Below, piece by piece: positions 1 to 64,000 of a stretch of 64,000 bases of DNA. Each line of letters starts with the position of its first letter. The first letter of the stretch is position 1. Under the pieces are notes generated by a model. The model was not told where the DNA came from and did not search any database. It was given only the letters and a program-made list of their open reading frames with translations. The translations under genes and the position numbers were made by a program. The stretch lies in NCBI RefSeq assembly GCF_000969885.1, contig NZ_CP009501.1, positions 558,001 to 622,000 on the forward strand, given 5' to 3'. This stretch comes from Methanosarcina thermophila TM-1 (lineage in GTDB: Archaea; Halobacteriota; Methanosarcinia; Methanosarcinales; Methanosarcinaceae).

Positions 1-188
1 TTAAATTATTTCCTGATTTTCCAATTTATGTTTAAAACATAAAATATGTGAAAAAAGTTGAACATATATAGTAATAGTTAAAGAGTGAAACGTGAAAGCA
101 GAATAGAATGCATGACTCACGAATTGAAATAACGTCAGAGTAAACCAATACTATTATAATTTTGTTTTTGCTTTCTTCTCTGCTGTAA

Positions 189-266
189 AGATATGGTAAA
201 AAGACAGTAAAAGTAGTATAAGAAGAAAGATATGGTAAAAAGACAGTAAAAGTAGTATAAGAAGAA
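189..266. repeat. 39-bp perfect tandem duplication
   Basis: Two identical 39-bp units lie head to tail at 189-227 and 228-266. They end exactly where the possible structured RNA (267-370) begins. The unit is A-rich on the + strand and T-rich on the - strand. It could duplicate a promoter for a + transcript or a T-rich terminator tail for a - transcript; the sequence alone does not decide. Confidence 0.9.
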
Positions 267-370
267 GCCTGGAGGCACTGGATCCCTTTACTGTATCCCC
301 CAATACAGTTCTTTGAAACTTATGCTCCCCCAAATATGCCGATTCAAAGAAGAATCAGCGACCTCCAGGC
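267..370. ncRNA. Candidate structured RNA, three-helix multibranch
   Basis: A perfect 9-bp outer helix (GCCTGGAGG at 267-275 with CCTCCAGGC at 362-370) encloses two hairpins. The first is ACTGTAT (290-296) with ATACAGT (303-309) around a 6-nt loop. The second is GATTC (341-345) with GAATC (352-356), extended by further pairs past a C-A mismatch. A third hairpin (GTGTGG 380-385 with CCACAC 396-401) follows just outside. The octamer TCCCCCAA occurs twice (296-303, 326-333), once spanning a hairpin loop. The block is clearly richer in G+C than its AT-rich flanks, which fits a folded RNA. Inverted repeats fold on either strand; on the - strand the outer helix is followed by a pyrimidine-rich tail. 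I do not recognise a known riboswitch or guide RNA family. Confidence 0.4.
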
Positions 371-401
371 GATTCTTTAGTGTGGTAGAATATCCCCACA
401 C

Positions 402-1037
402 CCCATTCCCCTATTAGACTTCCCAACTCCAGAATATACTAATAACCTAAATTATTTTAAATTATTTATATCAAAAATTGTTTTCAGGCAAAAAATTGTT
501 TGATATAAAACTTTAATGTATGATACGATAGATGCATGTATTCTATTTATATGGTTTATTATTTTTAATAACACTAAAATTTTTAATATTATATACTTTT
601 TCGATTATATCAAAAATCTAAATCCGAAAGAATGTTTTGTATAGATTATGATATATATAACTGGCTCATTATAAATGTATAGATTAAGAGTTATAGGGTT
701 TCATCTTAATCTTTGGGTTGGATCGCAGGTAGGGACCTGAGAATAGGGACTCAGACCCTACCATCTACTTCTAGATTGATTTTCCAGACTATTTATTTCA
801 AATTTTCCAGACTGTTTGTTTCAAAAGCAGAAGTGTGTTGTTATTTAATAATTTCTTCCTTAAATTGGGTATTATTTACCAATTCTCTTCTTTTTCACTT
901 TTGCTCACAAAGCCGCTCCCCTCTACATCGAGCGTGACAAAAACGGCATTTGATAGCTAATATGGTTTTACGGGGCAAGTTAGAGACAGGTAGTATATCG
1001 ATTAATTTACTGAAACTGAACAAAATAGCAGGAAAAA
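402..1037. other. Intergenic, AT-rich; no gene recognised
   Basis: AT-rich spacer with several possible TATA-like stretches. At about 716-731 it holds one copy of the GGTTGGATCGCAGGT motif that is repeated at 10.16-10.37 kb. The short open frame across that motif has no recognisable protein character. Confidence 0.5.
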
Positions 1038-1664
1038 TCAGATTAGGTTTAACAATTCCAGACCCATTTTAATAAAAACCAATCCGAATACTATCTGTGC
1101 AATTCCCAGAATCTGGATGATCGAAAAATAATATTTGCCGTTGATAAATGATTTTGATTTCTCTACAATTAATGTTATAGCTATCTTCGATCCTACTAGA
1201 AAGCTATAGAATCCCAATATAAATAGAATTGTAACTAAAGCGTGAGTATTCAGGCTCTTAAAAATTAACGGTCCCCCTATTGAAATCCAGAAGATGTACG
1301 GATGTGGGTTTCCAAAGTTAACAATAATTCCTTTTTTTAAGGCATCTTTTTTCTCTATATTTAATTCAACGTTATTCGGTTTAATTTTCAGGGATTCCAC
1401 TCCTGAATATATAAGGTATGAAGCCCCAAAAAGTGCAATAATCCCTATGAAAAAACCATAATTTGTTAAATGTGATAGAACAAACATTGTGGATAGAATT
1501 ATTGGTAGATCCGTAATTAGAGGAGAAACTGCAACCTTTATCCCTTCCCATTTGCCGTGCTGCAGAGTTTCGGAGATGGTTACAGCCAGCAGGGGACCTG
1601 GAGATGTACCTGCTGCAAGACCGAGAAAAGTTCCCAAAAATAGGAATTCGATAAGATCCAGCAT
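1038..1664 (-). CDS. LysE/RhtB-family transporter
   Basis: Integral membrane protein of about 208 residues with the pattern of the LysE/RhtB amino-acid and metabolite exporter family. It has five to six hydrophobic segments, and the N-terminal stretch after the first helix carries the family signature GTSPGPLLAVTISETL. The family exports amino acids or related small molecules by proton-coupled antiport; the substrate cannot be read from the sequence. I start at the ATG at 1664 because GAGG lies eight bases upstream; an in-frame TTG two codons earlier is less well placed. It is a single gene with long non-coding flanks. Confidence 0.8.
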   Translation of the reverse strand: MLDLIEFLFLGTFLGLAAGTSPGPLLAVTISETLQHGKWEGIKVAVSPLITDLPIILSTMFVLSHLTNYGFFIGIIALFGASYLIYSGVESLKIKPNNVELNIEKKDALKKGIIVNFGNPHPYIFWISIGGPLIFKSLNTHALVTILFILGFYSFLVGSKIAITLIVEKSKSFINGKYYFSIIQILGIAQIVFGLVFIKMGLELLNLI

Positions 1665-1923
1665 CTGCAATGCCTCATTTTATATTAAATTCACAGTTTC
1701 ATTTTTGTATCTTAATTAAATTTTGTATCTTAAGTCAAACTCGATACGGCTAATATTTTAGATAGATACGGCTGATATTTTAGATACTATTAATTAACCA
1801 CCTAACTTAAATGTATATAATAATACTACAATGGTTTAAAATAAACGTTAATGCTATATATAATGCCTTAATTTATCCGAAATTTTGGATCTCAAAATAG
1901 TGTTTCCGGAAGGAGGGAGTCAT

Positions 1924-2676
1924 TTATGCCTCTGTCTTAGAGAAGAATACTGTACCGACTGCGCAAATAATAATTGAGAGTAAACCTATTACTGCCAGGT
2001 CGTAATAGACCCCAAACATGCTAATTCCAGCAATGGCTCCTCTTAAGCCATCCACGCCGTAGGTGAGAGGGTCGATCCTGCTTATGAAATAAATCGCTGA
2101 CGGCAGATTTTCAAGGGGGAAAAGGGCGCCGGACAGGAAGAAAATGGGCATGATAAGGAAATTCATGATAAGCTGGAAACCATGCATATCTTTCATTTTT
2201 GAAGCTATCGCAAGACCTAAACCCGTAAAGAAGATCGCTATCAGGAACATGAAGACCAGTCCAAGCCCGAGGCTTGCGAGATCCGGAATCCTGAACCCCA
2301 GCACATAGGTCAGGCTCAGCACGATCAAGCCCTGAATCATGGCTATAGTTGCCCCTCCAAGGGTTTTTCCTATCATGATCTCTGTCCTTGAGATTGGGGC
2401 TACGAGCGTCTCCTTAAGAAAGCCGAACTGCCTGTCCCATATGACCTCAAGCCCTGAGAAGACAGCAGTAAAGAGGATTGACATGGAAACAATCCCTGGT
2501 GCAAGGAAGTCCATGTAGTCTGCCCCTCCGCTTGCCCGTGTATACATGGGACCGAATCCAAACCCAAAAGTCACAAGAAAGAGCAGGGGCTGTCCCAGAG
2601 AACCCAGCAGCCTGGCTTTAGAGCGCCAGTAGTGTTTTATCTGCCTGAGCCAGAGGATATAAATTACCTCGATCAA
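1924..2676 (-). CDS. ABC-2 type transporter permease
   Basis: Membrane subunit of an ABC-2 (DrrB-like) exporter, about 250 residues with six predicted hydrophobic segments. The cytoplasmic loop contains WDRQFGFLKETLVAPISR, typical of the ABC-2 membrane domain, and the end has a LTYGVDGLRG-like motif common to the family. Start is a TTG at 2676 preceded by GGAGG, overlapping the stop of the ATPase gene by four bases, so the two are translationally coupled. With the ATPase it should form an exporter for a drug, lipid or glycolipid; the substrate is not known. Confidence 0.88.
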   Translation of the reverse strand: MIEVIYILWLRQIKHYWRSKARLLGSLGQPLLFLVTFGFGFGPMYTRASGGADYMDFLAPGIVSMSILFTAVFSGLEVIWDRQFGFLKETLVAPISRTEIMIGKTLGGATIAMIQGLIVLSLTYVLGFRIPDLASLGLGLVFMFLIAIFFTGLGLAIASKMKDMHGFQLIMNFLIMPIFFLSGALFPLENLPSAIYFISRIDPLTYGVDGLRGAIAGISMFGVYYDLAVIGLLSIIICAVGTVFFSKTEA

Positions 2677-3476
2677 TTCCTGTTCCTCCTTCTCATGCCC
2701 CTTATTGTTCGCATTTTAATTCCAGACTCGTAATTCTCATCCCTGATGTCCCTGCCTGTCAGTTTCAGAAAAGCATCCTCCAGGGATTCGGTTTCTGTCC
2801 GCTTCTTTATTTCCTCAACAGTGCCGGATTCTATGATTTCACCATGGTCAATGATTGCGATGTGGTCAGCAATTGCTTCGGCTTCTTCCATATAGTGCGT
2901 GGTAAGAAAAATTGTCATGCCTTTTTCCTGGTTCAGCGTCTTGATGTGATTCCAGATGGATCTTCGGGTTTGGGGATCAAGCCCTACTGTGGGCTCGTCA
3001 AGGAAAAGGATTTTTGGGTAATGAACAAGTGCCCGCGCAATCTCAAGCCTGCGCTTCATGCCGCCTGAGTACTTTTTAACGTAATCTTCCCGCCTGTCCC
3101 AGAGCCCAACAATTTCCAGGGCTTTTCGGACTCTTTCAGCCCTTTCTTTCTTGGGCACTTTGTAAATTACGGCATGGTATACAATATTCTCATAAGCAGT
3201 CAGTTCTTCATCAAGACTGTGATCCTGAAAGACTATTCCGAAAGATGCACGAGCTTTGTCCTGCTCTTTGAGTGCATTAAAACCGTTAATCCTTATTTCC
3301 CCTTTTGTAGGTTTAAGGACTGTTGTGAGCATTTTAATAGTTGTAGATTTCCCCGCGCCGTTTGGACCGAGAAAAGCAAAAATTGAGCCCGCTTCAACAT
3401 TGAAACTTATGTCTTTTACAGCCGTAAAATCATCGAATTTTTTTGTAAGGGATTGGACTGAGAGTATATTTTGCAT
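2673..3476 (-). CDS. ABC transporter ATP-binding protein (DrrA-like)
   Basis: Cytoplasmic ATPase of about 267 residues. Walker A is GPNGAGKST (about residue 39), the signature is YSGGMKRRLEIARAL, Walker B is ILFLDEPTVGLDP, and the switch histidine lies in LTTHYMEEAE. The order and the C-terminal extension ending in a basic tail match the daunorubicin-resistance type (DrrA) paired with ABC-2 permeases. It is the first gene of a two-gene operon with the permease. An array of roughly 18-bp repeats lies 180-350 bp upstream. Function as an exporter is family knowledge; the cargo is unknown. Confidence 0.92.
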   Translation of the reverse strand: MQNILSVQSLTKKFDDFTAVKDISFNVEAGSIFAFLGPNGAGKSTTIKMLTTVLKPTKGEIRINGFNALKEQDKARASFGIVFQDHSLDEELTAYENIVYHAVIYKVPKKERAERVRKALEIVGLWDRREDYVKKYSGGMKRRLEIARALVHYPKILFLDEPTVGLDPQTRRSIWNHIKTLNQEKGMTIFLTTHYMEEAEAIADHIAIIDHGEIIESGTVEEIKKRTETESLEDAFLKLTGRDIRDENYESGIKMRTIRGMRRRNRN

Positions 3477-3652
3477 GGCTTGACCCTATACTTTTTTTAA
3501 TAAGAGAGATTTTCAGTAAAGATAATCTAATCATGGAATTTTTTCTGCCAGCAGTTCCTGATTCCTACCTTTTAAGAGAACCGTGCTGAAGTTCTGCAAG
3601 GAAGAAATGATATTTTTAGACGAATTTTGTATCCTGTATCTGGAGACAAATA

Positions 3653-3825
3653 CAGCATTTATTAAATCATTCAGCATATAGATCATTCAACACTTCTACT
3701 TCTAGATCAATCAGCATTTATAAATTATTCAGCACCTATAAATCATTCAGCCTTATTAAATCATTAAGCACTTATAAACCATTATTAGGACTTGTATAAT
3801 CCTGTTATTCAGTACTTATAAATCC
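3653..3825. repeat. Degenerate 18-bp tandem array
   Basis: About eight imperfect units with consensus near CAGCACTTATAAATCATT run through this spacer. The best units are at 3711-3765. The array lies upstream of the ABC exporter operon, which is read leftwards. Unit length is not constant, and there are no unique spacers, so it is not a CRISPR. Confidence 0.75.
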
Positions 3826-4493
3826 TGCTATGCAGGTTTTTCTAATGTCTTATACAGAGATTTGAATTTATTTTTATAAATCTACGATTTTATCAAGGAA
3901 ATTATAGTTTAATTATAAATAATCTGTTATTTATATTTAAGATTCCTGAATCAATTATTTATATCTGATTCCGTCTTTGTTCTTAAGTATAATTTTTAAG
4001 ATGTTTTTTATACTTTCTATGGTAAATAAATTTTTTAAACTCTCTGTTCTTCTGTTCTATCTGTTTAATTAGTCTCTTAAAGTAAAAAATATTTAGAGCT
4101 CTCCTTAAGGGAGAAAGAATTTTAATGTTTAAGGAAATATTTTATTGGATATATATAGCTAAGCAGACTTTCACATTCTAAGTGAGAGTTGACTATATCA
4201 TGCGCTTCCTGCCTTTATTTGGGCTTTTCTTTCAATTTACTCTATAATGTGCACATATTTGATCTACCCGTGGTTAAATTATCCATATGACACATAAATA
4301 TTTGATTGCGTACGTTAACCTGCAAATTCATTCAATCGGACCTGGTTCCTATTTAAATAAGTATAATTATAATTTAGCTCACATATGTATATAATTATAA
4401 TTTAGTTAACATATAGTTGACATTATATCCTCACTTAACTGTAATCGCATTTAATTTGATTCACCTTTAAATCATGCTCAGGAGCAGTAATCA
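3826..4493. other. Intergenic, very AT-rich
   Basis: AT-rich spacer upstream of htpX. I see no gene. Several TATA-like stretches occur (for example around 4370-4400, where a TATAATTATAATTTAG-like sequence is repeated twice), any of which could serve the htpX promoter. Confidence 0.4.
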
Positions 4494-5381
4494 ATGAAGC
4501 GAAAATGGGAACGGGACTTAGGACTTCAGGGACGGATGATTTTCACGATGTTCCTTCTGGCAGCAGTTTACCTTTTTTTCCTGGCATTTCTTTCGTATTA
4601 CGGGACGCCTCCAATTTTCATGCTTCTATTTGTCGGGTCTTTCATGGCTATCCAGTATTTTTATTCGGATAAACTTGTACTTATGTCGTCAGGAGCACGT
4701 GTCGTTTCTGAAAGCGAAGCCCCGCAACTGCATGGAATGATTACCAGGCTCTGTGCAATAGCTGACCTCCCAAAACCGCAGGTGGCAATTGTCAGGTCCC
4801 AGATTCCAAACGCCTTTGCAACAGGCAGAAACCGGAATAAAGCTGTAGTTGCAGTTACAACAGGGATTATGGACAAACTTTCTCCAGCCGAACTTGAAGC
4901 CGTGCTTGCCCATGAACTCAGTCATATAAAGAACAGGGATATGGCTGTGATGACAATTGCCAGCTTCATCTCAACCCTTGCTTTCTACTTTATGCGCTAC
5001 AGTATTTATTTCGGAGGTATGGGGGGAGGAGACCGGCGGCGGGATGGAGGAGGAATTATACTCATCTGGCTGGTCTCAATTGCGGTCTGGATTGTCAGCT
5101 TCCTGCTGATACGTGCTCTTTCCCGTTACAGGGAGTATGCTGCAGACCGGGGCTCGGCTATTATTACCGGGCAGCCATCGGTTCTTGCATCTGCCCTTAT
5201 GAAAATAAGCGGGATTATGGAAAGAATTCCGAGTCAAGACCTCAGGTCAGTAGAGGGGATGAATGCCTTTTTCACGGTGCCTGCAATCTCAGGCTCTTCT
5301 ATAATGGATATTTTCTCAACCCATCCATCCGTGGAGAAAAGAATAGCAAGGCTCGAAAAAATGCAGCAGAAAATGATCTAA
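4494..5381 (+). CDS. htpX: M48 family membrane protease HtpX
   Basis: Membrane-bound zinc metalloprotease of 295 residues, the usual HtpX length. Two N-terminal hydrophobic segments (about 16-35 and 39-54) precede the catalytic domain. The zinc motif HELSH is at residues 140-144, followed by KNRD; the third ligand is expected in the EYAADR motif near residue 215. Two more hydrophobic segments lie between these motifs. HtpX degrades damaged membrane proteins in the envelope stress response. Start is the ATG after GGAGCAG. The next gene, 74 bp downstream on the same strand, is PspAB, a known htpX partner, so the two are probably one envelope-stress unit. Confidence 0.95.
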   Translation: MKRKWERDLGLQGRMIFTMFLLAAVYLFFLAFLSYYGTPPIFMLLFVGSFMAIQYFYSDKLVLMSSGARVVSESEAPQLHGMITRLCAIADLPKPQVAIVRSQIPNAFATGRNRNKAVVAVTTGIMDKLSPAELEAVLAHELSHIKNRDMAVMTIASFISTLAFYFMRYSIYFGGMGGGDRRRDGGGIILIWLVSIAVWIVSFLLIRALSRYREYAADRGSAIITGQPSVLASALMKISGIMERIPSQDLRSVEGMNAFFTVPAISGSSIMDIFSTHPSVEKRIARLEKMQQKMI

Positions 5382-5455
5382 ACATATATAAGTCGACGTA
5401 ATATAGTTTAAATCCAAGAAGTTGCCAGAACATAAGTTAAATATGGAGAAATTAA

Positions 5456-6055
5456 ATGGGTCTCCGAGATTTTATGGATTCAATCCTCGGAAGGAGCAGG
5501 CTTCCGAAAGCAAAAACTGACAAGCTCTTTGCAATTTCTACTGCAAGCGTTACTCTGGAAACCAGCCTGGGTTTGAAGCCGTCTGGGGCTGCAGGAATTT
5601 GCTTTAAGCCAATTGCTGCCTCAGCGTATGAATCCGCTCGCAAAGAGATTCAGGAACTTCTGGAGTACAGTTCAAAGGAAACAAAAACCGAGTTTAGGCT
5701 TGAAAAAGACGAATTTAACTTCCTGTGGGCTATTTTTAAAGATCAGGATTTTGAAGACCTTGTTGCAAACGTTCATCTTGTAAGTGAAACTCTCGAAAGT
5801 CACGGATTTGGAGAGCAGCTTCTTTGTGCCATTTACCGGTTTGACAGCGAACCCGAAGTTGGAAAAACCGGCGATGGAAAAACAGTTTACTGGATATATA
5901 ATTTTAAGCAAGGAACTTATTACCCCTTTGTCCCTCTATCAGGCAAGCAGAGAGACAACCCCTTAGAGTTCAGGTTAAGGGCGGAAATGGAAAGGGAAAT
6001 GCCTGTCGAGAAAAATGTAGAAAAGTGGTACCCTCTCTGGGGAATTCCTTTCTGA
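5456..6055 (+). CDS. pspAB: PspA-associated protein PspAB
   Basis: Soluble protein of 199 residues. I recognise the PspAB family by the N-terminal LPKAKTDKLFAISTASVTLE region, the GLKPSGAAGICFKP segment, the central FEDLVANVHLVSETLE helix and the ending KWYPLWGIPF, all characteristic. PspAB is known from actinobacteria and some archaea, where it is encoded beside htpX and sometimes with PspA; its biochemical role is not established. Here it follows htpX with an AT-rich 74-bp gap and its own ribosome site GGAGA. No PspA gene is present in the window. Confidence 0.82.
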   Translation: MGLRDFMDSILGRSRLPKAKTDKLFAISTASVTLETSLGLKPSGAAGICFKPIAASAYESARKEIQELLEYSSKETKTEFRLEKDEFNFLWAIFKDQDFEDLVANVHLVSETLESHGFGEQLLCAIYRFDSEPEVGKTGDGKTVYWIYNFKQGTYYPFVPLSGKQRDNPLEFRLRAEMEREMPVEKNVEKWYPLWGIPF

Positions 6056-6085
6056 AAAATGCTTGTACCCGTTAATTGAAAAAGT

Positions 6086-7048
6086 TTAATCCTTAATTTT
6101 GCTCAAATCTAATCCTTCAGCTTTGAGTTTCTCAATAAGCTCTTTTGAATATTCAGGTACTGAACCTGGTTTTGATGCAACGTACGACCCGAGAATGGTA
6201 GCTATTGAAACAGCTTTCGAGACTCCGTATCCTGAGAGGCAGGTATAAAGGAAACCTGCGGAAAAGGCATCGCCGGCTCCGACAGTATCGGCAACTTCTA
6301 CGGGAGTTGTTTCTGCCTCTTCATAGATGCCTTTATGGTAAACGGCGGCTCCTTCTGGTCCTTTTGTTATGCAGATTACGGATATTCGAGGATATTTTTC
6401 CGTAAGGAGCCTGCAGAAAGCCTCGTAAGAGCAGGAAAGCTTGCAGGCATGAGCAATTTCAGAAATCATGTTTGAAAGCTCATCAGCCTCTTCTTTATTC
6501 ATTTTCAGTATTGTGGTATGTTCGAGAGAAGATAGTATCCATTCTTTTTTATAGAACCCAGTTCTCAGGTTTATGTCGTAAAAGAAATGCTTTGACCTTA
6601 TTTCCGAAAGTAACCTTCCCAGAGCTTCACGGTTTTTTTCAGTCCGCTGGGCAAGGGTGCCAAAACAAAAAACATCCCATTCTTCCTCAGAAAGAGCTTT
6701 AAACTCCTTTTCGCCCAGCGTAATCGCATCCCAGGCGACACCTTCATTAATCGTAAAAATCGGAATTCCTTCAGCCTTCAGTTCGACAGTAACCGTGCCT
6801 GTTGGTCTCTTTTCATCAACCAGGATGTATGATGTGTCAATTCCCATTGCTTCAGCCCTGGTAAGCAAGATTTTGCCAAGTTCATCCTTTCCCACTGCTG
6901 TAATCACAGCCGGTTTTGCTCCTAATTTTGCAATGTGGGCTGCAAGGTTAAGTGGAGCTCCCCCAAGGTGGGCTGAACCTTTGATAATATCAAAAAGGGC
7001 TTCTCCGAATGTAAGGACTTTAATTGGCTTCCGGATCTCTTTTTCCAC
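6086..7048 (-). CDS. PfkB-family carbohydrate kinase (fructokinase-like)
   Basis: Cytoplasmic sugar kinase of about 320 residues. The N-terminal HLGGAPLNLAAHIAKLGA motif corresponds to the substrate-binding GG signature of ribokinase/PfkB enzymes. The C-terminal DTVGAGDAFSAGFL motif contains the catalytic aspartate and anion hole. The closest families are bacterial fructokinases, so ATP-dependent phosphorylation of fructose or a similar hexose is likely; the true substrate is not shown. I start at the GTG at 7048, which has GGAGTGA four bases upstream; a TTG seven codons earlier lacks such a site. It is convergent with pspAB (30-bp gap). Confidence 0.87.
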   Translation of the reverse strand: MEKEIRKPIKVLTFGEALFDIIKGSAHLGGAPLNLAAHIAKLGAKPAVITAVGKDELGKILLTRAEAMGIDTSYILVDEKRPTGTVTVELKAEGIPIFTINEGVAWDAITLGEKEFKALSEEEWDVFCFGTLAQRTEKNREALGRLLSEIRSKHFFYDINLRTGFYKKEWILSSLEHTTILKMNKEEADELSNMISEIAHACKLSCSYEAFCRLLTEKYPRISVICITKGPEGAAVYHKGIYEEAETTPVEVADTVGAGDAFSAGFLYTCLSGYGVSKAVSIATILGSYVASKPGSVPEYSKELIEKLKAEGLDLSKIKD

Positions 7049-7433
7049 ATTTTCACTCCATTCTACCAATCATATTGAGGTTATATGTTCTCGCTCTATA
7101 TTCCGGTTTACTCATATACCGCTTCATCTGTGAGGGCAATCTCTTAAAAAGCTTTTAGCGATAAAGGAAAGATCGGCTTATCATTCTATCATTCATATGT
7201 AAGTGAGCAGTAACATATAATTAATATTTATTCTCAATAACTGTATCCGTTTGTAGATTAATTTTTACAATAAAGTCAAAAGACGAAATTATACCATCCT
7301 CTCATATTTCACTATTCCTTTTTAACCTCCGTATTTATTCAGTTTCTAAAGACGAGATCCTGCAAATATACTTTGCACAGGATAGGAATAGACTGGATAA
7401 GACCTGGATGAGTAAGAAAAATAGATAAGGGAA
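7049..7433. other. Intergenic, no gene recognised
   Basis: AT-rich spacer between the VOC gene and the sugar kinase. I see no coding or RNA feature beyond likely leader sequence for the kinase gene. Confidence 0.4.
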
Positions 7434-7826
7434 TTATCTTGCTTCTTTGTCAGGCTGCATTACTCCGAATACGTTTTTTTCAGTATCGAGGCAGTAAGCA
7501 TACCAGCCTACCCCTCTTATGGGTTTTTTTTCCATAGTTACTATGCCGCCGTTCTTCTGTATCCTTCTAAGGTATTCATCGATGTTCGGGACATCTATTG
7601 TGCAGATATATGTGCCTATCGGAGTGTCTGCACCCGGTTCCCCTCCCTGCCTTTTCATCAATCCACCATCAATTCCAGGCTCGTCCGGATTGCCGGTTGT
7701 TATATTCCAATACTCCAGCGAGCCTTCCGATCTCTCGATCTTCCAGCCGAACACCTGCTCATAGAATTTTTTAGCCCTTAAAACATCTCCAGCATAAATT
7801 TCAAAATGTACTACTCTTAACGTAAT
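7434..7826 (-). CDS. VOC/glyoxalase-fold protein, non-canonical start
   Basis: Small vicinal-oxygen-chelate (glyoxalase/bleomycin-resistance) fold protein of about 131 residues. The ending is typical: a WYAYCLDTEKNVFGVMQPD strand-helix motif. The first canonical in-frame start (GTG at 7754) would begin at the FGW of the family and delete the first beta strand. The missing strand is nevertheless encoded upstream in frame (VVHFEIYAGDVLRAKKFYEQV). Between an upstream in-frame TAG and that strand there is no ATG, GTG or TTG. A run of five G lies 5 bases before an ATT codon (7826-7824), so AUU initiation is my best reading; a sequencing error or a decayed start is the alternative. Function within the VOC family is unknown. 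Confidence 0.7.
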   Translation of the reverse strand: MTLRVVHFEIYAGDVLRAKKFYEQVFGWKIERSEGSLEYWNITTGNPDEPGIDGGLMKRQGGEPGADTPIGTYICTIDVPNIDEYLRRIQKNGGIVTMEKKPIRGVGWYAYCLDTEKNVFGVMQPDKEAR

Positions 7827-7829
7827 AAT

Positions 7830-8212
7830 TACCCCCTTCTCACTTAGATGGTTTATATGGTGCTATCTCTTAGTTTAAAGTTTGTATTTTTCAGGCATAT
7901 AATTCTTCAGGCAGGAGAATAGAAAAACAGAGCAATTTTCAGGAATTAAAAACCAGACTTGCTTTATGATTTGGCAGAGCTCCTGGCACGCTACCAAAAA
8001 TTGCAGTTTACAGAGCTATCTGAAAATTTACTAAAAAATGAATCCTTATTTTTTGTTGAGGTTTTTACAAAACTGACTTTATAATTTTGAAACTGTAAAA
8101 AAACTATGGAATTGTAAAAAATCTAGAAGACTATTATAGTGTAAAAATAGTGTAAAGAGAGTTGCCGGAGCCTTCTTCAGGAAGAAGGATGCCAGCTTTT
8201 CCTGCGCCGAAA
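7830..8212. other. Intergenic with a terminator-like hairpin
   Basis: Spacer downstream of the flippase gene. CCTTCTTC (8171-8178) and GAAGAAGG (8181-8188) form a perfect 8-bp hairpin 25 bases after the flippase stop on the - strand. A less regular T-containing stretch follows. It probably marks the 3' end of the flippase transcript. Confidence 0.45.
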
Positions 8213-9760
8213 TCAGATTACGGCTGCAAGGGTTTTGATCGCTTCGGGGATATGGAGGCGAATATTTAATCTGAGAGCCTTCCGGATCTCGCCCAGCATC
8301 TGAATTTCAGTGCTATCAAGTACGTTTGCCCTGTGTATAATTGTGAAATACCCGACTATAAAGACTGCGTATTCCCAGGCTGCTCCGGTAAGCAGATGAA
8401 CACTTTTGATTGCGAGCATAGCTCCGACCATCAGGACAACAATACAGGTCAATTTCCTGTACATTGAGGTGAATGGGTGCATGTTCTGCTTTCTCCAGGC
8501 TCTCAAAGTCATTAAGACTTCAATTGAAGCATAAGATACTGCAGTTCCTGTAGCTGCACCTATCATACCATACTCAGGTATAAGCGTGAAGTTAATTACG
8601 GCATTGATACCTGCACTTGCTACCGAGCACTTCATAAGGAAGTCCGAATCTCCGGAGGCTAACAGGGTATGGTAGTTAAATCCGAAGTATGAGTTTGTTA
8701 TGAACCCCATGGCAAGGATCCTCAGAGCAGTGGCGCCGCTTACATATTCCGCTCCATAGAGCCTCGTGATGAAGTATTCAGGATACACAAAGATCAGTGC
8801 AAAGAGAGGGAATGTGAGCAGGAAGCACCATTTTGTCATTACCTCATAGATTGAGCCAAGAGGCGCGATGTTATTCTGACCCCAGAGCTTGGATGTTACA
8901 GGGACATATACAAAGCCCATGGAGGTAATTACCAGGGACAGGAATCCTACAAGAGGATACACTGCGTTGTAAACCCCAACGACTTCAGACGGCTTGAAAT
9001 AGCCGAGCATTATTGTGTCTATCCAGCTCATGAGGTTGAGTATGGTTGCGGTTATTAAAAGCGGGAGTGAGTACCTTATCAGCTGTTTTGTCGGCTCACT
9101 GAATTTAATTTTCCATTCCTGCTTAAATGGTGGCTTCTTTATGAAGTACAGCGACATTATACCGAAGGTAAATATCATTGAAAGCAGGTCCGCGAATACA
9201 ACTCCTTTTAGGGAAGCTCCGACAAACACAGAGCATAGAGCAAACCCTAGCAGGGATACTGGCCTTATAATGTTATAGAAGTACATGTTAACATTTGTGC
9301 GGTCGAATCCTCTGTAGATTGCTACTGCCAGGTTCAGGAGTATTGTGAAAGGAACTGCAAAGATCAGGATCTTCACAACAGACAGGATATGACCATCTGA
9401 ATCAAAGCTATCTCCAGCCAGACTCTGGAACAGAGAAGGTGAAACCAGAATTGCAATCAAACCTGCAATCAAACCCATTATCATGGCTGAAATTATCAAT
9501 TCATGTACTTTATGTTCCTCGTGCCTGCCCCTGAAGAACGCAATATATCTCGGCACGCCTTCATTGAGTCCAAGAGTTGCGAATGCACCTGTAATCGATA
9601 TTACGGTAAGTGCAAGGGAGTATGTGCCGAAGTCAGCTGGTGAGAGGTGAGCTGTGAGCACTTTTTTAGTAATAATGTCGAGAAGCATTCCTATGAAGGT
9701 TCCTGCAAGTATTACACCGGAACCCGTAACTATCCGGTTGACTGAGTCGTTAACTGACAT
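8213..9760 (-). CDS. Polysaccharide flippase, MATE/Wzx superfamily
   Basis: Polytopic membrane protein of 515 residues with 12-14 hydrophobic segments. It matches the MOP superfamily flippases (polysaccharide biosynthesis/RfbX) in length, in the N-terminal GSGVILAGTFIGMLLDIITKKVLT segment and in the LSPADFGTYSLALTV motif after the first helix. Such proteins flip lipid-linked oligosaccharides outward for S-layer glycosylation or capsule export. Start is ATG at 9760, with GGGG five bases upstream. It is not next to glycosyltransferases; the nearest such genes are 18 kb away (28.5-33.4 kb). Confidence 0.88.
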   Translation of the reverse strand: MSVNDSVNRIVTGSGVILAGTFIGMLLDIITKKVLTAHLSPADFGTYSLALTVISITGAFATLGLNEGVPRYIAFFRGRHEEHKVHELIISAMIMGLIAGLIAILVSPSLFQSLAGDSFDSDGHILSVVKILIFAVPFTILLNLAVAIYRGFDRTNVNMYFYNIIRPVSLLGFALCSVFVGASLKGVVFADLLSMIFTFGIMSLYFIKKPPFKQEWKIKFSEPTKQLIRYSLPLLITATILNLMSWIDTIMLGYFKPSEVVGVYNAVYPLVGFLSLVITSMGFVYVPVTSKLWGQNNIAPLGSIYEVMTKWCFLLTFPLFALIFVYPEYFITRLYGAEYVSGATALRILAMGFITNSYFGFNYHTLLASGDSDFLMKCSVASAGINAVINFTLIPEYGMIGAATGTAVSYASIEVLMTLRAWRKQNMHPFTSMYRKLTCIVVLMVGAMLAIKSVHLLTGAAWEYAVFIVGYFTIIHRANVLDSTEIQMLGEIRKALRLNIRLHIPEAIKTLAAVI

Positions 9761-9781
9761 GTTAACCCCGTTTTATTGTGA

Positions 9782-10141
9782 TCAGTTCCCGACTTCAGGG
9801 GTTAACGGGCAGGAACAAGCTTCTGTTGCCTGACCACTGACTGCCTGTAAACGATTCTCAGTCAATTGCAGATTGAAGCCCAGGAGATATTTCTTTGCGG
9901 TTTGCAGGAAAGCTAGGTTTTGCTCTTCAATCTTGCAGGCATTACCAGATAGGGTGCTGTATGGGATGGAAAATCTTATTTTAGGATTTCGGGTTTCAAA
10001 ATTTGCTGTCTCATGTTTCTTTAAACATCTGTGAGTTCTTAATTTGTCTAAGGTTCTGTCTTTTTGCTCAACTTCTTGTCTGGCTACTTCTTTATGAACT
10101 TTCAAGATAAGGTCTATGTAGGGTTTCTTGATAAGCTGCAT
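9782..10141 (-). CDS. Doubtful hypothetical protein (119 aa)
   Basis: Open frame of 119 codons starting 21 bp upstream of the flippase start codon. It is charged at the N-terminus (KVHKEVARQEVEQKDRTLDKL could be helical) and has no motif I recognise. There is no good ribosome site and it adjoins a repeat-rich spacer. I list it because it fills a space and is on the same strand as the flippase, but it may be chance. Confidence 0.2.
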   Translation of the reverse strand: MQLIKKPYIDLILKVHKEVARQEVEQKDRTLDKLRTHRCLKKHETANFETRNPKIRFSIPYSTLSGNACKIEEQNLAFLQTAKKYLLGFNLQLTENRLQAVSGQATEACSCPLTPEVGN

Positions 10142-10159
10142 GATTTCTTTCGACCTTTA

Positions 10160-10372
10160 GGGTTGGATCGGAGATAGTATTCGATTGGATCCCGGGGTCG
10201 TTAATTTCCAGGTTGGATCGCAGGTTGAGTCCTGGTTGGGTCCCAAACTGGCTCGGATGCAAATTTTGGGTTAATCCTCGGTTGGGTGCCGAAACTTCGA
10301 GCTGGAATCCTGGGTTAAATCCGGGAAGACCCCTGTTGGATCGCAGGTTGGGTTTTGGGTTGGGTTTTTAGG
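10160..10372. repeat. Degenerate GGTTGGATCGCAGGTT tandem array
   Basis: Several imperfect copies of a unit near GGTTGGATCGCAGGTTGGGT occur in this 210-bp stretch, with the best at 10161-10170, 10211-10235, 10240-10255 and 10334-10366. A related single copy lies at about 716-731. The block is G/T-rich on the + strand, unlike its surroundings. No coding function is visible. Confidence 0.6.
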
Positions 10373-10476
10373 TCCTAGAAATCCGTTCTTACTCAAGCAC
10401 AAACGTGGCATCGCCTAATCAAAACCATGACGCTATAACCCTTTTACGAGAAGGCTTGACCGAAACCTTTGCACTG

Positions 10477-10556
10477 GTCGATCACGCCACCATGCCGGTT
10501 TTTGATCAAACTTTTTTTCAAAAAGTTTGCGCTCAAGCTTTTTTTTGAAAAGGATT
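10477..10556 (-). repeat. Dispersed hairpin element, copy 1
   Basis: Read on the - strand, this roughly 80-bp block aligns with 26188-26264 read on the + strand, sharing the order: hairpin, GCTTGAGCG, hairpin, TTTGATCAAAAACCGGC, then GGCGTG. The adjoining bases 10424-10466 also resemble 59214-59251. It contains the perfect stem AAACTTTTT/AAAAAGTTT. No open frame is conserved between copies. Confidence 0.7.
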
Positions 10557-10560
10557 GTGG

Positions 10561-11277
10561 TAGGGCCTCTGAGTAATTGTAGGATGAATCCTGAGTAAGA
10601 TTCAGGGTTGGGTAATAGAAGGCAGGTCTGGGTATTACCTGCCTGTGTAATTGTGATTTGCTCTCGAATTTTACAGACTTCTGTCTGCTTTTCGAAGCAG
10701 GGAATCTGTTTTGAGGTTGTGTTTGTAGGTCGGCTTACGGGACGCGTTGAGCCTTCTTAGTTTTTAGCTCCTCAGGCGCTCGTAATCAATTTAGCCTTTT
10801 CAGTTCTGGCAAGAGAATTGAGGAAGAGGAACTTATTAAATTACTTTTAGGTTCCCCCCAAGTTTTCCATGATGTACCTGCTCGACTTAGTATATAAGCT
10901 TTTCGGGATCCTCCTGAGCTTATCATTATGGGATAAGACAACTGCCTGGAAGAAAACTCATCTAAGAAGTTCCCTGTCAAAGCTCTGGCTGGATACCAGA
11001 ACTTTCCTGGCTTTTGCTGTCGTTAACCTCTAACAGTTTAAGCCGATAAAAAGCCCCAGATTAAGGAAATAAACCATTAGAGAGCATGGATATAAGCTGA
11101 AAAATCCGACTTGCCTTTTTAGGATAATTGTAATTTCTTTCAGCCAGTCAGGAGAAGTTCTGATTTTGATGGGCTTTTGCTGAGATTATTACGTTCTGGA
11201 GCGAAGAAAGATATGATTTCAGGGATCAGGGGAATCTAAGCGAAACTTTACCCGTCAGGCTCATGCATAAAAGAGAG
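10561..11277. other. Intergenic, hairpins only
   Basis: No gene recognised. GGCAGGT (10621-10627) and ACCTGCC (10637-10643) form a hairpin. The - strand open frame at 10786-10980 is serine-rich without recognisable features. Confidence 0.4.
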
Positions 11278-11309
11278 GTGAAGATTTTAAATCTTCACTT
11301 TTGTTTTTT
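11278..11309 (+). terminator. Hairpin with T-tract
   Basis: GTGAAGATT (11278-11286) pairs perfectly with AATCTTCAC (11290-11298) around a 3-nt loop, followed on the + strand by a T-rich tract to about 11309. It lies 30-60 bp past the 3' end of the leftward surface-protein gene, so it may act in both directions. Confidence 0.5.
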
Positions 11310-11338
11310 AATATTCTATTGCTGCTTATAATTCAATT

Positions 11339-12883
11339 TCACGGCTTCATTTTTCTGTACAGAAACAGGACAAGTAGGGAGCTAAGCCCGTAAATGGTTT
11401 CAAACCCTGGGGCGGTTGCCTTTTTCTCAAGCGCTATCTCAACATTTGCATTGTTTATTGTGCCAGAATTTTCTACGTTAAAACCCCTGGCATCTGACCC
11501 GGAAGGCTGTGAATCAGCCGAACCGCCAACTATTCCTCCCTCGCTCTTACCGGTTATTGCAAAGAATGGAAATTCTAGGGGCTGTGCTGTGAAATAGAGG
11601 AAGTTGTTATCTTCTCCAGTCAGATTTACGGGCAGCTCTTTCCATTCCCCAGCACTATACGTGTTGAGCTTGATTGAATTCCAATTAATGTTCTTATCCT
11701 CAAGCCAGGATTTTTCGACCTTAAAGCATACTACAGGATTCTCAATATTAGCTGGGGTCGCATATTCTCCGTCCCCAATCCAGATATTGAAATACCTGTA
11801 GACCTCATCTGAAAGCGGCTCTGAAACAAGTGAGGAATTTGCTTTTAACATCTCAACTACAGCAGTCGTCTTACCCACAGTCTTTTTTGAATTGAATGTC
11901 AAATAAGCAACGCAGGTTTCGTTCCTCTCAAAGTCAAACTTCACCTCTTTGTCGTCTGTGATAAAGGTCTCTGAGATCTCCTCACTCTCTACGTTTCTTG
12001 CAGGTTCGGGTGATACATCTGTCGTGCTTTCATCGCTGTTGTCTTCGTTGATACTTGTGGAGTTGTTTCTGCTGGTATTATCAATCTGAAAACCTGTTAC
12101 CGAAAGTATGGGCTTCTCAGGTTCGGGTACTGAGACAAGTGGCAATTCATCAGAACAGATGCTGTCTGCGAACCTGTATGCAAAATCTGCAATTCCGTCT
12201 TCGTTAGCATCGACTGCAGTTTCTGAAAACCCTGTACCATCAGGTTCTGCCCAGAAATTACCTCCAAGGCAAGGACCACCGACAATATTTACGCCTTCAG
12301 TCTTCATAATATTGTAGGCGTTTCCGGCTCCATTTTTGATATTTGCATTGACAGTGTTGTTGAAGTAGTTATTAAAAACCAGGTTGTTGTCGCTCCTGGG
12401 GCAAACAAATAGGCCGCTAACGCCATTTGAGGAAATTACATTACTTGAAAGTGTATTGCCTTTTGAGAGCAAAAGATAAACCCCATAACCATTATTGAGG
12501 ATTTTGTTGTACTCAAGGACGCAGTTATTACACTCAGAAAGATAAATTCCTGCATAACTATCCATAGCCCCTGTAATACCAAGCCCGCTAATCTCCACGT
12601 TATTAGCCTGCAAGGTAATTACATGATCACTTGAGCTCGCCGCTACAATTATTGTATCATCAGGATTCCCGGATTCCGAGCTTATTACAAGGTTATCCTT
12701 GTTTACATTTACATTCTCGGTATACGTTCCGGGTTTTAGGAGAATCACATCACCTGAGACTGAATTATCCACTGCGGTTTGTATTGAATCTCCAGGCTGG
12801 ACGTAAATCTCAGCTGCAGTTCCAATACCCGAGCATAATGTTAAGAGGAAAAAAGCTGCCAGTAAAATGATTAATCTGCTCAA
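11339..12883 (-). CDS. Beta-helix surface protein with PGF-CTERM anchor
   Basis: Secreted protein of about 514 residues. A hydrophobic N-terminal signal segment (LIILLAAFFLLTLCSG) precedes a right-handed parallel beta-helix (CASH/NosD-like; repeated phrases such as GDVILLKPGTYTENV and NCVLEYNKILNNGYGVYLL). A Ser/Thr/Asn-rich linker follows, then a PGF-pre-PGF domain with a YFNIWIGDGEYATPANIENP segment. The C-terminus is a PGF-CTERM signal: APGFE, a hydrophobic helix, then the basic tail RKMKP. That signal is cut by archaeosortase A and replaced by a lipid anchor, placing the protein on the outer surface. I prefer the TTG at 12883 as start: GGGG lies seven bases upstream, and the ATG six codons earlier would precede that site. 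Confidence 0.88.
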   Translation of the reverse strand: MSRLIILLAAFFLLTLCSGIGTAAEIYVQPGDSIQTAVDNSVSGDVILLKPGTYTENVNVNKDNLVISSESGNPDDTIIVAASSSDHVITLQANNVEISGLGITGAMDSYAGIYLSECNNCVLEYNKILNNGYGVYLLLSKGNTLSSNVISSNGVSGLFVCPRSDNNLVFNNYFNNTVNANIKNGAGNAYNIMKTEGVNIVGGPCLGGNFWAEPDGTGFSETAVDANEDGIADFAYRFADSICSDELPLVSVPEPEKPILSVTGFQIDNTSRNNSTSINEDNSDESTTDVSPEPARNVESEEISETFITDDKEVKFDFERNETCVAYLTFNSKKTVGKTTAVVEMLKANSSLVSEPLSDEVYRYFNIWIGDGEYATPANIENPVVCFKVEKSWLEDKNINWNSIKLNTYSAGEWKELPVNLTGEDNNFLYFTAQPLEFPFFAITGKSEGGIVGGSADSQPSGSDARGFNVENSGTINNANVEIALEKKATAPGFETIYGLSSLLVLFLYRKMKP

Positions 12884-12949
12884 TTTAATACCCCGGTACA
12901 TCCAAAGTAAGGGATTTACTTCGATTAGTTATCCGGAAATTCATATAAA

Positions 12950-13057
12950 GTAATATAAGTATATTGGTTCAAATTATCTTAAACTGCTAATATAAATTTA
13001 TATAGTATGTAATAAGTATACTGGTTCAAATCCTATTAAATTGCTAATATGAATTTA
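12950..13057. repeat. About 50-bp imperfect direct repeat
   Basis: Two copies (about 12950-13000 and 13009-13057) share the order AGTATAnTGGTTCAAAT, then TTAAAnTGCTAATAT, then AATTTA. The 59-bp offset places both in the 5' region of the beta-helix surface protein gene, so they may duplicate a promoter or a regulator site. Confidence 0.8.
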
Positions 13058-13407
13058 CGCAGCAACTGATAGACTGAGCACATCTAAATCAAACTTTAAA
13101 ACCTCTGTTTAAATCATTTCTCATAGTATTCTAAGAACCCATAAGACTGACTAAGTTATAAAAAATTCTACCTAAATTATAAAAATAGATTATAATGAGC
13201 TGTTCAATAATAGATTTCCTGTATTTGAAAGAAAAGTAAAGGGATTAACTGCTATTCGTCTTAAGACGGCTTATAAGACAAAAATTAAGGGAAAAAATAT
13301 ACTGGCTCTGGATTCTGATGTTTTTATTTCATTCCTCCAGTTAACATTAAGCATCTTAAACCAGCTTCAAAGTATCCTGAACCAGCGTTACTTGTTAAAG
13401 CCTGCCG
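13058..13407. other. Intergenic, no gene recognised
   Basis: AT-rich spacer between the surface protein gene and the DUF1328 gene. I found no convincing open frame on either strand. Confidence 0.4.
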
Positions 13408-13554
13408 TCATAAGAAAAAGGAGATTATTGCAAGTATAATAAAGATTATAACGAGCCACTTTGCAATCTCCATTGAGAAGCCGGCAATCCCCCGCGCACC
13501 CAGTATATACGCAATCAATGCTAATATTAGAAAGACTACAGCAAGTCCTATCAA
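13408..13554 (-). CDS. DUF1328-type small membrane protein
   Basis: Very short gene encoding about 48 residues. The product is two hydrophobic helices ([15 protein letters not shown] and [16 protein letters not shown]) joined by a loop [14 protein letters not shown]. That layout, with the GIAG motif between the helices, matches the DUF1328/YtjA family of small inner-membrane proteins, whose function is not known. The start is uncertain. The TTG at 13554 is the first canonical start. However, a run of seven G (13570-13576) lies six bases before an in-frame ATA (13563-13561), which would add three residues. The gene stands alone. Confidence 0.75.
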
Positions 13555-13794
13555 ATCCGGTATGTTTAACCCCCCCGTTGATTATTTAATTAATAGATTA
13601 ATTATTAGATTGAAGGTATTTATAATTTGACTGTCCAATTAAGTCGCTTTTTCATAAACTTACATCCTTTTAATGAAATTATCCCTTTTAAAATTATAAA
13701 AATGTCCTGATTCTCTCCTGTTTATTGTAGTTAAAACGCAAAGAAGGATAGGAAGAACGAAAAAGACTGAAAAATAGTTTGAGGCAAGAAAGTC

Positions 13795-14979
13795 TTATAC
13801 AGTAATTTTTCTGACCTCTATATAATACCTTTTCTCATTTTCCTTCCCAAGGGAAAACGATTTTTTCGGAAGGATTCCTTTCTTTTTTATAAGAGTAAAA
13901 AACTCGCTTTTCTTTAACGGAGGAAGGAAGAAACCAGTATTTCCCTGTTCCCTACCAAGCTTTTCAACGACCTCCGGATCATGCTCATACTCAACTGAAT
14001 AATTGTCAATAATCTCATCAAGGGTTTCGACCTCAAGGTCGTGTACTGGATTGTCAAAAATAAGCACACCACTGCTATCCTTTGTAATAAACCCGATTGA
14101 ATGTCCTTTAGCTGAAAGATCGAGATCTGAAGGGCTGTCCTGAATTCTTTCAATCCTTGCATCGAATTTCCTGAGCAGTTCTTCCGGGTTAATCCCGCTT
14201 ACAACCCTGTGAATTGGCTCAAAGGAAAGACCTGGATCGTGAATATTTACAAGCTCGACCATTGCATACCTTGCAGGATGATCTTCCTCTACAGTCCCTT
14301 TAATTTTTTCCCAGAAACTCTTTGCAGCAGCAAGGCTGTGGTTTCCATCTCCAACAAGAAGGGTCCCCAGGGTAAGAATTTTATCCGAGATATCTTTAAT
14401 TATCTTTTCATTACTGATTTTGTAGCCCTTGATATGACCACCGTTTTCCATTAGGTCAAAATCATAAACTAGATTCTCTTCGCAAACAAGGTCATCCAGA
14501 TCCCTGGGTATAACCGTAAAATCAGGATCGTTATATAATACCATGATATGCGATAGTTCCAGTTCGGCATTTTCCCTTATCCTGATTCTTGCAGGAAGCC
14601 TTTCTTTAATGGTGCCTTCAGTTGGTCGGATAATTGAATCCAATCCATTGAACTGATATTCTTCCAGGTCGATCGCAGCCACAAGCCCGATTCTATTCCT
14701 GCCTGAGACTGAACGGCACACAAGGATAAAGCATGGACCGTGATCAACAAGAATTTTTTTATAATCACTTAGGGTTTTATGGATCTTATTCACTCTATTC
14801 TCATCTAAAGGAAGATATATCTCAGGATAAATGAGATTTAAAGTAGAAGGGGAGTCTCCAACAAATTCTTCAACTCTTTTCCAGTATTCCAGATCCTGAG
14901 TGTGCTGATCACAGGCAATTACTGCCCACTTTTCCCAATTGTCCTTTGGAAGAAGAATACGGGGAACGTGTAAAACCAT
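13795..14979 (-). CDS. DUF1015 family protein
   Basis: Cytoplasmic protein of 394 residues. It matches the DUF1015 family by the opening LPKDNWEKWAVIACDQHTQD, the central LLVGDGNHSLAAAKSFWEKIK motif and the following HPARYAMVELVNIHDPGLSFEPIHRVV. The conserved GDGNHSLAAAK block, with His and Lys, suggests a phosphate- or nucleotide-binding active site. The family is widespread in anaerobes and its reaction is not established. It lies 79 bp downstream of the MBL/rhodanese gene on the same strand, so co-transcription is possible. Confidence 0.82.
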   Translation of the reverse strand: MVLHVPRILLPKDNWEKWAVIACDQHTQDLEYWKRVEEFVGDSPSTLNLIYPEIYLPLDENRVNKIHKTLSDYKKILVDHGPCFILVCRSVSGRNRIGLVAAIDLEEYQFNGLDSIIRPTEGTIKERLPARIRIRENAELELSHIMVLYNDPDFTVIPRDLDDLVCEENLVYDFDLMENGGHIKGYKISNEKIIKDISDKILTLGTLLVGDGNHSLAAAKSFWEKIKGTVEEDHPARYAMVELVNIHDPGLSFEPIHRVVSGINPEELLRKFDARIERIQDSPSDLDLSAKGHSIGFITKDSSGVLIFDNPVHDLEVETLDEIIDNYSVEYEHDPEVVEKLGREQGNTGFFLPPLKKSEFFTLIKKKGILPKKSFSLGKENEKRYYIEVRKITV

Positions 14980-15058
14980 GGTAAATTAAAAAAAAGAGAG
15001 AGAATATAAAGGTTTCCAAACTTGTTTTCTGAGTGTATGAGTTAAGCTGAAGTTAAGC

Positions 15059-16429
15059 TTATTTTACTACTTCATATCCGGCATTTTCCCACGCAGTCAT
15101 GCTGCCAAGTACATTATATACGTTATTATAACCATGCTTTTTCAAAATTGAAGCTGCTATGCTGGAACGCCGGGAACTATCACAATATATTATTGTCGGG
15201 AGCTCCTTTGGAATTTTATCCAGATTTTTCTCAAGCTCACCAACATATATATGTTGAGCTCCTTCAATATGTCCTTCATTCCATTCTTTTTCCTTTCTCA
15301 CATCCAGAAGTGTCATCTCTTCGTGCTTTTCCAGTTTATGCTTCAGATCGTGGACCGATATAAATTCTAATTTGTCTATTGGCAAAGCTCTCGTATACCA
15401 GGATGCAACCCCCCCGTTTAAGAAACCTGTAGTATTGTCATAGCCCAGGCGAACCAGATATCTTACCGCAGTTTCAAGCTGTTCTTTTTCTTCCAGAATG
15501 AGAAGTATGGGCTTATCATAGGGGAGCACCCAGCCAGCATGGGAAGGTATTCCTCCCAGCCAGATGCTGTAACTGCCTTTTATATGTGCCCCTCCAAACG
15601 AATGAGGCATGCGAGTATCTACCACCACAGCCCCTTTTTCCATTTCAGCCCTGAACTCTTCGGGTGAAAGCTGCCTCGGAAGATTCAGGCCATTAAGTAG
15701 AGGAGGACCCTGCTGATTATACTGCTCCATTTTCCTGAAGTAAGGAGGAAATTCAAGCTTCTCTTCCAGTTTGAATTTGATAAATTCTTCCTTCTCGGTC
15801 TTTTGCAGAAGAGGATTCTGGAGGCGTTCAAGTCCGAGAGTACTGTAGTCCCTTTTGGCTATAGCGCCTCCACAAATCGAGCCTGCGCCGTGCGCAGGAC
15901 ACAGTATTACTTCGTCTCCCAGGGGAAGGATCTTATTAAAAATGCTGTCATAAAGGTTTGCTGCCAGCCTTGGAGCCTCCTCGGGTCCATACAGGTCGGT
16001 TCTTCCTGCATCGCCTATGAACAGGGTGTCTCCTGTAAAGACCATTACCGGCTCATTTCCTGTTTCAAGATCTGTCAAAGTATAGGACATACTCTCATCC
16101 GTATGTCCAGGCGTATGTAAAGCAGTCAGTCTCAAAGAGCCAAAGTCAAATTCCTGACCCTCACTCAAATAGTTTCCATATTTGAAATCGACCCCCTTGC
16201 CGTGATAAATCTCTGCACCTGTAAGCTTCTTCAGTTCCAGGGAACCGATTACATAATCCTCATTTCTGTGGGTCTCAAAAATATATTTTATATTCATACC
16301 TTCTCTTCTGGCAAGATCGATATAGACCTGACAGTCTCTGCGAGGGTCGATAACTATAGCTTCATCTTTTGAACCAATGAAATAAGAAAGATGAGCCAGA
16401 CCTTCGGATTTAACTCGTTCGAATATCAA
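15059..16429 (-). CDS. MBL-fold/rhodanese fusion, persulfide dioxygenase-like
   Basis: Protein of 456 residues with an N-terminal metallo-beta-lactamase domain (about 1-245) and two rhodanese domains (about 260-350 and 365-456). Relatives (ETHE1, CstB) oxidise persulfides with a single iron. The usual HxHxDH motif is H54-R-N56-E-D58-Y59 here, so the second and last histidines are replaced. The ETHE1-type iron ligands remain: H54, H109 in TPGHT and D134 in FTGDTLF. The first rhodanese domain lacks a catalytic cysteine at the usual place; the second keeps one in YCDSSRRSS. A role in persulfide or sulfane-sulfur handling is likely, but an O2-dependent enzyme would be odd in a strict anaerobe. 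Start is TTG after GAGGG. Confidence 0.82.
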   Translation of the reverse strand: MIFERVKSEGLAHLSYFIGSKDEAIVIDPRRDCQVYIDLARREGMNIKYIFETHRNEDYVIGSLELKKLTGAEIYHGKGVDFKYGNYLSEGQEFDFGSLRLTALHTPGHTDESMSYTLTDLETGNEPVMVFTGDTLFIGDAGRTDLYGPEEAPRLAANLYDSIFNKILPLGDEVILCPAHGAGSICGGAIAKRDYSTLGLERLQNPLLQKTEKEEFIKFKLEEKLEFPPYFRKMEQYNQQGPPLLNGLNLPRQLSPEEFRAEMEKGAVVVDTRMPHSFGGAHIKGSYSIWLGGIPSHAGWVLPYDKPILLILEEKEQLETAVRYLVRLGYDNTTGFLNGGVASWYTRALPIDKLEFISVHDLKHKLEKHEEMTLLDVRKEKEWNEGHIEGAQHIYVGELEKNLDKIPKELPTIIYCDSSRRSSIAASILKKHGYNNVYNVLGSMTAWENAGYEVVK

Positions 16430-16947
16430 AGTAATCCCTCCCCTTCAGCTATATTTTATGCATTATGTGATAACTTCCTGCATATTGCAGACTTCTTTCT
16501 ATTTAATGTATAACCGCATACTTCATATTTTTTATTAAAAAATATATCATTATAACTATTCAGAAAATAGGGTTACAAGTAAGATAATGGAGATTGTAGT
16601 AGCAGAAATGTAGAGTTATGACTGTAAAAAGTAAAATTGTGACATTAAGGAAAGAGGATTATAACAATAAAAGAGAAGTGTAGACTGGAAGGCTTACTTT
16701 CTTGGCTATTGCACAGTCCATTATAACCCCTATATTGCCCAGAATATAATACTTCTCTGGGCTGCAAAATGTATAATTATTTTTTGACCTTTAAGGGCTG
16801 TAAAATATAAATGTCAGGGATAGGTATACATAGCTGGCAGATAATATACTTCCCTGATTATTTTTATATTCTTATTTTGTAGGCAACGTTCTAAAATTCT
16901 TCTCCGGATCTTGAGATGTTTTGCTCACTTCCAATTAAACAGACCTA
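16430..16947. other. Intergenic with one hairpin
   Basis: GCCCAGA (16737-16743) and TCTGGGC (16756-16762) form a perfect 7-bp hairpin with a 12-nt loop inside an AT-rich spacer. It lies about 185 bp past the 3' end of the subtilase gene and could end that transcript. I see nothing else. Confidence 0.4.
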
Positions 16948-18138
16948 TTACCTCAATGGTGCCTGAATGATGCCTGTACCCACATCATCCTCTTCGCTGC
17001 CTGGAGCTAAAGAGTCAAAAGTGCCGCTAGCAATAAGTTGCGCCATCAGGCTCACGTTATTTATCTTCCCGGTCAATTCCAACTGACGCTGTGCCCACAG
17101 GGCAGCAATACCCGCAGCGTGAGGTGTCGCCATGCTGGTTCCACTCTTGCTGACAAGACCATCCGTGCCTGCGTTGGCAGAGATGACGTTAACACCTGGG
17201 GCGGCAATGTTCACCTGATTATTTGAAAATCTGGCAACAGTATAGCCCCTATTGGATTCACCCAGTGCGCCAACGGCAACGACGCCTGTGGCGGCAGCAG
17301 GAGGTGAGACCGAAATTTCGTATTTAGGTCGCTCACTTTCGTTACCGCTGGCAGCAACGATGATTGCAGATTGCCCAAATTCCCCCTGTGCTGCCACAAC
17401 GCGCGATAACTCGGTGAACAGGTTGACGTTTGCACGATACTCTTCCAGCGCCAGGGATGTTGCTGGTCTAACATCCATCCTGTGTTTACGAACTAGCCAA
17501 TCTACATAGCCCGGAAAATCAATTCCTAGGGACATGGAAATGACATTTGCGCCTTCATTGACTGCCCACATGATTGCCCTGGCGAGCGTGTCTGTGGAAC
17601 CCCCTTCTTCGCCCAGCACCTTCCCAATTAGGGCACATTTAATATTTCTGGCGATACCGATGCGGATATCATTGACGTCCTGGCCAAAAATAGTTCCTGC
17701 ACAATGCGTGCCATGACCGTGAATATCATTATCGGCTTCCTCAGTGAAGTTTTTCTGAACCAGCTTCATACCTTTAAATGCTGGGTGATTTGGATCGATT
17801 CCGGTATCCAGCACAGCTACAGTGATACCAGTTCCATCATATGGTGATTCCGATGCGCGTACTGCGTCGATTCCCCAGCATTTTGTAGCTGTTGCAGCAC
17901 TGGAGCTGTCAACCGGCTCAATCAGTTTCAGTGGCATCGGTTTGGCAATGGCAAGTGTTCTGGGATCTCTGCGTAGATCATTGACCTCCCGCTTTGTAAG
18001 CTCGGCTTCCTCTAACTTGACGATTGGTTGGGCTGCTTCCAAAGGGAGCAGTTCTGTTCGGTGTGCTCTTCCCATATCTCCCCGTGCAGGTGGCAATATC
18101 TCACTGCTGTGCAGGATAATATATTTTGTTGAATCCAT
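16948..18138 (-). CDS. S8 family subtilisin-like serine protease
   Basis: Serine protease of about 396 residues. The triad is complete: Asp in AVLDTGIDPNHPAF, His in HGHGTHCAGT, and Ser in GTSMATPHAAGIAALW, with the oxyanion Asn expected in AASGNESERP. A short N-terminal region (about 95 residues) resembles a vestigial propeptide (I9-like) but there is no signal peptide or membrane segment, so the enzyme should be cytoplasmic or leave by an unusual route. Start is the ATG at 18138 because GGAGGG lies seven bases upstream; an ATG five codons earlier overlaps that site. It is a single gene with long spacers on both sides, which fits acquisition by transfer but does not prove it. Confidence 0.92.
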   Translation of the reverse strand: MDSTKYIILHSSEILPPARGDMGRAHRTELLPLEAAQPIVKLEEAELTKREVNDLRRDPRTLAIAKPMPLKLIEPVDSSSAATATKCWGIDAVRASESPYDGTGITVAVLDTGIDPNHPAFKGMKLVQKNFTEEADNDIHGHGTHCAGTIFGQDVNDIRIGIARNIKCALIGKVLGEEGGSTDTLARAIMWAVNEGANVISMSLGIDFPGYVDWLVRKHRMDVRPATSLALEEYRANVNLFTELSRVVAAQGEFGQSAIIVAASGNESERPKYEISVSPPAAATGVVAVGALGESNRGYTVARFSNNQVNIAAPGVNVISANAGTDGLVSKSGTSMATPHAAGIAALWAQRQLELTGKINNVSLMAQLIASGTFDSLAPGSEEDDVGTGIIQAPLR

Positions 18139-18428
18139 ACCTTTACCCTCCATTCATTTCTCGATAAAATTGTATAAACATCAGAATAATATGCAAAAAT
18201 AGTATAAAAGAGATAAAGGATATATATTAAGGAATATAAGTACTGTATATTAGGACATATCTAGGACTTACGGGGCTGCCTGCTCTTATAATTCCTGTAA
18301 AAATAAGGACAGATATAGAAACTATCTGGATTTCATTTTGATATATATACTCAAATATAGGAAAATACAGACATTCTATTTTTTGTTTTTATCTACAAAT
18401 ATTCAAAAATATGCAGGTCTAATTTTGT

Positions 18429-19025
18429 TTAATCCCGGAAAAAAGCCGAAAGCTTCATCTGCTCTATTTCCCGAACCTTATCGATCCCCCTAAAAGTCTC
18501 AATTTGCCCTTTCTGACTTTGCTGCTTCTGTCTTTTATTCGTTTTATCTTCTTCCTTAAACTCCATAAAGTTATCAAAAAAAGCAGTTTCACTTCCAAAA
18601 TTTAGTGAATCCCTGTAATACTCAATTGTTTTCTCCTTCCAGTTCTCCGAGAGCAGCAGAAACTCCATTCCCCTTTTCTCTTTATTCCATTCCCAGACTC
18701 CAGCCTGGTAAAAAATAGCTCCTAAATGGCTTGAGAGCTGCGCATAAGACACCTCAGGATGAAGTTTGTAAAGGAATTTCCCAATGCCGTCCTTCTCTGT
18801 TCCTGTGTACAGTTTTGCAGCGTTATTCGCAAGAGCCTTCCATTCCCTGTCCTGCATGAACTCGCAGAGCCTGTCAAGATGGCGGCAGCTAATCTTATCG
18901 ATTCTTGGAAAATGACTGTTTCTGAACTTCCTTTTTATGAAAAGGTTTCCTCGATTATCTATGCGCCAGGAGAAGCCCTTCGGTTTTGTACCAAGAGTTC
19001 TGGACCTAGACCAGAAGGCTGCCAT
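18429..19025 (-). CDS. Hypothetical protein (about 198 aa)
   Basis: I do not recognise this protein. It is soluble and rich in Lys, Arg and aromatic residues. The N-terminal 45 residues are strongly basic (SRSRTLGTKPKGFSWR and IKRKFRNSHFPR). The middle is predicted helical (LDRLCEFMQDREWKAL, LSSHLGAIFYQAGVWEW). The C-terminal part has a charged, Gln-rich linker (EEDKTNKRQKQQSQKGQ) that could be flexible. No metal or nucleotide motif is visible. The ATG at 19025 has no clear ribosome site, so the true start may be further in. Confidence 0.55.
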   Translation of the reverse strand: MAAFWSRSRTLGTKPKGFSWRIDNRGNLFIKRKFRNSHFPRIDKISCRHLDRLCEFMQDREWKALANNAAKLYTGTEKDGIGKFLYKLHPEVSYAQLSSHLGAIFYQAGVWEWNKEKRGMEFLLLSENWKEKTIEYYRDSLNFGSETAFFDNFMEFKEEDKTNKRQKQQSQKGQIETFRGIDKVREIEQMKLSAFFRD

Positions 19026-19214
19026 TGAGGGTAAATCGGATTTTAAATATAAAAAATTGTATGTTATGCCTGTAATTTCTTTATTGTATTTTCATATGTT
19101 TGTTGTATCTCTTAATCATTTGTTATCCATTATCCCGCGGTTCCAGCAAATCTGATGGCTCAATCAAAAAAACTCTTTCATATATCCTCAATAATCAAAA
19201 ACTCTTTTCCTAAA

Positions 19215-19523
19215 TTTTGAAATTTAAGGTGCACAGGCATTTACATAAGTCCTTACAATAATCCATAGAGCAAGCCAGCAAATTGCTGAAATCAAATCGT
19301 TTCTAAACTGCGTTTCCATGAACTTATATAATCCTGGGATCATATTTAATTTTTTTCATCTGTTTAAAATTGCATGGACTGCACTTTATTCTGCAGAAAA
19401 TTTTTATTTTTTCGGTCTTTTTGTCCAGATTCCTGTGTCCTGTTAATACTTTACAAATATTAATTAAAACTATTAATTACCTTACTCATTTCGATTTTTG
19501 AAGTTAAGGTACACAGGCATTTT
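19215..19523. repeat. Direct repeat of about 29 bp flanking an empty spacer
   Basis: Imperfect copies at 19215-19243 and 19495-19523 share TTTTGAA, TTAAGGTnCACAGGCATTT. They bracket about 250 bp of AT-rich sequence without a gene. The second copy lies just past the 3' end of the SRPBCC gene (read leftwards). This could be two copies of a 3'-end element or the scar of a lost gene. Confidence 0.65.
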
Positions 19524-19536
19524 AGTCAACTATTTT

Positions 19537-20040
19537 TCATTTCGACTCTTTAACCAGTTTCTCTAAAAGTTCATCCAGGCGTTCATATGATTCGTTGACG
19601 CCCTTTTCCATGTCAGACTGGAGTTCACCGTCACGGTCCTCAACCGACTGGAAAACAACCTGAGACGTCAGCCTGGTTCTGTTACCTGGCAGCGCTTCAA
19701 ATCTCGCAGTTTCGAGCACTACATGCCCTTTTTCCTGAAGCCCTTCAAATTCAAATGTGCTTATAATTCTCTCGGGAGCTGTAACTTCATGATACACTCC
19801 GTGGAATGCATATTCATTACCCTCTTGATCTTTATGGATATACCGCCACTTGCCTCCGTTTTTAGGTTCAAAAACCTCGAGCTTCATTGTAAAGCCTCGG
19901 GGCCCAAGCCACTGTACGTAGAGTTCTGGATCAGTGAATGCTTTGAACACAAGCTCGCGCGGCGCGTCAAACTCACGTGTAATAACAATTTCCTGTTTGC
20001 CAGGTTCGGCTAAAATTTTGGTTTCCTTATTATTTGTCAT
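19537..20040 (-). CDS. SRPBCC/AHSA1-family protein
   Basis: Protein of about 167 residues in the SRPBCC (START-like) superfamily, AHSA1 branch. The opening [31 protein letters not shown] is the family signature, followed by beta strands ending in a long helix ([17 protein letters not shown]). The fold makes a hydrophobic ligand pocket; in bacteria such proteins often sit with ArsR regulators and bind unknown ligands. I start at the ATG at 20040, with GGCAGG upstream. The DUF1428 gene upstream on the same strand is a frequent neighbour of AHSA1 proteins, so the pair may work together. A hairpin (20074-20096) separates them. Confidence 0.85.
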
Positions 20041-20073
20041 ATATCGACCTGCCTCTTTCACGCCATTTTCGAT

Positions 20074-20096
20074 AAAACCTTTTCTCAAAAGGTTTT
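20074..20096 (-). terminator. Perfect 10-bp hairpin
   Basis: AAAACCTTTT (20074-20083) and AAAAGGTTTT (20087-20096) pair around a 3-nt loop. It resembles the AAGCCTTTT hairpins at 26188 and 59230. It lies between the DUF1428 and SRPBCC genes and may be a terminator of the former. Confidence 0.4.
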
Positions 20097-20307
20097 GTAT
20101 AAGCTTTCAAGAATTAACTGACAGTTTATTTGAGACGGCTGAGAGCATGCTATCACGCTCTTACTTTTACCCAGACTACATGTATCAAGCCCTGGAGTAT
20201 TCGAGCCGCCGTCAGAGCGCGAAGAACTGCCCTCTTTTTGTATACTCTTCCATCCCTCAAGAGCCTGCTAAGCCTATGATTACGACCGGCTGCATCAAGA
20301 TACCAGG

Positions 20308-20673
20308 TTAAAGTCTAACTAAGGTTTTGAAGCCACCATACGCCATGCGCCTATAATCAAATGGTGGTTCTACGCCTGATTCCATCATTTCCTTAATCCT
20401 TGGGTCGCTCATGAGTGCCTCGTTCACCCGGTCTCTATGTTCCTTAGATTCAAAAACGACCCATGAAAAAATTACAGTCTCATCTTCAGAGGCATTGGCT
20501 GCCTTCTTGAAAGAAACCATATCCTCAACATCCAGGTCATCGCCAACACATTCGTAATACTCGAGAGCCCCAAGCTCTCTCCAAATCTCGCCGCTTTTTT
20601 GAGCCATCTCTCTGTATTCGTTTACTTTGTCTTTAGCGATAGGAAGTAAAAACCCATCTACATACCTTTCCAT
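20308..20673 (-). CDS. DUF1428 family protein
   Basis: Small protein of about 121 residues, recognised as DUF1428 (YbaA-like) by MERYVDGFLLPIAKDKVNEYREMAQ at the start, EYYECVGDDL in the middle and FSWVVFESKEHRDRVNEALMSDP followed by PFDYRRMAYGGF near the end. The fold is a ferredoxin-like alpha/beta barrel. Function is unknown. I start at the ATG at 20673; a second ATG three codons earlier directly abuts GGGGGAG. It precedes the SRPBCC gene on the same strand. Confidence 0.87.
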   Translation of the reverse strand: MERYVDGFLLPIAKDKVNEYREMAQKSGEIWRELGALEYYECVGDDLDVEDMVSFKKAANASEDETVIFSWVVFESKEHRDRVNEALMSDPRIKEMMESGVEPPFDYRRMAYGGFKTLVRL

Positions 20674-21068
20674 ACCTTCCATGCTCCCCCTTTTCCTTTC
20701 TATTTTCCCTCTATAATTATAGCCTGACGATGAATGTCGTATGCATTCTCGCCGTTATAGTATGAAGACGATACAGCGGCTTGCTGGATTCACTCTTCAT
20801 CTTCAATGACTATAAATTTTTATTGCTATAATTTTATTTAAATCTTCAAGTAACTATTCAGCGTACTTAAAATCAGTATATCTACATGGATTTGAATTGC
20901 TAAAAATGTGTAAAAGTTTAGAATTAACCAGTGAGTTCTCAATTTAGTTAGAGAGCCATTACAGTTAAAAAGTTTGACTGATTATAACTGCAGTTAAAAA
21001 AGGAATTTAATTAACCATAAGCCCTTCAATGTGCTCTCTTTCAAACCTTGCTTGGAAAAGTTAATTAG
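20674..21068. other. Intergenic, no gene recognised
   Basis: AT-rich spacer upstream of the DUF1428 gene. I see no feature beyond probable promoter sequence around 20810-20840. Confidence 0.4.
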
Positions 21069-21560
21069 TTATTCGACCTGCTCCAGTAAAGCGGAAACAA
21101 GATTTTGCTGGCTTATGAAATCTTTTTTAAACCTGAAAAATATCTCGGCATTGTCATCCGATGGTAAGCGTTCGCTCATCTCGATCCATCTCCTGATTAT
21201 TTCGGATTTCTCATCAAAAGCAGCCAGTTTTTCAGGTGAAAATTTCTCAATCAGGTTTCTGGCAGAGGAAGCCCAGTTTATGTATCTCTTAAATAATTCT
21301 TCCTGTTCAAGAAACTGGTCATTTGTCAACTTGAACCATCGATAATGAAGAGGAACTGGTTCTCCTTCATAGGAGTTAGTGTCAATGTCGTAATCCCACA
21401 TTTTTGGCAGGTCTGATACACTGAAGGGTCCGATATCCAAAAAAGGGTCATACTGAATGGGCACTGAATAGAAAAGCTTACGCAAACCCTCAAGAAGGGA
21501 ATTGGATTCAGAAATAAGGTCTTCAATTTGCTTTTTAATCTCTTCAGACAATCTCTGCAT
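21069..21560 (-). CDS. Hypothetical helical protein (about 163 aa)
   Basis: I do not recognise a family. The protein is soluble and acidic, with a long N-terminal amphipathic helix (MQRLSEEIKKQIEDLISESNSL with hydrophobic spacing) and more helices towards the C-terminus (LFKRYINWASSARNLIEKF, DEKSEIIRRWIEMSERL). The middle holds a Pro/Asp-rich segment (YDPFLDIGPFSVSDLPKMWDYD). I start at the ATG at 21560, which has GGAG directly before it. An upstream extension would overlap the divergent methyltransferase start. Confidence 0.6.
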   Translation of the reverse strand: MQRLSEEIKKQIEDLISESNSLLEGLRKLFYSVPIQYDPFLDIGPFSVSDLPKMWDYDIDTNSYEGEPVPLHYRWFKLTNDQFLEQEELFKRYINWASSARNLIEKFSPEKLAAFDEKSEIIRRWIEMSERLPSDDNAEIFFRFKKDFISQQNLVSALLEQVE

Positions 21561-21640
21561 CTCCAAAAACCAGTCCTTTCTTTTACAGCTATCGCTAACA
21601 ATATTTGTCTTGAATATTAAATAAGCTTTGAGGGATTTAC

Positions 21641-22225
21641 TTGTATTGGAATGAAGCATATAAGGGAAAACCGCCATGGGATATCGACTATCCCCAACCT
21701 GCCTTTCAGGCTCTTATTCAAAGTGGAGAGCTTAAGCCTGGCAGGGTTCTTGATGTCGGATGCGGCAGGGGTGAAAACTCCATAATGCTTGCAAAAAATG
21801 GCTTTGATGTAACGGGTATAGACATCGCTGAAAGTGCAATTGCTGATGCAAACGCAAAGGCTATAGAGCGCCATGTTAAGGTGAACTTTATCGTAGGGGA
21901 TGTGCTGCGGATGGATCGGCTTTTCGCGGAAGGAGAATTCGACACAGTTATTGATTCTGGTCTGTTTCATGTGATGACGGATGAGGAGAGGCCGATTTTT
22001 GCGCGACAGATACACAGGGTGCTCAGGACAGGCGGCAAATATTTCATGCTCTGTTTTTCAGATAAGGAGCCGCCTGGATACGGTCCCAGGAGAGTTTCAA
22101 AAGCTGAAATCGAGCAAACTTTCACACCATTTTTTAATATAATTTATATAAAAGATGCAACTTTTGATTCGCTTTTTGGTCCGGGCAGCAGGAAAGCTTA
22201 CCTTTTATCGGCTGTCAGGAAGTGA
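21641..22225 (+). CDS. Class I SAM-dependent methyltransferase
   Basis: Protein of about 194 residues. The SAM-binding motif I is VLDVGCGRGENSIMLA (about residue 36), the acidic end of beta 2 is VTGIDIAESAI, and motif II/III lies at FDTVIDSGLFHVM. The lead segment MYWNEAYKGKPPWDIDYPQPAF and the DSGLFH motif are typical of the small-molecule thiopurine/tellurite-resistance-like (TehB/TPMT-like) methyltransferases. The substrate is unknown. Start is TTG at 21641, preceded by GAGGG at a 7-base distance. It is divergent from the helical protein gene. Confidence 0.87.
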   Translation: MYWNEAYKGKPPWDIDYPQPAFQALIQSGELKPGRVLDVGCGRGENSIMLAKNGFDVTGIDIAESAIADANAKAIERHVKVNFIVGDVLRMDRLFAEGEFDTVIDSGLFHVMTDEERPIFARQIHRVLRTGGKYFMLCFSDKEPPGYGPRRVSKAEIEQTFTPFFNIIYIKDATFDSLFGPGSRKAYLLSAVRK

Positions 22226-22262
22226 TTAAAAATTGGTTAACTGAAGAATTGACTGCCCGCTT

Positions 22263-22757
22263 TTAAACCTTCAATCCGTCATCGGTTATCGTAATATCGC
22301 AGGTTCCGACGAAAATAGTATCATGCATATCTATCCCATTTACGGTTTTCTTAGGCACATCATTTATTTCCACGGTACGGTCACTTATATAGATTTTCTT
22401 ACCTCTGACATAAAATGTACCGGTAACTTCTACATACTGATCTTCTGTAATTTTAGCATTGAAAATAACAGTACCATCGTCCTTCTTTTTCAACACAAGC
22501 CCGTTTCCTTTCTCGATCTCTCCTTCCGCATCAAAATTTTCGTTAATCTGGATAAACTTATTTTTATCAATCTTAGCTATGATTTCGGAATTCGCATCCC
22601 GGATCTCAGTTGTCAGAAGCAGACTGCCGTCACAGTTCTCCAGAGTAAATAAGGGTACACTTTCTTCAGAATCCATATCAGGCTTGTATACCAGGTTATA
22701 CACAGGATCTGCGTACACGTTTGATCCCAGAATTAACATATAATCATCGTGAACCAT
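22263..22757 (-). CDS. Hypothetical protein (about 164 aa)
   Basis: I do not recognise the family. The protein is beta-rich and acidic, without signal peptide or membrane segments. It alternates short strands and turns (LLLTTEIRDANSEIIAKIDKN, GLVLKKKDDGTVIFNAKI, VEVTGTFYVRGKKIYISDRT), which suggests a beta-sandwich or solenoid. I start at the second possible ATG (22757), nine codons in, though the ribosome site is weak. The gene is convergent with the methyltransferase (37-bp gap). Confidence 0.65.
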   Translation of the reverse strand: MVHDDYMLILGSNVYADPVYNLVYKPDMDSEESVPLFTLENCDGSLLLTTEIRDANSEIIAKIDKNKFIQINENFDAEGEIEKGNGLVLKKKDDGTVIFNAKITEDQYVEVTGTFYVRGKKIYISDRTVEINDVPKKTVNGIDMHDTIFVGTCDITITDDGLKV

Positions 22758-23153
22758 AAGGTATTCCCCAGTGTTTTTGAACAATATATGAATCTAATCA
22801 TATAAAATAGTCTTTCATAATTATAAAATCGATTTTTAACATTTATTTAAAAATTATTTTAATTATCCAATAAATTATATAATATTATAATATTTTCCGT
22901 AATTAATAGGATTTTCATGGCAATAAAAAAATGTTTTTTGGTTTTATTTTTATTCGCAAACTCCTATTATGAAGGAACTAAGATATCCAAAAAGAAACAT
23001 TTTTCTAAATTGCCGGGTTGATCTTTCGTGTAAAGCCTTTATTGTTAATTATTCAAAACCTGCCTTCAGAATTAAAGAGAAAAACTAAAAATTCAGTTAT
23101 CAGCTATTGAATAGTCTTTCTACGTTTATATTTTCTTATATATTCTAATCCAA
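22758..23153. other. Intergenic, very AT-rich
   Basis: AT-rich spacer with probable promoter of the hypothetical gene at its left end (TATA-like stretches near 22795-22880). No gene recognised. Confidence 0.4.
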
Positions 23154-23330
23154 TCAGACTCTGCCTGTTCCATCACAGTTAATACAGCTATTGACTCCAA
23201 CTCCAAAGCAGAATAAACATTCTTCCCATTCCATTTCGCCTTCAATTTCCTTCCACACCCCACCTGCACCATCGCAGTTCAAGCACCTTTCTCTGCCGCT
23301 CCCACCACAGTTACGGCATATTTCCTCCAT
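23154..23330 (-). CDS. DnaJ-type zinc-finger mini-protein
   Basis: Protein of about 58 residues made almost entirely of CxxCxGxG-like repeats: CRNCGGSG, CLNCDGAG, CLFCFGVG and CINCDGTG. This is the zinc-binding module of DnaJ/Hsp40, here without the J domain or peptide-binding domain. Four CxxC pairs should hold two zinc ions. Stand-alone modules of this kind occur as small chaperone-like or regulatory proteins; the role here is unknown. I start at the ATG at 23330; an extension of nine codons upstream is possible. Confidence 0.75.
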   Translation of the reverse strand: MEEICRNCGGSGRERCLNCDGAGGVWKEIEGEMEWEECLFCFGVGVNSCINCDGTGRV

Positions 23331-23559
23331 ATTATACCCCCAGACATTAGTCATCATTAATGTTTAATCATCATTAATGTTTAATAAACTGCATCTGTGC
23401 CTGATAAACCGGGCGTATTAAACAAGCATAACCTAATTTCTCAAAAAACATGGAAAAACTGTAACTATTTTTATAATAGATACTCTATATTAAAACCGTT
23501 TTGAAACAATGTTTCTAATAACAAGTCTAGAGGCAGCGCATAGCGATAAGTGTATAGAT

Positions 23560-24360
23560 TTAAGGCTGCAGAAATTCATTTTCATCCAGGGGTTCGGCTG
23601 CTTCCATACAGTAGCCAAAAAGTTCTTTTCCCCAGCATGGGGCTTTTTCTCCAGAACACAGGATTATCTGATCCCTCAATTTTCTGTCCATTTCATAAAG
23701 TTTGAGTGCAAGGAATCTGTCCGTTACAATCAGCGACGGAACTATTGCAGGCTTTCGTGATATGAAAAGTTTTGAGTTTCTGGCTCTGCAGAGTTTCTCG
23801 GCTTCTTTCCGATAATTGAAGAACAGGCGCTCTGCAACATTCACTGTCATGCAGAGTGTAATCTCAACTCCCTTTTCCGCTAACTCGGAGTAAATTATAG
23901 GAGCTTGAGGGTGAAAATAGGATGTAAAGGTCAGGACTTCCTTTGAACTCATTAAGTTATCTAGAAGTGTTCCTGGGGTTTCAGCCATATGCAAAGTATC
24001 AGGCTCCAGCAATTTGCAGTGCCCAAGCTCTTCAATTCTTTCCAGCAGAGACCATGGAATCGAGCTTAAATCATGACTCATCCAGTACTCATTGTTATCT
24101 CCAAAGAGCTCAACCGTCTTGAGAAGAGGCAGCATATTCTCTACTATTGCTTCCCCAATCTCGGATAATCTGAAAATTTTATTTTTCTCAATTATGAGAC
24201 CGGATTCTTTCAGCTTTTTAATATGAGGCTGAATACATCCGGAATCTACTCCAAGCAGTTCTTTTACAGTATCGACATCTCTTGGTTCCTCTTTCAGGAG
24301 CAGTAGAAGGTCTTTTCTTCTGCCCGAAAAAAGAATCAAGTTAAGCAGGCACTGTCTCAT
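23560..24360 (-). CDS. Msr/FilR1-type winged-helix regulator
   Basis: Transcription regulator of 266 residues. The N-terminal winged helix (about 8-75) has the family opening FSGRRKDLLLLLKEEPRDVDTVKELL and recognition region CIQPHIKKLKESGLI. The rest is the FilR1-middle domain (formerly DUF1724) with ELGHCKLLEPDTLH, YFHPQAPIIYSELAEKGVEI and the ending CWGKELFGYC. Relatives in Methanosarcina (Msr proteins) control methanol- and methylamine-specific methyltransferase genes. There is no methyltransferase gene nearby, so its targets lie elsewhere or this copy has another role. Three paralogs occur in this window. Confidence 0.87.
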   Translation of the reverse strand: MRQCLLNLILFSGRRKDLLLLLKEEPRDVDTVKELLGVDSGCIQPHIKKLKESGLIIEKNKIFRLSEIGEAIVENMLPLLKTVELFGDNNEYWMSHDLSSIPWSLLERIEELGHCKLLEPDTLHMAETPGTLLDNLMSSKEVLTFTSYFHPQAPIIYSELAEKGVEITLCMTVNVAERLFFNYRKEAEKLCRARNSKLFISRKPAIVPSLIVTDRFLALKLYEMDRKLRDQIILCSGEKAPCWGKELFGYCMEAAEPLDENEFLQP

Positions 24361-24733
24361 TTATACTCACTTATTATTTCTCATCCCTGCCTCTATACTG
24401 ATATTTTAAAAACTTTTTTATCTGAGCAGTCATTTTTAATAAATATTTATTCATATCGTTTGGTTCTATTTTTTATATTGTTTATTGTATTTTATATTGT
24501 ATTCAGGGTTTAATCTGTCTGTTATATTAATCTGAAGGCAGATGGTGCAAAGGAAAAAGAAGGCAAAATTTTAGAACCTGTATTAATATTCTTTCAACAG
24601 GTTTATTCGTTGAGATTTTGAGATTTCTGAGGATCTGAGCCGTTGTTACGCAGTTCAGGAATTGAGAAGAGTGGTACGGTGGTTCAGTACATTATGTAAC
24701 AGATCTCAACTATTGTGCTAGGAGGAAGACATT
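24361..24733. other. Intergenic, no gene recognised
   Basis: Spacer between the divergent regulator and the nitroreductase pseudogene. The right end holds the AGGAGG ribosome site of the pseudogene (24720-24725); AT-rich promoter-like stretches lie near 24420-24510. Confidence 0.4.
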
Positions 24734-25289
24734 ATGCTGACCAATGAAACTTTAACACTATTAGGAACCGGAGAAGCATACGCAGTTTTAAGAATGAGCA
24801 AATCAAAGACGAGGAATTACAGCTTGTTCTGAATGCCGGGATCTATGCACCAAGTGCGAATGACCAAGCTGGCATTTTACGGTAACACAGAACAGGAAAC
24901 TGCTCGCCTGGATGATCTGTGAAGCAAAGGAGATAGCGAAACAATATGAGCCCCTCAAGGAGCTAGCAAATAACGAAGGCTTTAATATTTTTTATGGGGC
25001 TCCAACCGTAATCCTTGTTTCTGGTAAAGAAGGAGCTATAGCAATTGAATCTGACTGTGCCGCTGCAACGCAGAACATGTTACTTGCTGCAGAATCCATA
25101 GGTCTAGGTTCATGCTGGATTGGCTTTGTGCTTGTGGCTTTTAATAACTCGAAGGCTAAAGAATATTTAAAAAAATTAGGTATTCCGGAGGGTTATAAAC
25201 CATATGCCTCTGTTGCCCTGGGCTATAAAAATACCGAGTCGCCTAAAGCATCCCCAAGAAAACCTAATGTCATAAATTATATTAAATAA
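24734..25289 (+). pseudogene. Nitroreductase-family protein, two frameshifts
   Basis: The ATG at 24734 with AGGAGG upstream begins a nitroreductase-like protein (MLTNETLTLLGT). Near 24768-24771 the frame must shift to give the expected RSIRSFKNEQIKDEELQ and then AGIYAPSANDQ, the usual FMN-binding N-terminus. Near 24880-24883 a second shift is needed to go from GILR into VTQNRKLLAW. The remaining frame to 25289 is intact, with LLAAESIGLGSCWIGF and ending in KPNVINYIK. Both sites look like loss of one base. The original product would be an FMN-dependent NAD(P)H oxidoreductase of about 185 residues. Sequencing error at both sites is possible, but two separate losses favour a true pseudogene. Confidence 0.85.
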
Positions 25290-25417
25290 AATTGAAATTA
25301 GTTCTTAAATCCACTCTTAATTAATTCCACCCTTAATTATGTTTTCTATTTGCCCAAAACCCTGACCCGGTTAATCTTCTGGTTGAATGACTCAACAATA
25401 TATAGATTGGTAGTTCA

Positions 25418-26182
25418 ATGAATAACTCAGTTGATAATTCAATAAAAAATCCATCCAGCGGCTTAACAAGCAATTCCATAGGAATGGAGTTTGTCCTGAT
25501 TCCTGCCGGAGAATTTGATATGGGTTCTCCAATGCACGAAAAACGTAGAAAACTTTGGGAAAGTCCTGTGCATAGAGTAACAATTAAAAAACCTTTCTAC
25601 CTGAGCAAATATCCGGTGACGCAGGAGCAGTGGCAGGTGGTAATGGGAGACAATCCTTCGTATTTCAGGGGTGAAAAGCATCCAGTTGAAAACGTTTCCT
25701 GGAATGAGGTTCAGGTTTTCTTCAGTAAACTCAATGCTCTTGAAAATGCCCGGGAAAATAACCGGATTTTTCGCCTCCCAACCGAAGCCGAATGGGAATA
25801 TGCATCCAGGGCTGGAACTGAAACCGCTTATTTTTTTGGAAACGATGAATCAAAACTTAGGGAGTACGCCTGGTTTCTGGAAAACTCAGGGTTTGAAACC
25901 CATCCAGTGGGCTTGAAAAAGCCAAATCCCTGGGGACTTTACGACATCTATGGGAATGTATGGGAATGGGTGCAGGACGAGTATCACATCAGCTATAAAG
26001 GCGCCCCTGCAGACGGAAGAGCCTGGGAAAATCTTTTCCCGAGCATATCCATACCAGTACGGGTAAGAAGAGGCGGAGGCTGGAACGGAAATGCAGGATG
26101 CTGCCGGTCAGCTGAAAGGCTTTTTGCGGCTCAGGATAAAAGGCTAAACAGTCTTGGGTTCAGAGCGGTCTGGGTAATCTGA
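25418..26182 (+). CDS. SUMF1/FGE-sulfatase-domain protein
   Basis: Protein of 254 residues consisting of one formylglycine-generating-enzyme (SUMF1) fold. Signatures are FVLIPAGEFDMGSP near the start, PVTQEQWQVVMGDNPSYF, HPVENVSWNEVQVFFSKLN, FRLPTEAEWEYASRAG, NVWEWVQDEY and GFRAVWVI at the end. The catalytic region reads RRGGGWNGNAGCCRSAERL. Only part of the two-cysteine copper site of true FGE is evident, so sulfatase activation is doubtful; many such proteins have other or no catalytic roles. No sulfatase gene lies nearby. There is no signal peptide. Confidence 0.85.
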   Translation: MNNSVDNSIKNPSSGLTSNSIGMEFVLIPAGEFDMGSPMHEKRRKLWESPVHRVTIKKPFYLSKYPVTQEQWQVVMGDNPSYFRGEKHPVENVSWNEVQVFFSKLNALENARENNRIFRLPTEAEWEYASRAGTETAYFFGNDESKLREYAWFLENSGFETHPVGLKKPNPWGLYDIYGNVWEWVQDEYHISYKGAPADGRAWENLFPSISIPVRVRRGGGWNGNAGCCRSAERLFAAQDKRLNSLGFRAVWVI

Positions 26183-26187
26183 ACCGC

Positions 26188-26264
26188 AAGCCTTTTCAAA
26201 AAAGGCTTGAGCGAAAACCTTTTGAAAAATTTGATCAAAAACCGGCGTGGAGGCGTGGTCAAGC
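26188..26264 (+). repeat. Dispersed hairpin element, copy 2
   Basis: Begins 6 bp after the SUMF1-like gene stop. AAGCCTTTT (26188-26196) and AAAAGGCTT (26200-26208) form a perfect 9-bp hairpin, followed by GAGCG, a second weaker hairpin and TTTGATCAAAAACCGGCG. The block matches 10477-10556 on the opposite strand. Placement directly after a gene suggests a role in transcript ending or RNA stability. Confidence 0.75.
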
Positions 26265-26366
26265 GGCGCAACGCTTGATGATAAACCGGCGCATGGTTTC
26301 AGGACAGCGGTTGTGTTGCACCCTGACCCCTGTCTGTTTTTCTTTGCAGGTTCAGGCAGGGGTTAT

Positions 26367-26454
26367 GAAATTTCAGGTGCTTATGTGATTTAGGAGGCGA
26401 CTAATTTCCTGAAATTTCAGGTGCTTATGATGATTTAGGAGGCGACTAACTTCC
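26367..26454. repeat. 44-bp tandem direct repeat
   Basis: Copies at 26367-26409 and 26411-26454 differ by one inserted base pair region (TTATGTGATT versus TTATGATGATT) and one substitution near the end. Each contains GATTTAGGAGGCGACTAA, which includes a good ribosome-site-like AGGAGG, but no gene follows either copy. Confidence 0.9.
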
Positions 26455-26777
26455 GTGCCTGTTTGGTAGAGACACTAAACTATACTACTAACTAATATTT
26501 AATAATTTTGTTAGTTTTTTTGTTATTTAATATTACATAATTTGGATATTATCTTACATAATCTAGAAAATAATCGTTAAAGAGGCTTATATAAGATCTG
26601 GGCTGTATGCTCTTTAAGGTGAGTACAAAAAAATCGACATTTCTATTAAGTACAGGTAGTAAAACGAGACTTTTTTACGGGAGTAACTTCCAGAAAATCG
26701 GTTTTATGGTAAGTGTATAAGTGTTACCATACAAATGTGTACAATAAATTCAAGCTACCTGTCACTTACAAATTTAA
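26455..26777. other. Intergenic downstream of tRNA-Leu
   Basis: AT-rich spacer; no gene recognised. It lies past the 3' end of the leftward tRNA-Leu. Confidence 0.4.
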
Positions 26778-26862
26778 TGCGAGGGGTGGGATTCGAACCC
26801 ACGAAATCCTTCGATACCAGATCTTAAGTCTGGCGCCTTTGGCCTGGCTGGGCAACCCTCGC
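26778..26862 (-). tRNA. tRNA-Leu (anticodon UAA)
   Basis: The - strand folds as a class II tRNA of 85 nt. The acceptor stem is GCGAGGG (26856-26862 complement) with CCCTCGC, discriminator A at 26778. The anticodon arm CCAGA-CTTAAGA-TCTGG gives anticodon UAA. A long variable arm lies between it and the T arm, which contains GGTTCGAATCC. The CCA end is not encoded. No intron is needed. Confidence 0.96.
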
Positions 26863-26958
26863 GCTTTGAGAAAAAGATCAGGGGTTTTTACCATAAAAAT
26901 CCGTTATGCGGTCATGCTCTAAATAAAGTTAAATTATTTAAAGTTTATTCTTTAACCC

Positions 26959-27714
26959 ATGGAAATCACATTTCTTGGCACTGGAGTTGCGATTCCTCAA
27001 TTGAATCGGGTACAGTCAGGAGTGCTTTTGAGGCTTGAGGACAAGCCGCTGCTAATCGACTGCGGAAGCGGCGTATTGAGCAGGTTCCCTGAGGCTGGGG
27101 TTTCCCATACCGAGGTAGATACAGTATTGCTTTCGCACCTTCATCTTGACCACGTGGCTGACCTGCACCCTCTTATCAAGGCAAACTGGCTCCGCGGAAG
27201 TACCAGTATGAAGGTTTACGGACCTGAAGGAACCGAAGAATGGTTTTTGAAAGTGCTTGACGCTTATGAGTATCTTCAGGAAGAAGTGGATGTGGATGTT
27301 ATCGAGCTCTTCCCGGGAGAAGCGTTCACTCCTGATGGTTTCGACTGTGAGATCAGCTGCACGGCAGCCTCGCACAGCGTTCCGACTCTGGCTTACCGCG
27401 TGATAGGAGAGGATGGAGAGTTTGTCTATTCCGGAGACACCGAGCCCTCAAGAAAGATAATAGAGTTCTCAGCCGATGTCGATCTCCTAATTCACGAATG
27501 TTCTTTTCCCCAGGGCATGAAAGTCACAAACCACACCACTCCTAGCACACTTGCTGACCTTCTGGAAGAATCCGATGTAGAAATCGGAACTATTTGCCTC
27601 ACACATTTCTACCCCGACATGCAGGAACATGAGAAGGAAACTATAAACCGCCTGAAAAGATACTTTGAAGGAGATGTGATTCTTGCTGAAGACCTTATGA
27701 AACTTGAATTATGA
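26959..27714 (+). CDS. MBL-fold hydrolase, RNase Z-like
   Basis: Metal-dependent hydrolase of 251 residues. The opening MEITFLGTGVAIPQLNRVQSG and the zinc motif LLSHLHLDHVADL (HxHxDH complete) place it with the RNase Z/arylsulfatase-like branch of the metallo-beta-lactamase fold. Further ligands are expected at HSVPTLAYRV, YSGDTEPS and LTHFYPDM. It lacks the extended exosite arm needed for tRNA binding by RNase Z, so it is more likely a small-molecule or unknown esterase. It starts 96 bp from the divergent tRNA-Leu; a TATA-like AAATTATTTAAAG lies about 10-30 bases upstream of the ATG, consistent with a short leader. Confidence 0.85.
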   Translation: MEITFLGTGVAIPQLNRVQSGVLLRLEDKPLLIDCGSGVLSRFPEAGVSHTEVDTVLLSHLHLDHVADLHPLIKANWLRGSTSMKVYGPEGTEEWFLKVLDAYEYLQEEVDVDVIELFPGEAFTPDGFDCEISCTAASHSVPTLAYRVIGEDGEFVYSGDTEPSRKIIEFSADVDLLIHECSFPQGMKVTNHTTPSTLADLLEESDVEIGTICLTHFYPDMQEHEKETINRLKRYFEGDVILAEDLMKLEL

Positions 27715-27821
27715 TGCACAATCCAGACTGCATCCTTCAGGTAGTGAAGCCTTATCGTTAAATAGCAGAAAAACAGAATCATTCTCATACAGGATAAGCC
27801 TCAGACCTACCTTCTGTATGC

Positions 27822-27911
27822 GTTTAATCTATGTATTTAATCTGTACTTAATCTGTATACTTAATCTGTGCTTAATCTGTATACTTAATCTGTATATGTT
27901 ATCTGTGTACC
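27822..27911. repeat. Tandem array of 11-13 bp units
   Basis: Seven or so imperfect units of CTTAATCTGTATA follow directly after the MBL gene. Alternate units are 11 and 13 bp long. The array ends before the next gene and has no coding meaning that I can see. Confidence 0.85.
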
Positions 27912-28014
27912 TTAACTTGCATATATTTATTACTTCTGAAATACAGTGCCTGTAATTATATTCTTGAAAGATCTAGAAAGCACAAATTCTATACCTTTAT
28001 CACTGGTGATTAAC

Positions 28015-28359
28015 ATGGCAAGAATACTCTCAGAAACAGATATCAGTATTCTGAAAACCGTTGCTCCGGAATGTGAGGGGTATCTCTGTTCGGGCTCGGG
28101 AATGGCTTATCGTTCCATACTCCCTCCCCTGGCAAATCACTATGCGAAAGATGCCCAGGACTTCCTGAGGAGAATAAAGCTGCTATCCAGATATGACTTG
28201 GAATACCTTGTCAGGCTCATTCTATCAGGAGAAGAAAGCCTTGGCTGTGTTCCATTCGAATATATCGAGCTTTTCATCCAGAATGTCTCTGAAAGGCTGG
28301 GTGAGGAAATAGCGGAAAAGGTCAGAAACGCCTACAATACTTCAGAATGTCCTGATTAA
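28015..28359 (+). CDS. Hypothetical protein (114 aa)
   Basis: I do not recognise the family by name. The protein is small, helical and acidic: MARILSETDISILKTVAPEC is followed by GYLCSGSGMAYRSILPPLANHYAKDAQDFLRRI and two further helices. Two cysteines near residues 20-26 could bind a metal or form a disulfide, but the evidence is thin. I start at the ATG at 28015 because GGTGAT lies five bases upstream; the upstream in-frame extension looks non-coding. Confidence 0.65.
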   Translation: MARILSETDISILKTVAPECEGYLCSGSGMAYRSILPPLANHYAKDAQDFLRRIKLLSRYDLEYLVRLILSGEESLGCVPFEYIELFIQNVSERLGEEIAEKVRNAYNTSECPD

Positions 28360-28514
28360 ATAATTAAAGGATAATTTAAAAATTTAAAAAGGCAGTAAAG
28401 AAAAGATTAAAGAACAATAAAAAAGCAGTAAAGGAAATATAAAGAGAAGAGCCCGTACACGATTTTCTATGCAGATTTTGAATTCATGAAACTTTTTGAA
28501 TTCATGAAATCTGC

Positions 28515-29888
28515 TCACGTCCTCCCATATTTATCTTCTAGCCTTTCAATGTCATCCTCACCAAGGTAGTCTCCGCGTGAGACCTCAATGAAAACAAGGT
28601 TTTGACCACCGATGTTTGTAACTCGATGAATCTCATTCACCGGAATATCGACCGAATCTCCGGGAAGAACCCTTATTTTACTCTCGTTTTTAGTTACAAG
28701 CCCCTCTCCGCTGACTATGTACCAGTGCTCGTTCCTATGGGCATGACGCTGGAGTGAAATTTCCCCCTGAGGAAAAACAGTAAGGCTTTTGACTTTATAT
28801 CCGGGCTTCTCCATAAGCACCTCATAAAAGCCCCATGGTCTCTTCTCTTCACGTTTGCGCTTCTCCAGGATGGTTTCATATACTTTTATGTACTCATCCA
28901 CCATCCTGTCAACAGAAAAGTGCTTTTCCGCATGTTCCCTGCAAGCTTTGCGGGATATTGAATCAATATTTTGCACAGCTTCTGCAGCTTCGTCAATGTT
29001 GCTGACCAGAAAACCGGTTTCTCCATTTCGGATGAGCTCAGGCATTGAGCCCCTGTTCATTGCAATTACCGGCGTCCCGCTTGCCATAGCCTCAACAACG
29101 CCAATTCCGAAAGCTTCATCATAATTTATCATGTGCAGTAAAGCATATGCATTCGACAGGAGTTCCTTTTTATATTCAGGGTCAACATGCCCTTCATAAA
29201 TGATCTGATTATTATCTGTATAGGGCTGAACCTCGTTTTCAAAATAAGCCTGATCAGCAATGAAACCGGCTATTCTGAGTTTTCTACCGGTCTTTTTTGC
29301 AACTTCTATTGCTTCCCTTACGCCCTTGTCTCTATGCAGGCGTGATAAAAAGAGAAGATAATCCTGCGGTTTCTCGTTGAAATGGAAGCTCTCTATATCG
29401 ATCCCATGCCGAACCGTTGCTATATAGTCCAGATCGCGACACCTGTAAGCATCACTTATTGACACATAGAAAGTTCTGTTATTGTACTTTTTATAGACAG
29501 GCAGAATTTTCCTTGAAGAAATGCCGTGGATGGTTGTTACGACAGGTGTATCAACAAGTGCGCTGTAGGTCAAAGGAAGATAATCAAAATGGTTATGGAT
29601 TATATCGAATTCTTTTGCTCTTTCGAAGACTTCTGATATGTGCAGGCATTCATACACTTTCACGAGCATATCCTTATCTTCTTCATAAGGTCTCGGAGCT
29701 ACAGCATGAAGTTTCGCTTTGGTGTGAGAATCTGCTGTTGCAAATAATGTAACATCAATTCCCCGTTTTACCAGGCCTTCAGTTAATAAAGACACTATAT
29801 ACTCCCAGGGGCCATACTTTTTTGGTGGTGTGCTCCAGGCAATCGGAGATAACATCGCAACTTTTATACTATCACCCCCCAAATCCAC
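28515..29888 (-). CDS. GT4 glycosyltransferase fused to a cupin
   Basis: Protein of about 457 residues. The first 335 form a GT-B glycosyltransferase (GT4): VAMLSPIAWSTPP at the start, LFLSRLHRDKGVREAIEV in the nucleotide-sugar domain, and EAFGIGVVEAMASGTPVIA as the EX7E-type motif. The last 105 residues form a cupin (RPWGFYEVL, HAHRNEHWYIVSGEG, VNEIHRVTNIGG) closest to type II phosphomannose isomerase/GDP-mannose pyrophosphorylase C-termini. The fusion suggests mannose metabolism. The start is uncertain: GTG at 29888 is canonical, but GGGGGG lies seven bases before an in-frame ATA (29867-29865) exactly at the first beta strand. It is the third gene of the operon. Confidence 0.88.
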   Translation of the reverse strand: MDLGGDSIKVAMLSPIAWSTPPKKYGPWEYIVSLLTEGLVKRGIDVTLFATADSHTKAKLHAVAPRPYEEDKDMLVKVYECLHISEVFERAKEFDIIHNHFDYLPLTYSALVDTPVVTTIHGISSRKILPVYKKYNNRTFYVSISDAYRCRDLDYIATVRHGIDIESFHFNEKPQDYLLFLSRLHRDKGVREAIEVAKKTGRKLRIAGFIADQAYFENEVQPYTDNNQIIYEGHVDPEYKKELLSNAYALLHMINYDEAFGIGVVEAMASGTPVIAMNRGSMPELIRNGETGFLVSNIDEAAEAVQNIDSISRKACREHAEKHFSVDRMVDEYIKVYETILEKRKREEKRPWGFYEVLMEKPGYKVKSLTVFPQGEISLQRHAHRNEHWYIVSGEGLVTKNESKIRVLPGDSVDIPVNEIHRVTNIGGQNLVFIEVSRGDYLGEDDIERLEDKYGRT

Positions 29889-29983
29889 TGATATCCCAGA
29901 CTTAATTTTTATTTTTTAATTTCAACTTTTTATTTTTATTTACTTTTTTATTTTATCTTTATTTACTTTTTAAGTCTTCAGAT

Positions 29984-31018
29984 TTATTTCAATTTCAAGT
30001 ATCCTCTTTTCGGATCGGTAGAGACCTCTATATCCTCTTCAAACCACCTGCAATACTCGTCAGGACACTGTTTCTCAGGACACTGATGTATATATCTCAA
30101 GACATCGTTGATATTTGCAGTAGCCAGGGATACGGATGTATCCGCACTTCCGTAATAAATGCGGAGTTCATCTTCTACAAGAACCCATCCACAGGGAAAA
30201 ACAACGTCGTTGACATCCCCGCTGCGTTCATACATTTCACGCGGTCCGAAAACCCAGCCTTCCGACCTGTGGAGTACTTTTCTGGGATCCTCAAGATCAA
30301 GAAGAGCTAGCCCAAGCCTATAACTTGCTTTAGCCGTTGTCTGGCGTACTCCATGATACATAATTAGCCACCCATCAGGTGTACGCAGTGGCTGCGGGGA
30401 TAATCCTATCTTATTGGCGTCCCACCATCCTCCTTCTCGAGCATATAGAAGAACCTCGTGTTCTCCCCAGTATTTCATATCTGGAGAAAAGGAGATCCAG
30501 ATATTTGCCTTTGCACCGCTTATTAAAGATACGGGCCTGTGAAGCATTGCCCATTTGCCATTAAATCTTACAGGGAAAAGAGCAGCATCTTTATTTTCGG
30601 GAGGCAAAGTAGCTCCTACCCGTTCAAAATTACGGAAATCTTCGGTAAGGGCAAGAGCTGTTAATGGACCAGAATCAGAAAAAGCTGTATATGCTACAGC
30701 CCATTTTCCCATCTCGTCTATATAAGTTATACGCGGGTCTTCAATACCGTATATTTCTTCAGGATAGTTTACAGGGTCCGGAGAAAAAGTTGGCTCTGGG
30801 TCAATTTCCCAGCCATCAATCCCGTTCTCACTTCTTGCAATTGTAAAGTGAGAAAATCCCCTGTGGTCCTCAACACGCACCAGTAACAGGGTTATACCAT
30901 CAACTATCGCAGCTGCAGGGTTAAATACCGAGTGCGCCCTGTAAGGCCAATCGTCAACAGTCAATATAGGATTCTTGCTGCATCTTACAAATAGCTCCCC
31001 ATGGTCTTTCCAGATCAT
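29984..31018 (-). CDS. GH130-family glycoside phosphorylase/hydrolase
   Basis: Enzyme of about 344 residues in the GH130 five-bladed beta-propeller family. Evidence: NPILTVDDWPYRAHSVFNPAA near the start, the catalytic region YGIEDPRITYID, NKDAALFPVRFNGKWAMLHRP, and later WLIMYHGVRQT and DDVVFP-like NDVVFPCGW. GH130 members are phosphorylases or hydrolases for beta-mannosides (Man-beta-1,4-Glc, mannobiose, beta-1,2-mannans). Without a signal peptide it acts in the cytoplasm, as phosphorylases do. The ATG at 31018 has GGAGTGAGAAGG upstream, inside the end of the preceding gene, so translation is coupled. It lies between two glycosyltransferase genes. Confidence 0.9.
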   Translation of the reverse strand: MIWKDHGELFVRCSKNPILTVDDWPYRAHSVFNPAAAIVDGITLLLVRVEDHRGFSHFTIARSENGIDGWEIDPEPTFSPDPVNYPEEIYGIEDPRITYIDEMGKWAVAYTAFSDSGPLTALALTEDFRNFERVGATLPPENKDAALFPVRFNGKWAMLHRPVSLISGAKANIWISFSPDMKYWGEHEVLLYAREGGWWDANKIGLSPQPLRTPDGWLIMYHGVRQTTAKASYRLGLALLDLEDPRKVLHRSEGWVFGPREMYERSGDVNDVVFPCGWVLVEDELRIYYGSADTSVSLATANINDVLRYIHQCPEKQCPDEYCRWFEEDIEVSTDPKRGYLKLK

Positions 31019-31026
31019 ATTCCTTC

Positions 31027-33426
31027 TCACTCCGCCTGATTTGCTGACAAAAGGCTCTTTCTTTTCTCCAGAGCCCCATCATCCAGTTCACCGCTTGTGC
31101 TGGATTGCAATAATGTTGTACTGAAAGCTTTCTTCATGTGTTTGTTTAAAGAAGTTAAAGCCATAAGGAAGCAAATTACGGACTCCGCACCCTGGTTACA
31201 GTTCATACCATCGCGGTTGAGCCCGTCACAGACCGCACCTGTGGAATAATCATACATGACAGCTTGCAAACGATTTCTTCCGAGGAAATATTCAAAAGCG
31301 TATTTTGCAAGCTCAAGATATTTCCTATCACGCACAATTTCGTAAGCCGAAATATAAGCCTGAGTTAGATAACCTGCTTCGATGGGTTGTTGGTCAAAGA
31401 TCGGTTTTTCCCCATTATAGGAATACCAGCCATCGTTTCCAACCACATCAAAAAAGTCACCTTTCCACTGGATCTCAGTGAGAAAATCGAGGGTAGCGAG
31501 CCCAACCTTCCTGTAAGTCCTGTCTTTTGTGTAATCATAAGCCAGTAAAAGGGCTTCACTTAATTTTGCATTGCTATAAGTTACTATAGGTTCAAACCAG
31601 TCCCAATCTTCTTTATGGTTAGCCTCGTACAACTCGACGAGAGAATCAGCGTGGCTGATAAAAATGGATTCAAAGTCGTCTTTACTTGCAAGGGAGTCTA
31701 TGGGCTTCACGGCATCCCTGCGCGAATTAAATACAGGTTCGAATTCATCGACATCCACATCTGTTCTGAGAATTTCATATAAACCGCACATAGTATACGC
31801 TTTTGCTCTGGGATAGCTAAGTTTCTTCATCTCAGGCATGGCTTTGCTTATAAGGGTATGAGCAAGGGTGCGCATATTTCTCGAGAGGTAAGGACAGCTT
31901 ACCACATGCCCAAGCCCGTAAATGGCACGCCCGAGAGTATCTTCGCTGCCCTTTTCATCCAGAAATTCCCTTTTATAACTCATGAAATTATGGAAATGAC
32001 CTGTCTCTGTCTGGGCATGTTCAAGGAAGCTCATGTATGTGGTAATCAACTTCCATAGTTCCTCGGCTTTCTTTTGACTGTCTATCAATTTTGTCAGTGC
32101 AACAAGAGCCCGGCCTACGTCATCAGTACTGTACCCGTGATGGCGAGCCGGTACACCAAGATTGGAATGCTGTATAATGCCCACGTCATCGGTCAACAGC
32201 TTAAGGTAATCAAGTTTTACTTCAGGCAGCTCGTTTGGAAGGAAACTAAATCTGTTTGAGGTGCTGGAATAGGCACTGTAGCTCTTTAAGGCTTTGGTGA
32301 AAACTGTATTATATTGTTTACCTACGTTTTTCCATGTCATCTTCCTGCCAAAGTCATATGCTTTTTTGCGCATATTATCACACTCTTCTGGACTTTCTAT
32401 TAAGTGCAAAAGAGAATCTCTAAAACCATTCGTATCTCCAAAATCAACAAGCAAACCTCGATTATCGGCAAGCATTTCCTGGGCATACCAGTAAGGAGTG
32501 GAAATTATTGCTTTTCCCATGCCAATTGCGTAGGTAAGAGCTCCGCTTACTATTTGTTCTTTGGAGAGGTAAGGAGATACGTAAATATCACTGGCAAGGA
32601 TATACTTACAGAGTTCTTCTTTTTCGACAAATTTGTCATGGAACACTACATTCTTCTCAAGCCCGAGTTCTGAGACCTTGTTCTTGAGGTATTCCCTGTA
32701 TGCTTCTCCAAAGTTCTTTTTAATCATTGGATGCGTGGCACCCAGTATTAGATAAACAAGGTCAGGATACTGGCTTACGACTTCGGGAAGAGCATCAAGC
32801 ATACTCTCGATGCCTTTATTCGGGCTTAGAAGCCCAAAAGTAAGGACAAGCGGAGATCCTTTCAGGTTCAACATTTTTTTATATTTATCGCAGGTATCGA
32901 ACGGATAGTCAGGCACTCCATGGAAGATCAATTCGATCTTGTCAGCAGGAGCCTTGTAAACATCTTTTAACATATCCACTGCAGTCTGGCTCATTACAAT
33001 TAGTTTTTCGGAATACCTTATGAGCTTCTCAGTGGACACCCGATATTCAGGTTCAGGTTCCCGAATTACAGTATGCATCGTGCTTATTACAGGTTTGTTG
33101 ATTCCTGATAGCAGAGCAAAAATGTAGTCTCCTGCGTTTCCCCAGAAAAGCCCAAATTCGTGCTGGAGACATACAATATCAATATCGGACTGATTTATGT
33201 AATCTGCAGCCCGGTAATAATCCTCGATTCTGTCCCTCTGGATTTGAAAAACGACTTCATCAGGATAATTGTGGGTTTCAGAGGGATCGTTCAAAGCGAT
33301 TACCTCACAATGAATATCATTGTATCCCCAGGATACTGAATTTAAAAGATCGGCTGTGAATGTGGCAATCCCACATTCTTTTGGAACATAGGTTCCTATA
33401 AATAACACTTTCAGTTGCTTATTCAA
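31027..33426 (-). CDS. GT4 glycosyltransferase with (alpha/alpha)6 domain
   Basis: Large protein of about 799 residues. Residues 1-375 are a GT-B glycosyltransferase: FIGTYVPKECGIATFTADLL, then VLTFGLLSPNKGIESMLDALP, and SKEQIVSGALTYAIGMGKAIIS as the nucleotide-sugar part. Residues about 400-765 look like an (alpha/alpha)6 barrel: HHGYSTDDVGRALVAL, ETGHFHNFMSYKREFLDEKGSEDTLGRAIYG, IFDQQPIEAGYLTQAYISAY and NQGAESVICFLMAL. Such barrels are seen in epimerases and glycosidases acting on free sugars. The combination with GH130 is seen in bacteria as well. Start is TTG with GGGGG six bases upstream. First gene of the three-gene operon. Confidence 0.88.
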   Translation of the reverse strand: MNKQLKVLFIGTYVPKECGIATFTADLLNSVSWGYNDIHCEVIALNDPSETHNYPDEVVFQIQRDRIEDYYRAADYINQSDIDIVCLQHEFGLFWGNAGDYIFALLSGINKPVISTMHTVIREPEPEYRVSTEKLIRYSEKLIVMSQTAVDMLKDVYKAPADKIELIFHGVPDYPFDTCDKYKKMLNLKGSPLVLTFGLLSPNKGIESMLDALPEVVSQYPDLVYLILGATHPMIKKNFGEAYREYLKNKVSELGLEKNVVFHDKFVEKEELCKYILASDIYVSPYLSKEQIVSGALTYAIGMGKAIISTPYWYAQEMLADNRGLLVDFGDTNGFRDSLLHLIESPEECDNMRKKAYDFGRKMTWKNVGKQYNTVFTKALKSYSAYSSTSNRFSFLPNELPEVKLDYLKLLTDDVGIIQHSNLGVPARHHGYSTDDVGRALVALTKLIDSQKKAEELWKLITTYMSFLEHAQTETGHFHNFMSYKREFLDEKGSEDTLGRAIYGLGHVVSCPYLSRNMRTLAHTLISKAMPEMKKLSYPRAKAYTMCGLYEILRTDVDVDEFEPVFNSRRDAVKPIDSLASKDDFESIFISHADSLVELYEANHKEDWDWFEPIVTYSNAKLSEALLLAYDYTKDRTYRKVGLATLDFLTEIQWKGDFFDVVGNDGWYSYNGEKPIFDQQPIEAGYLTQAYISAYEIVRDRKYLELAKYAFEYFLGRNRLQAVMYDYSTGAVCDGLNRDGMNCNQGAESVICFLMALTSLNKHMKKAFSTTLLQSSTSGELDDGALEKRKSLLSANQAE

Positions 33427-34352
33427 CTAATACCCCCAAAATCAAAGTAACTAAACTTAAAATCTAAACTTAAAATCGAAGTAACTAAACCTAGCTAATT
33501 CTTCATTTTATTCCCAGTGTATATTTACTGCATATGCCTCAATTACATACTATTATTCCCCATAATACTATATTAGCGACATACTTATAGAATCATATAT
33601 TAATAAATTTTATCAGGGCTTTAAACTAAAGCTATATATATTTACCCAAAAAAATGGGTATCATGAAAAGTATATAGCTAAAAATTTGTAAAATATGGTT
33701 TACTGTTCAGCTCCTGCTGATCCCTGACAATCAGCTGATTACCAAATAGCTATAAGTTTATGTTGCTCACCCAATCATTCACTTTGCTAAGCTTCAACAA
33801 AGTGTGTAATAAAATGCTATATTAGATCTAATAGTTGTATTCTATGCTATTTAATATTATTTATAAATATATTTGTATGAGTTATCGATAAAAACTAAAA
33901 AAAATTTAAGAAAAGTTAGTGCCAAAAAGCTATTACAGGGTTTCAATCGTTGCCAGGTTGTTTCAGAATCATGCACCAGCATCAACCTTTAATTGTACCC
34001 TTTATCTATCCAGATCGGGATATATTTGGTATTAGTAATATATCAAAAGCTATGGTACAGGCTCAATTTTCAATAAAGAGACTTTTCAATAAAGAGACTT
34101 AAGATTCTTAAGCTGTAAGCTTTGATAGATGAGTTGCTAAGACCTTTCAGTCACCTAAACTATGTGCATAACAGGCTTAAAAATATTTTTGTAATAAGTA
34201 AAATACTTATTCACTAGTAAAAATATACTAAGAAGATTAAAACGTTTTTAAAGCTCTGGAATTATATGATTTATAAGATGTGTTTCATAGCGTAATATAA
34301 GGAACAAAGAGTAAAAATAGCCCGAAAAATAATTTGTGGATAGGGTAAGTGT
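33427..34352. other. Intergenic, AT-rich
   Basis: No gene found. A short tandem sequence with ACTTAAAATC units lies at 33453-33490, next to the operon start. An ATAAAGAGACTT duplication is at 34071-34100. The rest is low in complexity and AT-rich. Confidence 0.45.
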
Positions 34353-34979
34353 TTGAAAGCTGTAAAAAACTTATTCTGGCAGATAAAAGGAATTCTACGA
34401 TTTATACCATGTGGATTGTTATTTTCTGCTATATGTGCCGGTCGTATTATTGCAAAAATTCTTGATTTTTGTGCCTTTCCTGAGATTATGGACTGCTTAT
34501 GGCAAATTGTCAAGCCTAATACCCGGAACCTAACAGCAATAGAAGAGCAGGAAGCGCGAAGCATTTTTGGAAACAAAATCGATTACCTGAGGGTGCGTAT
34601 TGATGAAGCTTCATTCATTGCGTGGACGATAGCGAAGTTAAAAAGACGTTCGGGTATGGGGGTTTCAACCTTCCACACAATCAATTTCACCAGAAAGCTT
34701 AATACTGCTCCAGGCAACGCAGATATGAAATGGCTTATACATGAATTAACCCATGTCGCACAGATGGAACATACAGGTTCGCAATACCTTGTTGAAGCAT
34801 TTCTTGCTCAGATAGGCGAGGGTTACACGTACAGGCTTGGTGCAAAAAAACATTTCCGTGAGTATAACCGCGAGCAGCAAGCCAGTATTGTGGCAGACTA
34901 TTACATTGCACGCTTTTCAGGCAGATCAACTGCAATATATGATCCATATATCGCAGAATTGAGAGCTGGAGATTTATAA
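34353..34979 (+). CDS. Putative metalloprotease-like protein (HELTH), DUF4157-like
   Basis: Protein of about 208 residues. An N-terminal hydrophobic segment (about 13-36) could be a membrane anchor. The central motif WLIHELTHVAQMEHTG has an HExxH zinc site of the type seen in DUF4157 proteins. Downstream YLVEAFLAQIGEGYTYRL and NREQQASIVADYY could supply the third ligand (Glu). DUF4157 is common in proteins of contractile injection systems, but no such gene is in the window, so it is probably an independent envelope protease-like protein. Start is TTG at 34353 with a weak ribosome site. Confidence 0.7.
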   Translation: MKAVKNLFWQIKGILRFIPCGLLFSAICAGRIIAKILDFCAFPEIMDCLWQIVKPNTRNLTAIEEQEARSIFGNKIDYLRVRIDEASFIAWTIAKLKRRSGMGVSTFHTINFTRKLNTAPGNADMKWLIHELTHVAQMEHTGSQYLVEAFLAQIGEGYTYRLGAKKHFREYNREQQASIVADYYIARFSGRSTAIYDPYIAELRAGDL

Positions 34980-35370
34980 GCTATAAAGAGGATGCCAATT
35001 CTTGAGGAAAACTCCTCTCCTGAAGAAAAGACCTCAGAACTCTTAAAGAAAAGCAATTAGTGTATTATTTATACTGATTGAATTCTCTCAAACTAATACG
35101 TAATTATATATGCAATCGTCAACGAGAATAATTTAAACAAAATAAATGATTAATTATTATAAAGTTAAGACTTTATAATAATTACTTGAATATACGAATA
35201 TTAGATTTGGGTTAAACTAAATAAATCTGGGCTATATTCGGGTTTGAGCCATACTCGGGAAGGCAGAAGTGACTTTTGTCTACTTATCTGTACTTTATAG
35301 TACGCTCTCGTACTGTCCTGAGTTGATATCTGGGCTCAAGAATAAACTGTTTACACTTAGGAGGCGTATT

Positions 35371-36261
35371 TTGGAAGAGAATTTGGGGATACTGGATAGG
35401 GGAGGAATTGCAGATAGCCCAGCAAAAGATCAATCGCCTAAACCAGTTACACGGAAGAATTCCTGGCTAAATGTTTTAACATCCGCAACAATTTTCTACG
35501 TTCTCTTACTGGTGGCGTTGTTGCTGACAGGCAACCCCAACCTGTTCCCCAGTTTGGTGATAGTCGGCAGTTTTACAGTTCCGGTTGCCTACGTTGCGTT
35601 TTTATACGAACGCAGGCAATTTAGCCGCCTTAAGATGCCAACCGTCTCCCTGGCTTTCCTGTACGGTGGGCTTGTGGCTATTATCGCCACTTCTTTTTTA
35701 GGTCCACTATTTATTATCCGGTATAATCCAGGAGAGACTCTGGCAGTAGGGCTCGTTGAGGAATTTGCTAAAATCCTGGGGGTAGTGATGATTTCACGCC
35801 ACAGGCGACATGACCAGGAAATGGACGGGCTGATCCTAGGCGCGGCAGTAGGGATGGGGTTTGCTGCCCTTGAAAGTACAGGTTATGCCTTTACGAGCTT
35901 CCTGATGAGTTCGGGAAGCATTTCGGCAACAGTGGAAGTGACATTATTCCGTGGTCTGCTTTCCCCACTGGGACACGGAACATGGACAGCAATTTTAGCC
36001 AGTGTACTCTTCCGTGAGAGCAAAGACTGTTGCTTCCGGATAAACCTGCACGTGATTGGCGCATACCTGTTTGTCTCCGTTCTGCACGCAATGTGGAATG
36101 GGTTGTCCCTGGTTCTTACTCCAGTTATTGGTCTTGAGCTAGGTGCGATCACCACCTGGGTTGTGGTAGGCTTTATTGGATTGTATGTGCTAGGGGCGCG
36201 CTGGCGAGAAGCGGTCAGGTTACAAATAGCTGCTTTACCAACAGAAACCGAGGCCAGATAA
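35371..36261 (+). CDS. PrsW-family intramembrane metalloprotease
   Basis: Membrane protein of about 296 residues with eight or so hydrophobic segments. The PrsW signature residues are present: VGLVEEFAKILG (EE motif), MDGLILGAAVGMGFAALES, SPLGHGTWTAI and VLHAMWNG (putative zinc-binding histidines). PrsW cleaves membrane anti-sigma factors in Bacillus; archaeal substrates are unknown. I start at TTG 35371 because AGGAGG lies seven bases upstream; an in-frame ORF runs 34 codons further upstream but has no matching site. The preceding gene encodes another HExxH protein on the same strand, 390 bp away. Confidence 0.83.
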   Translation: MEENLGILDRGGIADSPAKDQSPKPVTRKNSWLNVLTSATIFYVLLLVALLLTGNPNLFPSLVIVGSFTVPVAYVAFLYERRQFSRLKMPTVSLAFLYGGLVAIIATSFLGPLFIIRYNPGETLAVGLVEEFAKILGVVMISRHRRHDQEMDGLILGAAVGMGFAALESTGYAFTSFLMSSGSISATVEVTLFRGLLSPLGHGTWTAILASVLFRESKDCCFRINLHVIGAYLFVSVLHAMWNGLSLVLTPVIGLELGAITTWVVVGFIGLYVLGARWREAVRLQIAALPTETEAR

Positions 36262-36452
36262 GTCTGAAAGAGGGGATTTAATTCCCCGGACAGACCTTTA
36301 TTTGGCAAGCATTATGTTACTGGTCCATGTTGTGCAGAAACGATGGCAGGTAATGAGACCTTAGAGAAAAACGCTTGATATAAAGGTAAAGTACAAAAAT
36401 AGGAGGAAGATTTTCTATTTTTGGACAGAAAAAAGTTTATTTAGATAATGTA

Positions 36453-36525
36453 TAGCCCGGCACGGATTCGAACCGAGGTTGCAGGATCCAGAGTCCCGCA
36501 TGATTGACCACTACACTACCGGGCT
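36453..36525 (-). tRNA. tRNA-Gln (anticodon CUG)
   Basis: The - strand folds into a 73-nt cloverleaf: acceptor AGCCCGG with CCGGGCT, discriminator A at 36453, anticodon arm CGGGA-CTCTGGA-TCCTG giving anticodon CUG, and T arm containing GGTTCGAATCC. The CCA end is not encoded. No intron is evident. Confidence 0.95.
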
Positions 36526-36612
36526 TCGATGATTTTTCGCTGCGGGGTGTATTTCTTTTGCCCTCAAGCGTATTTTCTAAAGGAAGATTTCGTATATATA
36601 TCTTTCGGCTGG

Positions 36613-36689
36613 GGGAACTAACCTTTTAAATTTAATAATAAGAGGAGTTTCGATGAGGGAACTAACCTTTTAAATTTAATAATAAGAGG
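36613..36689. repeat. 33-bp perfect direct repeat
   Basis: Identical 33-bp copies at 36613-36645 and 36657-36689 contain AACCTTTTAAATTTAATAATAAG. They lie between the tRNA-Gln 5' flank and the 3' end of the winged-helix gene at 36701. Each holds a TTTAAA-type AT core that on the - strand would read as a TATA-like element. Confidence 0.95.
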
Positions 36690-36700
36690 GGAATTCCTTC

Positions 36701-37102
36701 TTACAGGTTTTCTTCGGGCTGATTTAGAACTGCAGTCCACCACCAGCGAGCCATATCCACAAGATCTTTTGAAAATTGACCTGAGAGCCTGTACTCTTTA
36801 TTCTTTATGGAGATAAGCCCGGCTCCAAGCAGTTTATTGCGCATCGCATAAAATGAGGCACGCCCTATCTGGAGTTCTTCCAGAAGGTACTTCCATTCGT
36901 CAGTCCGGACGGCTTTTCCTGCAGCCTGACGTTCTTCAATTATTGTTAGAAACTTTTGACCTCTGATAGCCGTAGCATCCTCTTGAAAAATACGCCGCAT
37001 AAGGGTATAATATGGGTCTCTTGAGTTACTTATGCGGGTGTTAGCATCCGATCTTACCACAATAGTCGTTGCTGTTCGGGGTGCGTTTTTAACGATTGAC
37101 AT
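36701..37102 (-). CDS. Small winged-helix DNA-binding protein
   Basis: Protein of 133 residues. The N-terminal 25 residues are polar. The core is a probable helix-turn-helix: [39 protein letters not shown], where the wing follows a recognition helix rich in Arg and Tyr. The C-terminus has a WWW cluster of unusual character ([11 protein letters not shown]). It follows the DUF2551 gene on the same strand by 38 bp, so the two are probably co-transcribed. The function is not known; a regulator is likely. Confidence 0.7.
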
Positions 37103-37140
37103 TGTCCATCAAGCAGTTGGGGGGTAAAATAGTAAACTTC

Positions 37141-37473
37141 TCAAGCTGTAGATTCGGCTGCTGGCGCCTTGGATGAGGTTACAATCTTCATGAGCAGATC
37201 TATATACTCCTCTCTCAGAAGGTAAACCATTGGGGTTTTATAGGATTCTTTATGCGCCCTTAGAATTCCAAGCTTCGAATGGATATACCCTACCATGGAT
37301 GCGACCGTATTCCTTGTTACATTATATTTACTCACAAGCATTTCATGCAGTTCGTCAATAGTCGCTTTTTTTACCTTGAGGAAGATGCACAGAATCGCTC
37401 TTCGATATCCATTGGAATCAACTTCAAGAAATTTCTCTAACCTGGATTTAATTTTAGCTCGGATGGATACCAT
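37141..37473 (-). CDS. DUF2551 protein, winged-helix-like
   Basis: Small protein of 110 residues in the methanogen family DUF2551. RAKIKSRLEKFLEVDSNGYRRAILCIFLKVKKATIDELHEML starts a winged-helix-like domain, YNVTRNTVASMVGYIHSKLGILRAH should be the recognition helix, and PMVYLLREEY the wing. Such small DNA-binding proteins are found in Methanosarcinales but their targets are unknown. Start ATG has GAGGTGG upstream. First gene of a pair with the next winged-helix gene. Confidence 0.78.
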   Translation of the reverse strand: MVSIRAKIKSRLEKFLEVDSNGYRRAILCIFLKVKKATIDELHEMLVSKYNVTRNTVASMVGYIHSKLGILRAHKESYKTPMVYLLREEYIDLLMKIVTSSKAPAAESTA

Positions 37474-38171
37474 TGATTGCCACCTCTACTGATGTAGTAA
37501 ACTATGTAAGTTATAGCTCTATATATAGATTTGTAAATTTATTCGTCCTGATGGAGATGGATATAAAAAATTGATATCCAATTAACAATTTTACTTTACT
37601 TAAAATCCAGTTTTTGTATACTATATATTCTTTCTCTAATATATCGTTTTTTATGTATCTTCTGAGTAGGATTTAATCCCAAATCTCTTTAAAGGCTATT
37701 CATTTTTAAGTGCTGCACTTTTATATTTTTATTTTTAAATTTATTATAAAAGTTTTACATCTATAAAGGAGAAACTTCCAGTTTCCGGGAAGGAAATTTA
37801 AAAAACTGATGTAATATATTTATCTAAATACATTATTTTCTTGTGAAAATAGATTAAGTCTGCATTTAACCTATTAAACCTGTCCGTTTTTTGTACTTAT
37901 TATAATATAAAAACCACTAGTTCTCTGATTTTCTGGAATTTAAAAAGTTAAAATATTGACTTGAACATGAAAACTCTTTAATAAATTTATTCTGTCGGGG
38001 TTTCTTCTCATTCTTAAATTTTTCAGTTAGGTGTTCGTGTAAAAGCCAGGAGCTTTCTATAAAAAGGGGATTAGTATTAATAGGTTTATAACCTTTATAA
38101 AGAAAGAAAGTAAAAATAAGAAAAACACTGATAGCTTCAACCCTCTTAATCTCATCCAGGAGCGCATAAAA
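37474..38171. other. Intergenic, AT-rich
   Basis: Divergent promoter region for the DUF2551 pair and the zinc-ribbon gene. The right end holds AGGAGCG, the ribosome site of the latter. No gene recognised. Confidence 0.45.
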
Positions 38172-38636
38172 ATGGAGTACAGTTACGACCTTAAAGGAAA
38201 CTATCTATGCATTGGGGAAAACCGAATACCTGCTTACAGCCTGGAAGAAAATGAGATCGGTAATTGCACCAATTGCGATTCTATACTTATGAGCCTCAGC
38301 TACCATGCAGCAGATGAGAAAACCATAATTGTAACAAAGTGCACTTCCTGCGGGACTTTTTATGCAAATATCTATGATTCCGCATGGAACTGGATAGATG
38401 AGGTCCAGGTATCCCTGCTACCAATCCCTATTCCTATAAGTAGCCAGATTGTTGATGACTGGAAAGGGCTTGAGGCAATTCCTATGAAAAAGCTTGAAGC
38501 CGTCTTTTCCAGAGGAGAAATCGAAGCCCTTTTTGCCAGGGCAAAGGAAGAAACTCCTGTCCGTCAATACCTGTACAGAGCCCGCAAAAAATATAGACTC
38601 TTCGAAGAAATCTTTGATGTAAAACTCGCATTATAA
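38172..38636 (+). CDS. Hypothetical protein with zinc ribbon
   Basis: Protein of 154 residues without a family I recognise. Near residues 36-65 it has two CxxC pairs (NCTNCDS and KCTSCGT) on either side of a beta hairpin, a probable zinc ribbon. The second half is helical and basic (LFARAKEETPVRQYLYRARKKYRLFEEIFDV), a possible nucleic-acid-binding part. Start is clear: ATG after AGGAGCG. The gene stands alone, with 700 bp and 2.4 kb non-coding flanks. Confidence 0.75.
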   Translation: MEYSYDLKGNYLCIGENRIPAYSLEENEIGNCTNCDSILMSLSYHAADEKTIIVTKCTSCGTFYANIYDSAWNWIDEVQVSLLPIPIPISSQIVDDWKGLEAIPMKKLEAVFSRGEIEALFARAKEETPVRQYLYRARKKYRLFEEIFDVKLAL

Positions 38637-41102
38637 TTTGTTACAACTTTTTCTATATTCTATAATTTTTGCAATCTCTTTGATAGTTCAATTCAAGGTT
38701 TATTTTTGTGTATTATTATAATATTACATACGGATGAGATATTCTTCTCCAAAATAAATAATATTTATTTAATATACTCAAATACTTATAATTGAAAAAT
38801 ATTAATAAAGATTAATAATTTAAGTTTTATTAAATAAGAAATTATTTAAAAAATAAACATGTTATTTAACATATTTCACATTCCTAGTAATAACATGAAT
38901 TAACCTTTTATGAATTAACTCTTTAGCTTTTAACTCCTTACATGATTAAATTTCTTAAGCTTAAGAGCTATGTGTTTATGAGGGTTTTAAAGTTAGTTTG
39001 TATACACTATTCAGGCCAAAAAATATTATATAAATATATCCGCATAAAATTTGGAATTAAATATTTTTTAAGTTCATTATATATAATTTAAGTAAACATG
39101 ACTGAGATGTTCAAGAAAAAAGTAGAAAAAAAATGGAAGAGAAAGCGAAAAAAATGGATCTTCCTCTAATTAAATTTTGATGAAAATGTTTTTTCCAGCA
39201 AGCTGTTGTCTATTAGATCCACTATTCCAAAAAATCTACTCAAGACTCTGATTCGAGTGAACAAAACTCCTGAACTGTAATAATTAATCCTGTATTCTAT
39301 AACCATAATGCATATTCAGGATAACTTATCCTTTCACTTCTTTAGATCTTTCTTTTTAGGCCTTTTTTTCATTTATAAAAATCAGTTCACAACTAAAAAG
39401 CGCATTAAACATTATCATTCCTATATTCTATATGTATCGATTATATGATATCTGCAAAATGACATTTAGACCCCAATTTTGTGAAGTCGTTTATTCTATA
39501 GACTATATGAATATAGGGTTTTCTGCCGATTACTGTGTACTTTAATGCAAAAAGAAATGAAAGAAATGTAACCGAAAAAATAAGCATAGATATTCATATA
39601 TATTATATGAATGAATTTAATTACTTTTTTCTGAGGTATGGACCCAGTAATCTTCATATATGATCCATTAAGAATATTAATTTCAATATTTAACTAATTA
39701 TCTCATTATTTGTCTAAATTTTACCTATGTGTTTTTATCAAACTTTGAGTCGGGTAGTCTATACGATTCACTTAAAAAAGTATATTATAAATATAGGCAC
39801 ATTTTAATAGACTGTATAGAAAAATGAGATAAACATATGAAAAACTTAATTATTAGTTTTATAGATCTGAACTGAATCATCATATTTGTATATTTAATCT
39901 CATATAAAAACATAAAAATACTGTATTATGTAATATACATTACTTTTATTACAAATAAAGAGGATAGTGAGCATAATAATTAAATGTATTAGTTAGATAA
40001 TATGCAACAAAGTAGAAATTTATAAAGTAGAACTTTTGAGAGATACACTTAAAAAACATATTAGAATACTATATAATAAACATATATCTTATATTGTATG
40101 TATTTTTGTAACGAAATTAATGCATACTAATCAGTAATAATATATATGTTTTATAACATAAGTTATAAAACATATTCTAAAAATTATAAGTTTAAAAATT
40201 TAACAAACAGATGGCAAATTAACTGCATTAAATTATCTATTTTATTGTATAATCAATAAATTCTTTTATAGATTTGTACCATATAAGATATATTTTAAGA
40301 TATATTGACACAATAATAACTATTTTTTCATATGTTTAAAAGAATAAATGTATAGTAATTTTTCAACACACCAAATAAAGCATATATTAAATAATATATT
40401 TTAACTATCTGGATATTGTAACTGCAATAAGTTAGTTATGGATTTTTAATTAGTCGTTCTGAAATATATTTAATCTATTAGATATTTGTCGAGTAAATAA
40501 GTAGAATAAGAAATATTTATTCAAACTTAATTTATTCAGCTTAAAATAATCCCATCTATCATGCATCCCATGTAAAGATGTATAATAAATGCACTTAAAA
40601 AATGTAGCATTGATTGAAACCTCGTATAATTATAGTTACAGTTGGGTATAATTATCAACATGTATTTATAAAATATTTTTTCTGCTGTGTTGTATAGACT
40701 CTCTGGAACAAAAATTCCTTAAAACAAATATTTGATTTAAAAAGCGAGATTTTGTTATTTTTTCACCTAACTTTCTAAAAGCCTCATCGTATAAAAAATA
40801 ATAAATTATATATTAATTAATTAAAAGTTAATCTTCTTTCAATTGAAATAATGTAAATATTAATTGAAATAAAAACTAAATAATAAAGTTTAAAAGCAAA
40901 GTTTAAAAATAAAATTTAAAAGTAAAAATTATTAATCAAGGCTTTTGAACCTATATTGCACATGCTTAATGGCTGTGAAGGCACAGAATCAATAAATTGA
41001 ATTAGTTTATCAGACGCATTATAATATACCAGTAATGCACTTTGATTAGTGTTTTACTAATAATGGGGTAGCCCCTGTTTTAAAATTCAAGAAGAGCTCC
41101 AT
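38637..41102. other. 2.4-kb gene desert
   Basis: Very AT-rich stretch without a convincing gene on either strand. A 23-codon frame (39098-39169) encodes a Lys/Arg/Trp-rich peptide but lacks a good ribosome site. Many TATA-like strings occur, as expected by chance here. The bases just before 41100 contain GGGGTAGCCCC, a small hairpin, in the leader of the next gene. A decayed prophage or lost gene block cannot be told from a true regulatory region without comparison. Confidence 0.6.
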
Positions 41103-42614
41103 ATGCTTGAGAAGATCGATCTTTCAAAAGCAATAACAAATGTTGAGTACAAAAAAAGCGAAAAATTGCTTAAACCCAAGCTTGGAGAACTGCAGCGGAA
41201 AGCCTGGGACTTAAAAATACCGGTTATTCTCGTTTTCGAAGGCTGGCATGCTCCTGGTATGGGAGAATACGTCAACCGTTTTATTCTTTCACTGGATCCC
41301 AGAGGGTATAGCTTCAATACCATAACCAAACCCTGCTGTGAAGAGCTTCTCAAACCCTTCATTATACGTTTCTGGTCCAGAATTCCTGCAAAAGGAAAAA
41401 TTGCAATTTTTGATAGGAGCTGGTACAGCAGGGCAATTATAGAATGCCTGGGAAAAGAAAAAGCTGAACAGGAAATGGGAAAATACCTGGAAAAAATAAA
41501 TTATTTTGAGCGGCAGCTTGCCGATGATAGATATCTTATCATAAAATTTTTCCTTCATATAAGTGAAAAAGAACATAATGAGCGTTTTAAAGAACTTAAA
41601 AAAGCTGATATTCTACTCATATTTGAGGAATATGAAAAAGAACTTAGCCGGGATCTTGACCTTATCCATAATTATAATGAGTATTTCCCTTTTGTAGAGA
41701 ATATGCTGGAAAAGACCGATATGCCTTATGCTCCATGGACAGTCGTGGAAGCTAATGACAGGAACTTTGCAACTCTTAAGATTATGATGACTGTTATTCA
41801 TGCGATGGAAGCTTCTATTGAGCAGGCAACCCGAACTTCAGCCGAAAAGACCCTTAAATACCCGGATCTGGGGACCGGCGGAGTCCCTCAGCTCAAGAAT
41901 TCCATCCTTGAGACAATTGACCTTTCCAAAAAAATGGATATTGACGAGTATAAGGAATTAAAAAAGTTTTACCAGCAAAAGCTTGCAACTCTCCAGTACG
42001 AACTTTTCAGGAAAAAGCGTCCAGTGGTTGTGATTTTTGAGGGCTGGGATGCCGCAGGCAAAGGGGGAGATATCTATCGCCTTGTAGAAAATCTCAATCC
42101 CAGGCTTTACAGAGTAGTCCCAGTGGGCTCGCCCAATGACATTGAAAAAGCTCATCATTACCTCTGGCGTTTCTGTGAAGCTATCCCTAGAGCTGGACAT
42201 ATAACAATTTTCGATCGGAGCTGGTACGGTCGTGTCCTGGTAGAAAGGGTCGAAGGTCTCTGCAGTGAGGAGGAATGGAAAAGGGCTTACAGAGAGATTA
42301 ACGAATTTGAAGAAATTCTGACACAGGCTGGAACGATTGTAATCAAGTTCTGGCTTCACATTGATAAAGAAACCCAGCTTGAGCGTTTCAACAGCCGGCT
42401 GGCTGATCCGAAAAAAACATGGAAAATCACAGCCGAAGACTGGCGAAACCGGAGCAGATGGGATGATTATAAAATTGCAGCCGACGAGATGCTCCAGAAA
42501 ACAAGCACAACAAATTCTCGGTGGATTATTGTAGAATCAAATGATAAACGATATTCCAGAATCAAAGTCCTGAAAACCGTTGTTGAAATAATAGAAAAAG
42601 AGCTGAAAAGATAA
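41103..42614 (+). CDS. pap: Polyphosphate:AMP phosphotransferase (two-domain PPK2)
   Basis: Cytoplasmic enzyme of 503 residues made of two PPK2 domains (about 1-235 and 265-503), the layout of class II PPK2/PAP, which makes ADP from AMP with polyphosphate. The C-terminal domain has a full Walker A (FEGWDAAGKGGDIYRL), Walker B FDRSWYGRVLVERVEG and lid WKITAEDWRNRSRWDDY. The N-terminal domain has GWHAPGMGEY at 47-56, so the P-loop lysine is Met/Gly-shifted and lost, while FDRSWYSRAI remains. Only the C-terminal domain is expected to be active. The gene is convergent with a response regulator gene (26-bp gap) and follows the gene desert. Confidence 0.92.
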   Translation: MLEKIDLSKAITNVEYKKSEKLLKPKLGELQRKAWDLKIPVILVFEGWHAPGMGEYVNRFILSLDPRGYSFNTITKPCCEELLKPFIIRFWSRIPAKGKIAIFDRSWYSRAIIECLGKEKAEQEMGKYLEKINYFERQLADDRYLIIKFFLHISEKEHNERFKELKKADILLIFEEYEKELSRDLDLIHNYNEYFPFVENMLEKTDMPYAPWTVVEANDRNFATLKIMMTVIHAMEASIEQATRTSAEKTLKYPDLGTGGVPQLKNSILETIDLSKKMDIDEYKELKKFYQQKLATLQYELFRKKRPVVVIFEGWDAAGKGGDIYRLVENLNPRLYRVVPVGSPNDIEKAHHYLWRFCEAIPRAGHITIFDRSWYGRVLVERVEGLCSEEEWKRAYREINEFEEILTQAGTIVIKFWLHIDKETQLERFNSRLADPKKTWKITAEDWRNRSRWDDYKIAADEMLQKTSTTNSRWIIVESNDKRYSRIKVLKTVVEIIEKELKR

Positions 42615-42640
42615 ACTGGGTTCTGGCGAGTTCTCAAAGT

Positions 42641-43114
42641 TTACTTTGGTCTTTCAGAGCTGGAAAGGAAATTCGAAGGAGTACTGAGCCTTCCTGAATC
42701 TTCCCGAAGCTTCTCAGGGTTTCTTTTGACATTCTTCTTCTCCAATCTGTACTGCATAAGAACAGGATCAATACCATTTTTCAGATCCTTTTCGTCAAAT
42801 GGCTTTATAATATACCCGGATCCGGTATTCCAGATTTTTTCGAGAATTTTACGGTCGGAACAGGCTGTAAGGTAAACGACTGGAATGCCAGAGCGTTTTT
42901 TTATTTCCTTCGAAGCTTCTATGCCGTCAAGGTCACCTTTAAGCATAATATCCATAAGCACAAGGTCAGGTCTGGTGCTTTCAGCTTTACTAATGGCTTC
43001 CTCTCCTGAAGAAGCCACACCCGTAACCGTATATCCCAGATTCTTCAGCATTGCCCTTATTCCCATTGCAACAATGTGTTCATCCTCAACAATCAGAATT
43101 TTCCCTTCTACCAT
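42641..43114 (-). CDS. Response regulator, receiver domain only
   Basis: Single receiver domain of 157 residues with a Ser/Arg-rich tail. It has the acidic pair (IVEDEH), the phosphorylated Asp in LVLMDIMLKGD, Thr in VVYLTAC and Lys in GYIIKPFDEKDL. It is a close paralog of the receiver at 44164-44592 (same KGD loop, same VTGVASSG segment), clearly a duplication. Without an output domain it probably acts by protein contact. It is 1 kb away from the kinase cluster, separated by an AT-rich spacer. Confidence 0.9.
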   Translation of the reverse strand: MVEGKILIVEDEHIVAMGIRAMLKNLGYTVTGVASSGEEAISKAESTRPDLVLMDIMLKGDLDGIEASKEIKKRSGIPVVYLTACSDRKILEKIWNTGSGYIIKPFDEKDLKNGIDPVLMQYRLEKKNVKRNPEKLREDSGRLSTPSNFLSSSERPK

Positions 43115-44163
43115 TACTCTTACACCTTATCTCAACTCCTCAGAGCCGGGTTTTAGCAGGCTTCCTGACCGTCTCAGGCTTAAATCGTGTTTCTTGTCAA
43201 TCTTTATCTATACCTGCAGACGCCCCTATATAAATCAAGGTATATAACCTGCACCATATAGCATATGCCGAAAGGAAGGAAATCTATGCTGCCCCTGTCC
43301 CAGGCAAAATTGAAGGGATTTTTCAAGGGCTAAAGGATATTTTTATTCATTTAAAAATTTTAATCTCACTATCGGGAAAAATCGAATTCAATGAAAGACT
43401 CAAAGTATCCTGAAAACCCGGATTAAATCAATTGTTATAAGAATAAAATATATTTTCTTTGTGATTCGTGCTACTTAGTTGATTATATAAATATCTAAAC
43501 GGTAACGCAGAATATAGGAAATTACAATCGGATAGATGTAATAAAATACATTATAACTCAATATAATCTCTTTTTAATCCGCCTAATATCTTTTCTTTAA
43601 TGTTTAGCGAAGATATTCAAACCAATACTTTTGATATGGCATTTTTAGTGTTAAGCATACTTCTTTTATAATTTGAAATACTATCTATCAATATATAATA
43701 TTATGTATGAGTTGCGGATACATGGAAATCAGCATAAATTACAATTACATCCCTAGTTCAGCTGATTAAAAATAAGTGAATAAATTATTTTGTACACATA
43801 CTAGAATAGTATTCGCCGATATTCATTTCTCTCTCACACAAAGAAACCCCTAAACGAAGTCTGAAAAAGACCCCAAACGAAATCTGAAAAAAGATCAAAA
43901 GAGAAATTTATAAAAAGACACATGAATAAAGGCGCCAGAATAAAAGAAAAAGTTCTCGTGCCTTTAAAGAAAAAAAAGTAGATTTAGCGGCGAAGAATAC
44001 CAGGATTTCTTAAAAATCTCGCAGGAATAAATATTCTATCGAATCTCTCCCTGGATTATTCTATTTTTCCTTCTGCTTAGATATTCCAAGCTTTTTCTTG
44101 CTGATTTATTCTGATTCTTCTTGCTGGTTTATTTTGATTTTCTTTTTAGCTGGGTTGTTCTGA
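43115..44163. other. Intergenic, AT-rich
   Basis: Spacer between the two receiver genes. Near 44094-44163, three imperfect copies of TTCTTGCTGATTTATTCTGATT lie just past the end of the second receiver gene. A 19-codon frame at 43922-43981 is Lys-rich and unconvincing. No gene recognised. Confidence 0.45.
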
Positions 44164-44592
44164 TTACTTTTCCTGATCCATCTCCAGTTTCTCTTTTTCT
44201 TTCCTGTACCTGTGCAGGGCTACTTCGAGGCTGCTGTGCAGGTCTTTCTCGTCAAAGGGTTTTATGATATATCCAAAAGGTTCGGTTTTCTTAGCCCGCT
44301 CAAGAATATTAGTATCGGAATAAGCAGTCAGGTAGACAACAGGAACATTAAACCTTTCCCTGATTTCCTTTGCAGCTTCCACGCCGTCCATGTCGCCTTT
44401 TAGCATGATATCCATAAGTACGACATCAGGGAAAGTGCTCTCTGCCTTGCTTATGGCATCCTTTCCAGACGAAGCCACACCTGTAACCGTATATCCCAGG
44501 CTCTTTAACATTCTCTTTATACCCATTGCGACGATATGCTCGTCCTCAACAACGAGAATTCTACCTTCTGCCATTTTTCTTCCTTCTGCCAT
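44164..44592 (-). CDS. Response regulator, receiver domain only
   Basis: Receiver domain of 142 residues: acidic pair in VVEDEH, phosphoacceptor Asp in VVLMDIMLKGD, Thr in VYLTAY, Lys in YIIKPFDEKDL. The gene begins with a small duplication, MAEGRK then MAEGR, so two ATG codons seven codons apart are each followed by almost the same sequence. It follows the histidine kinase gene by 20 bp on the same strand, so they form an operon and are likely partners. Confidence 0.92.
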   Translation of the reverse strand: MAEGRKMAEGRILVVEDEHIVAMGIKRMLKSLGYTVTGVASSGKDAISKAESTFPDVVLMDIMLKGDMDGVEAAKEIRERFNVPVVYLTAYSDTNILERAKKTEPFGYIIKPFDEKDLHSSLEVALHRYRKEKEKLEMDQEK

Positions 44593-44612
44593 TTTTCATT
44601 TATTTCAGGGCT

Positions 44613-47210
44613 TCATCTTCTGGAAAAACTAATTTTGAACTCGGTTCCCATGCTTCTGTCAAGCTCGATTTCCCCATCAATCTGATCCACGAGCGTTGTT
44701 ACCAGTTGAAGTCCCAGGGAAGTCGTGTCCCTAAAATCAAGTTCTTCAGGAAAGCCCCTGCCATTATCTCTTACTATAAGAGTTAACCTGTCTTCTTTGC
44801 TATCTTTTGCACCTTTAAGATCATTAATCCCGTTAATCAGGCGACTGGATTCTCTGTCTCCTGAGTTCCCAGGGTCTTCTTCCTGCCAAGAGAGACATTC
44901 TTCTTTACTTTTGCGCAGCTCAATATAAATCTCTCCTTCTTTTTTCCCAGCAAAAGCATGTTTGAGGGAGTTTGAGACCAGTTCATTGACAATTATCCCA
45001 AGAGGAACCGCTGTATCCATGCCCAGAAAAACCTTATCAATATCCAGTTTCAAGCTTACTTTCCCGCTGTCAAGGGAATAGGACTGGAAAAGATAATCCG
45101 CAAGATTCTTAATATAATCTGCAAAGTCTACGCTCACCATATCTTCGGACTGGTAAAGTTTTTCGTGAACAAGTGCCATCGACTTGACCCTGTGCTGGCT
45201 GTCTCGGAAGGCTTCAATTACATCTTTATCCGTAAAGTTTCCGGATTCAAGGTACAGGAGCGTTGAAATAACCTGCAAATTATTCTTGATGCGGTGATGG
45301 ATTTCTTTTTTACGGATCTCCTCCATCTTGAGAAGGGCATCCTCAGCTTTCTTATGATCGGTTATATCAAGGATAATACCCTGAAGATGGATCTCTCCGT
45401 CCTCGCTGCGCTGGACAAACGTCCTTTCGTCAACCCAGCGGACTTCCCCTGATTTTGTGAGAATCCGGTATTCCGAGGTGTAGTCCGTACAGCCGGTCTC
45501 AACACGCATTTTAACCTCGGCACTCATTTTTTCAATATCCTCGGGATGTACAATATCACCATAACGAAGCCTTTTCGAGGTGAAGTCCTCTACGTCATAA
45601 CCCAGCCTGGTAATGTTTTCCGAGACGAATTCCGCGGGCCACATGGGTTCATACTTCCGCAGAAACACAATTACAGGACTTGTGTTTATTACTTTTTCCA
45701 TTTCTTCCTTAAGCTGGTTAGAACGCTCAAGTTCTTTTGCATAATCCAGAAGGGCTTTTTCTGCCTCTATACGCTGGGTAGTAGCCAGATCAAGAGCCTG
45801 ACGCGTCTTTTCGATTCCATCCGTAAGTAGCTTGAAATCGCCCTGCCCGTTTATGCGGATTTTCCGCTTAAAATCATTCTGCTGAAAAGCAGTAAAGACT
45901 GCATTTGAGTCGTCAATTATCTGGTTTAAGGTTTCGGAGAATTTATCAAGTGTATTTCCGAGTTCCCTGAACTCTCCCTGTACATCGACCTTTACCCTCT
46001 CTTTTAACTCTCCTCTTGCGAGTGCATTGGTCACCCGTATAGTCTCCCTGACAGGAACAATTACAGCCTTAAGGATCTCGTTAAGGCCTATAGGGATTTC
46101 CCTGAAATCAATTTCTACATCAGTATCCGCTCTGACATCAAGCCTTCCTTTAACAGCATCCTGGGCAATACTTTTGAAATCCCGAACGATTTTATCTATC
46201 GGTCTTGTGATGGAGAGGGCGATCATATATGCAAGGCCTGCCATAAACAGGATAGAAATTGCAGAGATGACAAGTAGCCTGTTCCGAAGATCAACAACAC
46301 CTGCAAGCATTTCCTCTTTCGGGATTACAAGCACAAAAGCGAAATTCCCGGTTTTCACAGGTTCATAAAACATTACAACATTTTTACCTGTGGTAGGATC
46401 TTTGATCTCGATATATCCCCCTGTTCCGTTTTTTATTTCACCTGCGGCTCTGTTTATTTCTTCCGAATTAAAATCGTAGAGGTTCTTTTTCCCAATCCAA
46501 TCCTTGCGTACAGGATGAGAGAGCAAAACGCCGGTATTACTTACCATGAAGGCATATCCCGTGTCAAAAGCTCGGACCTCGCTCACTTCCTCGTCTACAT
46601 ATTCCAGAGGTACATCTACTCCCCCTATCCCGATAAATTTCCCGTCCCTGAATATCGGGGAAACATGACTTACCATGAATATCCCTTCATAAAAGTACGG
46701 CTCGGTCAGGACATCTTCTTCTCTTGCTTTGGGCAGCTGATAATAATCATCCCGGTTATAATACAGCAGGGGTTCAACCGTAACATTTCCCTTTATCCTG
46801 TTATAGTAGGGGACGAACCTGCCTGTTGCGTCGTGTCCCAGGGCATTGACGTACTCCTCATCCCTGCCATCAAAGGCGTTCGGCTCATATCCCACGTAAA
46901 CCCCTATGAGGTTCGGGTTTTTCTCAAGAATATTTTTAAGAACACTCACTACCTCAGTCCTGTTGGAAGCCTCATAATTTTCCATCGTAAGGGCAAGCGT
47001 CTTTGCAATTGCACTATTAGCTTTCATATCGGCATCAAACTGGTTTGCATAATTGCTTGCCATTTCGATTGATTTCTGATAAGCCAGCTTTTCTTCTTGG
47101 GAAGTGACAGTATTGATAATTACAGCTGTAGAGACCGCAAGTACAAGAAAAACCCCGACAACGATATAAATAACCAGCTTTGATTTCAGGGGGAAATTTT
47201 TAGATCTCAT
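44613..47210 (-). CDS. Membrane histidine kinase, Cache-HAMP-PAS-HisKA_2
   Basis: Sensor kinase of 865 residues. A first membrane helix (about 12-33) and a second (about 318-338) bracket an extracellular Cache domain with GVYVGYEPNAFDG, LTEPYFYEGIFMVSHVSPIF and FDTGYAFMVSNTGVLLSHP. HAMP-like regions follow (about 340-460), then a PAS domain (VINTSPVIVFLRKYEPMWPAEFVSENITRLGY) and a HisKA_2 domain with the phosphorylated His in EIHHRIKNNLQVISTLLYLES. The ATPase has NELVSNSLKHAF, DNGRGFP and LGLQLVTTLVDQ. The external Cache domain senses a small ligand. It is followed by its receiver and preceded, 74 bp away, by an Msr-like regulator. Confidence 0.92.
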   Translation of the reverse strand: MRSKNFPLKSKLVIYIVVGVFLVLAVSTAVIINTVTSQEEKLAYQKSIEMASNYANQFDADMKANSAIAKTLALTMENYEASNRTEVVSVLKNILEKNPNLIGVYVGYEPNAFDGRDEEYVNALGHDATGRFVPYYNRIKGNVTVEPLLYYNRDDYYQLPKAREEDVLTEPYFYEGIFMVSHVSPIFRDGKFIGIGGVDVPLEYVDEEVSEVRAFDTGYAFMVSNTGVLLSHPVRKDWIGKKNLYDFNSEEINRAAGEIKNGTGGYIEIKDPTTGKNVVMFYEPVKTGNFAFVLVIPKEEMLAGVVDLRNRLLVISAISILFMAGLAYMIALSITRPIDKIVRDFKSIAQDAVKGRLDVRADTDVEIDFREIPIGLNEILKAVIVPVRETIRVTNALARGELKERVKVDVQGEFRELGNTLDKFSETLNQIIDDSNAVFTAFQQNDFKRKIRINGQGDFKLLTDGIEKTRQALDLATTQRIEAEKALLDYAKELERSNQLKEEMEKVINTSPVIVFLRKYEPMWPAEFVSENITRLGYDVEDFTSKRLRYGDIVHPEDIEKMSAEVKMRVETGCTDYTSEYRILTKSGEVRWVDERTFVQRSEDGEIHLQGIILDITDHKKAEDALLKMEEIRKKEIHHRIKNNLQVISTLLYLESGNFTDKDVIEAFRDSQHRVKSMALVHEKLYQSEDMVSVDFADYIKNLADYLFQSYSLDSGKVSLKLDIDKVFLGMDTAVPLGIIVNELVSNSLKHAFAGKKEGEIYIELRKSKEECLSWQEEDPGNSGDRESSRLINGINDLKGAKDSKEDRLTLIVRDNGRGFPEELDFRDTTSLGLQLVTTLVDQIDGEIELDRSMGTEFKISFSRR

Positions 47211-47284
47211 AATTAAGCTCCAGCTAGTTATAAAGGAGAAAGGGGAGACTAATTCCTGCTCTGACTGTACGGACTAGGCGGTTT

Positions 47285-48070
47285 TTAGATTTCGATCACT
47301 TCTCGGGACAGCTCTTTATAATGCATGAAAAGTTCCCTGCCCCATTTAAGGGCGCTGGCATCGAAGCTCATTACCTTCCTGTGGTCATATTTCCCCTGCC
47401 TGTCAAAAAGGCAGAGATACATAAACTTTTCAGTAACAGCAATCGTTGGAAGCTGGAGATTCTCCTCGCAGACCTTAAATACTGTGTTTTCGGAGTTGAG
47501 CAGGATTTCGAGTTCGTCCATGCAATCGTTTCTGAGTCTTTCGAATACGGGTTTAGTAAGCACGACCTCCATTTCAGCCCCGCTTTTTGCAAGCCTGGAA
47601 TAAAGCGAAGGATAAAGAGGGTGGTAGTAAGAGATCAAGCTCATGATGCATCTGGATTTTATGAGATTCTCGGTAAACTCCCTTGGAAGGTCGAACAGAT
47701 GGTTTAGATCGGGTTCGATTACCATGCATTCCCCCAGTTCTCCAAGCCGCATAAACTGTTCATGGGGTATGACGCTGGTATCCCGGCTTGCCCAGTACTC
47801 CTTGTTCTCCTCTATGACCTCAAGTGTGTTCAGGAGAGGAAGCATATTTCCCACGACAAGCTTCCCAATCTCCGAGAGCATATAGATATTCTCTTTCTGG
47901 AAGATCAAGCCCTGCTTTTTAAGAATTTTAATCTGGGGCATCATCGCCTTTGATGTCACATTGAGAGAGGTTTTTATTTGCTCAATGTCCCTTGGTCCTT
48001 CCATAAGCAAGAGAAGGAGATTTTTCCTTTTTTCAGAAAGCCAGATTGTATCGCATAAAGATGAACTCAT
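47285..48070 (-). CDS. Msr/FilR1-type winged-helix regulator
   Basis: Regulator of 261 residues, paralogous to those at 23560-24360 and 56258-57064. The winged helix begins LSEKRKNLLLLLMEGPRDIEQIKTSLNVTSKAMMPQIKILKKQGL. The FilR1-middle domain has ELGECMVIEPDLNHLFDLP, SYYHPLYPSLYSRLAKSGAEMEV and WGRELFMHYKEL. It lies upstream of the histidine kinase gene on the same strand (74-bp gap). In Methanothrix the FilI kinase and FilR regulator also pair a kinase with related proteins. Its position next to the dimethylamine cluster suggests a role there. Confidence 0.88.
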   Translation of the reverse strand: MSSSLCDTIWLSEKRKNLLLLLMEGPRDIEQIKTSLNVTSKAMMPQIKILKKQGLIFQKENIYMLSEIGKLVVGNMLPLLNTLEVIEENKEYWASRDTSVIPHEQFMRLGELGECMVIEPDLNHLFDLPREFTENLIKSRCIMSLISYYHPLYPSLYSRLAKSGAEMEVVLTKPVFERLRNDCMDELEILLNSENTVFKVCEENLQLPTIAVTEKFMYLCLFDRQGKYDHRKVMSFDASALKWGRELFMHYKELSREVIEI

Positions 48071-48181
48071 TGCTCGATATTTATTAGAAGCACTTTTATT
48101 AAAAGATTATGTTAGATAAGAAAATATATTTAGAAAAAGCCTGAGTCATGCTTTTGAAAATAGTTCATGGTCTTATTTATT

Positions 48182-48200
48182 CTATTGAAATTTTCAATAG
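48182..48200. promoter_or_regulatory. 19-bp perfect palindrome upstream of Msr-like gene
   Basis: CTATTGAAA (48182-48190) and TTTCAATAG (48192-48200) flank a central T, 112-130 bp upstream of the regulator's ATG. A similar half-site, AAATTTTCAATGG, lies at about 53698-53711, upstream of mtbC. A role as operator is my inference. Confidence 0.35.
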
Positions 48201-48410
48201 CATTGAAAAATCTCTTTACTTTAGAACCTGCATATAGCTCTCTCTTTTGCCTGAAACTTTTGCATGAGCTACGTGGATCGGGCTATATATTATCAAAACT
48301 ATAAATAAATCACTTACCAGCAACAGAACAAACCCAGCATAAAATAAATCCAACATAAGAAAATTGCCTGAAGAAATGACGAACACCTCATAGAAGGCAA
48401 ACAAAGCTTA

Positions 48411-48655
48411 AAAATGACACTAAAAACGACTAAAAAATGGCAAAAGAACTAAGCTGGTCACTAAAAACGGATTAAAATTGTAATAAAACGGAATTAAAAT
48501 GGCAATAAAAACGGACTAAAACGGCAATAAAAACGGGTTAAAATGGAAATAAAAACGGGTTAAAGTGACCACTAAAACTGTTAAAAATGGCAATAAGAAA
48601 GTGAAAAATGACATAAAAACGAAAAAAATGGCGTACTAAAAACGAGTTAAAAAGT
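48411..48655. repeat. Degenerate 22-bp tandem array
   Basis: About eleven units run head to tail, consensus AAATGGCAATAAAAACGGGTTA. Units 48499-48564 are the most regular. Unit length of 22 is not a multiple of three and there is no open frame, so it is not protein-coding. No unique spacers, so not a CRISPR. Confidence 0.88.
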
Positions 48656-49702
48656 GAAACTTTAGAAACACCAAAAAACTACTGCATCAAAAAGCTGCAG
48701 ATTACTCAGAGATTTATGTCACTGTATGCTGGAACATAGCTTTGACTGAAGAATCTCTGAGAAAAAACGAAAGAAGAAAGTTTCAGGCTTGATAAGCGGA
48801 AATTTTCTCTACTCCGAACCCCTACAAATGCATAAAAAGCATACCTGAAAGCTGTGGCACGTGGGAATGTCATAGCTTTCGGGTACCTCCAAAACCGGAC
48901 ACATTTAAGAAACAAAAAGATATAAAAAGATATTTCCGGTCTTCAGTGCTTTTTCTTCTTCCCTTTTTCTTTCCTCTTTTTCTGCCTTCACCCTTTATTT
49001 TTCTCCTTTTCTGGTTCGTTCTGTATTGTCAGCTTATTTTCCCAGGTTTTTTCAGGTGGATCTGACAACCTTTATGTATCGTTTGAATTTAAGATCTTGT
49101 AAATTTTTAAGCTATTGAAAAATCTAATGATACAGGTATTATCAGGGATCAGCTCCATGACCCGGAGTTGTTGAAGAAACTTAATAGATTGGGCTAAATA
49201 TATTTAATTCATATAACACACCGTCAGGAAAATACTGAATCCTCAGTATGTACTGAAAGCAAGCAGGTTTTCACAGTAAAGTAAACTCAACCTGCGAGCG
49301 ATTTGAGATTCAAAAACCATTCGAGTTTGAGAACTCATCAAAAAAGAAATGAAAAAACGTATTCAGTTTTGAAGTCTTTCAAGAAAACCCCACCAATAAA
49401 AACCCCCAATCAAAAAACCCCAATTTAAAACTGCTAAAATAAACAGCAGTTCCCAGGCAGGGTTATTGTCTCTGGCATGACCCTGCACTGGTATTTAGGT
49501 CTATGAGATTGTCACCGATACGCCGATTTTACGCCGCCGATTTAATACAACAATTTAATACAAAACTAATAACTTATTTTAGAATATATTTGCAAAAATA
49601 TTTAATTCTTATGAATAAAGAAAACATGAGATTTCAGGGCGCAATAAATTTATCTCCTGCAACCACATGTTTCTAAATTCCTATCTGTATCCGGTAAACA
49701 CA
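48656..49702. other. Intergenic downstream of the permease
   Basis: Spacer of about 1 kb. Two weak - strand frames (48216-48404, one or two hydrophobic helices, left of here; 48706-48915) lack ribosome sites and I do not accept them. AT-rich; ATTGAAAAAT-type half-sites occur around 49114. No gene recognised. Confidence 0.4.
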
Positions 49703-51148
49703 TTATACCATGGACTCGCCCTGAGGGGACGTATCTATCTCTAAAGCTGTCTGGTTTTCATTCTGAGAATAGAACCATAGAGGTAGATAGAGAGTAAGCA
49801 CGACAAAACCCACGATTGTGGAAGCCCAGCCTACCTCAAGGCTGTTCAGGTATACTAGTCCAATAAGACATAGAGGCAGGTTAAACAGCCCAAAGAATAG
49901 GGCTACATATCGCCAGCCTCCAGGGGCTTTGAAGGGTCTTTCGAGTTTCGAGAATCTAGGGTCAATTTTTGCCTTTACATACGCAAGCAGGCTGATCCCA
50001 TTTGCGCAGACATAACCTATGGCTGACGCTGCCAGTATGGCAGCAGGGGTTCCCAGAAAGATAAAACCCATATTCAGGAGGGCAATGACAATCATTGCAT
50101 TAACCGGAGTCCCGTGCGTGTTCATTTTGCCAAAGAAGCTTGGCAGGTTTCCTTCTTCAGCCATAGAATACATAGCCCTTGAAGCTCCAAGAAAGGCGGT
50201 CTGGATAATGAGAATCATTGCCGCAATTAGCATAAGGATTGCCAGAGCCCCACCTATGGGACCCAGGGTAATCTGAGCTAAAGGCAGCATGGGAGAGAAC
50301 GGTTCGGCAAGGATCCCCTCAATTCCCAGGGTTCCAGTACAGGCTGCCTGAACCAGAATAAAGGTCACAAGACAGATCGAGCCGCAAATAAAGAGGGCTT
50401 TTGGAACATCTGACTTAGGCTGCTTATATTCAGGCCCGTAAATTGCTGCGGTTTCCCAGGCGCAGGCGCTCCACTGTGCCATTGCCATGAGTCCTAGCAG
50501 AATCAGGATATGCTGTATATCCCAGCTCCAGTCTGTGGGAAGCCAGGCGCCGGTAATGTTGCTGATCTCAATATGCCCGGTTACGAAGGGAGCTAGGGAA
50601 ATAACAATCAGGGGGGCAAGAGAAAGCACGGCAAGAATATACCCGAGCGTTGCTCCGCCCGAGAGTCCTCGATAATTGACTAGAATAAGAAATAAGAATA
50701 CGATTGCACCAGATGTAAGATACATAGCCAGGTCAGGTACATCTGCAAATGCAGGAATAAGACCTTTTAGATAACTCCCAATCAGGATCGAGAAGATTGC
50801 AAGCACAGGATTCCAGGCAAACCAATAGCTCCAGGCGCTGAAGCCTCCAAGCAGTTTGCTCCGGTCGTACCTAGTGTTTGCGTTCCGGCTCGTAAAAACA
50901 CTCTGAGCGTATCCAGGAAGCCCGGATGCTTTCGGGAACATTGTAGCAAGCTCTCCGTAGGCAAAGTTCTGCATAAAACCTTGAAAGACTGATAGTGCCC
51001 ATATAATTATCGCAAAGGCCCACACATAGTTTGCGAAATAACCTATGGAAGGAAGAATCAGCACAGGAACCCCCAGAGCAATTGCAAGACCTTGTCTCCA
51101 GTCAATTGTTCGCTGAAGCCCTCCGGCTTCACCGTTTTCGTCATTCAT
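49703..51148 (-). CDS. APC-superfamily permease, likely methylamine uptake
   Basis: Membrane protein of about 481 residues with 12 hydrophobic segments in the amino acid-polyamine-organocation (APC) superfamily layout: GLAIALGVPVLILPSIGYFA for helix 1, FAYGELATMFPKASGLPGYAQ, then QWSACAWETAAIYGPEYKQPKSDVPKAL. The same family supplies the methylamine permeases encoded beside methyltransferase genes in Methanosarcina. The gene is 260 bp downstream of mtbB on the same strand, behind a strong hairpin (51324-51348), so transcription may be partly separate. Start is ATG 51148 with GGAG eleven bases upstream. Dimethylamine as substrate is inferred from position. Confidence 0.82.
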   Translation of the reverse strand: MNDENGEAGGLQRTIDWRQGLAIALGVPVLILPSIGYFANYVWAFAIIIWALSVFQGFMQNFAYGELATMFPKASGLPGYAQSVFTSRNANTRYDRSKLLGGFSAWSYWFAWNPVLAIFSILIGSYLKGLIPAFADVPDLAMYLTSGAIVFLFLILVNYRGLSGGATLGYILAVLSLAPLIVISLAPFVTGHIEISNITGAWLPTDWSWDIQHILILLGLMAMAQWSACAWETAAIYGPEYKQPKSDVPKALFICGSICLVTFILVQAACTGTLGIEGILAEPFSPMLPLAQITLGPIGGALAILMLIAAMILIIQTAFLGASRAMYSMAEEGNLPSFFGKMNTHGTPVNAMIVIALLNMGFIFLGTPAAILAASAIGYVCANGISLLAYVKAKIDPRFSKLERPFKAPGGWRYVALFFGLFNLPLCLIGLVYLNSLEVGWASTIVGFVVLTLYLPLWFYSQNENQTALEIDTSPQGESMV

Positions 51149-51323
51149 TTTTAAACACACTCCTATAAACTTTTTAACATCTTTTGACGATTTGTACAGC
51201 TCCTACAGCACAAATCGATTCATAAAAGGCTGCAAAAGGAAAAAGTGGGTATTCTAAAGAAATTCAATTCTTTTTCAGGAATATTACAAGGAAATATCAC
51301 CAGAAAACATGCTTGAGTATAAC

Positions 51324-51348
51324 ATTTCTCAGGAAAAACCTGAGAAAT
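51324..51348 (-). terminator. 10-bp hairpin after mtbB
   Basis: ATTTCTCAGG (51324-51333) and CCTGAGAAAT (51339-51348) pair perfectly around a 5-nt loop. It lies about 60-85 bp past the mtbB stop and 175 bp before the permease start. It could terminate, attenuate or protect the 3' end of the mtbCB message. Confidence 0.55.
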
Positions 51349-51408
51349 ATTTACAGAAGATTTATACCCACTTTTCCATATCCTTGCAGCTATTTCGGAG
51401 TTTTTGGT

Positions 51409-52812
51409 TCAGGCTATCTGTTTTCTAAAGACGTTGCAGGAATTTATCTTTATACCGAGCAGCTTTTCGATATTCATTTTCGCAGCAATGCCTTTTGCGG
51501 CTCCAGGGACTGAGGTAATCACACCGATATCGAGTTCTTCACGCAGCTCGCGCATGATATGCTCGTCTACAAGGTCCATGACATCGACCCTGAGTTTCTT
51601 TGCCACGTACTCTTTTGCCTCGGCTATGCGCATGTTCTTTGAGAACTGCATCCTTGCAACAAGGTCGCCTGCAGCTCTAATTCCTGTCATACCAGAAGCC
51701 ATTATGTGGGAGATCGGCATACCCAGAGGGTCGCCGACCCCGATCTATATGCCGTCGACGCCTGCAATTTCGACCATTGCCTTGCTTGCTTTCGTAACTG
51801 CATCAATCGGAGGAGTCTCAAGCATGGGGATTCCGCCGACTCCCATGCCCATATCAACGTGGCAGGGAATTGGAGAAGCTTCCACAGCTGCCTTCATGAA
51901 GGTAACTGCACGGGCAAGGTTCCAGGCTGAGGTTTTGCTGGTATTTGTATTGCAGACAGGACCGAAAACGTTTGCTCCGGCTTTTGCAACAAGAGGAGCC
52001 TGCTGATGAGGCCACAGACCTGCAAGGGTCACCCCATCGTACTGAAGGTTTCCGTGCATGCCAAGCACCATTTCCCCTGCCATTCCTACTTCAATGTACA
52101 TATCAGGGAACTCTTTTCTAAGGGCTTCGACCGCATGGAGGGTACCGTACACGTCAGCGTCTCCTGCTGCACCTGTTGTGTCGAAATTGACCCCATCGGC
52201 TCCTGAGGCAAAGAGTTTCTGCATAACCCAGACCGTGTCCCTTGTCAGATGTTCTGCAGCGTGTTCCATTGATTCCCAGGCTTCCTGAATCTTGAAAGCT
52301 TTCATAAGGTCACCAGGGTTCTCGAAAGGACCATCCGGGGTATAATAGAGTCCCATATTGGGCATTGCACCGTAAAGCAGCGGAATAATCATGTTCTGCT
52401 GGCAGACTTCCATTGCCTGGCACTCGTTTGAAACAACAGGTTTTACAGGCTTGAAACTGTAGTCAATGTGTCCCAGTTCCATTGTGTCGGCACCAAAAGC
52501 CCTCTCGTGCATCATGCACCCAACAAGACGGCTTGAAGGAATTCCAACGCCACTATTGCCCTGGTCACCGTCGAGCCTTATAGTACCTATATCGTGCGTT
52601 ACAGGAACTTCCATGCCCTGTTCCACACTCACAGCCTTGCCGGGCATCATGAGGATTTCAGCAAGCTTGTCGATTTCATTGGCATTCAGAGCAGGGATTT
52701 CACCAAGGTCGGCAGCATTTCCAGTACCTGCCTCAATCTCCTCCATGATCTTATCTTTTGTAAGGAAGATTCTCTTCCCGTCTCCCATACGCAAGAAGTA
52801 TTCAGTTGCCAT
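51409..52812 (-). CDS. mtbB: Dimethylamine methyltransferase MtbB (pyrrolysine)
   Basis: Enzyme of 467 residues that transfers a methyl group from dimethylamine to the corrinoid on MtbC, the first step of methanogenesis from dimethylamine. The frame is interrupted by one UAG (TAG on the - strand at 51747-51745), codon 356, which is translated as pyrrolysine: the sequence on both sides reads GVDGI[13 protein letters not shown]. The full-length frame ends at 51409 with NVFRKQIA. Start is ATG at 52812 ([14 protein letters not shown]), with GGGAGTGAG upstream; an extension to 52926 would read into mtbC. It is seven bases downstream of mtbC. The large N-terminal part is a TIM barrel with the Pyl at the active site. 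Confidence 0.97.
51711..51746 (-). promoter_or_regulatory. Stem-loop starting inside the UAG codon
   Basis: On the - strand AGATCGG (51746-51740), which begins with the AG of UAG, pairs perfectly with CCGATCT (51717-51711). Inside lies a second helix GGTC/GACC (51739-51736 with 51732-51729). The 36-nt structure lies directly at and after the pyrrolysine codon, as proposed for PYLIS elements. Such elements are not strictly required for pyrrolysine insertion, so a functional role is open. Confidence 0.55.
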
Positions 52813-52819
52813 TTTTTTC

Positions 52820-53470
52820 TCACTCCCTGACCAGCAGCTCTTTTGCTTTTGCGACGGCTTCGCTCGCATTTTCAGCATAGCAGTCTGCACCAATCTTGTC
52901 CGCCCATGCCTGGGTTGCAGGTGCACCGCCTACCATGACTTTTATTTTGTCCCTGAGCCCTTCTTCCTTGAGAAGCTCGATTACCTCCTTCTGCCCCTGA
53001 AGAGTTGTGGTCATAAGGGCGGAGAGCCCAATCATATCAGCATTGACTTCTTTTGCTTTTTCGACGAAATTCCTGATTGGAACATCACGTCCGATATCGT
53101 GCACTTCAAAACCAGCAGACTGGAGCATTGTGGACACGATTGATTTTCCAATGTCGTGCACATCACCTTCGACCGTGCCGTTCACAATAACCCCGAGTTT
53201 TTTACTCTCGGTCCCTACCGGAAGTTCAGCTTCAAGCAGTTTAACCCCTGCTGTCATTGCATCCGCAGCCATCATTACGTGGGGCAGGAAAAGCTTCCCT
53301 CTCTCAAAAAGAATTCCTACCTGATTCATGCCTGCAGAAAGTCCTTTTTCAATTATCTCGGAAGGCTCCATGACCTCTTTCGCTTTCTCGACCGCAGCAA
53401 TTACTGCATCTTTCTTACAGGAGACGACTGCATCCGAAAGCTCCTGAATAAGTTCCTCTTTAGTTGCCAT
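52820..53470 (-). CDS. mtbC: Dimethylamine corrinoid protein MtbC
   Basis: Corrinoid-carrying protein of 216 residues, the usual length. The N-terminal helical cap (about 1-88) is followed by a Rossmann-like B12-binding domain with DVHDIG at 103-108, where H105 is the lower axial cobalt ligand, then the S-x-L (GLSALMTTT) and GG (VMVGGAPA) motifs. MtbC accepts the methyl group from MtbB and passes it to MtbA (not in this window), which makes methyl-CoM. Start is ATG after GGAGGTAT. It is the first gene of the mtbC-mtbB operon. A long leader region with a TATA-like element and a tandem array lies upstream. Confidence 0.96.
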
Positions 53471-53544
53471 TTTTTATACCTCCATAGATCTCAGAAACTC
53501 TCCCATGACCGAAGAGAAAAATTGAATCTTAAAAATCTATAGGA

Positions 53545-53560
53545 TTTATTTTTATATATC
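53545..53560 (-). promoter_or_regulatory. Likely TATA element of mtbC
   Basis: On the - strand GATATATAAAAATAAA lies about 75-90 bases upstream of the mtbC start codon. It matches the archaeal TATA consensus and would give a transcript with a leader of some 50 bases. Other AT-rich strings exist, so this is a suggestion. Confidence 0.4.
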
Positions 53561-53769
53561 CTGAATTATTTAGCCTAACCTGTAAAGCTTTTTCAAAAAA
53601 GGCGAGAATTGGAGCGTTACAGGTGCATTTGAAAAGCTCATGCGTTTTGACTGACATGATGGATAAAACTCAAGCTGTGAGCTTTTTTAAGCATATTAAA
53701 ATTTTCAATGGGATTTTTTTATTGAGCTTCAAATCTGATTAATTAAAACTTAAGATCTCGTAAAAAAGG

Positions 53770-53962
53770 AAATTTTGAATCAGGCAATTAAAAGTCTAAT
53801 AATTAAGAATACTGGATTTCATAGTTGAAAGAATACTTGATTTCATAGTTGAAAGTCTCAAATCCGGTAGTTAGAGTCTCAAGTTCGATAGCTGTAAACC
53901 CAAATCCTATAAAAAACTCTAAACATTGCAGCTAAAATTCTCAAGCCAGATAACTGAAAAGA
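53770..53962. repeat. Degenerate tandem array upstream of mtbC
   Basis: Two perfectly adjacent 24-bp units (53807-53830 and 53831-53854) differ by one base. They continue into four or five more diverged units of roughly 21-24 bp with consensus near GTCTCAAATCCGATAGTTGAAA. The array lies 300-490 bp upstream of mtbC and about 100-300 bp past the 3' end of the DUF2769 gene. No gene or unique spacers. Confidence 0.75.
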
Positions 53963-54066
53963 GGAGCCTTTTTATTCATCTAACACGCAAAATCTTGTCT
54001 TCCCACTGCATGCTGGGTTTTTCTGCTGTTTCCTGGGGAGAACTCAGGCTTTTCTCGTTGGCAGGT

Positions 54067-54384
54067 TCAGATCTTTTTGGCTTTGATACAGAAGTATTCC
54101 CCTTCTAGTCGGAATTTCCTGTAAAGTTCACAGGTTCCACAGAAGCAGCCTTCTTTTTTTTCCTGTCCTAATGATTTGCCGCTGGAACAAAACATCCCTG
54201 CGCCGCCAGAATAGGAAGGACAGCTTTTGCAGATACAGGCTTTAAGGTGATAGTATGAGCCGCAGATCCCGAAATATCTCCCATATTCTTCTCTAGCCTG
54301 CTGTATAATGTCGGGGGTTTCCTTTCCTGACTTTCCACTTTTTCCGACATTCTCTTTATTTTCTGCTGCAAGCTTGGAATCCAT
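54067..54384 (-). CDS. DUF2769 cysteine-rich protein
   Basis: Small protein of 105 residues. After a polar N-terminus it has a Cys-rich core (CGSYYHLKACICKSCPSYSG, FCSSGKS, GCFCGTCELY and YFCIKAKK) that marks DUF2769, a family known from methanogens. Nine or so cysteines in the core could bind zinc or an iron-sulfur cluster. Function is unknown. Start ATG has AGGAGA upstream. The gene is read leftwards towards mtbC, with a 600-bp gap that contains the tandem array and the likely mtbC promoter. Confidence 0.8.
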   Translation of the reverse strand: MDSKLAAENKENVGKSGKSGKETPDIIQQAREEYGRYFGICGSYYHLKACICKSCPSYSGGAGMFCSSGKSLGQEKKEGCFCGTCELYRKFRLEGEYFCIKAKKI

Positions 54385-54520
54385 GATATTTCTCCTGTGA
54401 ACAAAAAGCTATAATTTATAAGATGTCAAAATATATTATATACTTGAGGATTTGAGACGTACATTTTTTCCTGGGGCGGTTAAAGGATTTTGGATATGAA
54501 GGGTTGTGGAGGTAATAGTC

Positions 54521-55414
54521 ATGGGATTCAATCAGCTAGCTGAAAGCGATGAACTTATTCTTGATGAAGCACTCGAAAGGCAGCGAATTCTGGAAACCGT
54601 AATTAATAACAGTCCTATTATGGCTTTTCTCTGGGCCCCGGACGAGAAATGGCCTGCAAAATACGTTTCCGAAAATGTAACCCAGCTTGGGTACAGCTCG
54701 GAAGATTTCCTGACTGGCAGGATAATGTATGCAGATATTATCCATTCCGAGGATGTAGACCGGGTTAGAAAGGAACTTACACGATGTTGCGAAACTGGGC
54801 AGGAGAGTTTTGTACAGCGGTATAGGGTTCTTACAGGGAAGGGAAAAGTCCGGTGGGTAGAAGAAAAAACCTTTATTCACCGTGATGAAAACGGGAATGT
54901 AGCAAGTTTCCAGGGAATAATCAGAGATATTACTCAGGAAATAAAAAATGAAAAAGCGCTGAGGGACGCGCTTGAAAGCCAGAAAGCCCTGATGGAAAAG
55001 CAAAAGGTTCTGCTTGAACGGCAAAAAGCTCTTGAAGCCGTAATTAACAACAGTTCTAAGGTAGTATTTCTCTGGAAAGCTGAAAAATACTGGCCCACTG
55101 TGTATGTATCCGAGAATGTCAGGCAATTTGGGTATACCCCTGAGGACTTCATTTCCGGAAGAGTCCTTTATGGGAAAATTATTCATCCTGAAGACCTGCT
55201 TCTTGTGGAACTCGAACTTGAGGAGAACTGCGAGGAAGGGGGAAGGGAATTCAATCGCCGGTACCGGATCCTTACGCAGAACGCTGAAGTCCGCTGGGTT
55301 GACGAAAAAACCTTTATTCAGCGCAATGAAGAAGGGGAAATTACCCATTTCCAGGGCATTATAGAGGACATAACCCAACAGGTTAAAAGAGCCAATGCCC
55401 GCGGGCTGGGTTAA
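54521..55414 (+). CDS. Double PAS-domain protein without kinase
   Basis: Protein of about 297 residues with two homologous PAS-PAC units: about 22-140 (VINNSPIMAFLWAPDEKWPAKYVSENVTQLGYSSEDF, then FQGIIRDITQE) and about 175-290 (VINNSSKVVFLWKAEKYWPTVYVSENVRQFGYTPEDF, then FQGIIEDITQQ). A charged coiled coil joins them (RDALESQKALMEKQKVLLERQ). The same PAS type occurs in the histidine kinase at 44.6-47.2 kb, but here no kinase or output domain follows. It may bind a ligand or cofactor and act through protein contacts. ATG at 54521 has GGAGG seven bases upstream. Confidence 0.88.
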   Translation: MGFNQLAESDELILDEALERQRILETVINNSPIMAFLWAPDEKWPAKYVSENVTQLGYSSEDFLTGRIMYADIIHSEDVDRVRKELTRCCETGQESFVQRYRVLTGKGKVRWVEEKTFIHRDENGNVASFQGIIRDITQEIKNEKALRDALESQKALMEKQKVLLERQKALEAVINNSSKVVFLWKAEKYWPTVYVSENVRQFGYTPEDFISGRVLYGKIIHPEDLLLVELELEENCEEGGREFNRRYRILTQNAEVRWVDEKTFIQRNEEGEITHFQGIIEDITQQVKRANARGLG

Positions 55415-56147
55415 ACAAGCTCAATTATTTCCTGAATATGTTTTATACATCCATCAAGGTTGAGAATGTAAGCCAATAAATATTTTCATCCATTTTAACA
55501 AATGCGATTTTATAATTATTGCCTTAAAGCACTATGCTTCAACCTTTATGCCTTCTGCTAGCTTTATTACTTCCTTAACAAATAATTATTTATGTTTGAG
55601 AGAATTAAGACGTACTTGCAAATTTTATTATAGCTGTTAGTATAGCTGTTAGGTCTGCAATTCTATGAAGCCTTGAATGCAAAGTCGGAAACAAAGAATG
55701 CTGGGTAATAAGAAAAGACATGTAAATGGCACGAAAAAAAGATATAAGAAAGAATTGTTCCCCCAGAAACTGAAAAGGATTACATCCCAAAAAAGGTTCG
55801 CTTATAAGGGTTTGAAAGAACAGGCGGACCATTTTTGGGAAAAACGCTATTTAACAGGCGTTAAAGCTTGTTGGCATACTCTTTTTATTGCTCACATGTA
55901 AGTTAGTTAAATATTAGGTATTGGCAGATAGATAGTCCATTAAACAAAATATGCATTTTGAAATTGAATTTCTAAATTGAATTTCCTGGGGAGAAAAAAA
56001 TACTTAAAAGGAAAAATAATTTCACAAAAATGCATAATGTTCATAAAATGGAGAGAAAAATATATTAACTATTAATTTTCAAGTTTTTATAAATATAAGG
56101 CTCATACTCAGTTTCCGGTATGAATCTTCCTTTATTACTAAGCTTTC
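55415..56147. other. Intergenic, AT-rich
   Basis: Spacer between the PAS-PAS gene and the third Msr-like regulator. A 74-codon frame (55677-55901) is Lys/Arg-rich but lacks a ribosome site. No gene accepted. Confidence 0.45.
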
Positions 56148-56216
56148 CTGGATCTCTAGAATTTCTAGATTTCTTGAACTTCTAGATTCTGAGACTTCTA
56201 GATTTCTGGAACTCCT
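56148..56216. repeat. Short tandem array, TCTAGATTTCT units
   Basis: Four imperfect units of 16-17 bp, consensus ACTTCTAGATTTCTGGA, directly upstream of the Msr-like regulator (start 56258). Each unit contains TCTAGA, a 6-bp palindrome. It may hold repeated regulator sites or be neutral slippage. Confidence 0.75.
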
Positions 56217-56257
56217 ATATATTACAAGCCTGCAGGCAGCAGGTCAAGGTGCATAAT

Positions 56258-57064
56258 ATGGATAGTACTCTACTCGACCTGATTCTTCTATCTGAGAAAA
56301 GAAAGAATGTGCTGCTTCTTCTGCTTGAGGGACCAAAGGATATTGAAACAATAAAAAAAGCCCTTAATGCCAGTGCAACCGCAGTCCAGCCGCAGGTAAA
56401 AAAGCTCAAAGAACAGCACCTGGTAGTTCAGGAAAAAAACCTCTACAGGTTAAGCGAGATAGGCAGAGTTGTGGCTGAGAAGATGAAGCCACTTGTAGAT
56501 ACGCTTGCCTTTCTCGAAGAAAATGTGGATTACTGGGCAGACCGGGAAATGAGCGAGATTCCAGACTTTCTCCTTCGAAGAATTTACGAGCTCGGGCACT
56601 GTACCATAATTGAACCTCAGATAGACCACATGTTTGAGATGATCCCGGAATATGTCAAAAATGTTCAGCTGGCAAAAAAGCTTGATGCTGTACTTCCTTA
56701 CTTCCATCCCCTTTTTCCTTCTTTTTACCTGGAAATTGCCGAGAAAGGAATACCAATATCGCTTGTTTTACCCAAATCCGTCCTGAAAAGGTGGGTTGAG
56801 GATTATAGGGAACAGACCGAGCAGTATCTTAAAAAAGAAAATGCAAAACTTTTTACCTGCACTGATTGTGAGAGGATTCCTGCTATCACAGTAGCTGATA
56901 ACTTTATGGCAATGGCTCTTTTCCCGAAAAGTACGGTATTTGACAGGAAATATATACTTTGCTTTGAGCCAGGATCTCTGGTGTGGGGAAAAGAACTCTA
57001 CGACTATTACGAACAGCGCTCTGAACAGATTAATAACATAGACAATTACACTGAGACCCCCTAA
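56258..57064 (+). CDS. Msr/FilR1-type winged-helix regulator
   Basis: Regulator of about 268 residues. The winged helix begins LSEKRKNVLLLLLEGPKDIETIKKALNASATAVQPQVKKLKEQ; the FilR1-middle domain has ELGHCTIIEPQIDHMFEMIPEY, YFHPLFPSFYLEIAEKGIPI and VWGKELYDYYEQ. It is closer in sequence to the 47.3-kb copy than to the 23.6-kb copy in the N-terminal segment I compared. ATG 56258 is chosen over GTG 56249 because AGGTG lies six bases upstream. It lies 2.8 kb upstream of mtbC on the opposite strand, so control of dimethylamine genes is plausible. Confidence 0.9.
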   Translation: MDSTLLDLILLSEKRKNVLLLLLEGPKDIETIKKALNASATAVQPQVKKLKEQHLVVQEKNLYRLSEIGRVVAEKMKPLVDTLAFLEENVDYWADREMSEIPDFLLRRIYELGHCTIIEPQIDHMFEMIPEYVKNVQLAKKLDAVLPYFHPLFPSFYLEIAEKGIPISLVLPKSVLKRWVEDYREQTEQYLKKENAKLFTCTDCERIPAITVADNFMAMALFPKSTVFDRKYILCFEPGSLVWGKELYDYYEQRSEQINNIDNYTETP

Positions 57065-57092
57065 CAGAACAGGGTGCTAGAAAACCTGAATG

Positions 57093-58001
57093 TCAGAGAT
57101 ATTCCTCAAAACCTGCTTTACCAGAGGCATAGGCTTCATGCCAGCCTGAGAGTACAGGCTTTTTTTCATAAAGGGCTTCTCTCTGGGCTTCAAGAAGTTC
57201 AGGGGCTTTTCCCATAAACTCTGCAGCGCATAGGACTCGGTTTTCAACTTTTTCATCAAGCTCTTTTAACCAGCTATACCCTTCAAAAGATCTGAGCAGA
57301 TGATGATCAAGAATAAGGGTGTCTACATGCCTTGCCAGAAGGAGAGCATTTTCAGAGGCTTCTTTTCCGGCTTCAGGCACGCGATGTGAAAGATAAATAG
57401 GGGGACCTGAGGCAAAAACAAATGTGGGTTCCCAGGCGAGTAATTTAAGTACTACTTCCCTATGCAGAAGCTGGATATCGGAACTATGGACAAAAACCTC
57501 ATCTCCCTCGCAGATCCGGGTCATCATTACATTTCCAAAGCCCTTTTCACTTGCCCCGTGTGGAACAGGAGGAGAGAACTCCATACTGCCAGACTTTTTG
57601 CCTTCCGAGGCAGGAAGAGGAAAACCTAGAAAATCCGAAAGCTCACGTCTCCGCTTTGAAGAGAGAGCTGAGATTTTTGCTGGACCTTTACACCAGAAAT
57701 TTATCCCCTCAAGGGAAGGGAGAGCTTCCATTGGCAGCTGATACGGATCCTCAGCCCTCATTGGCATATGATCCCCGTGAAAATGGCTGATAACAACATC
57801 CGTAGCCTCCTCAAATGCAGAGAGAATCTTTTCCCTTATCCTGAAAGCCGCAGCAACCTCTATCGGGTGTGGAAACAATCCTGAACGCAAGCGTGCAAGT
57901 GCAACTCCAGGATCGATCAGAACCGTCCTCTCATCCGTTTTTACAAGACAGGCAAGTGACCTTGCTCCAAAAGACTCACATCCCAGGATCTCAATCTGCA
58001 T
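57093..58001 (-). CDS. UPF0282 metallo-beta-lactamase-fold protein
   Basis: Protein of 302 residues matching UPF0282, an archaeal branch of the metallo-beta-lactamase fold. MQIEILGCESFGARSLACLVKT opens the fold, IDPGVALARLR follows, and VVISHFHGDHMPM contains the HxHxDH zinc motif; HSSDIQLL and LDHHLLRSFEG carry further ligands. The reaction is not known. It is convergent with the Msr-like regulator (28-bp gap). Confidence 0.88.
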   Translation of the reverse strand: MQIEILGCESFGARSLACLVKTDERTVLIDPGVALARLRSGLFPHPIEVAAAFRIREKILSAFEEATDVVISHFHGDHMPMRAEDPYQLPMEALPSLEGINFWCKGPAKISALSSKRRRELSDFLGFPLPASEGKKSGSMEFSPPVPHGASEKGFGNVMMTRICEGDEVFVHSSDIQLLHREVVLKLLAWEPTFVFASGPPIYLSHRVPEAGKEASENALLLARHVDTLILDHHLLRSFEGYSWLKELDEKVENRVLCAAEFMGKAPELLEAQREALYEKKPVLSGWHEAYASGKAGFEEYL

Positions 58002-58115
58002 ACTTTTCCCTATGCTTGAAAGAATAAAAGTTCTTCTTATAGGAGCATTTACTGTAGAAAGGAGCTTTGTTGATCTTTTTTCTTCGACACGTCAACCTGC
58101 ACATTTTTACCCTTT

Positions 58116-59147
58116 TCAGGAAAGATACTCCCTGGAAAACATCTGTACGGTCAGAATAAAGTAGGAGAGCAGGAGGGGACCTATAACAATTCCTATCAGC
58201 CCGAAGAGGGACACCCCTATTACAATTCCAAGCAGGGACAGAAGAGGATGGATTTTTCCAACCGTTTTCTGGACCATGGGTCTCAGGAAGTTATCAAGTA
58301 CACTTATGAAGAGTCCTGCTGCAAGTATACCAATCGCCGCCGCATAGTCAGCCTGGAAAAACTGGACAATAACTGCAGGAATCCAGACAAAAGCTGCTCC
58401 GACAAGAGGTAAAAAGGACAGAACAGCTGCAATCGCGCCCCAGAGAAAAGCTCCCTGGATATTGAAGAAGAGAAATGCAATTGTCAGCACTCCACCCTGG
58501 GCAAGGGCAACTGCCCCGCTGGCTGTAAGAGTTGTCCGGACAATTCTCCTGAACTCGTTCAGCAGAGTGGCTGTATTTTCTTCATTGAAAGGGACTGCAA
58601 CTGTGACCTGACGCATAAAGTCCGAATCTTCCTCGGTAAAAAGGTAGTAAAGCAGAAAGTACATTATCAATAACCCAATTGACTGGTGGCTCAGGCTCTG
58701 GATTGAGCCCAGAATAAACAGGCTTGTGTAATTGACAGCCTGTGAGGCAAGCTCCATTGCTTTTTCCTCTATTTTGGTCTGGAACATATCAAAAGGAATA
58801 TTCAGCCTTGATAGAAAATTAGTTGCAAAGACAGCTCCAGATTCAATAGACGCAATAATGGCTTCCTGATTAAGTATAAGCTGCTGGATTTCGCTGACAA
58901 TCATACTCAGAAGGAAGTAAAAAGGAATCAGTACAACAAAGATGGAAACTATTATCACCAGTACGGCTGCGATTTGCTTCCGAATTTTGACTTTTTTTAC
59001 GAGAAACTGATAAAGAGGTCGAAATATTGTGAAAAGGATGAAGGCTCCGAAGATATAGTTTAGATACGGAAGTGTAGCGTAAATAATGATTACAGTCAGA
59101 ACAATAATTATGAGAAGAGCCAGAGCCATCTTTAGATTATTTTTCAT
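58116..59147 (-). CDS. AI-2E/PerM family transporter
   Basis: Membrane protein of about 343 residues with seven or eight hydrophobic segments: LALLIIIVLTVIIIYATLPYL for helix 1, IAAVLVIIVSIFVVLIPFYFLLSMIV, and SFLPLVGAAFVWIPAVIVQFF near the conserved LPLVG motif. The family (PerM) includes AI-2 exporters and Na+/H+ antiporters; substrate unknown. I start at the ATG at 59147. An upstream extension runs through the dispersed hairpin element (59214-59251) and is not credible. Confidence 0.87.
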   Translation of the reverse strand: MKNNLKMALALLIIIVLTVIIIYATLPYLNYIFGAFILFTIFRPLYQFLVKKVKIRKQIAAVLVIIVSIFVVLIPFYFLLSMIVSEIQQLILNQEAIIASIESGAVFATNFLSRLNIPFDMFQTKIEEKAMELASQAVNYTSLFILGSIQSLSHQSIGLLIMYFLLYYLFTEEDSDFMRQVTVAVPFNEENTATLLNEFRRIVRTTLTASGAVALAQGGVLTIAFLFFNIQGAFLWGAIAAVLSFLPLVGAAFVWIPAVIVQFFQADYAAAIGILAAGLFISVLDNFLRPMVQKTVGKIHPLLSLLGIVIGVSLFGLIGIVIGPLLLSYFILTVQMFSREYLS

Positions 59148-59213
59148 TGGATCTAGATTGGATCTCCTATTATAAAATGTATGTGCCGATCCAGAACCTG
59201 CGCAATGCCTGAC

Positions 59214-59251
59214 CAAAACCGTTGAGCTGCAACCCTTTTACAAAAAGGCTT
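59214..59251 (+). repeat. Dispersed hairpin element, copy 3 (short)
   Basis: Short copy related to 10424-10466 on the same strand: shared order CAAAACC, AACCCTTTTAC, AAGGCTTG. On the - strand AAGCCTTTT then TGTAAAAGGGTT forms a hairpin 17 bp past the dinB stop. This placement after a gene matches copy 2. Confidence 0.6.
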
Positions 59252-59267
59252 GTGAGGAATCTTGCAT

Positions 59268-60371
59268 TTAGAAATCTGTAATCAGGGTTTGTTTTTCGTC
59301 TCTTTCGCGGAGCTTTGCAACGCCTATGCCTACAAGCCTGAGTTTTCGGTTTCCTATGAATTCTGAGAGAAGCTGCATGGAGATTCTTTTCATCACAAAA
59401 ATGTCTGAGGTCCAGATTGGAATGGTTTTTGAGCGGGTGTAGGTTGAGAAATCTTCAAAGCGTACGGTAAGGTTTACAGTTCTGAAAAGTAAACGGTGTT
59501 TCAGGAGAGATCTGTGCACGCTTTCTATAAGCAGGTTCAGAGACCCGATGATTTTTACGGGGTCATTCGTATCCTCGGCAAAGGTTCCGTGCCTGCTAAT
59601 GGATTTTATACTTTTGTTTTCCCGGACCTCCCCAAAATCCAGTCCATTTGCAAGCTGCTTCATGCGAAGCCCCATTTTCCCGAATTTCTCAGTTAGGAAC
59701 TGCACGTCACAGTTTGCAAGTTCTTTTACTCTGGTAATTCCCATTATTTTCAAGGTCTCAGCGGTTTTTTTCCCTATTCCGGGAATTTTTGAGACAGGCA
59801 GGGGAAAAAGAAATTCCCTTACATCTTCGGGTCTGACAACGGTAAGCCCGTCAGGTTTCTGGAAACCGGATGCAATTTTAGCTATAAGCTTGTTCGGTCC
59901 GATCCCTACTGAACAGGTAATTCCTTCCTGCTTCTGGACTTCATCCTTTATCTTCAGGGCATATATAGCAGCTTCTTCAAAATTCCTGATTTCGGGACCC
60001 GGCACAAGATAGGCTTCATCCACACTGACCTGCTGGAGCCTGTCTGCAAACCCCTTTAAAAGCTCCATCACTTTTGCAGAGACATCTGCGTACAGTTTCA
60101 TGTTCACAGGCAAAAAGACCGCATCTGGACAGAGCCTGTAAGCCTGTGAGATCGGCATTGCGGACTGAATCCCGTATTTTCGCGCCTCGTACGAGCATGC
60201 GCTTACAACACCCCTTCCAGAGCCTCCTTTCGGGTCAGAACCCACAACTACAGGCAGTCCTTTGAGCTCCGGCTTTTCCCTGATCTCTACTGATGCAAAG
60301 AAGCTATCCATATCCACATGGAAGATTATTCGCCTTTCCGGAACATTTATTCTCGAACTGGAGGCAGGCAT
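59268..60371 (-). CDS. dinB: DNA polymerase IV (Y family)
   Basis: Translesion DNA polymerase of about 367 residues. The catalytic motif HVDMDSFFASVE opens the palm, GVVSACSYEARKYGIQSAMP is the fingers signature, and QVSVDEAYL holds the second acidic pair. KIPGIGKKTAETL is the helix-hairpin-helix of the thumb. The C-terminal little finger contains SRHGTFAEDTND. It ends TLITDF without a visible PCNA-binding motif. I start at the ATG at 60371, with GGGTG directly before it; an upstream extension is hydrophobic and unlike the family. Confidence 0.95.
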   Translation of the reverse strand: MPASSSRINVPERRIIFHVDMDSFFASVEIREKPELKGLPVVVGSDPKGGSGRGVVSACSYEARKYGIQSAMPISQAYRLCPDAVFLPVNMKLYADVSAKVMELLKGFADRLQQVSVDEAYLVPGPEIRNFEEAAIYALKIKDEVQKQEGITCSVGIGPNKLIAKIASGFQKPDGLTVVRPEDVREFLFPLPVSKIPGIGKKTAETLKIMGITRVKELANCDVQFLTEKFGKMGLRMKQLANGLDFGEVRENKSIKSISRHGTFAEDTNDPVKIIGSLNLLIESVHRSLLKHRLLFRTVNLTVRFEDFSTYTRSKTIPIWTSDIFVMKRISMQLLSEFIGNRKLRLVGIGVAKLRERDEKQTLITDF

Positions 60372-60775
60372 CACCCTGAGATAGGATAAAACATATAAAA
60401 AAGGTTTAAGGAAGTCGGGTGAAAGTATTAACATGATTAAAATATGTTTAAAAAAGCATTTCTAGAAAGCCGATAATATATAATTGGGATAATCTTTTCA
60501 ATCTGTATTTCTCTGATTTCAGATGGGGGAGTTTTATTAAAGCAGAGCAGGAGAATTAAAAACAGGTCATTTTCGAAGAGGCAGAATCTCCAGAGAAAAA
60601 GGGCTATTAACTAACTTGAAAGGGTACTGAGAAAACCAAAAAGTATCACAGGGCAACTTTTCCTGAGATCACAATAAAAAGATCACAATAAAATTAGCTG
60701 CAGGTGGCGTTGTGAGACAGTAAAGACTCCTGTACAACAGCCCGTACAATAGCTAATTTCAAGATGGTGGGGGAA
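60372..60775. other. Intergenic, divergent promoter region
   Basis: Holds promoters for dinB (left) and the sorbosone dehydrogenase-like gene (right). AAAAGATCACAATAAA is repeated at 60676-60697. No gene recognised. Confidence 0.45.
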
Positions 60776-61921
60776 ATGAAAGGATCAAAGATAATATTTG
60801 GGGTTTTTGTTGCAATTGTACTTATTTTCGCAGCTTATGCCGTCCTGAGAATTGTACCAATTGGTGTATGTAATGAAAATGGAGCAGAGCTTGAATCTAT
60901 TAAACTTCCGCCTGGTTTTTCCATTGATTATTACGCACAGGATGTGGAAAATGCAAGATCAATGACTCTGAGCCCGAACGGCACGCTTTTTGTCGGAAGC
61001 CGGGGTGCAGGAAAGGTTTATGCAATCCTCGATCGGAACAATGACAGTAAAGCTGATGAAGTAATTGTGCTTGCTGAGGGTCTGGATTCGCCAAATGGAG
61101 TGGCATTCAGGAACGGTTCGTTATATGTTGCTGAGATATCCCGGATAATCCGGTATGATAATATCGAAGCAAGGCTTGAAAATCCGCCCGAACCTGTTGT
61201 GCTTAATGATAGTTTTCCATCCGACCGCGCTCACGGCTGGAAGTATATCAAGTTCGGGCCTGATGGGAAGCTGTATGTGCCTGTAGGGATGCCCTGCAAC
61301 ATTTGTAATAAGGAAGGGGAAGATGAACGGTATGGGACAATCACCAGAATGGAACCCGATGGAAGCCAGTTTGAGATCTATGCAAAAGGGATAAGGAATA
61401 CCGTTGGTTTTGATTGGAATCCTGAGACCAAAGAATTATGGTTCACTGATAATGGAAGGGACTGGCTTGGAGATAACATACCCCCAGACGAGCTCAACCG
61501 GGCACCTGAAAAGGGAATGCACTTTGGTTTCCCCTACTGCCACGGGGGAGACATTCCAGATCCGGAATTCGGGGAGCTCAGAAACTGCTCGGAATTCACG
61601 CCACCAGAAATGAAACTGGGCCCGCATGTGGCTGCGCTTGGAATGACCTTTTACACAGGCACAATGTTTCCTGAAGAGTACAGAAATCAGATCTTTATCG
61701 CCGAACATGGCTCCTGGAACCGGAAAATCCCAATCGGATACAGAGTTACTCTTGTCAGGCTTGAGAACGGAACGCCTGTCAGTTACGAGCCTTTTGCTGA
61801 AGGATGGCTCCAGGGGCTTGCAGCCTGGGGAAGACCTGTGGATGTCCTTGTAATGCCTGATGGAGCTTTGCTGGTCTCGGATGATAAGAATAATGCAATT
61901 TACAGGATCAGCTATGGCTGA
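60776..61921 (+). CDS. Sorbosone/glucose dehydrogenase-like beta-propeller
   Basis: Secreted or membrane-anchored protein of about 381 residues. One hydrophobic helix near the N-terminus (IIFGVFVAIVLIFAAYAVL) is followed by a six-bladed beta-propeller: LPPGFSIDYYAQDV, SPNGTLFVGSRGAGKVYAI, WKYIKFGPDGKLYVPVGMPCN, GIRNTVGFDWNPETKELWFTDNGRDWLGD and IFIAEHGSWNR. This is the family of PQQ-dependent aldose and sorbosone dehydrogenases. The cofactor and substrate are uncertain in a methanogen, which is not known to make PQQ. ATG 60776 follows GGTGGGGGAA; an ATG four codons earlier abuts the site. Confidence 0.87.
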   Translation: MKGSKIIFGVFVAIVLIFAAYAVLRIVPIGVCNENGAELESIKLPPGFSIDYYAQDVENARSMTLSPNGTLFVGSRGAGKVYAILDRNNDSKADEVIVLAEGLDSPNGVAFRNGSLYVAEISRIIRYDNIEARLENPPEPVVLNDSFPSDRAHGWKYIKFGPDGKLYVPVGMPCNICNKEGEDERYGTITRMEPDGSQFEIYAKGIRNTVGFDWNPETKELWFTDNGRDWLGDNIPPDELNRAPEKGMHFGFPYCHGGDIPDPEFGELRNCSEFTPPEMKLGPHVAALGMTFYTGTMFPEEYRNQIFIAEHGSWNRKIPIGYRVTLVRLENGTPVSYEPFAEGWLQGLAAWGRPVDVLVMPDGALLVSDDKNNAIYRISYG

Positions 61922-62114
61922 TCTGAGAACTTTGCAATATCTGATCTGGATACTTGTGTGATTGTACTTCAACACCTGATCTGGATACATTTAAAGTGTC
62001 CTGTGGGAGCCATTTGGGCTGAGAAAGTAGTTATCCAGGCTAAAACTGTGAAAAAGCTGGATCAGGTAAAAATATTTATTTTATATTCTCATATACGTAA
62101 GCAGGGGGAATAAG

Positions 62115-62399
62115 TTGTTATCCAAAATACCTGTCGATATTAAAAGCGTATCTGAAGAAGATATCGATAAAGAGATCATCAGAGCTGCGATCGTCGCCGA
62201 GATTGATGCTATAAACCTTTATGAGCAGATGGCAAACTTAACAAAAAATACATATGTAAAAGACGTCCTCATGGATGTAGCAAAAGAGGAAAAAACCCAC
62301 ATCGGAGAGTTTCAGGCCCTTTTACTCCAGTTTGATCCTCAATACAAAAAGGAAGTTGAAGCCGGAGCCAGAGATGCTGAAGAAGTACTATCTAAATAA
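62115..62399 (+). CDS. Ferritin-like protein of encapsulin-cargo type
   Basis: Small helical protein of 94 residues. The ferritin-like motifs are EIDAINLYEQMA (first helix) and VAKEEKTHIGEF (second helix), giving Glu and His ligands for a di-iron site. Homologous domains are fused to the N-terminus of encapsulin in Pyrococcus furiosus, or encoded next to encapsulin elsewhere (family knowledge from memory). Here no encapsulin gene is in the window. Start is TTG at 62115 with GGGGG six bases upstream. It is convergent with the DUF169 gene. Confidence 0.85.
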   Translation: MLSKIPVDIKSVSEEDIDKEIIRAAIVAEIDAINLYEQMANLTKNTYVKDVLMDVAKEEKTHIGEFQALLLQFDPQYKKEVEAGARDAEEVLSK

Positions 62400-62436
62400 T
62401 TTCTCTAGCTCAAGCCTTTTTACGGATATCTTCCTT

Positions 62437-63210
62437 TTACGGATATTTTATATCTGTACGCTTATCAGGATACGCTATCTTGCTTCGCTTGCAGATAAAG
62501 GATTCTTCCAGGTCAGCTCCCATCTGCTGCGCCAGCCCAGACGGAATGCCCATTATCATTAATTCCGGAGGCAGCCAGGAATTCCCTGTTGGATCGACAG
62601 GTCCGACAAAAGCCGAGTCTTTCGGCGCATTATCAGCCATGCCAGCCGGGAAAGTAATCATGGTAGCACAGGTTGGCCCACCTGGGATTATGGTTTTAAA
62701 GAAGGGATCAGAACTGCTGAATTGAGCCAGCCCACAAAGATTTCTTATCTGCTCTGCGCCTGCAAAGACAATATATGATCTGACAATGTCAGGTTCGATC
62801 TCGGCAGTACACGGAGCAATAACCGTGTATTTGCCGTGCGGAAGAATTTTTCCTGCTCGCTTTATCAGTTCATCGAACAGCTCAGGAGTTGCCTTCAAAT
62901 GTTCAGCAGCGCCTCCACGGAAATCTGGCGTGCCCACAGTCACGAAGTACTTAAGTTTTGGATGCGGTTCTGAGAATCCAGTCCATACCAGTCCACCCGC
63001 GCAGCACTGCTCATGACCTGCTTCAATATAGAGGGGAGGTGTCTCTTTAAAGAGAGCGGAAATATAAACCGCCTTTGCTACACATCGGTCTACAGTGTAT
63101 GACGGAACAGCTCCTTCGGGGATCTCATCCGTCCCGTAAACACATAATGGGCGTAATTTTAACCTGCCGGCTTCTGTAAGCTTTTTTCCCAGTTCTTCAG
63201 GCTTTAACAT
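62437..63210 (-). CDS. DUF169 family protein
   Basis: Protein of about 257 residues in the DUF169 family, which is common in methanogens and anaerobes. Evidence: MLKPEELGKKLTEAGRLKLRPLCVYG at the start, RCVAKAVYISALFKETPPLYIEAGHEQCCAGGLVWTGF with a CC pair, and FSSSDPFFKTIIPGGPTCATMITFPAGMA. Cysteines at the CC and TCA positions, with His, suggest a metal or cofactor site; the reaction is unknown. I start at the ATG at 63210. It follows the iron-sulfur flavoprotein gene on the same strand by 43 bp, so the two are probably one operon. Confidence 0.87.
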   Translation of the reverse strand: MLKPEELGKKLTEAGRLKLRPLCVYGTDEIPEGAVPSYTVDRCVAKAVYISALFKETPPLYIEAGHEQCCAGGLVWTGFSEPHPKLKYFVTVGTPDFRGGAAEHLKATPELFDELIKRAGKILPHGKYTVIAPCTAEIEPDIVRSYIVFAGAEQIRNLCGLAQFSSSDPFFKTIIPGGPTCATMITFPAGMADNAPKDSAFVGPVDPTGNSWLPPELMIMGIPSGLAQQMGADLEESFICKRSKIAYPDKRTDIKYP

Positions 63211-63253
63211 AATTAACCACCGGTAAACCAATTGGATAATTCTATGCGAAATT

Positions 63254-63925
63254 TTATTCTTTTAACCAGCCTTTCTCCATCCAGTAATCACAATTATGTG
63301 TCCAGTCCTCTTTGTTGGCAAGAATTACGTGTTTGAACTGCTCCCTCCAGGCTTGCTGTCTTGCTTCCTGTTCAGGATATTGCCGCTTTTCCTCTATCGC
63401 TTTAACAAGATCTCTACCCATCTCACGCGATTTTATAATAGCTTCTTCCATTGCCGAAGGACCTTCTGACATTACACAGCCCACTCCCCCTATGGCTTTG
63501 CCTCCGCACTGCACTATATAATTATCCATTATACCAAGCACAAAATCGATTTCACCGCTGCCTGCGGTTGTTAAGGAAAGGCCATATTTTCCGTCAAAGA
63601 GTTGTTCGTGGACGATAAGCGGGCTTCTATCAAACAGGGTCTTTAGCTGGGCTGTAACATTAGTTATGTAATTGGGGCTGCTCAAAATTATACCGTCGGC
63701 AGCCAGCAACTTTTTCAGTACAGGCTCAAAGTCATCTTTTATTGCGCATACTCCTGTCTTATGGCAGGAATTGCATGCCATGCAGTAATTAATCTTCATC
63801 TTCGCAATATCAATTGATTCGATCTCTGCTCCTGCTTCTGCGGCTCCTTCAAGAGCGGCGTTTACAAGTTTCAAAGTGTTGCTCTGCTCGCCTCTTGGGC
63901 TTGACTGTATCCCGACTATCTTCAT
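63254..63925 (-). CDS. Iron-sulfur flavoprotein (Isf family)
   Basis: FMN-binding protein of 223 residues. The flavodoxin-like fold opens with VGIQSSPRGEQSNTLKLVNAALEGA (phosphate-binding loop). The compact cysteine motif C48-x2-C51-x2-C54-x5-C60 binds a 4Fe-4S cluster, as in Isf of Methanosarcina thermophila. GIILSSPNYITNVTAQLKTLFDRS and the ending WTHNCDYWMEKGWLKE complete the family pattern. Isf accepts electrons from ferredoxin and may detoxify O2 or H2O2. ATG 63925 has GGGGAAG upstream. First gene of a pair with DUF169. Confidence 0.92.
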   Translation of the reverse strand: MKIVGIQSSPRGEQSNTLKLVNAALEGAAEAGAEIESIDIAKMKINYCMACNSCHKTGVCAIKDDFEPVLKKLLAADGIILSSPNYITNVTAQLKTLFDRSPLIVHEQLFDGKYGLSLTTAGSGEIDFVLGIMDNYIVQCGGKAIGGVGCVMSEGPSAMEEAIIKSREMGRDLVKAIEEKRQYPEQEARQQAWREQFKHVILANKEDWTHNCDYWMEKGWLKE

Positions 63926-64000
63926 AAACTTCCCCTCGATTTATTTTTACAAAAAGTAACAGTACTATATTTAACTGAAGCTTTATTACCCCTTTTATAA

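Follow-up and report, generated by a model that had tools for sequence, protein, structure and literature searches.

Three consecutive minus-strand genes occur in the window, the 64,000-nucleotide stretch of Methanosarcina thermophila TM-1 DNA analysed here. They encode a GT4-like glycosyltransferase (GT) fused to an (alpha/alpha)6 domain, a GH130 enzyme, and a second GT4 enzyme fused to a cupin, and their open reading frames were recovered at the positions assigned to them in an earlier note on this DNA (Table 1). The first gene and the GH130 gene share 4 bp; the GH130 start in orthologues is often 4 codons later, and an alternative ATG at 31018 may be the true one. A 95 bp gap separates the GH130 gene from the GT4-cupin gene. 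Peak hydropathy in a 19-residue window, a crude test, was 1.3–1.6 in all three proteins, with no apparent transmembrane segment or signal peptide. The three-gene set contains no transporter gene, and at about 85 loci the recurrent neighbours of the module include no transporter family, which argues against a transport or uptake cluster. The cytoplasmic location proposed earlier is supported.

Table 1 Genes and domains of the three-gene module, with positions in the window.
Feature	Position	Strand	Details
GT4 + C-terminal domain gene	31027-33426	minus	799 aa, TTG start
N-terminal GT-B glycosyltransferase domain, GT4-like	32272..33426	minus	residues 1-385; Pfam PF00534/PF13692
C-terminal (alpha/alpha)6 domain	31027..32271	minus	residues 386-799; AlphaFold, Foldseek/PDB, 7tem profile match, conservation
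GH130 gene	29984-31030	minus	348 aa
GT4 + PF01050 cupin gene	28515-29888	minus	457 aa
GT4 domain, related to TeGSS/Tll1591	28863..29888	minus	residues 1-342; PDB 7fg9 at 2e-84
C-terminal cupin, PF01050 type II phosphomannose isomerase domain	28515..28859	minus	residues 344-457; TIGR01479 positions 335-467

The product of the middle gene is a GH130 propeller by its Pfam match (PF04041, 185.4 bits against a curated cut-off of 26), with key residues N37, E97-D98, K147, R165, K207, H226, and D297. The −1 subsite residues N37, D98, and D297 are retained, including the catalytic Asp. Three basic residues (R165, K207, and H226) align with those of solved phosphorylases and are lost in hydrolases; these columns are taken to be phosphate-binding sites. 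On their retention we reject a hydrolase, and the beta-mannoside chemistry first suggested for this gene is upheld with every phosphorylase residue in place. K147 and E97, the Glu preceding the catalytic Asp, are common to this protein and the three solved beta-1,2-mannoside phosphorylases compared, whereas the two beta-1,4 enzymes compared carry Arg and Tyr, respectively. K147 corresponds to K199 of BT3780, a column placed from the beta-1,2 enzymes, BT3780 itself being outside the alignment. Although the top pairwise PDB match is TM1225, a beta-1,4 enzyme, that specificity is disfavoured by Glu and Lys at the positions where the two beta-1,4 enzymes have Tyr and Arg. The operon GH130 is thus predicted to be a beta-1,2-mannoside phosphorylase, the linkage itself being read from these aligned residues.

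The likeness to characterised enzymes has limits. Teth514_1788/1789 and Lin0857 share with the operon GH130 the catalytic Asp, the preceding Glu, the Lys that reads beta-1,2 linkages, and the basic residues of the phosphate site, but the operon enzyme falls in a separate clade and scores below the cut-offs of the NCBIfam models for beta-1,2-mannobiose phosphorylases (231 vs 550 bits for NF050092 and 195 vs 450 for NF052550). In the GH130 phylogeny, a check that the earlier note had suggested, the main GH130s of the module form one clade apart from the characterised enzymes (99% SH-aLRT), with no characterised member inside. At some loci other GH130 types substitute: one carries Arg at the beta-1,2 position, another has mostly Gln at one phosphate-site position, and the linkage may therefore differ between loci.

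The GT domain of the first gene still matches Pfam GT1/GT4 profiles although it lacks the EX7E motif of retaining GT4 enzymes. Residue counts over 103 homologues give E, A, or D at the first Glu and Ala, Thr, or Ser at the second in 101. One canonical GT4 glutamate is missing in all homologues examined, and GT activity of this domain can be put forward as probable at most. Profile searches relate the GT4 domains to PimA, MshA, and lipopolysaccharide GTs.

The C-terminal domain of the first protein scores above the cut-off of no Pfam family. Support for its (alpha/alpha)6 fold comes from an AlphaFold model (mean pLDDT 79, pTM 0.83) and from Foldseek matches, many of them AGE structures; the best fold match is 7tem, with a profile match at 2.3e-19. 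Twelve residues are invariant (D435, D436, R439, D496, W608, W610, Y617, N619, Q680, D734, N744, and E748), along with a single His, H420, which lies early in the domain. No His is invariant in the later part of the barrel, where AGE enzymes carry theirs. The domain was initially thought to be a barrel acting on free sugars, but the two catalytic histidines of the 2-epimerase (AGE) superfamily are absent, and an epimerase or isomerase is ruled out despite the AGE structures in the fold search. The domain belongs to a family without assigned function and with one solved structure, YPO2471 (PDB 7tem). Both carry Asp-Asp and Asn-x-Gly-Ala-Glu-Ser motifs; YPO2471 is described as exported, standalone, and uncharacterised, whereas here the domain is fused to a GT.

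The third protein scores 110 bits for the cupin and 93 bits for the GT in Pfam. The glucosylsucrose synthase TeGSS (Tll1591), which with Nostoc Alr1000 is among the nearest known systems, is the closest solved relative of its GT4 domain and aligns over the full length (287 bits). Equivalents of the TeGSS catalytic residues Tyr18, Arg179, Lys184, and Glu265 (PMC9909042) are retained. The acceptor site differs, with Ala at the position aligned to Trp10, which stacks on fructose in TeGSS, and a Trp adjoining it. TeGSS also lacks a cupin, and the operon contains no sucrose phosphate synthase or other sucrose pathway gene. The donor of TeGSS is UDP-glucose, not GDP-mannose, and it makes oligo-glucosyl-sucroses, soluble sugars that build up during salt and heat stress. 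The resemblance of the cupin to type II phosphomannose isomerase (PMI), noticed earlier, holds at the level of its metal ligands, with H382, H384, E387, and H421 all intact, and it is 41% identical over 112 residues to the C-terminus of E. coli CpsB. In ManC, CpsB, and AlgA the C-terminal PMI domain is fused to a guanylyltransferase; here it is fused to a GT. The same genome also encodes one GMP/PMI protein and two PGM/PMM proteins.

Within the order sampled, all 20 genomes with the fused GT also have the close GH130. Two Methanosarcina genomes are without all three genes, and in this sample a genome without one of the genes has none of them. Of 71 other, non-methanosarcinal loci, bacterial and Lokiarchaeal, 59 have a GH130 no more than 4 kb from the fused GT, and 68 of the 74 GH130 ORFs found within that distance are on the same strand. 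Joint conservation had been named beforehand as the point on which the proposal could fail; the genes instead travel together, in an arrangement kept far beyond chance. The families recurring in the neighbourhood over about 85 loci are the GT-(alpha/alpha)6 protein, GH130, a TeGSS-like GT, and a second GT4. A search for the same genes in bacteria, also suggested by the earlier note, found the module in many bacterial phyla as well as in Lokiarchaea, among its carriers the cultured bacterium Anaerolinea thermolimosa (L125), so it is not confined to methanogens. CpsB-like genes lie near it in a few bacteria (L078, L088, and L110). Literature searches returned no paper describing the module or mannose oligosaccharides in Methanosarcina, and the three-gene set has apparently never been described as a unit.

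Most of the Methanosarcina species examined have a second GH130, 76–83% identical to that of the operon, next to a GH133 glycogen debranching enzyme, and this debranching-enzyme copy is apparently absent from both species that are without the module. The pairing links this GH130 clade to reserve carbohydrate. At the loci surveyed outside Methanosarcina, the recurrent neighbours of the module include no debranching enzyme.

GT4 enzymes are retaining and form alpha linkages, whereas GH130 enzymes are inverting and act on beta-mannosides. GH130 is therefore not the reverse of the GTs, and of the make-and-recycle cycle first envisaged, the cytoplasmic beta-mannoside chemistry stands while GTs and GH130 acting on one bond is ruled out by stereochemistry. 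We propose instead, at roughly even odds of being right, that the three genes by themselves constitute a cytoplasmic pathway to a soluble oligosaccharide that contains mannose and serves as a reserve, a protective solute, or both. The two GT4 enzymes would build an alpha-linked core from nucleotide sugars, and GH130 would reversibly add or remove beta-1,2-linked mannose via alpha-mannose-1-phosphate and phosphate. Cutting or transferring a bond of the same glycan, to control chain length or ends, would probably fall to the (alpha/alpha)6 domain. The cupin, as a phosphomannose isomerase, would connect the pool of mannose-1-phosphate and mannose-6-phosphate, itself linked by phosphomannomutase, with fructose-6-phosphate, letting carbon enter or leave the glycan without an ATP-dependent hexokinase. 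The beta-1,2 linkage, the in vivo direction, what the (alpha/alpha)6 domain does, which donors the GTs use, and the physiological role are all inferred from the genes. The storage or osmoprotectant part of the original proposal is plausible given the TeGSS relative and the pairing of GH130 with a debranching enzyme. Counting against the pathway, no metabolite of this kind has to our knowledge been reported from Methanosarcina, and neither expression nor biochemical data were found; the incomplete EX7E motif of the first GT, the UDP-glucose donor of TeGSS, the lack of a characterised enzyme in the GH130 clade, and the variant GH130 types at some loci weigh the same way.

Other products are conceivable. 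The GTs might build a surface glycan, exopolysaccharide, or lipid- or protein-linked glycan from which GH130 salvages mannose, as the kinship of the GT4 domains with PimA, MshA, and lipopolysaccharide GTs and, at L045, a flippase-like ORF lying about 2 kb upstream would allow. We consider this unlikely: a flippase, a polymerase, a polyprenyl-phosphate transferase, a membrane GT, and a transporter are all missing from the recurrent families at about 85 loci, all three proteins are without membrane segments, a soluble sugar is what the solved enzyme closest to the last GT makes, and the GH130 paralogue is paired with a glycogen debranching enzyme. A glycogen-like chain as substrate of the GTs and (alpha/alpha)6 domain, trimmed or capped with beta-mannose by GH130, would explain that pairing, conserved in Methanosarcina, and the joint absence of the GH133 copy and the module from two species. 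This seems distinctly improbable, as debranching enzymes do not recur near the module outside Methanosarcina, and we know of no mannose-capped glycogen.

Degradative salvage, in which GH130 converts imported or recycled beta-mannosides into mannose-1-phosphate for GDP-mannose that the GTs then consume, has been proposed for Thermoanaerobacter. In the cluster there, a GT4 and a guanylyltransferase for mannose-1-phosphate accompany GH130 beta-1,2 phosphorylases (PMC4264767), and the CpsB-like genes at three loci of the module recall this arrangement. However, the Thermoanaerobacter cluster includes an ABC transporter and a GH5, neither of which recurs near the module. We also know of no sugar uptake by Methanosarcina species, and regard salvage as rather unlikely.

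The proposed cytoplasmic oligosaccharide has a eukaryotic parallel in Leishmania mannogen, a beta-1,2-mannan that stores energy and is made and degraded by GT108 transferase/phosphorylases, enzymes with a GH130-like five-bladed propeller (PMC8950772). The operon differs in its prokaryotic GT4 partners and has no known GT108, and a beta-1,2-mannan would be its predicted product. It is possible, though doubtful, that the module represents a prokaryotic counterpart of mannogen, a widespread and so far undescribed cytoplasmic reserve or protectant that contains beta-1,2-mannose, found in many bacterial phyla as well as archaea and present beside glycogen in Methanosarcina, which would be made and drawn down by the GT4-(alpha/alpha)6, GH130, and TeGSS-like GT enzymes.

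If the proposed pathway is correct, a common and as yet unnamed storage or protective sugar would occur in methanogens, anaerobic methane oxidisers, sulfate reducers, Acidobacteria, Chloroflexi, Planctomycetes, and Lokiarchaea. The module would also add an as yet uncharacterised family of (alpha/alpha)6 enzymes together with an atypical GT4 subfamily, and since Methanosarcina is genetically tractable, the question is open to direct test. GH130 phosphorylases would gain an intracellular role in biosynthesis or turnover, beyond degradation only.

The window covers positions 558001-622000 of a single 3.13 Mb contig, and the closest relatives with a name are Methanosarcina species. ORF and domain profile searches confirmed the three minus-strand genes and domains described in an earlier note: a fused glycosyltransferase (GT), a GH130 enzyme and a GT-cupin protein. 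The observation is confirmed and proves larger than first reported. No hydrophobic segment pointing to export or a membrane was found in any of the three proteins.

Coordinates of the operon and of related features
Feature	Location	Size	Strand	Remarks
Fused GT (GT4, C-terminal helical domain)	window 31027-33426	799 aa	minus	
GH130	window 29984-31030	348 aa	minus	4-bp overlap with fused GT gene
GT-cupin (GT4 + PF01050)	window 28515-29888	457 aa	minus	95-bp gap
137-aa protein	window 27946-28359	137 aa		convergent with operon; no Pfam match
GH133-GH130 pair	L065:5555-8546			own genome, beyond window
Lone GH130	L066:7268-8329			own genome; 90% identical to window GH130
GDE_N_bis-type debranching-like enzyme	L066:10758-12941			opposite strand, ~2.4 kb from lone GH130
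Two nearby GH130 genes	L192:6135-11705			genome G381; beside debranching-enzyme fragment
Long GH130	L118:10283-11737			long N-terminal extension; similar loci known

Across the Methanosarcina genomes examined, the three genes recur with order and orientation unchanged; the same metallo-beta-lactamase-fold gene usually flanks them, as does the gene for the 137-aa protein, which adjoins the operon in most of those genomes. Several genomes carry a second operon copy; in three such copies (L037, L041, L076) the GT-cupin gene is broken, with the first ~175 GT residues missing, the remainder frameshifted and the cupin still open. In a sample of 393 genomes from the phylum, 20 genomes of the order have the fused GT, and the same 20 have the close GH130 (14 Methanosarcina, four from another genus of the family and two from a second family). 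Two Methanosarcina genomes, G290 and G120, are without both and without the GT part of GT-cupin; in G290 the only matches are to the cupin, in ORFs as long as a guanylyltransferase-isomerase, and G120 gave none. In other archaeal families, a GT resembling the first domain and without the helical domain lies a few kb from a GH130 gene (G190:C54, G215:C40, G255:C51, G025:C4 and others), so the pairing of GT with GH130 extends beyond the fused form.

Relatives of the fused GT were sought in 84,980 species genomes, yielding at least 577 stretches. The best 80 of these came from Acidobacteriota, Chloroflexota, Planctomycetota, Thermodesulfobacteriota, Myxococcota, Verrucomicrobiota, Pseudomonadota and other phyla, and from Lokiarchaea, so the notion of a methanogen-specific pathway does not hold. 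Of 71 loci from outside methanogen lineages, 59 have a GH130 no further than 4 kb from the fused GT, and 24 have a GT resembling the glucosylsucrose synthase TeGSS no further than 6 kb away, this GT carrying the cupin in five of them. When neighbouring ORFs were clustered without supervision, only four families recurred beyond four loci, namely the fused GT, GH130, the TeGSS-like GT and an additional GT4. A quick tree of the fused GT places the Methanosarcinales sequences together as a single group (SH-aLRT 100), adjoining Desulfomonile and Myxococcota-assigned sequences (support 94); the scattered phylum labels are compatible with lateral transfer.

The window GH130 keeps the mannose-subsite residues Asn, Asp and Asp (N37, D98, D297; positions from PMC4264767). 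It carries Glu97 ahead of the catalytic Asp, and Lys147, a column whose lysine is named as a beta-1,2 determinant (PMC4599007). Three beta-1,2 phosphorylases with structures share this Glu and Lys, whereas two beta-1,4 enzymes compared have Tyr and Arg. GH130 hydrolases are reported to lose the basic phosphate residues (PMC4599007), which are retained here (R165, K207, H226). The main GH130s of the module form a separate clade (34 rows, SH-aLRT 99) that includes no characterised enzyme. Some loci hold a second type (310-325 aa, Arg replacing Lys) or a third (480-565 aa, mostly Gln at the K207 position). The third, which has a long N-terminal extension as at L118, takes the place of the main type in groups that include Acidobacteria and Verrucomicrobia.

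The GT of GT-cupin aligns over its full length with TeGSS (2e-84) and retains its catalytic residues, but the fructose-stacking Trp10 is absent at the aligned position. TeGSS is a soluble enzyme whose product, oligo-alpha-1,2-glucosyl-sucrose, builds up in cyanobacteria during salt and heat stress (PMC9909042). The cupin shares 41% identity with the E. coli CpsB isomerase domain and retains the metal-binding residues, and its fusion to the GT suggests that the latter may use a mannose-derived donor. One full GMP/PMI protein and two PGM/PMM proteins are encoded elsewhere in the genome.

In the GT part of the fused protein, the second Glu of EX7E is missing throughout the family, replaced by an invariant Q291-x-x-S-G-x-L. 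For the helical domain, no Pfam profile scored above its cut-off. The domain's closest relative among solved structures is 7tem (profile E 2.3e-19, Foldseek rank 1), the exported Yersinia protein YPO2471, which has no assigned function. Across 103 sequences, numerous polar or aromatic positions are invariant (e.g., D435, D436, D496, D734, N744, E748), and by this pattern the site looks like that of an acid-dependent glycosidase or transferase. A 2-epimerase was also considered and rejected, the histidines of 2-epimerases being missing.

Two further GH130 genes in the same genome, 80% and 90% identical to that of the window, touch on reserve carbohydrate. The former follows a GH133-type glycogen debranching enzyme (GDE_N + GDE_C) at a distance of 37 bp, a pair that recurs in most Methanosarcina genomes examined as a conserved two-gene unit (L190, L194, L195, L196, L199, L201, L203, L204, L206, L207). 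G290 and G120 each have one debranching-enzyme copy (69-70% identity), by identity closest to the copy that is unpaired in other species. The lone GH130 with a GDE_N_bis-type enzyme also occurs in L191 and L205.

Because GT4 enzymes keep the alpha configuration whereas GH130 enzymes act on beta-mannosides with inversion, GH130 is no simple reversal of the GT reactions. The proposed mannoside pathway stands in part, its simple GT/GH130 cycle needing stereochemical correction. Its product and physiology are proposals; a two-stage glycan is the economical reading. Both GTs would build an alpha-linked core, to which GH130, from a family whose phosphorylases can run in either direction, would add beta-1,2-mannose or from which it would draw it down via Man-1-P. 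The (alpha/alpha)6 domain may edit the chain, and phosphomannomutase and the cupin isomerase would join Man-1-P to fructose-6-phosphate.
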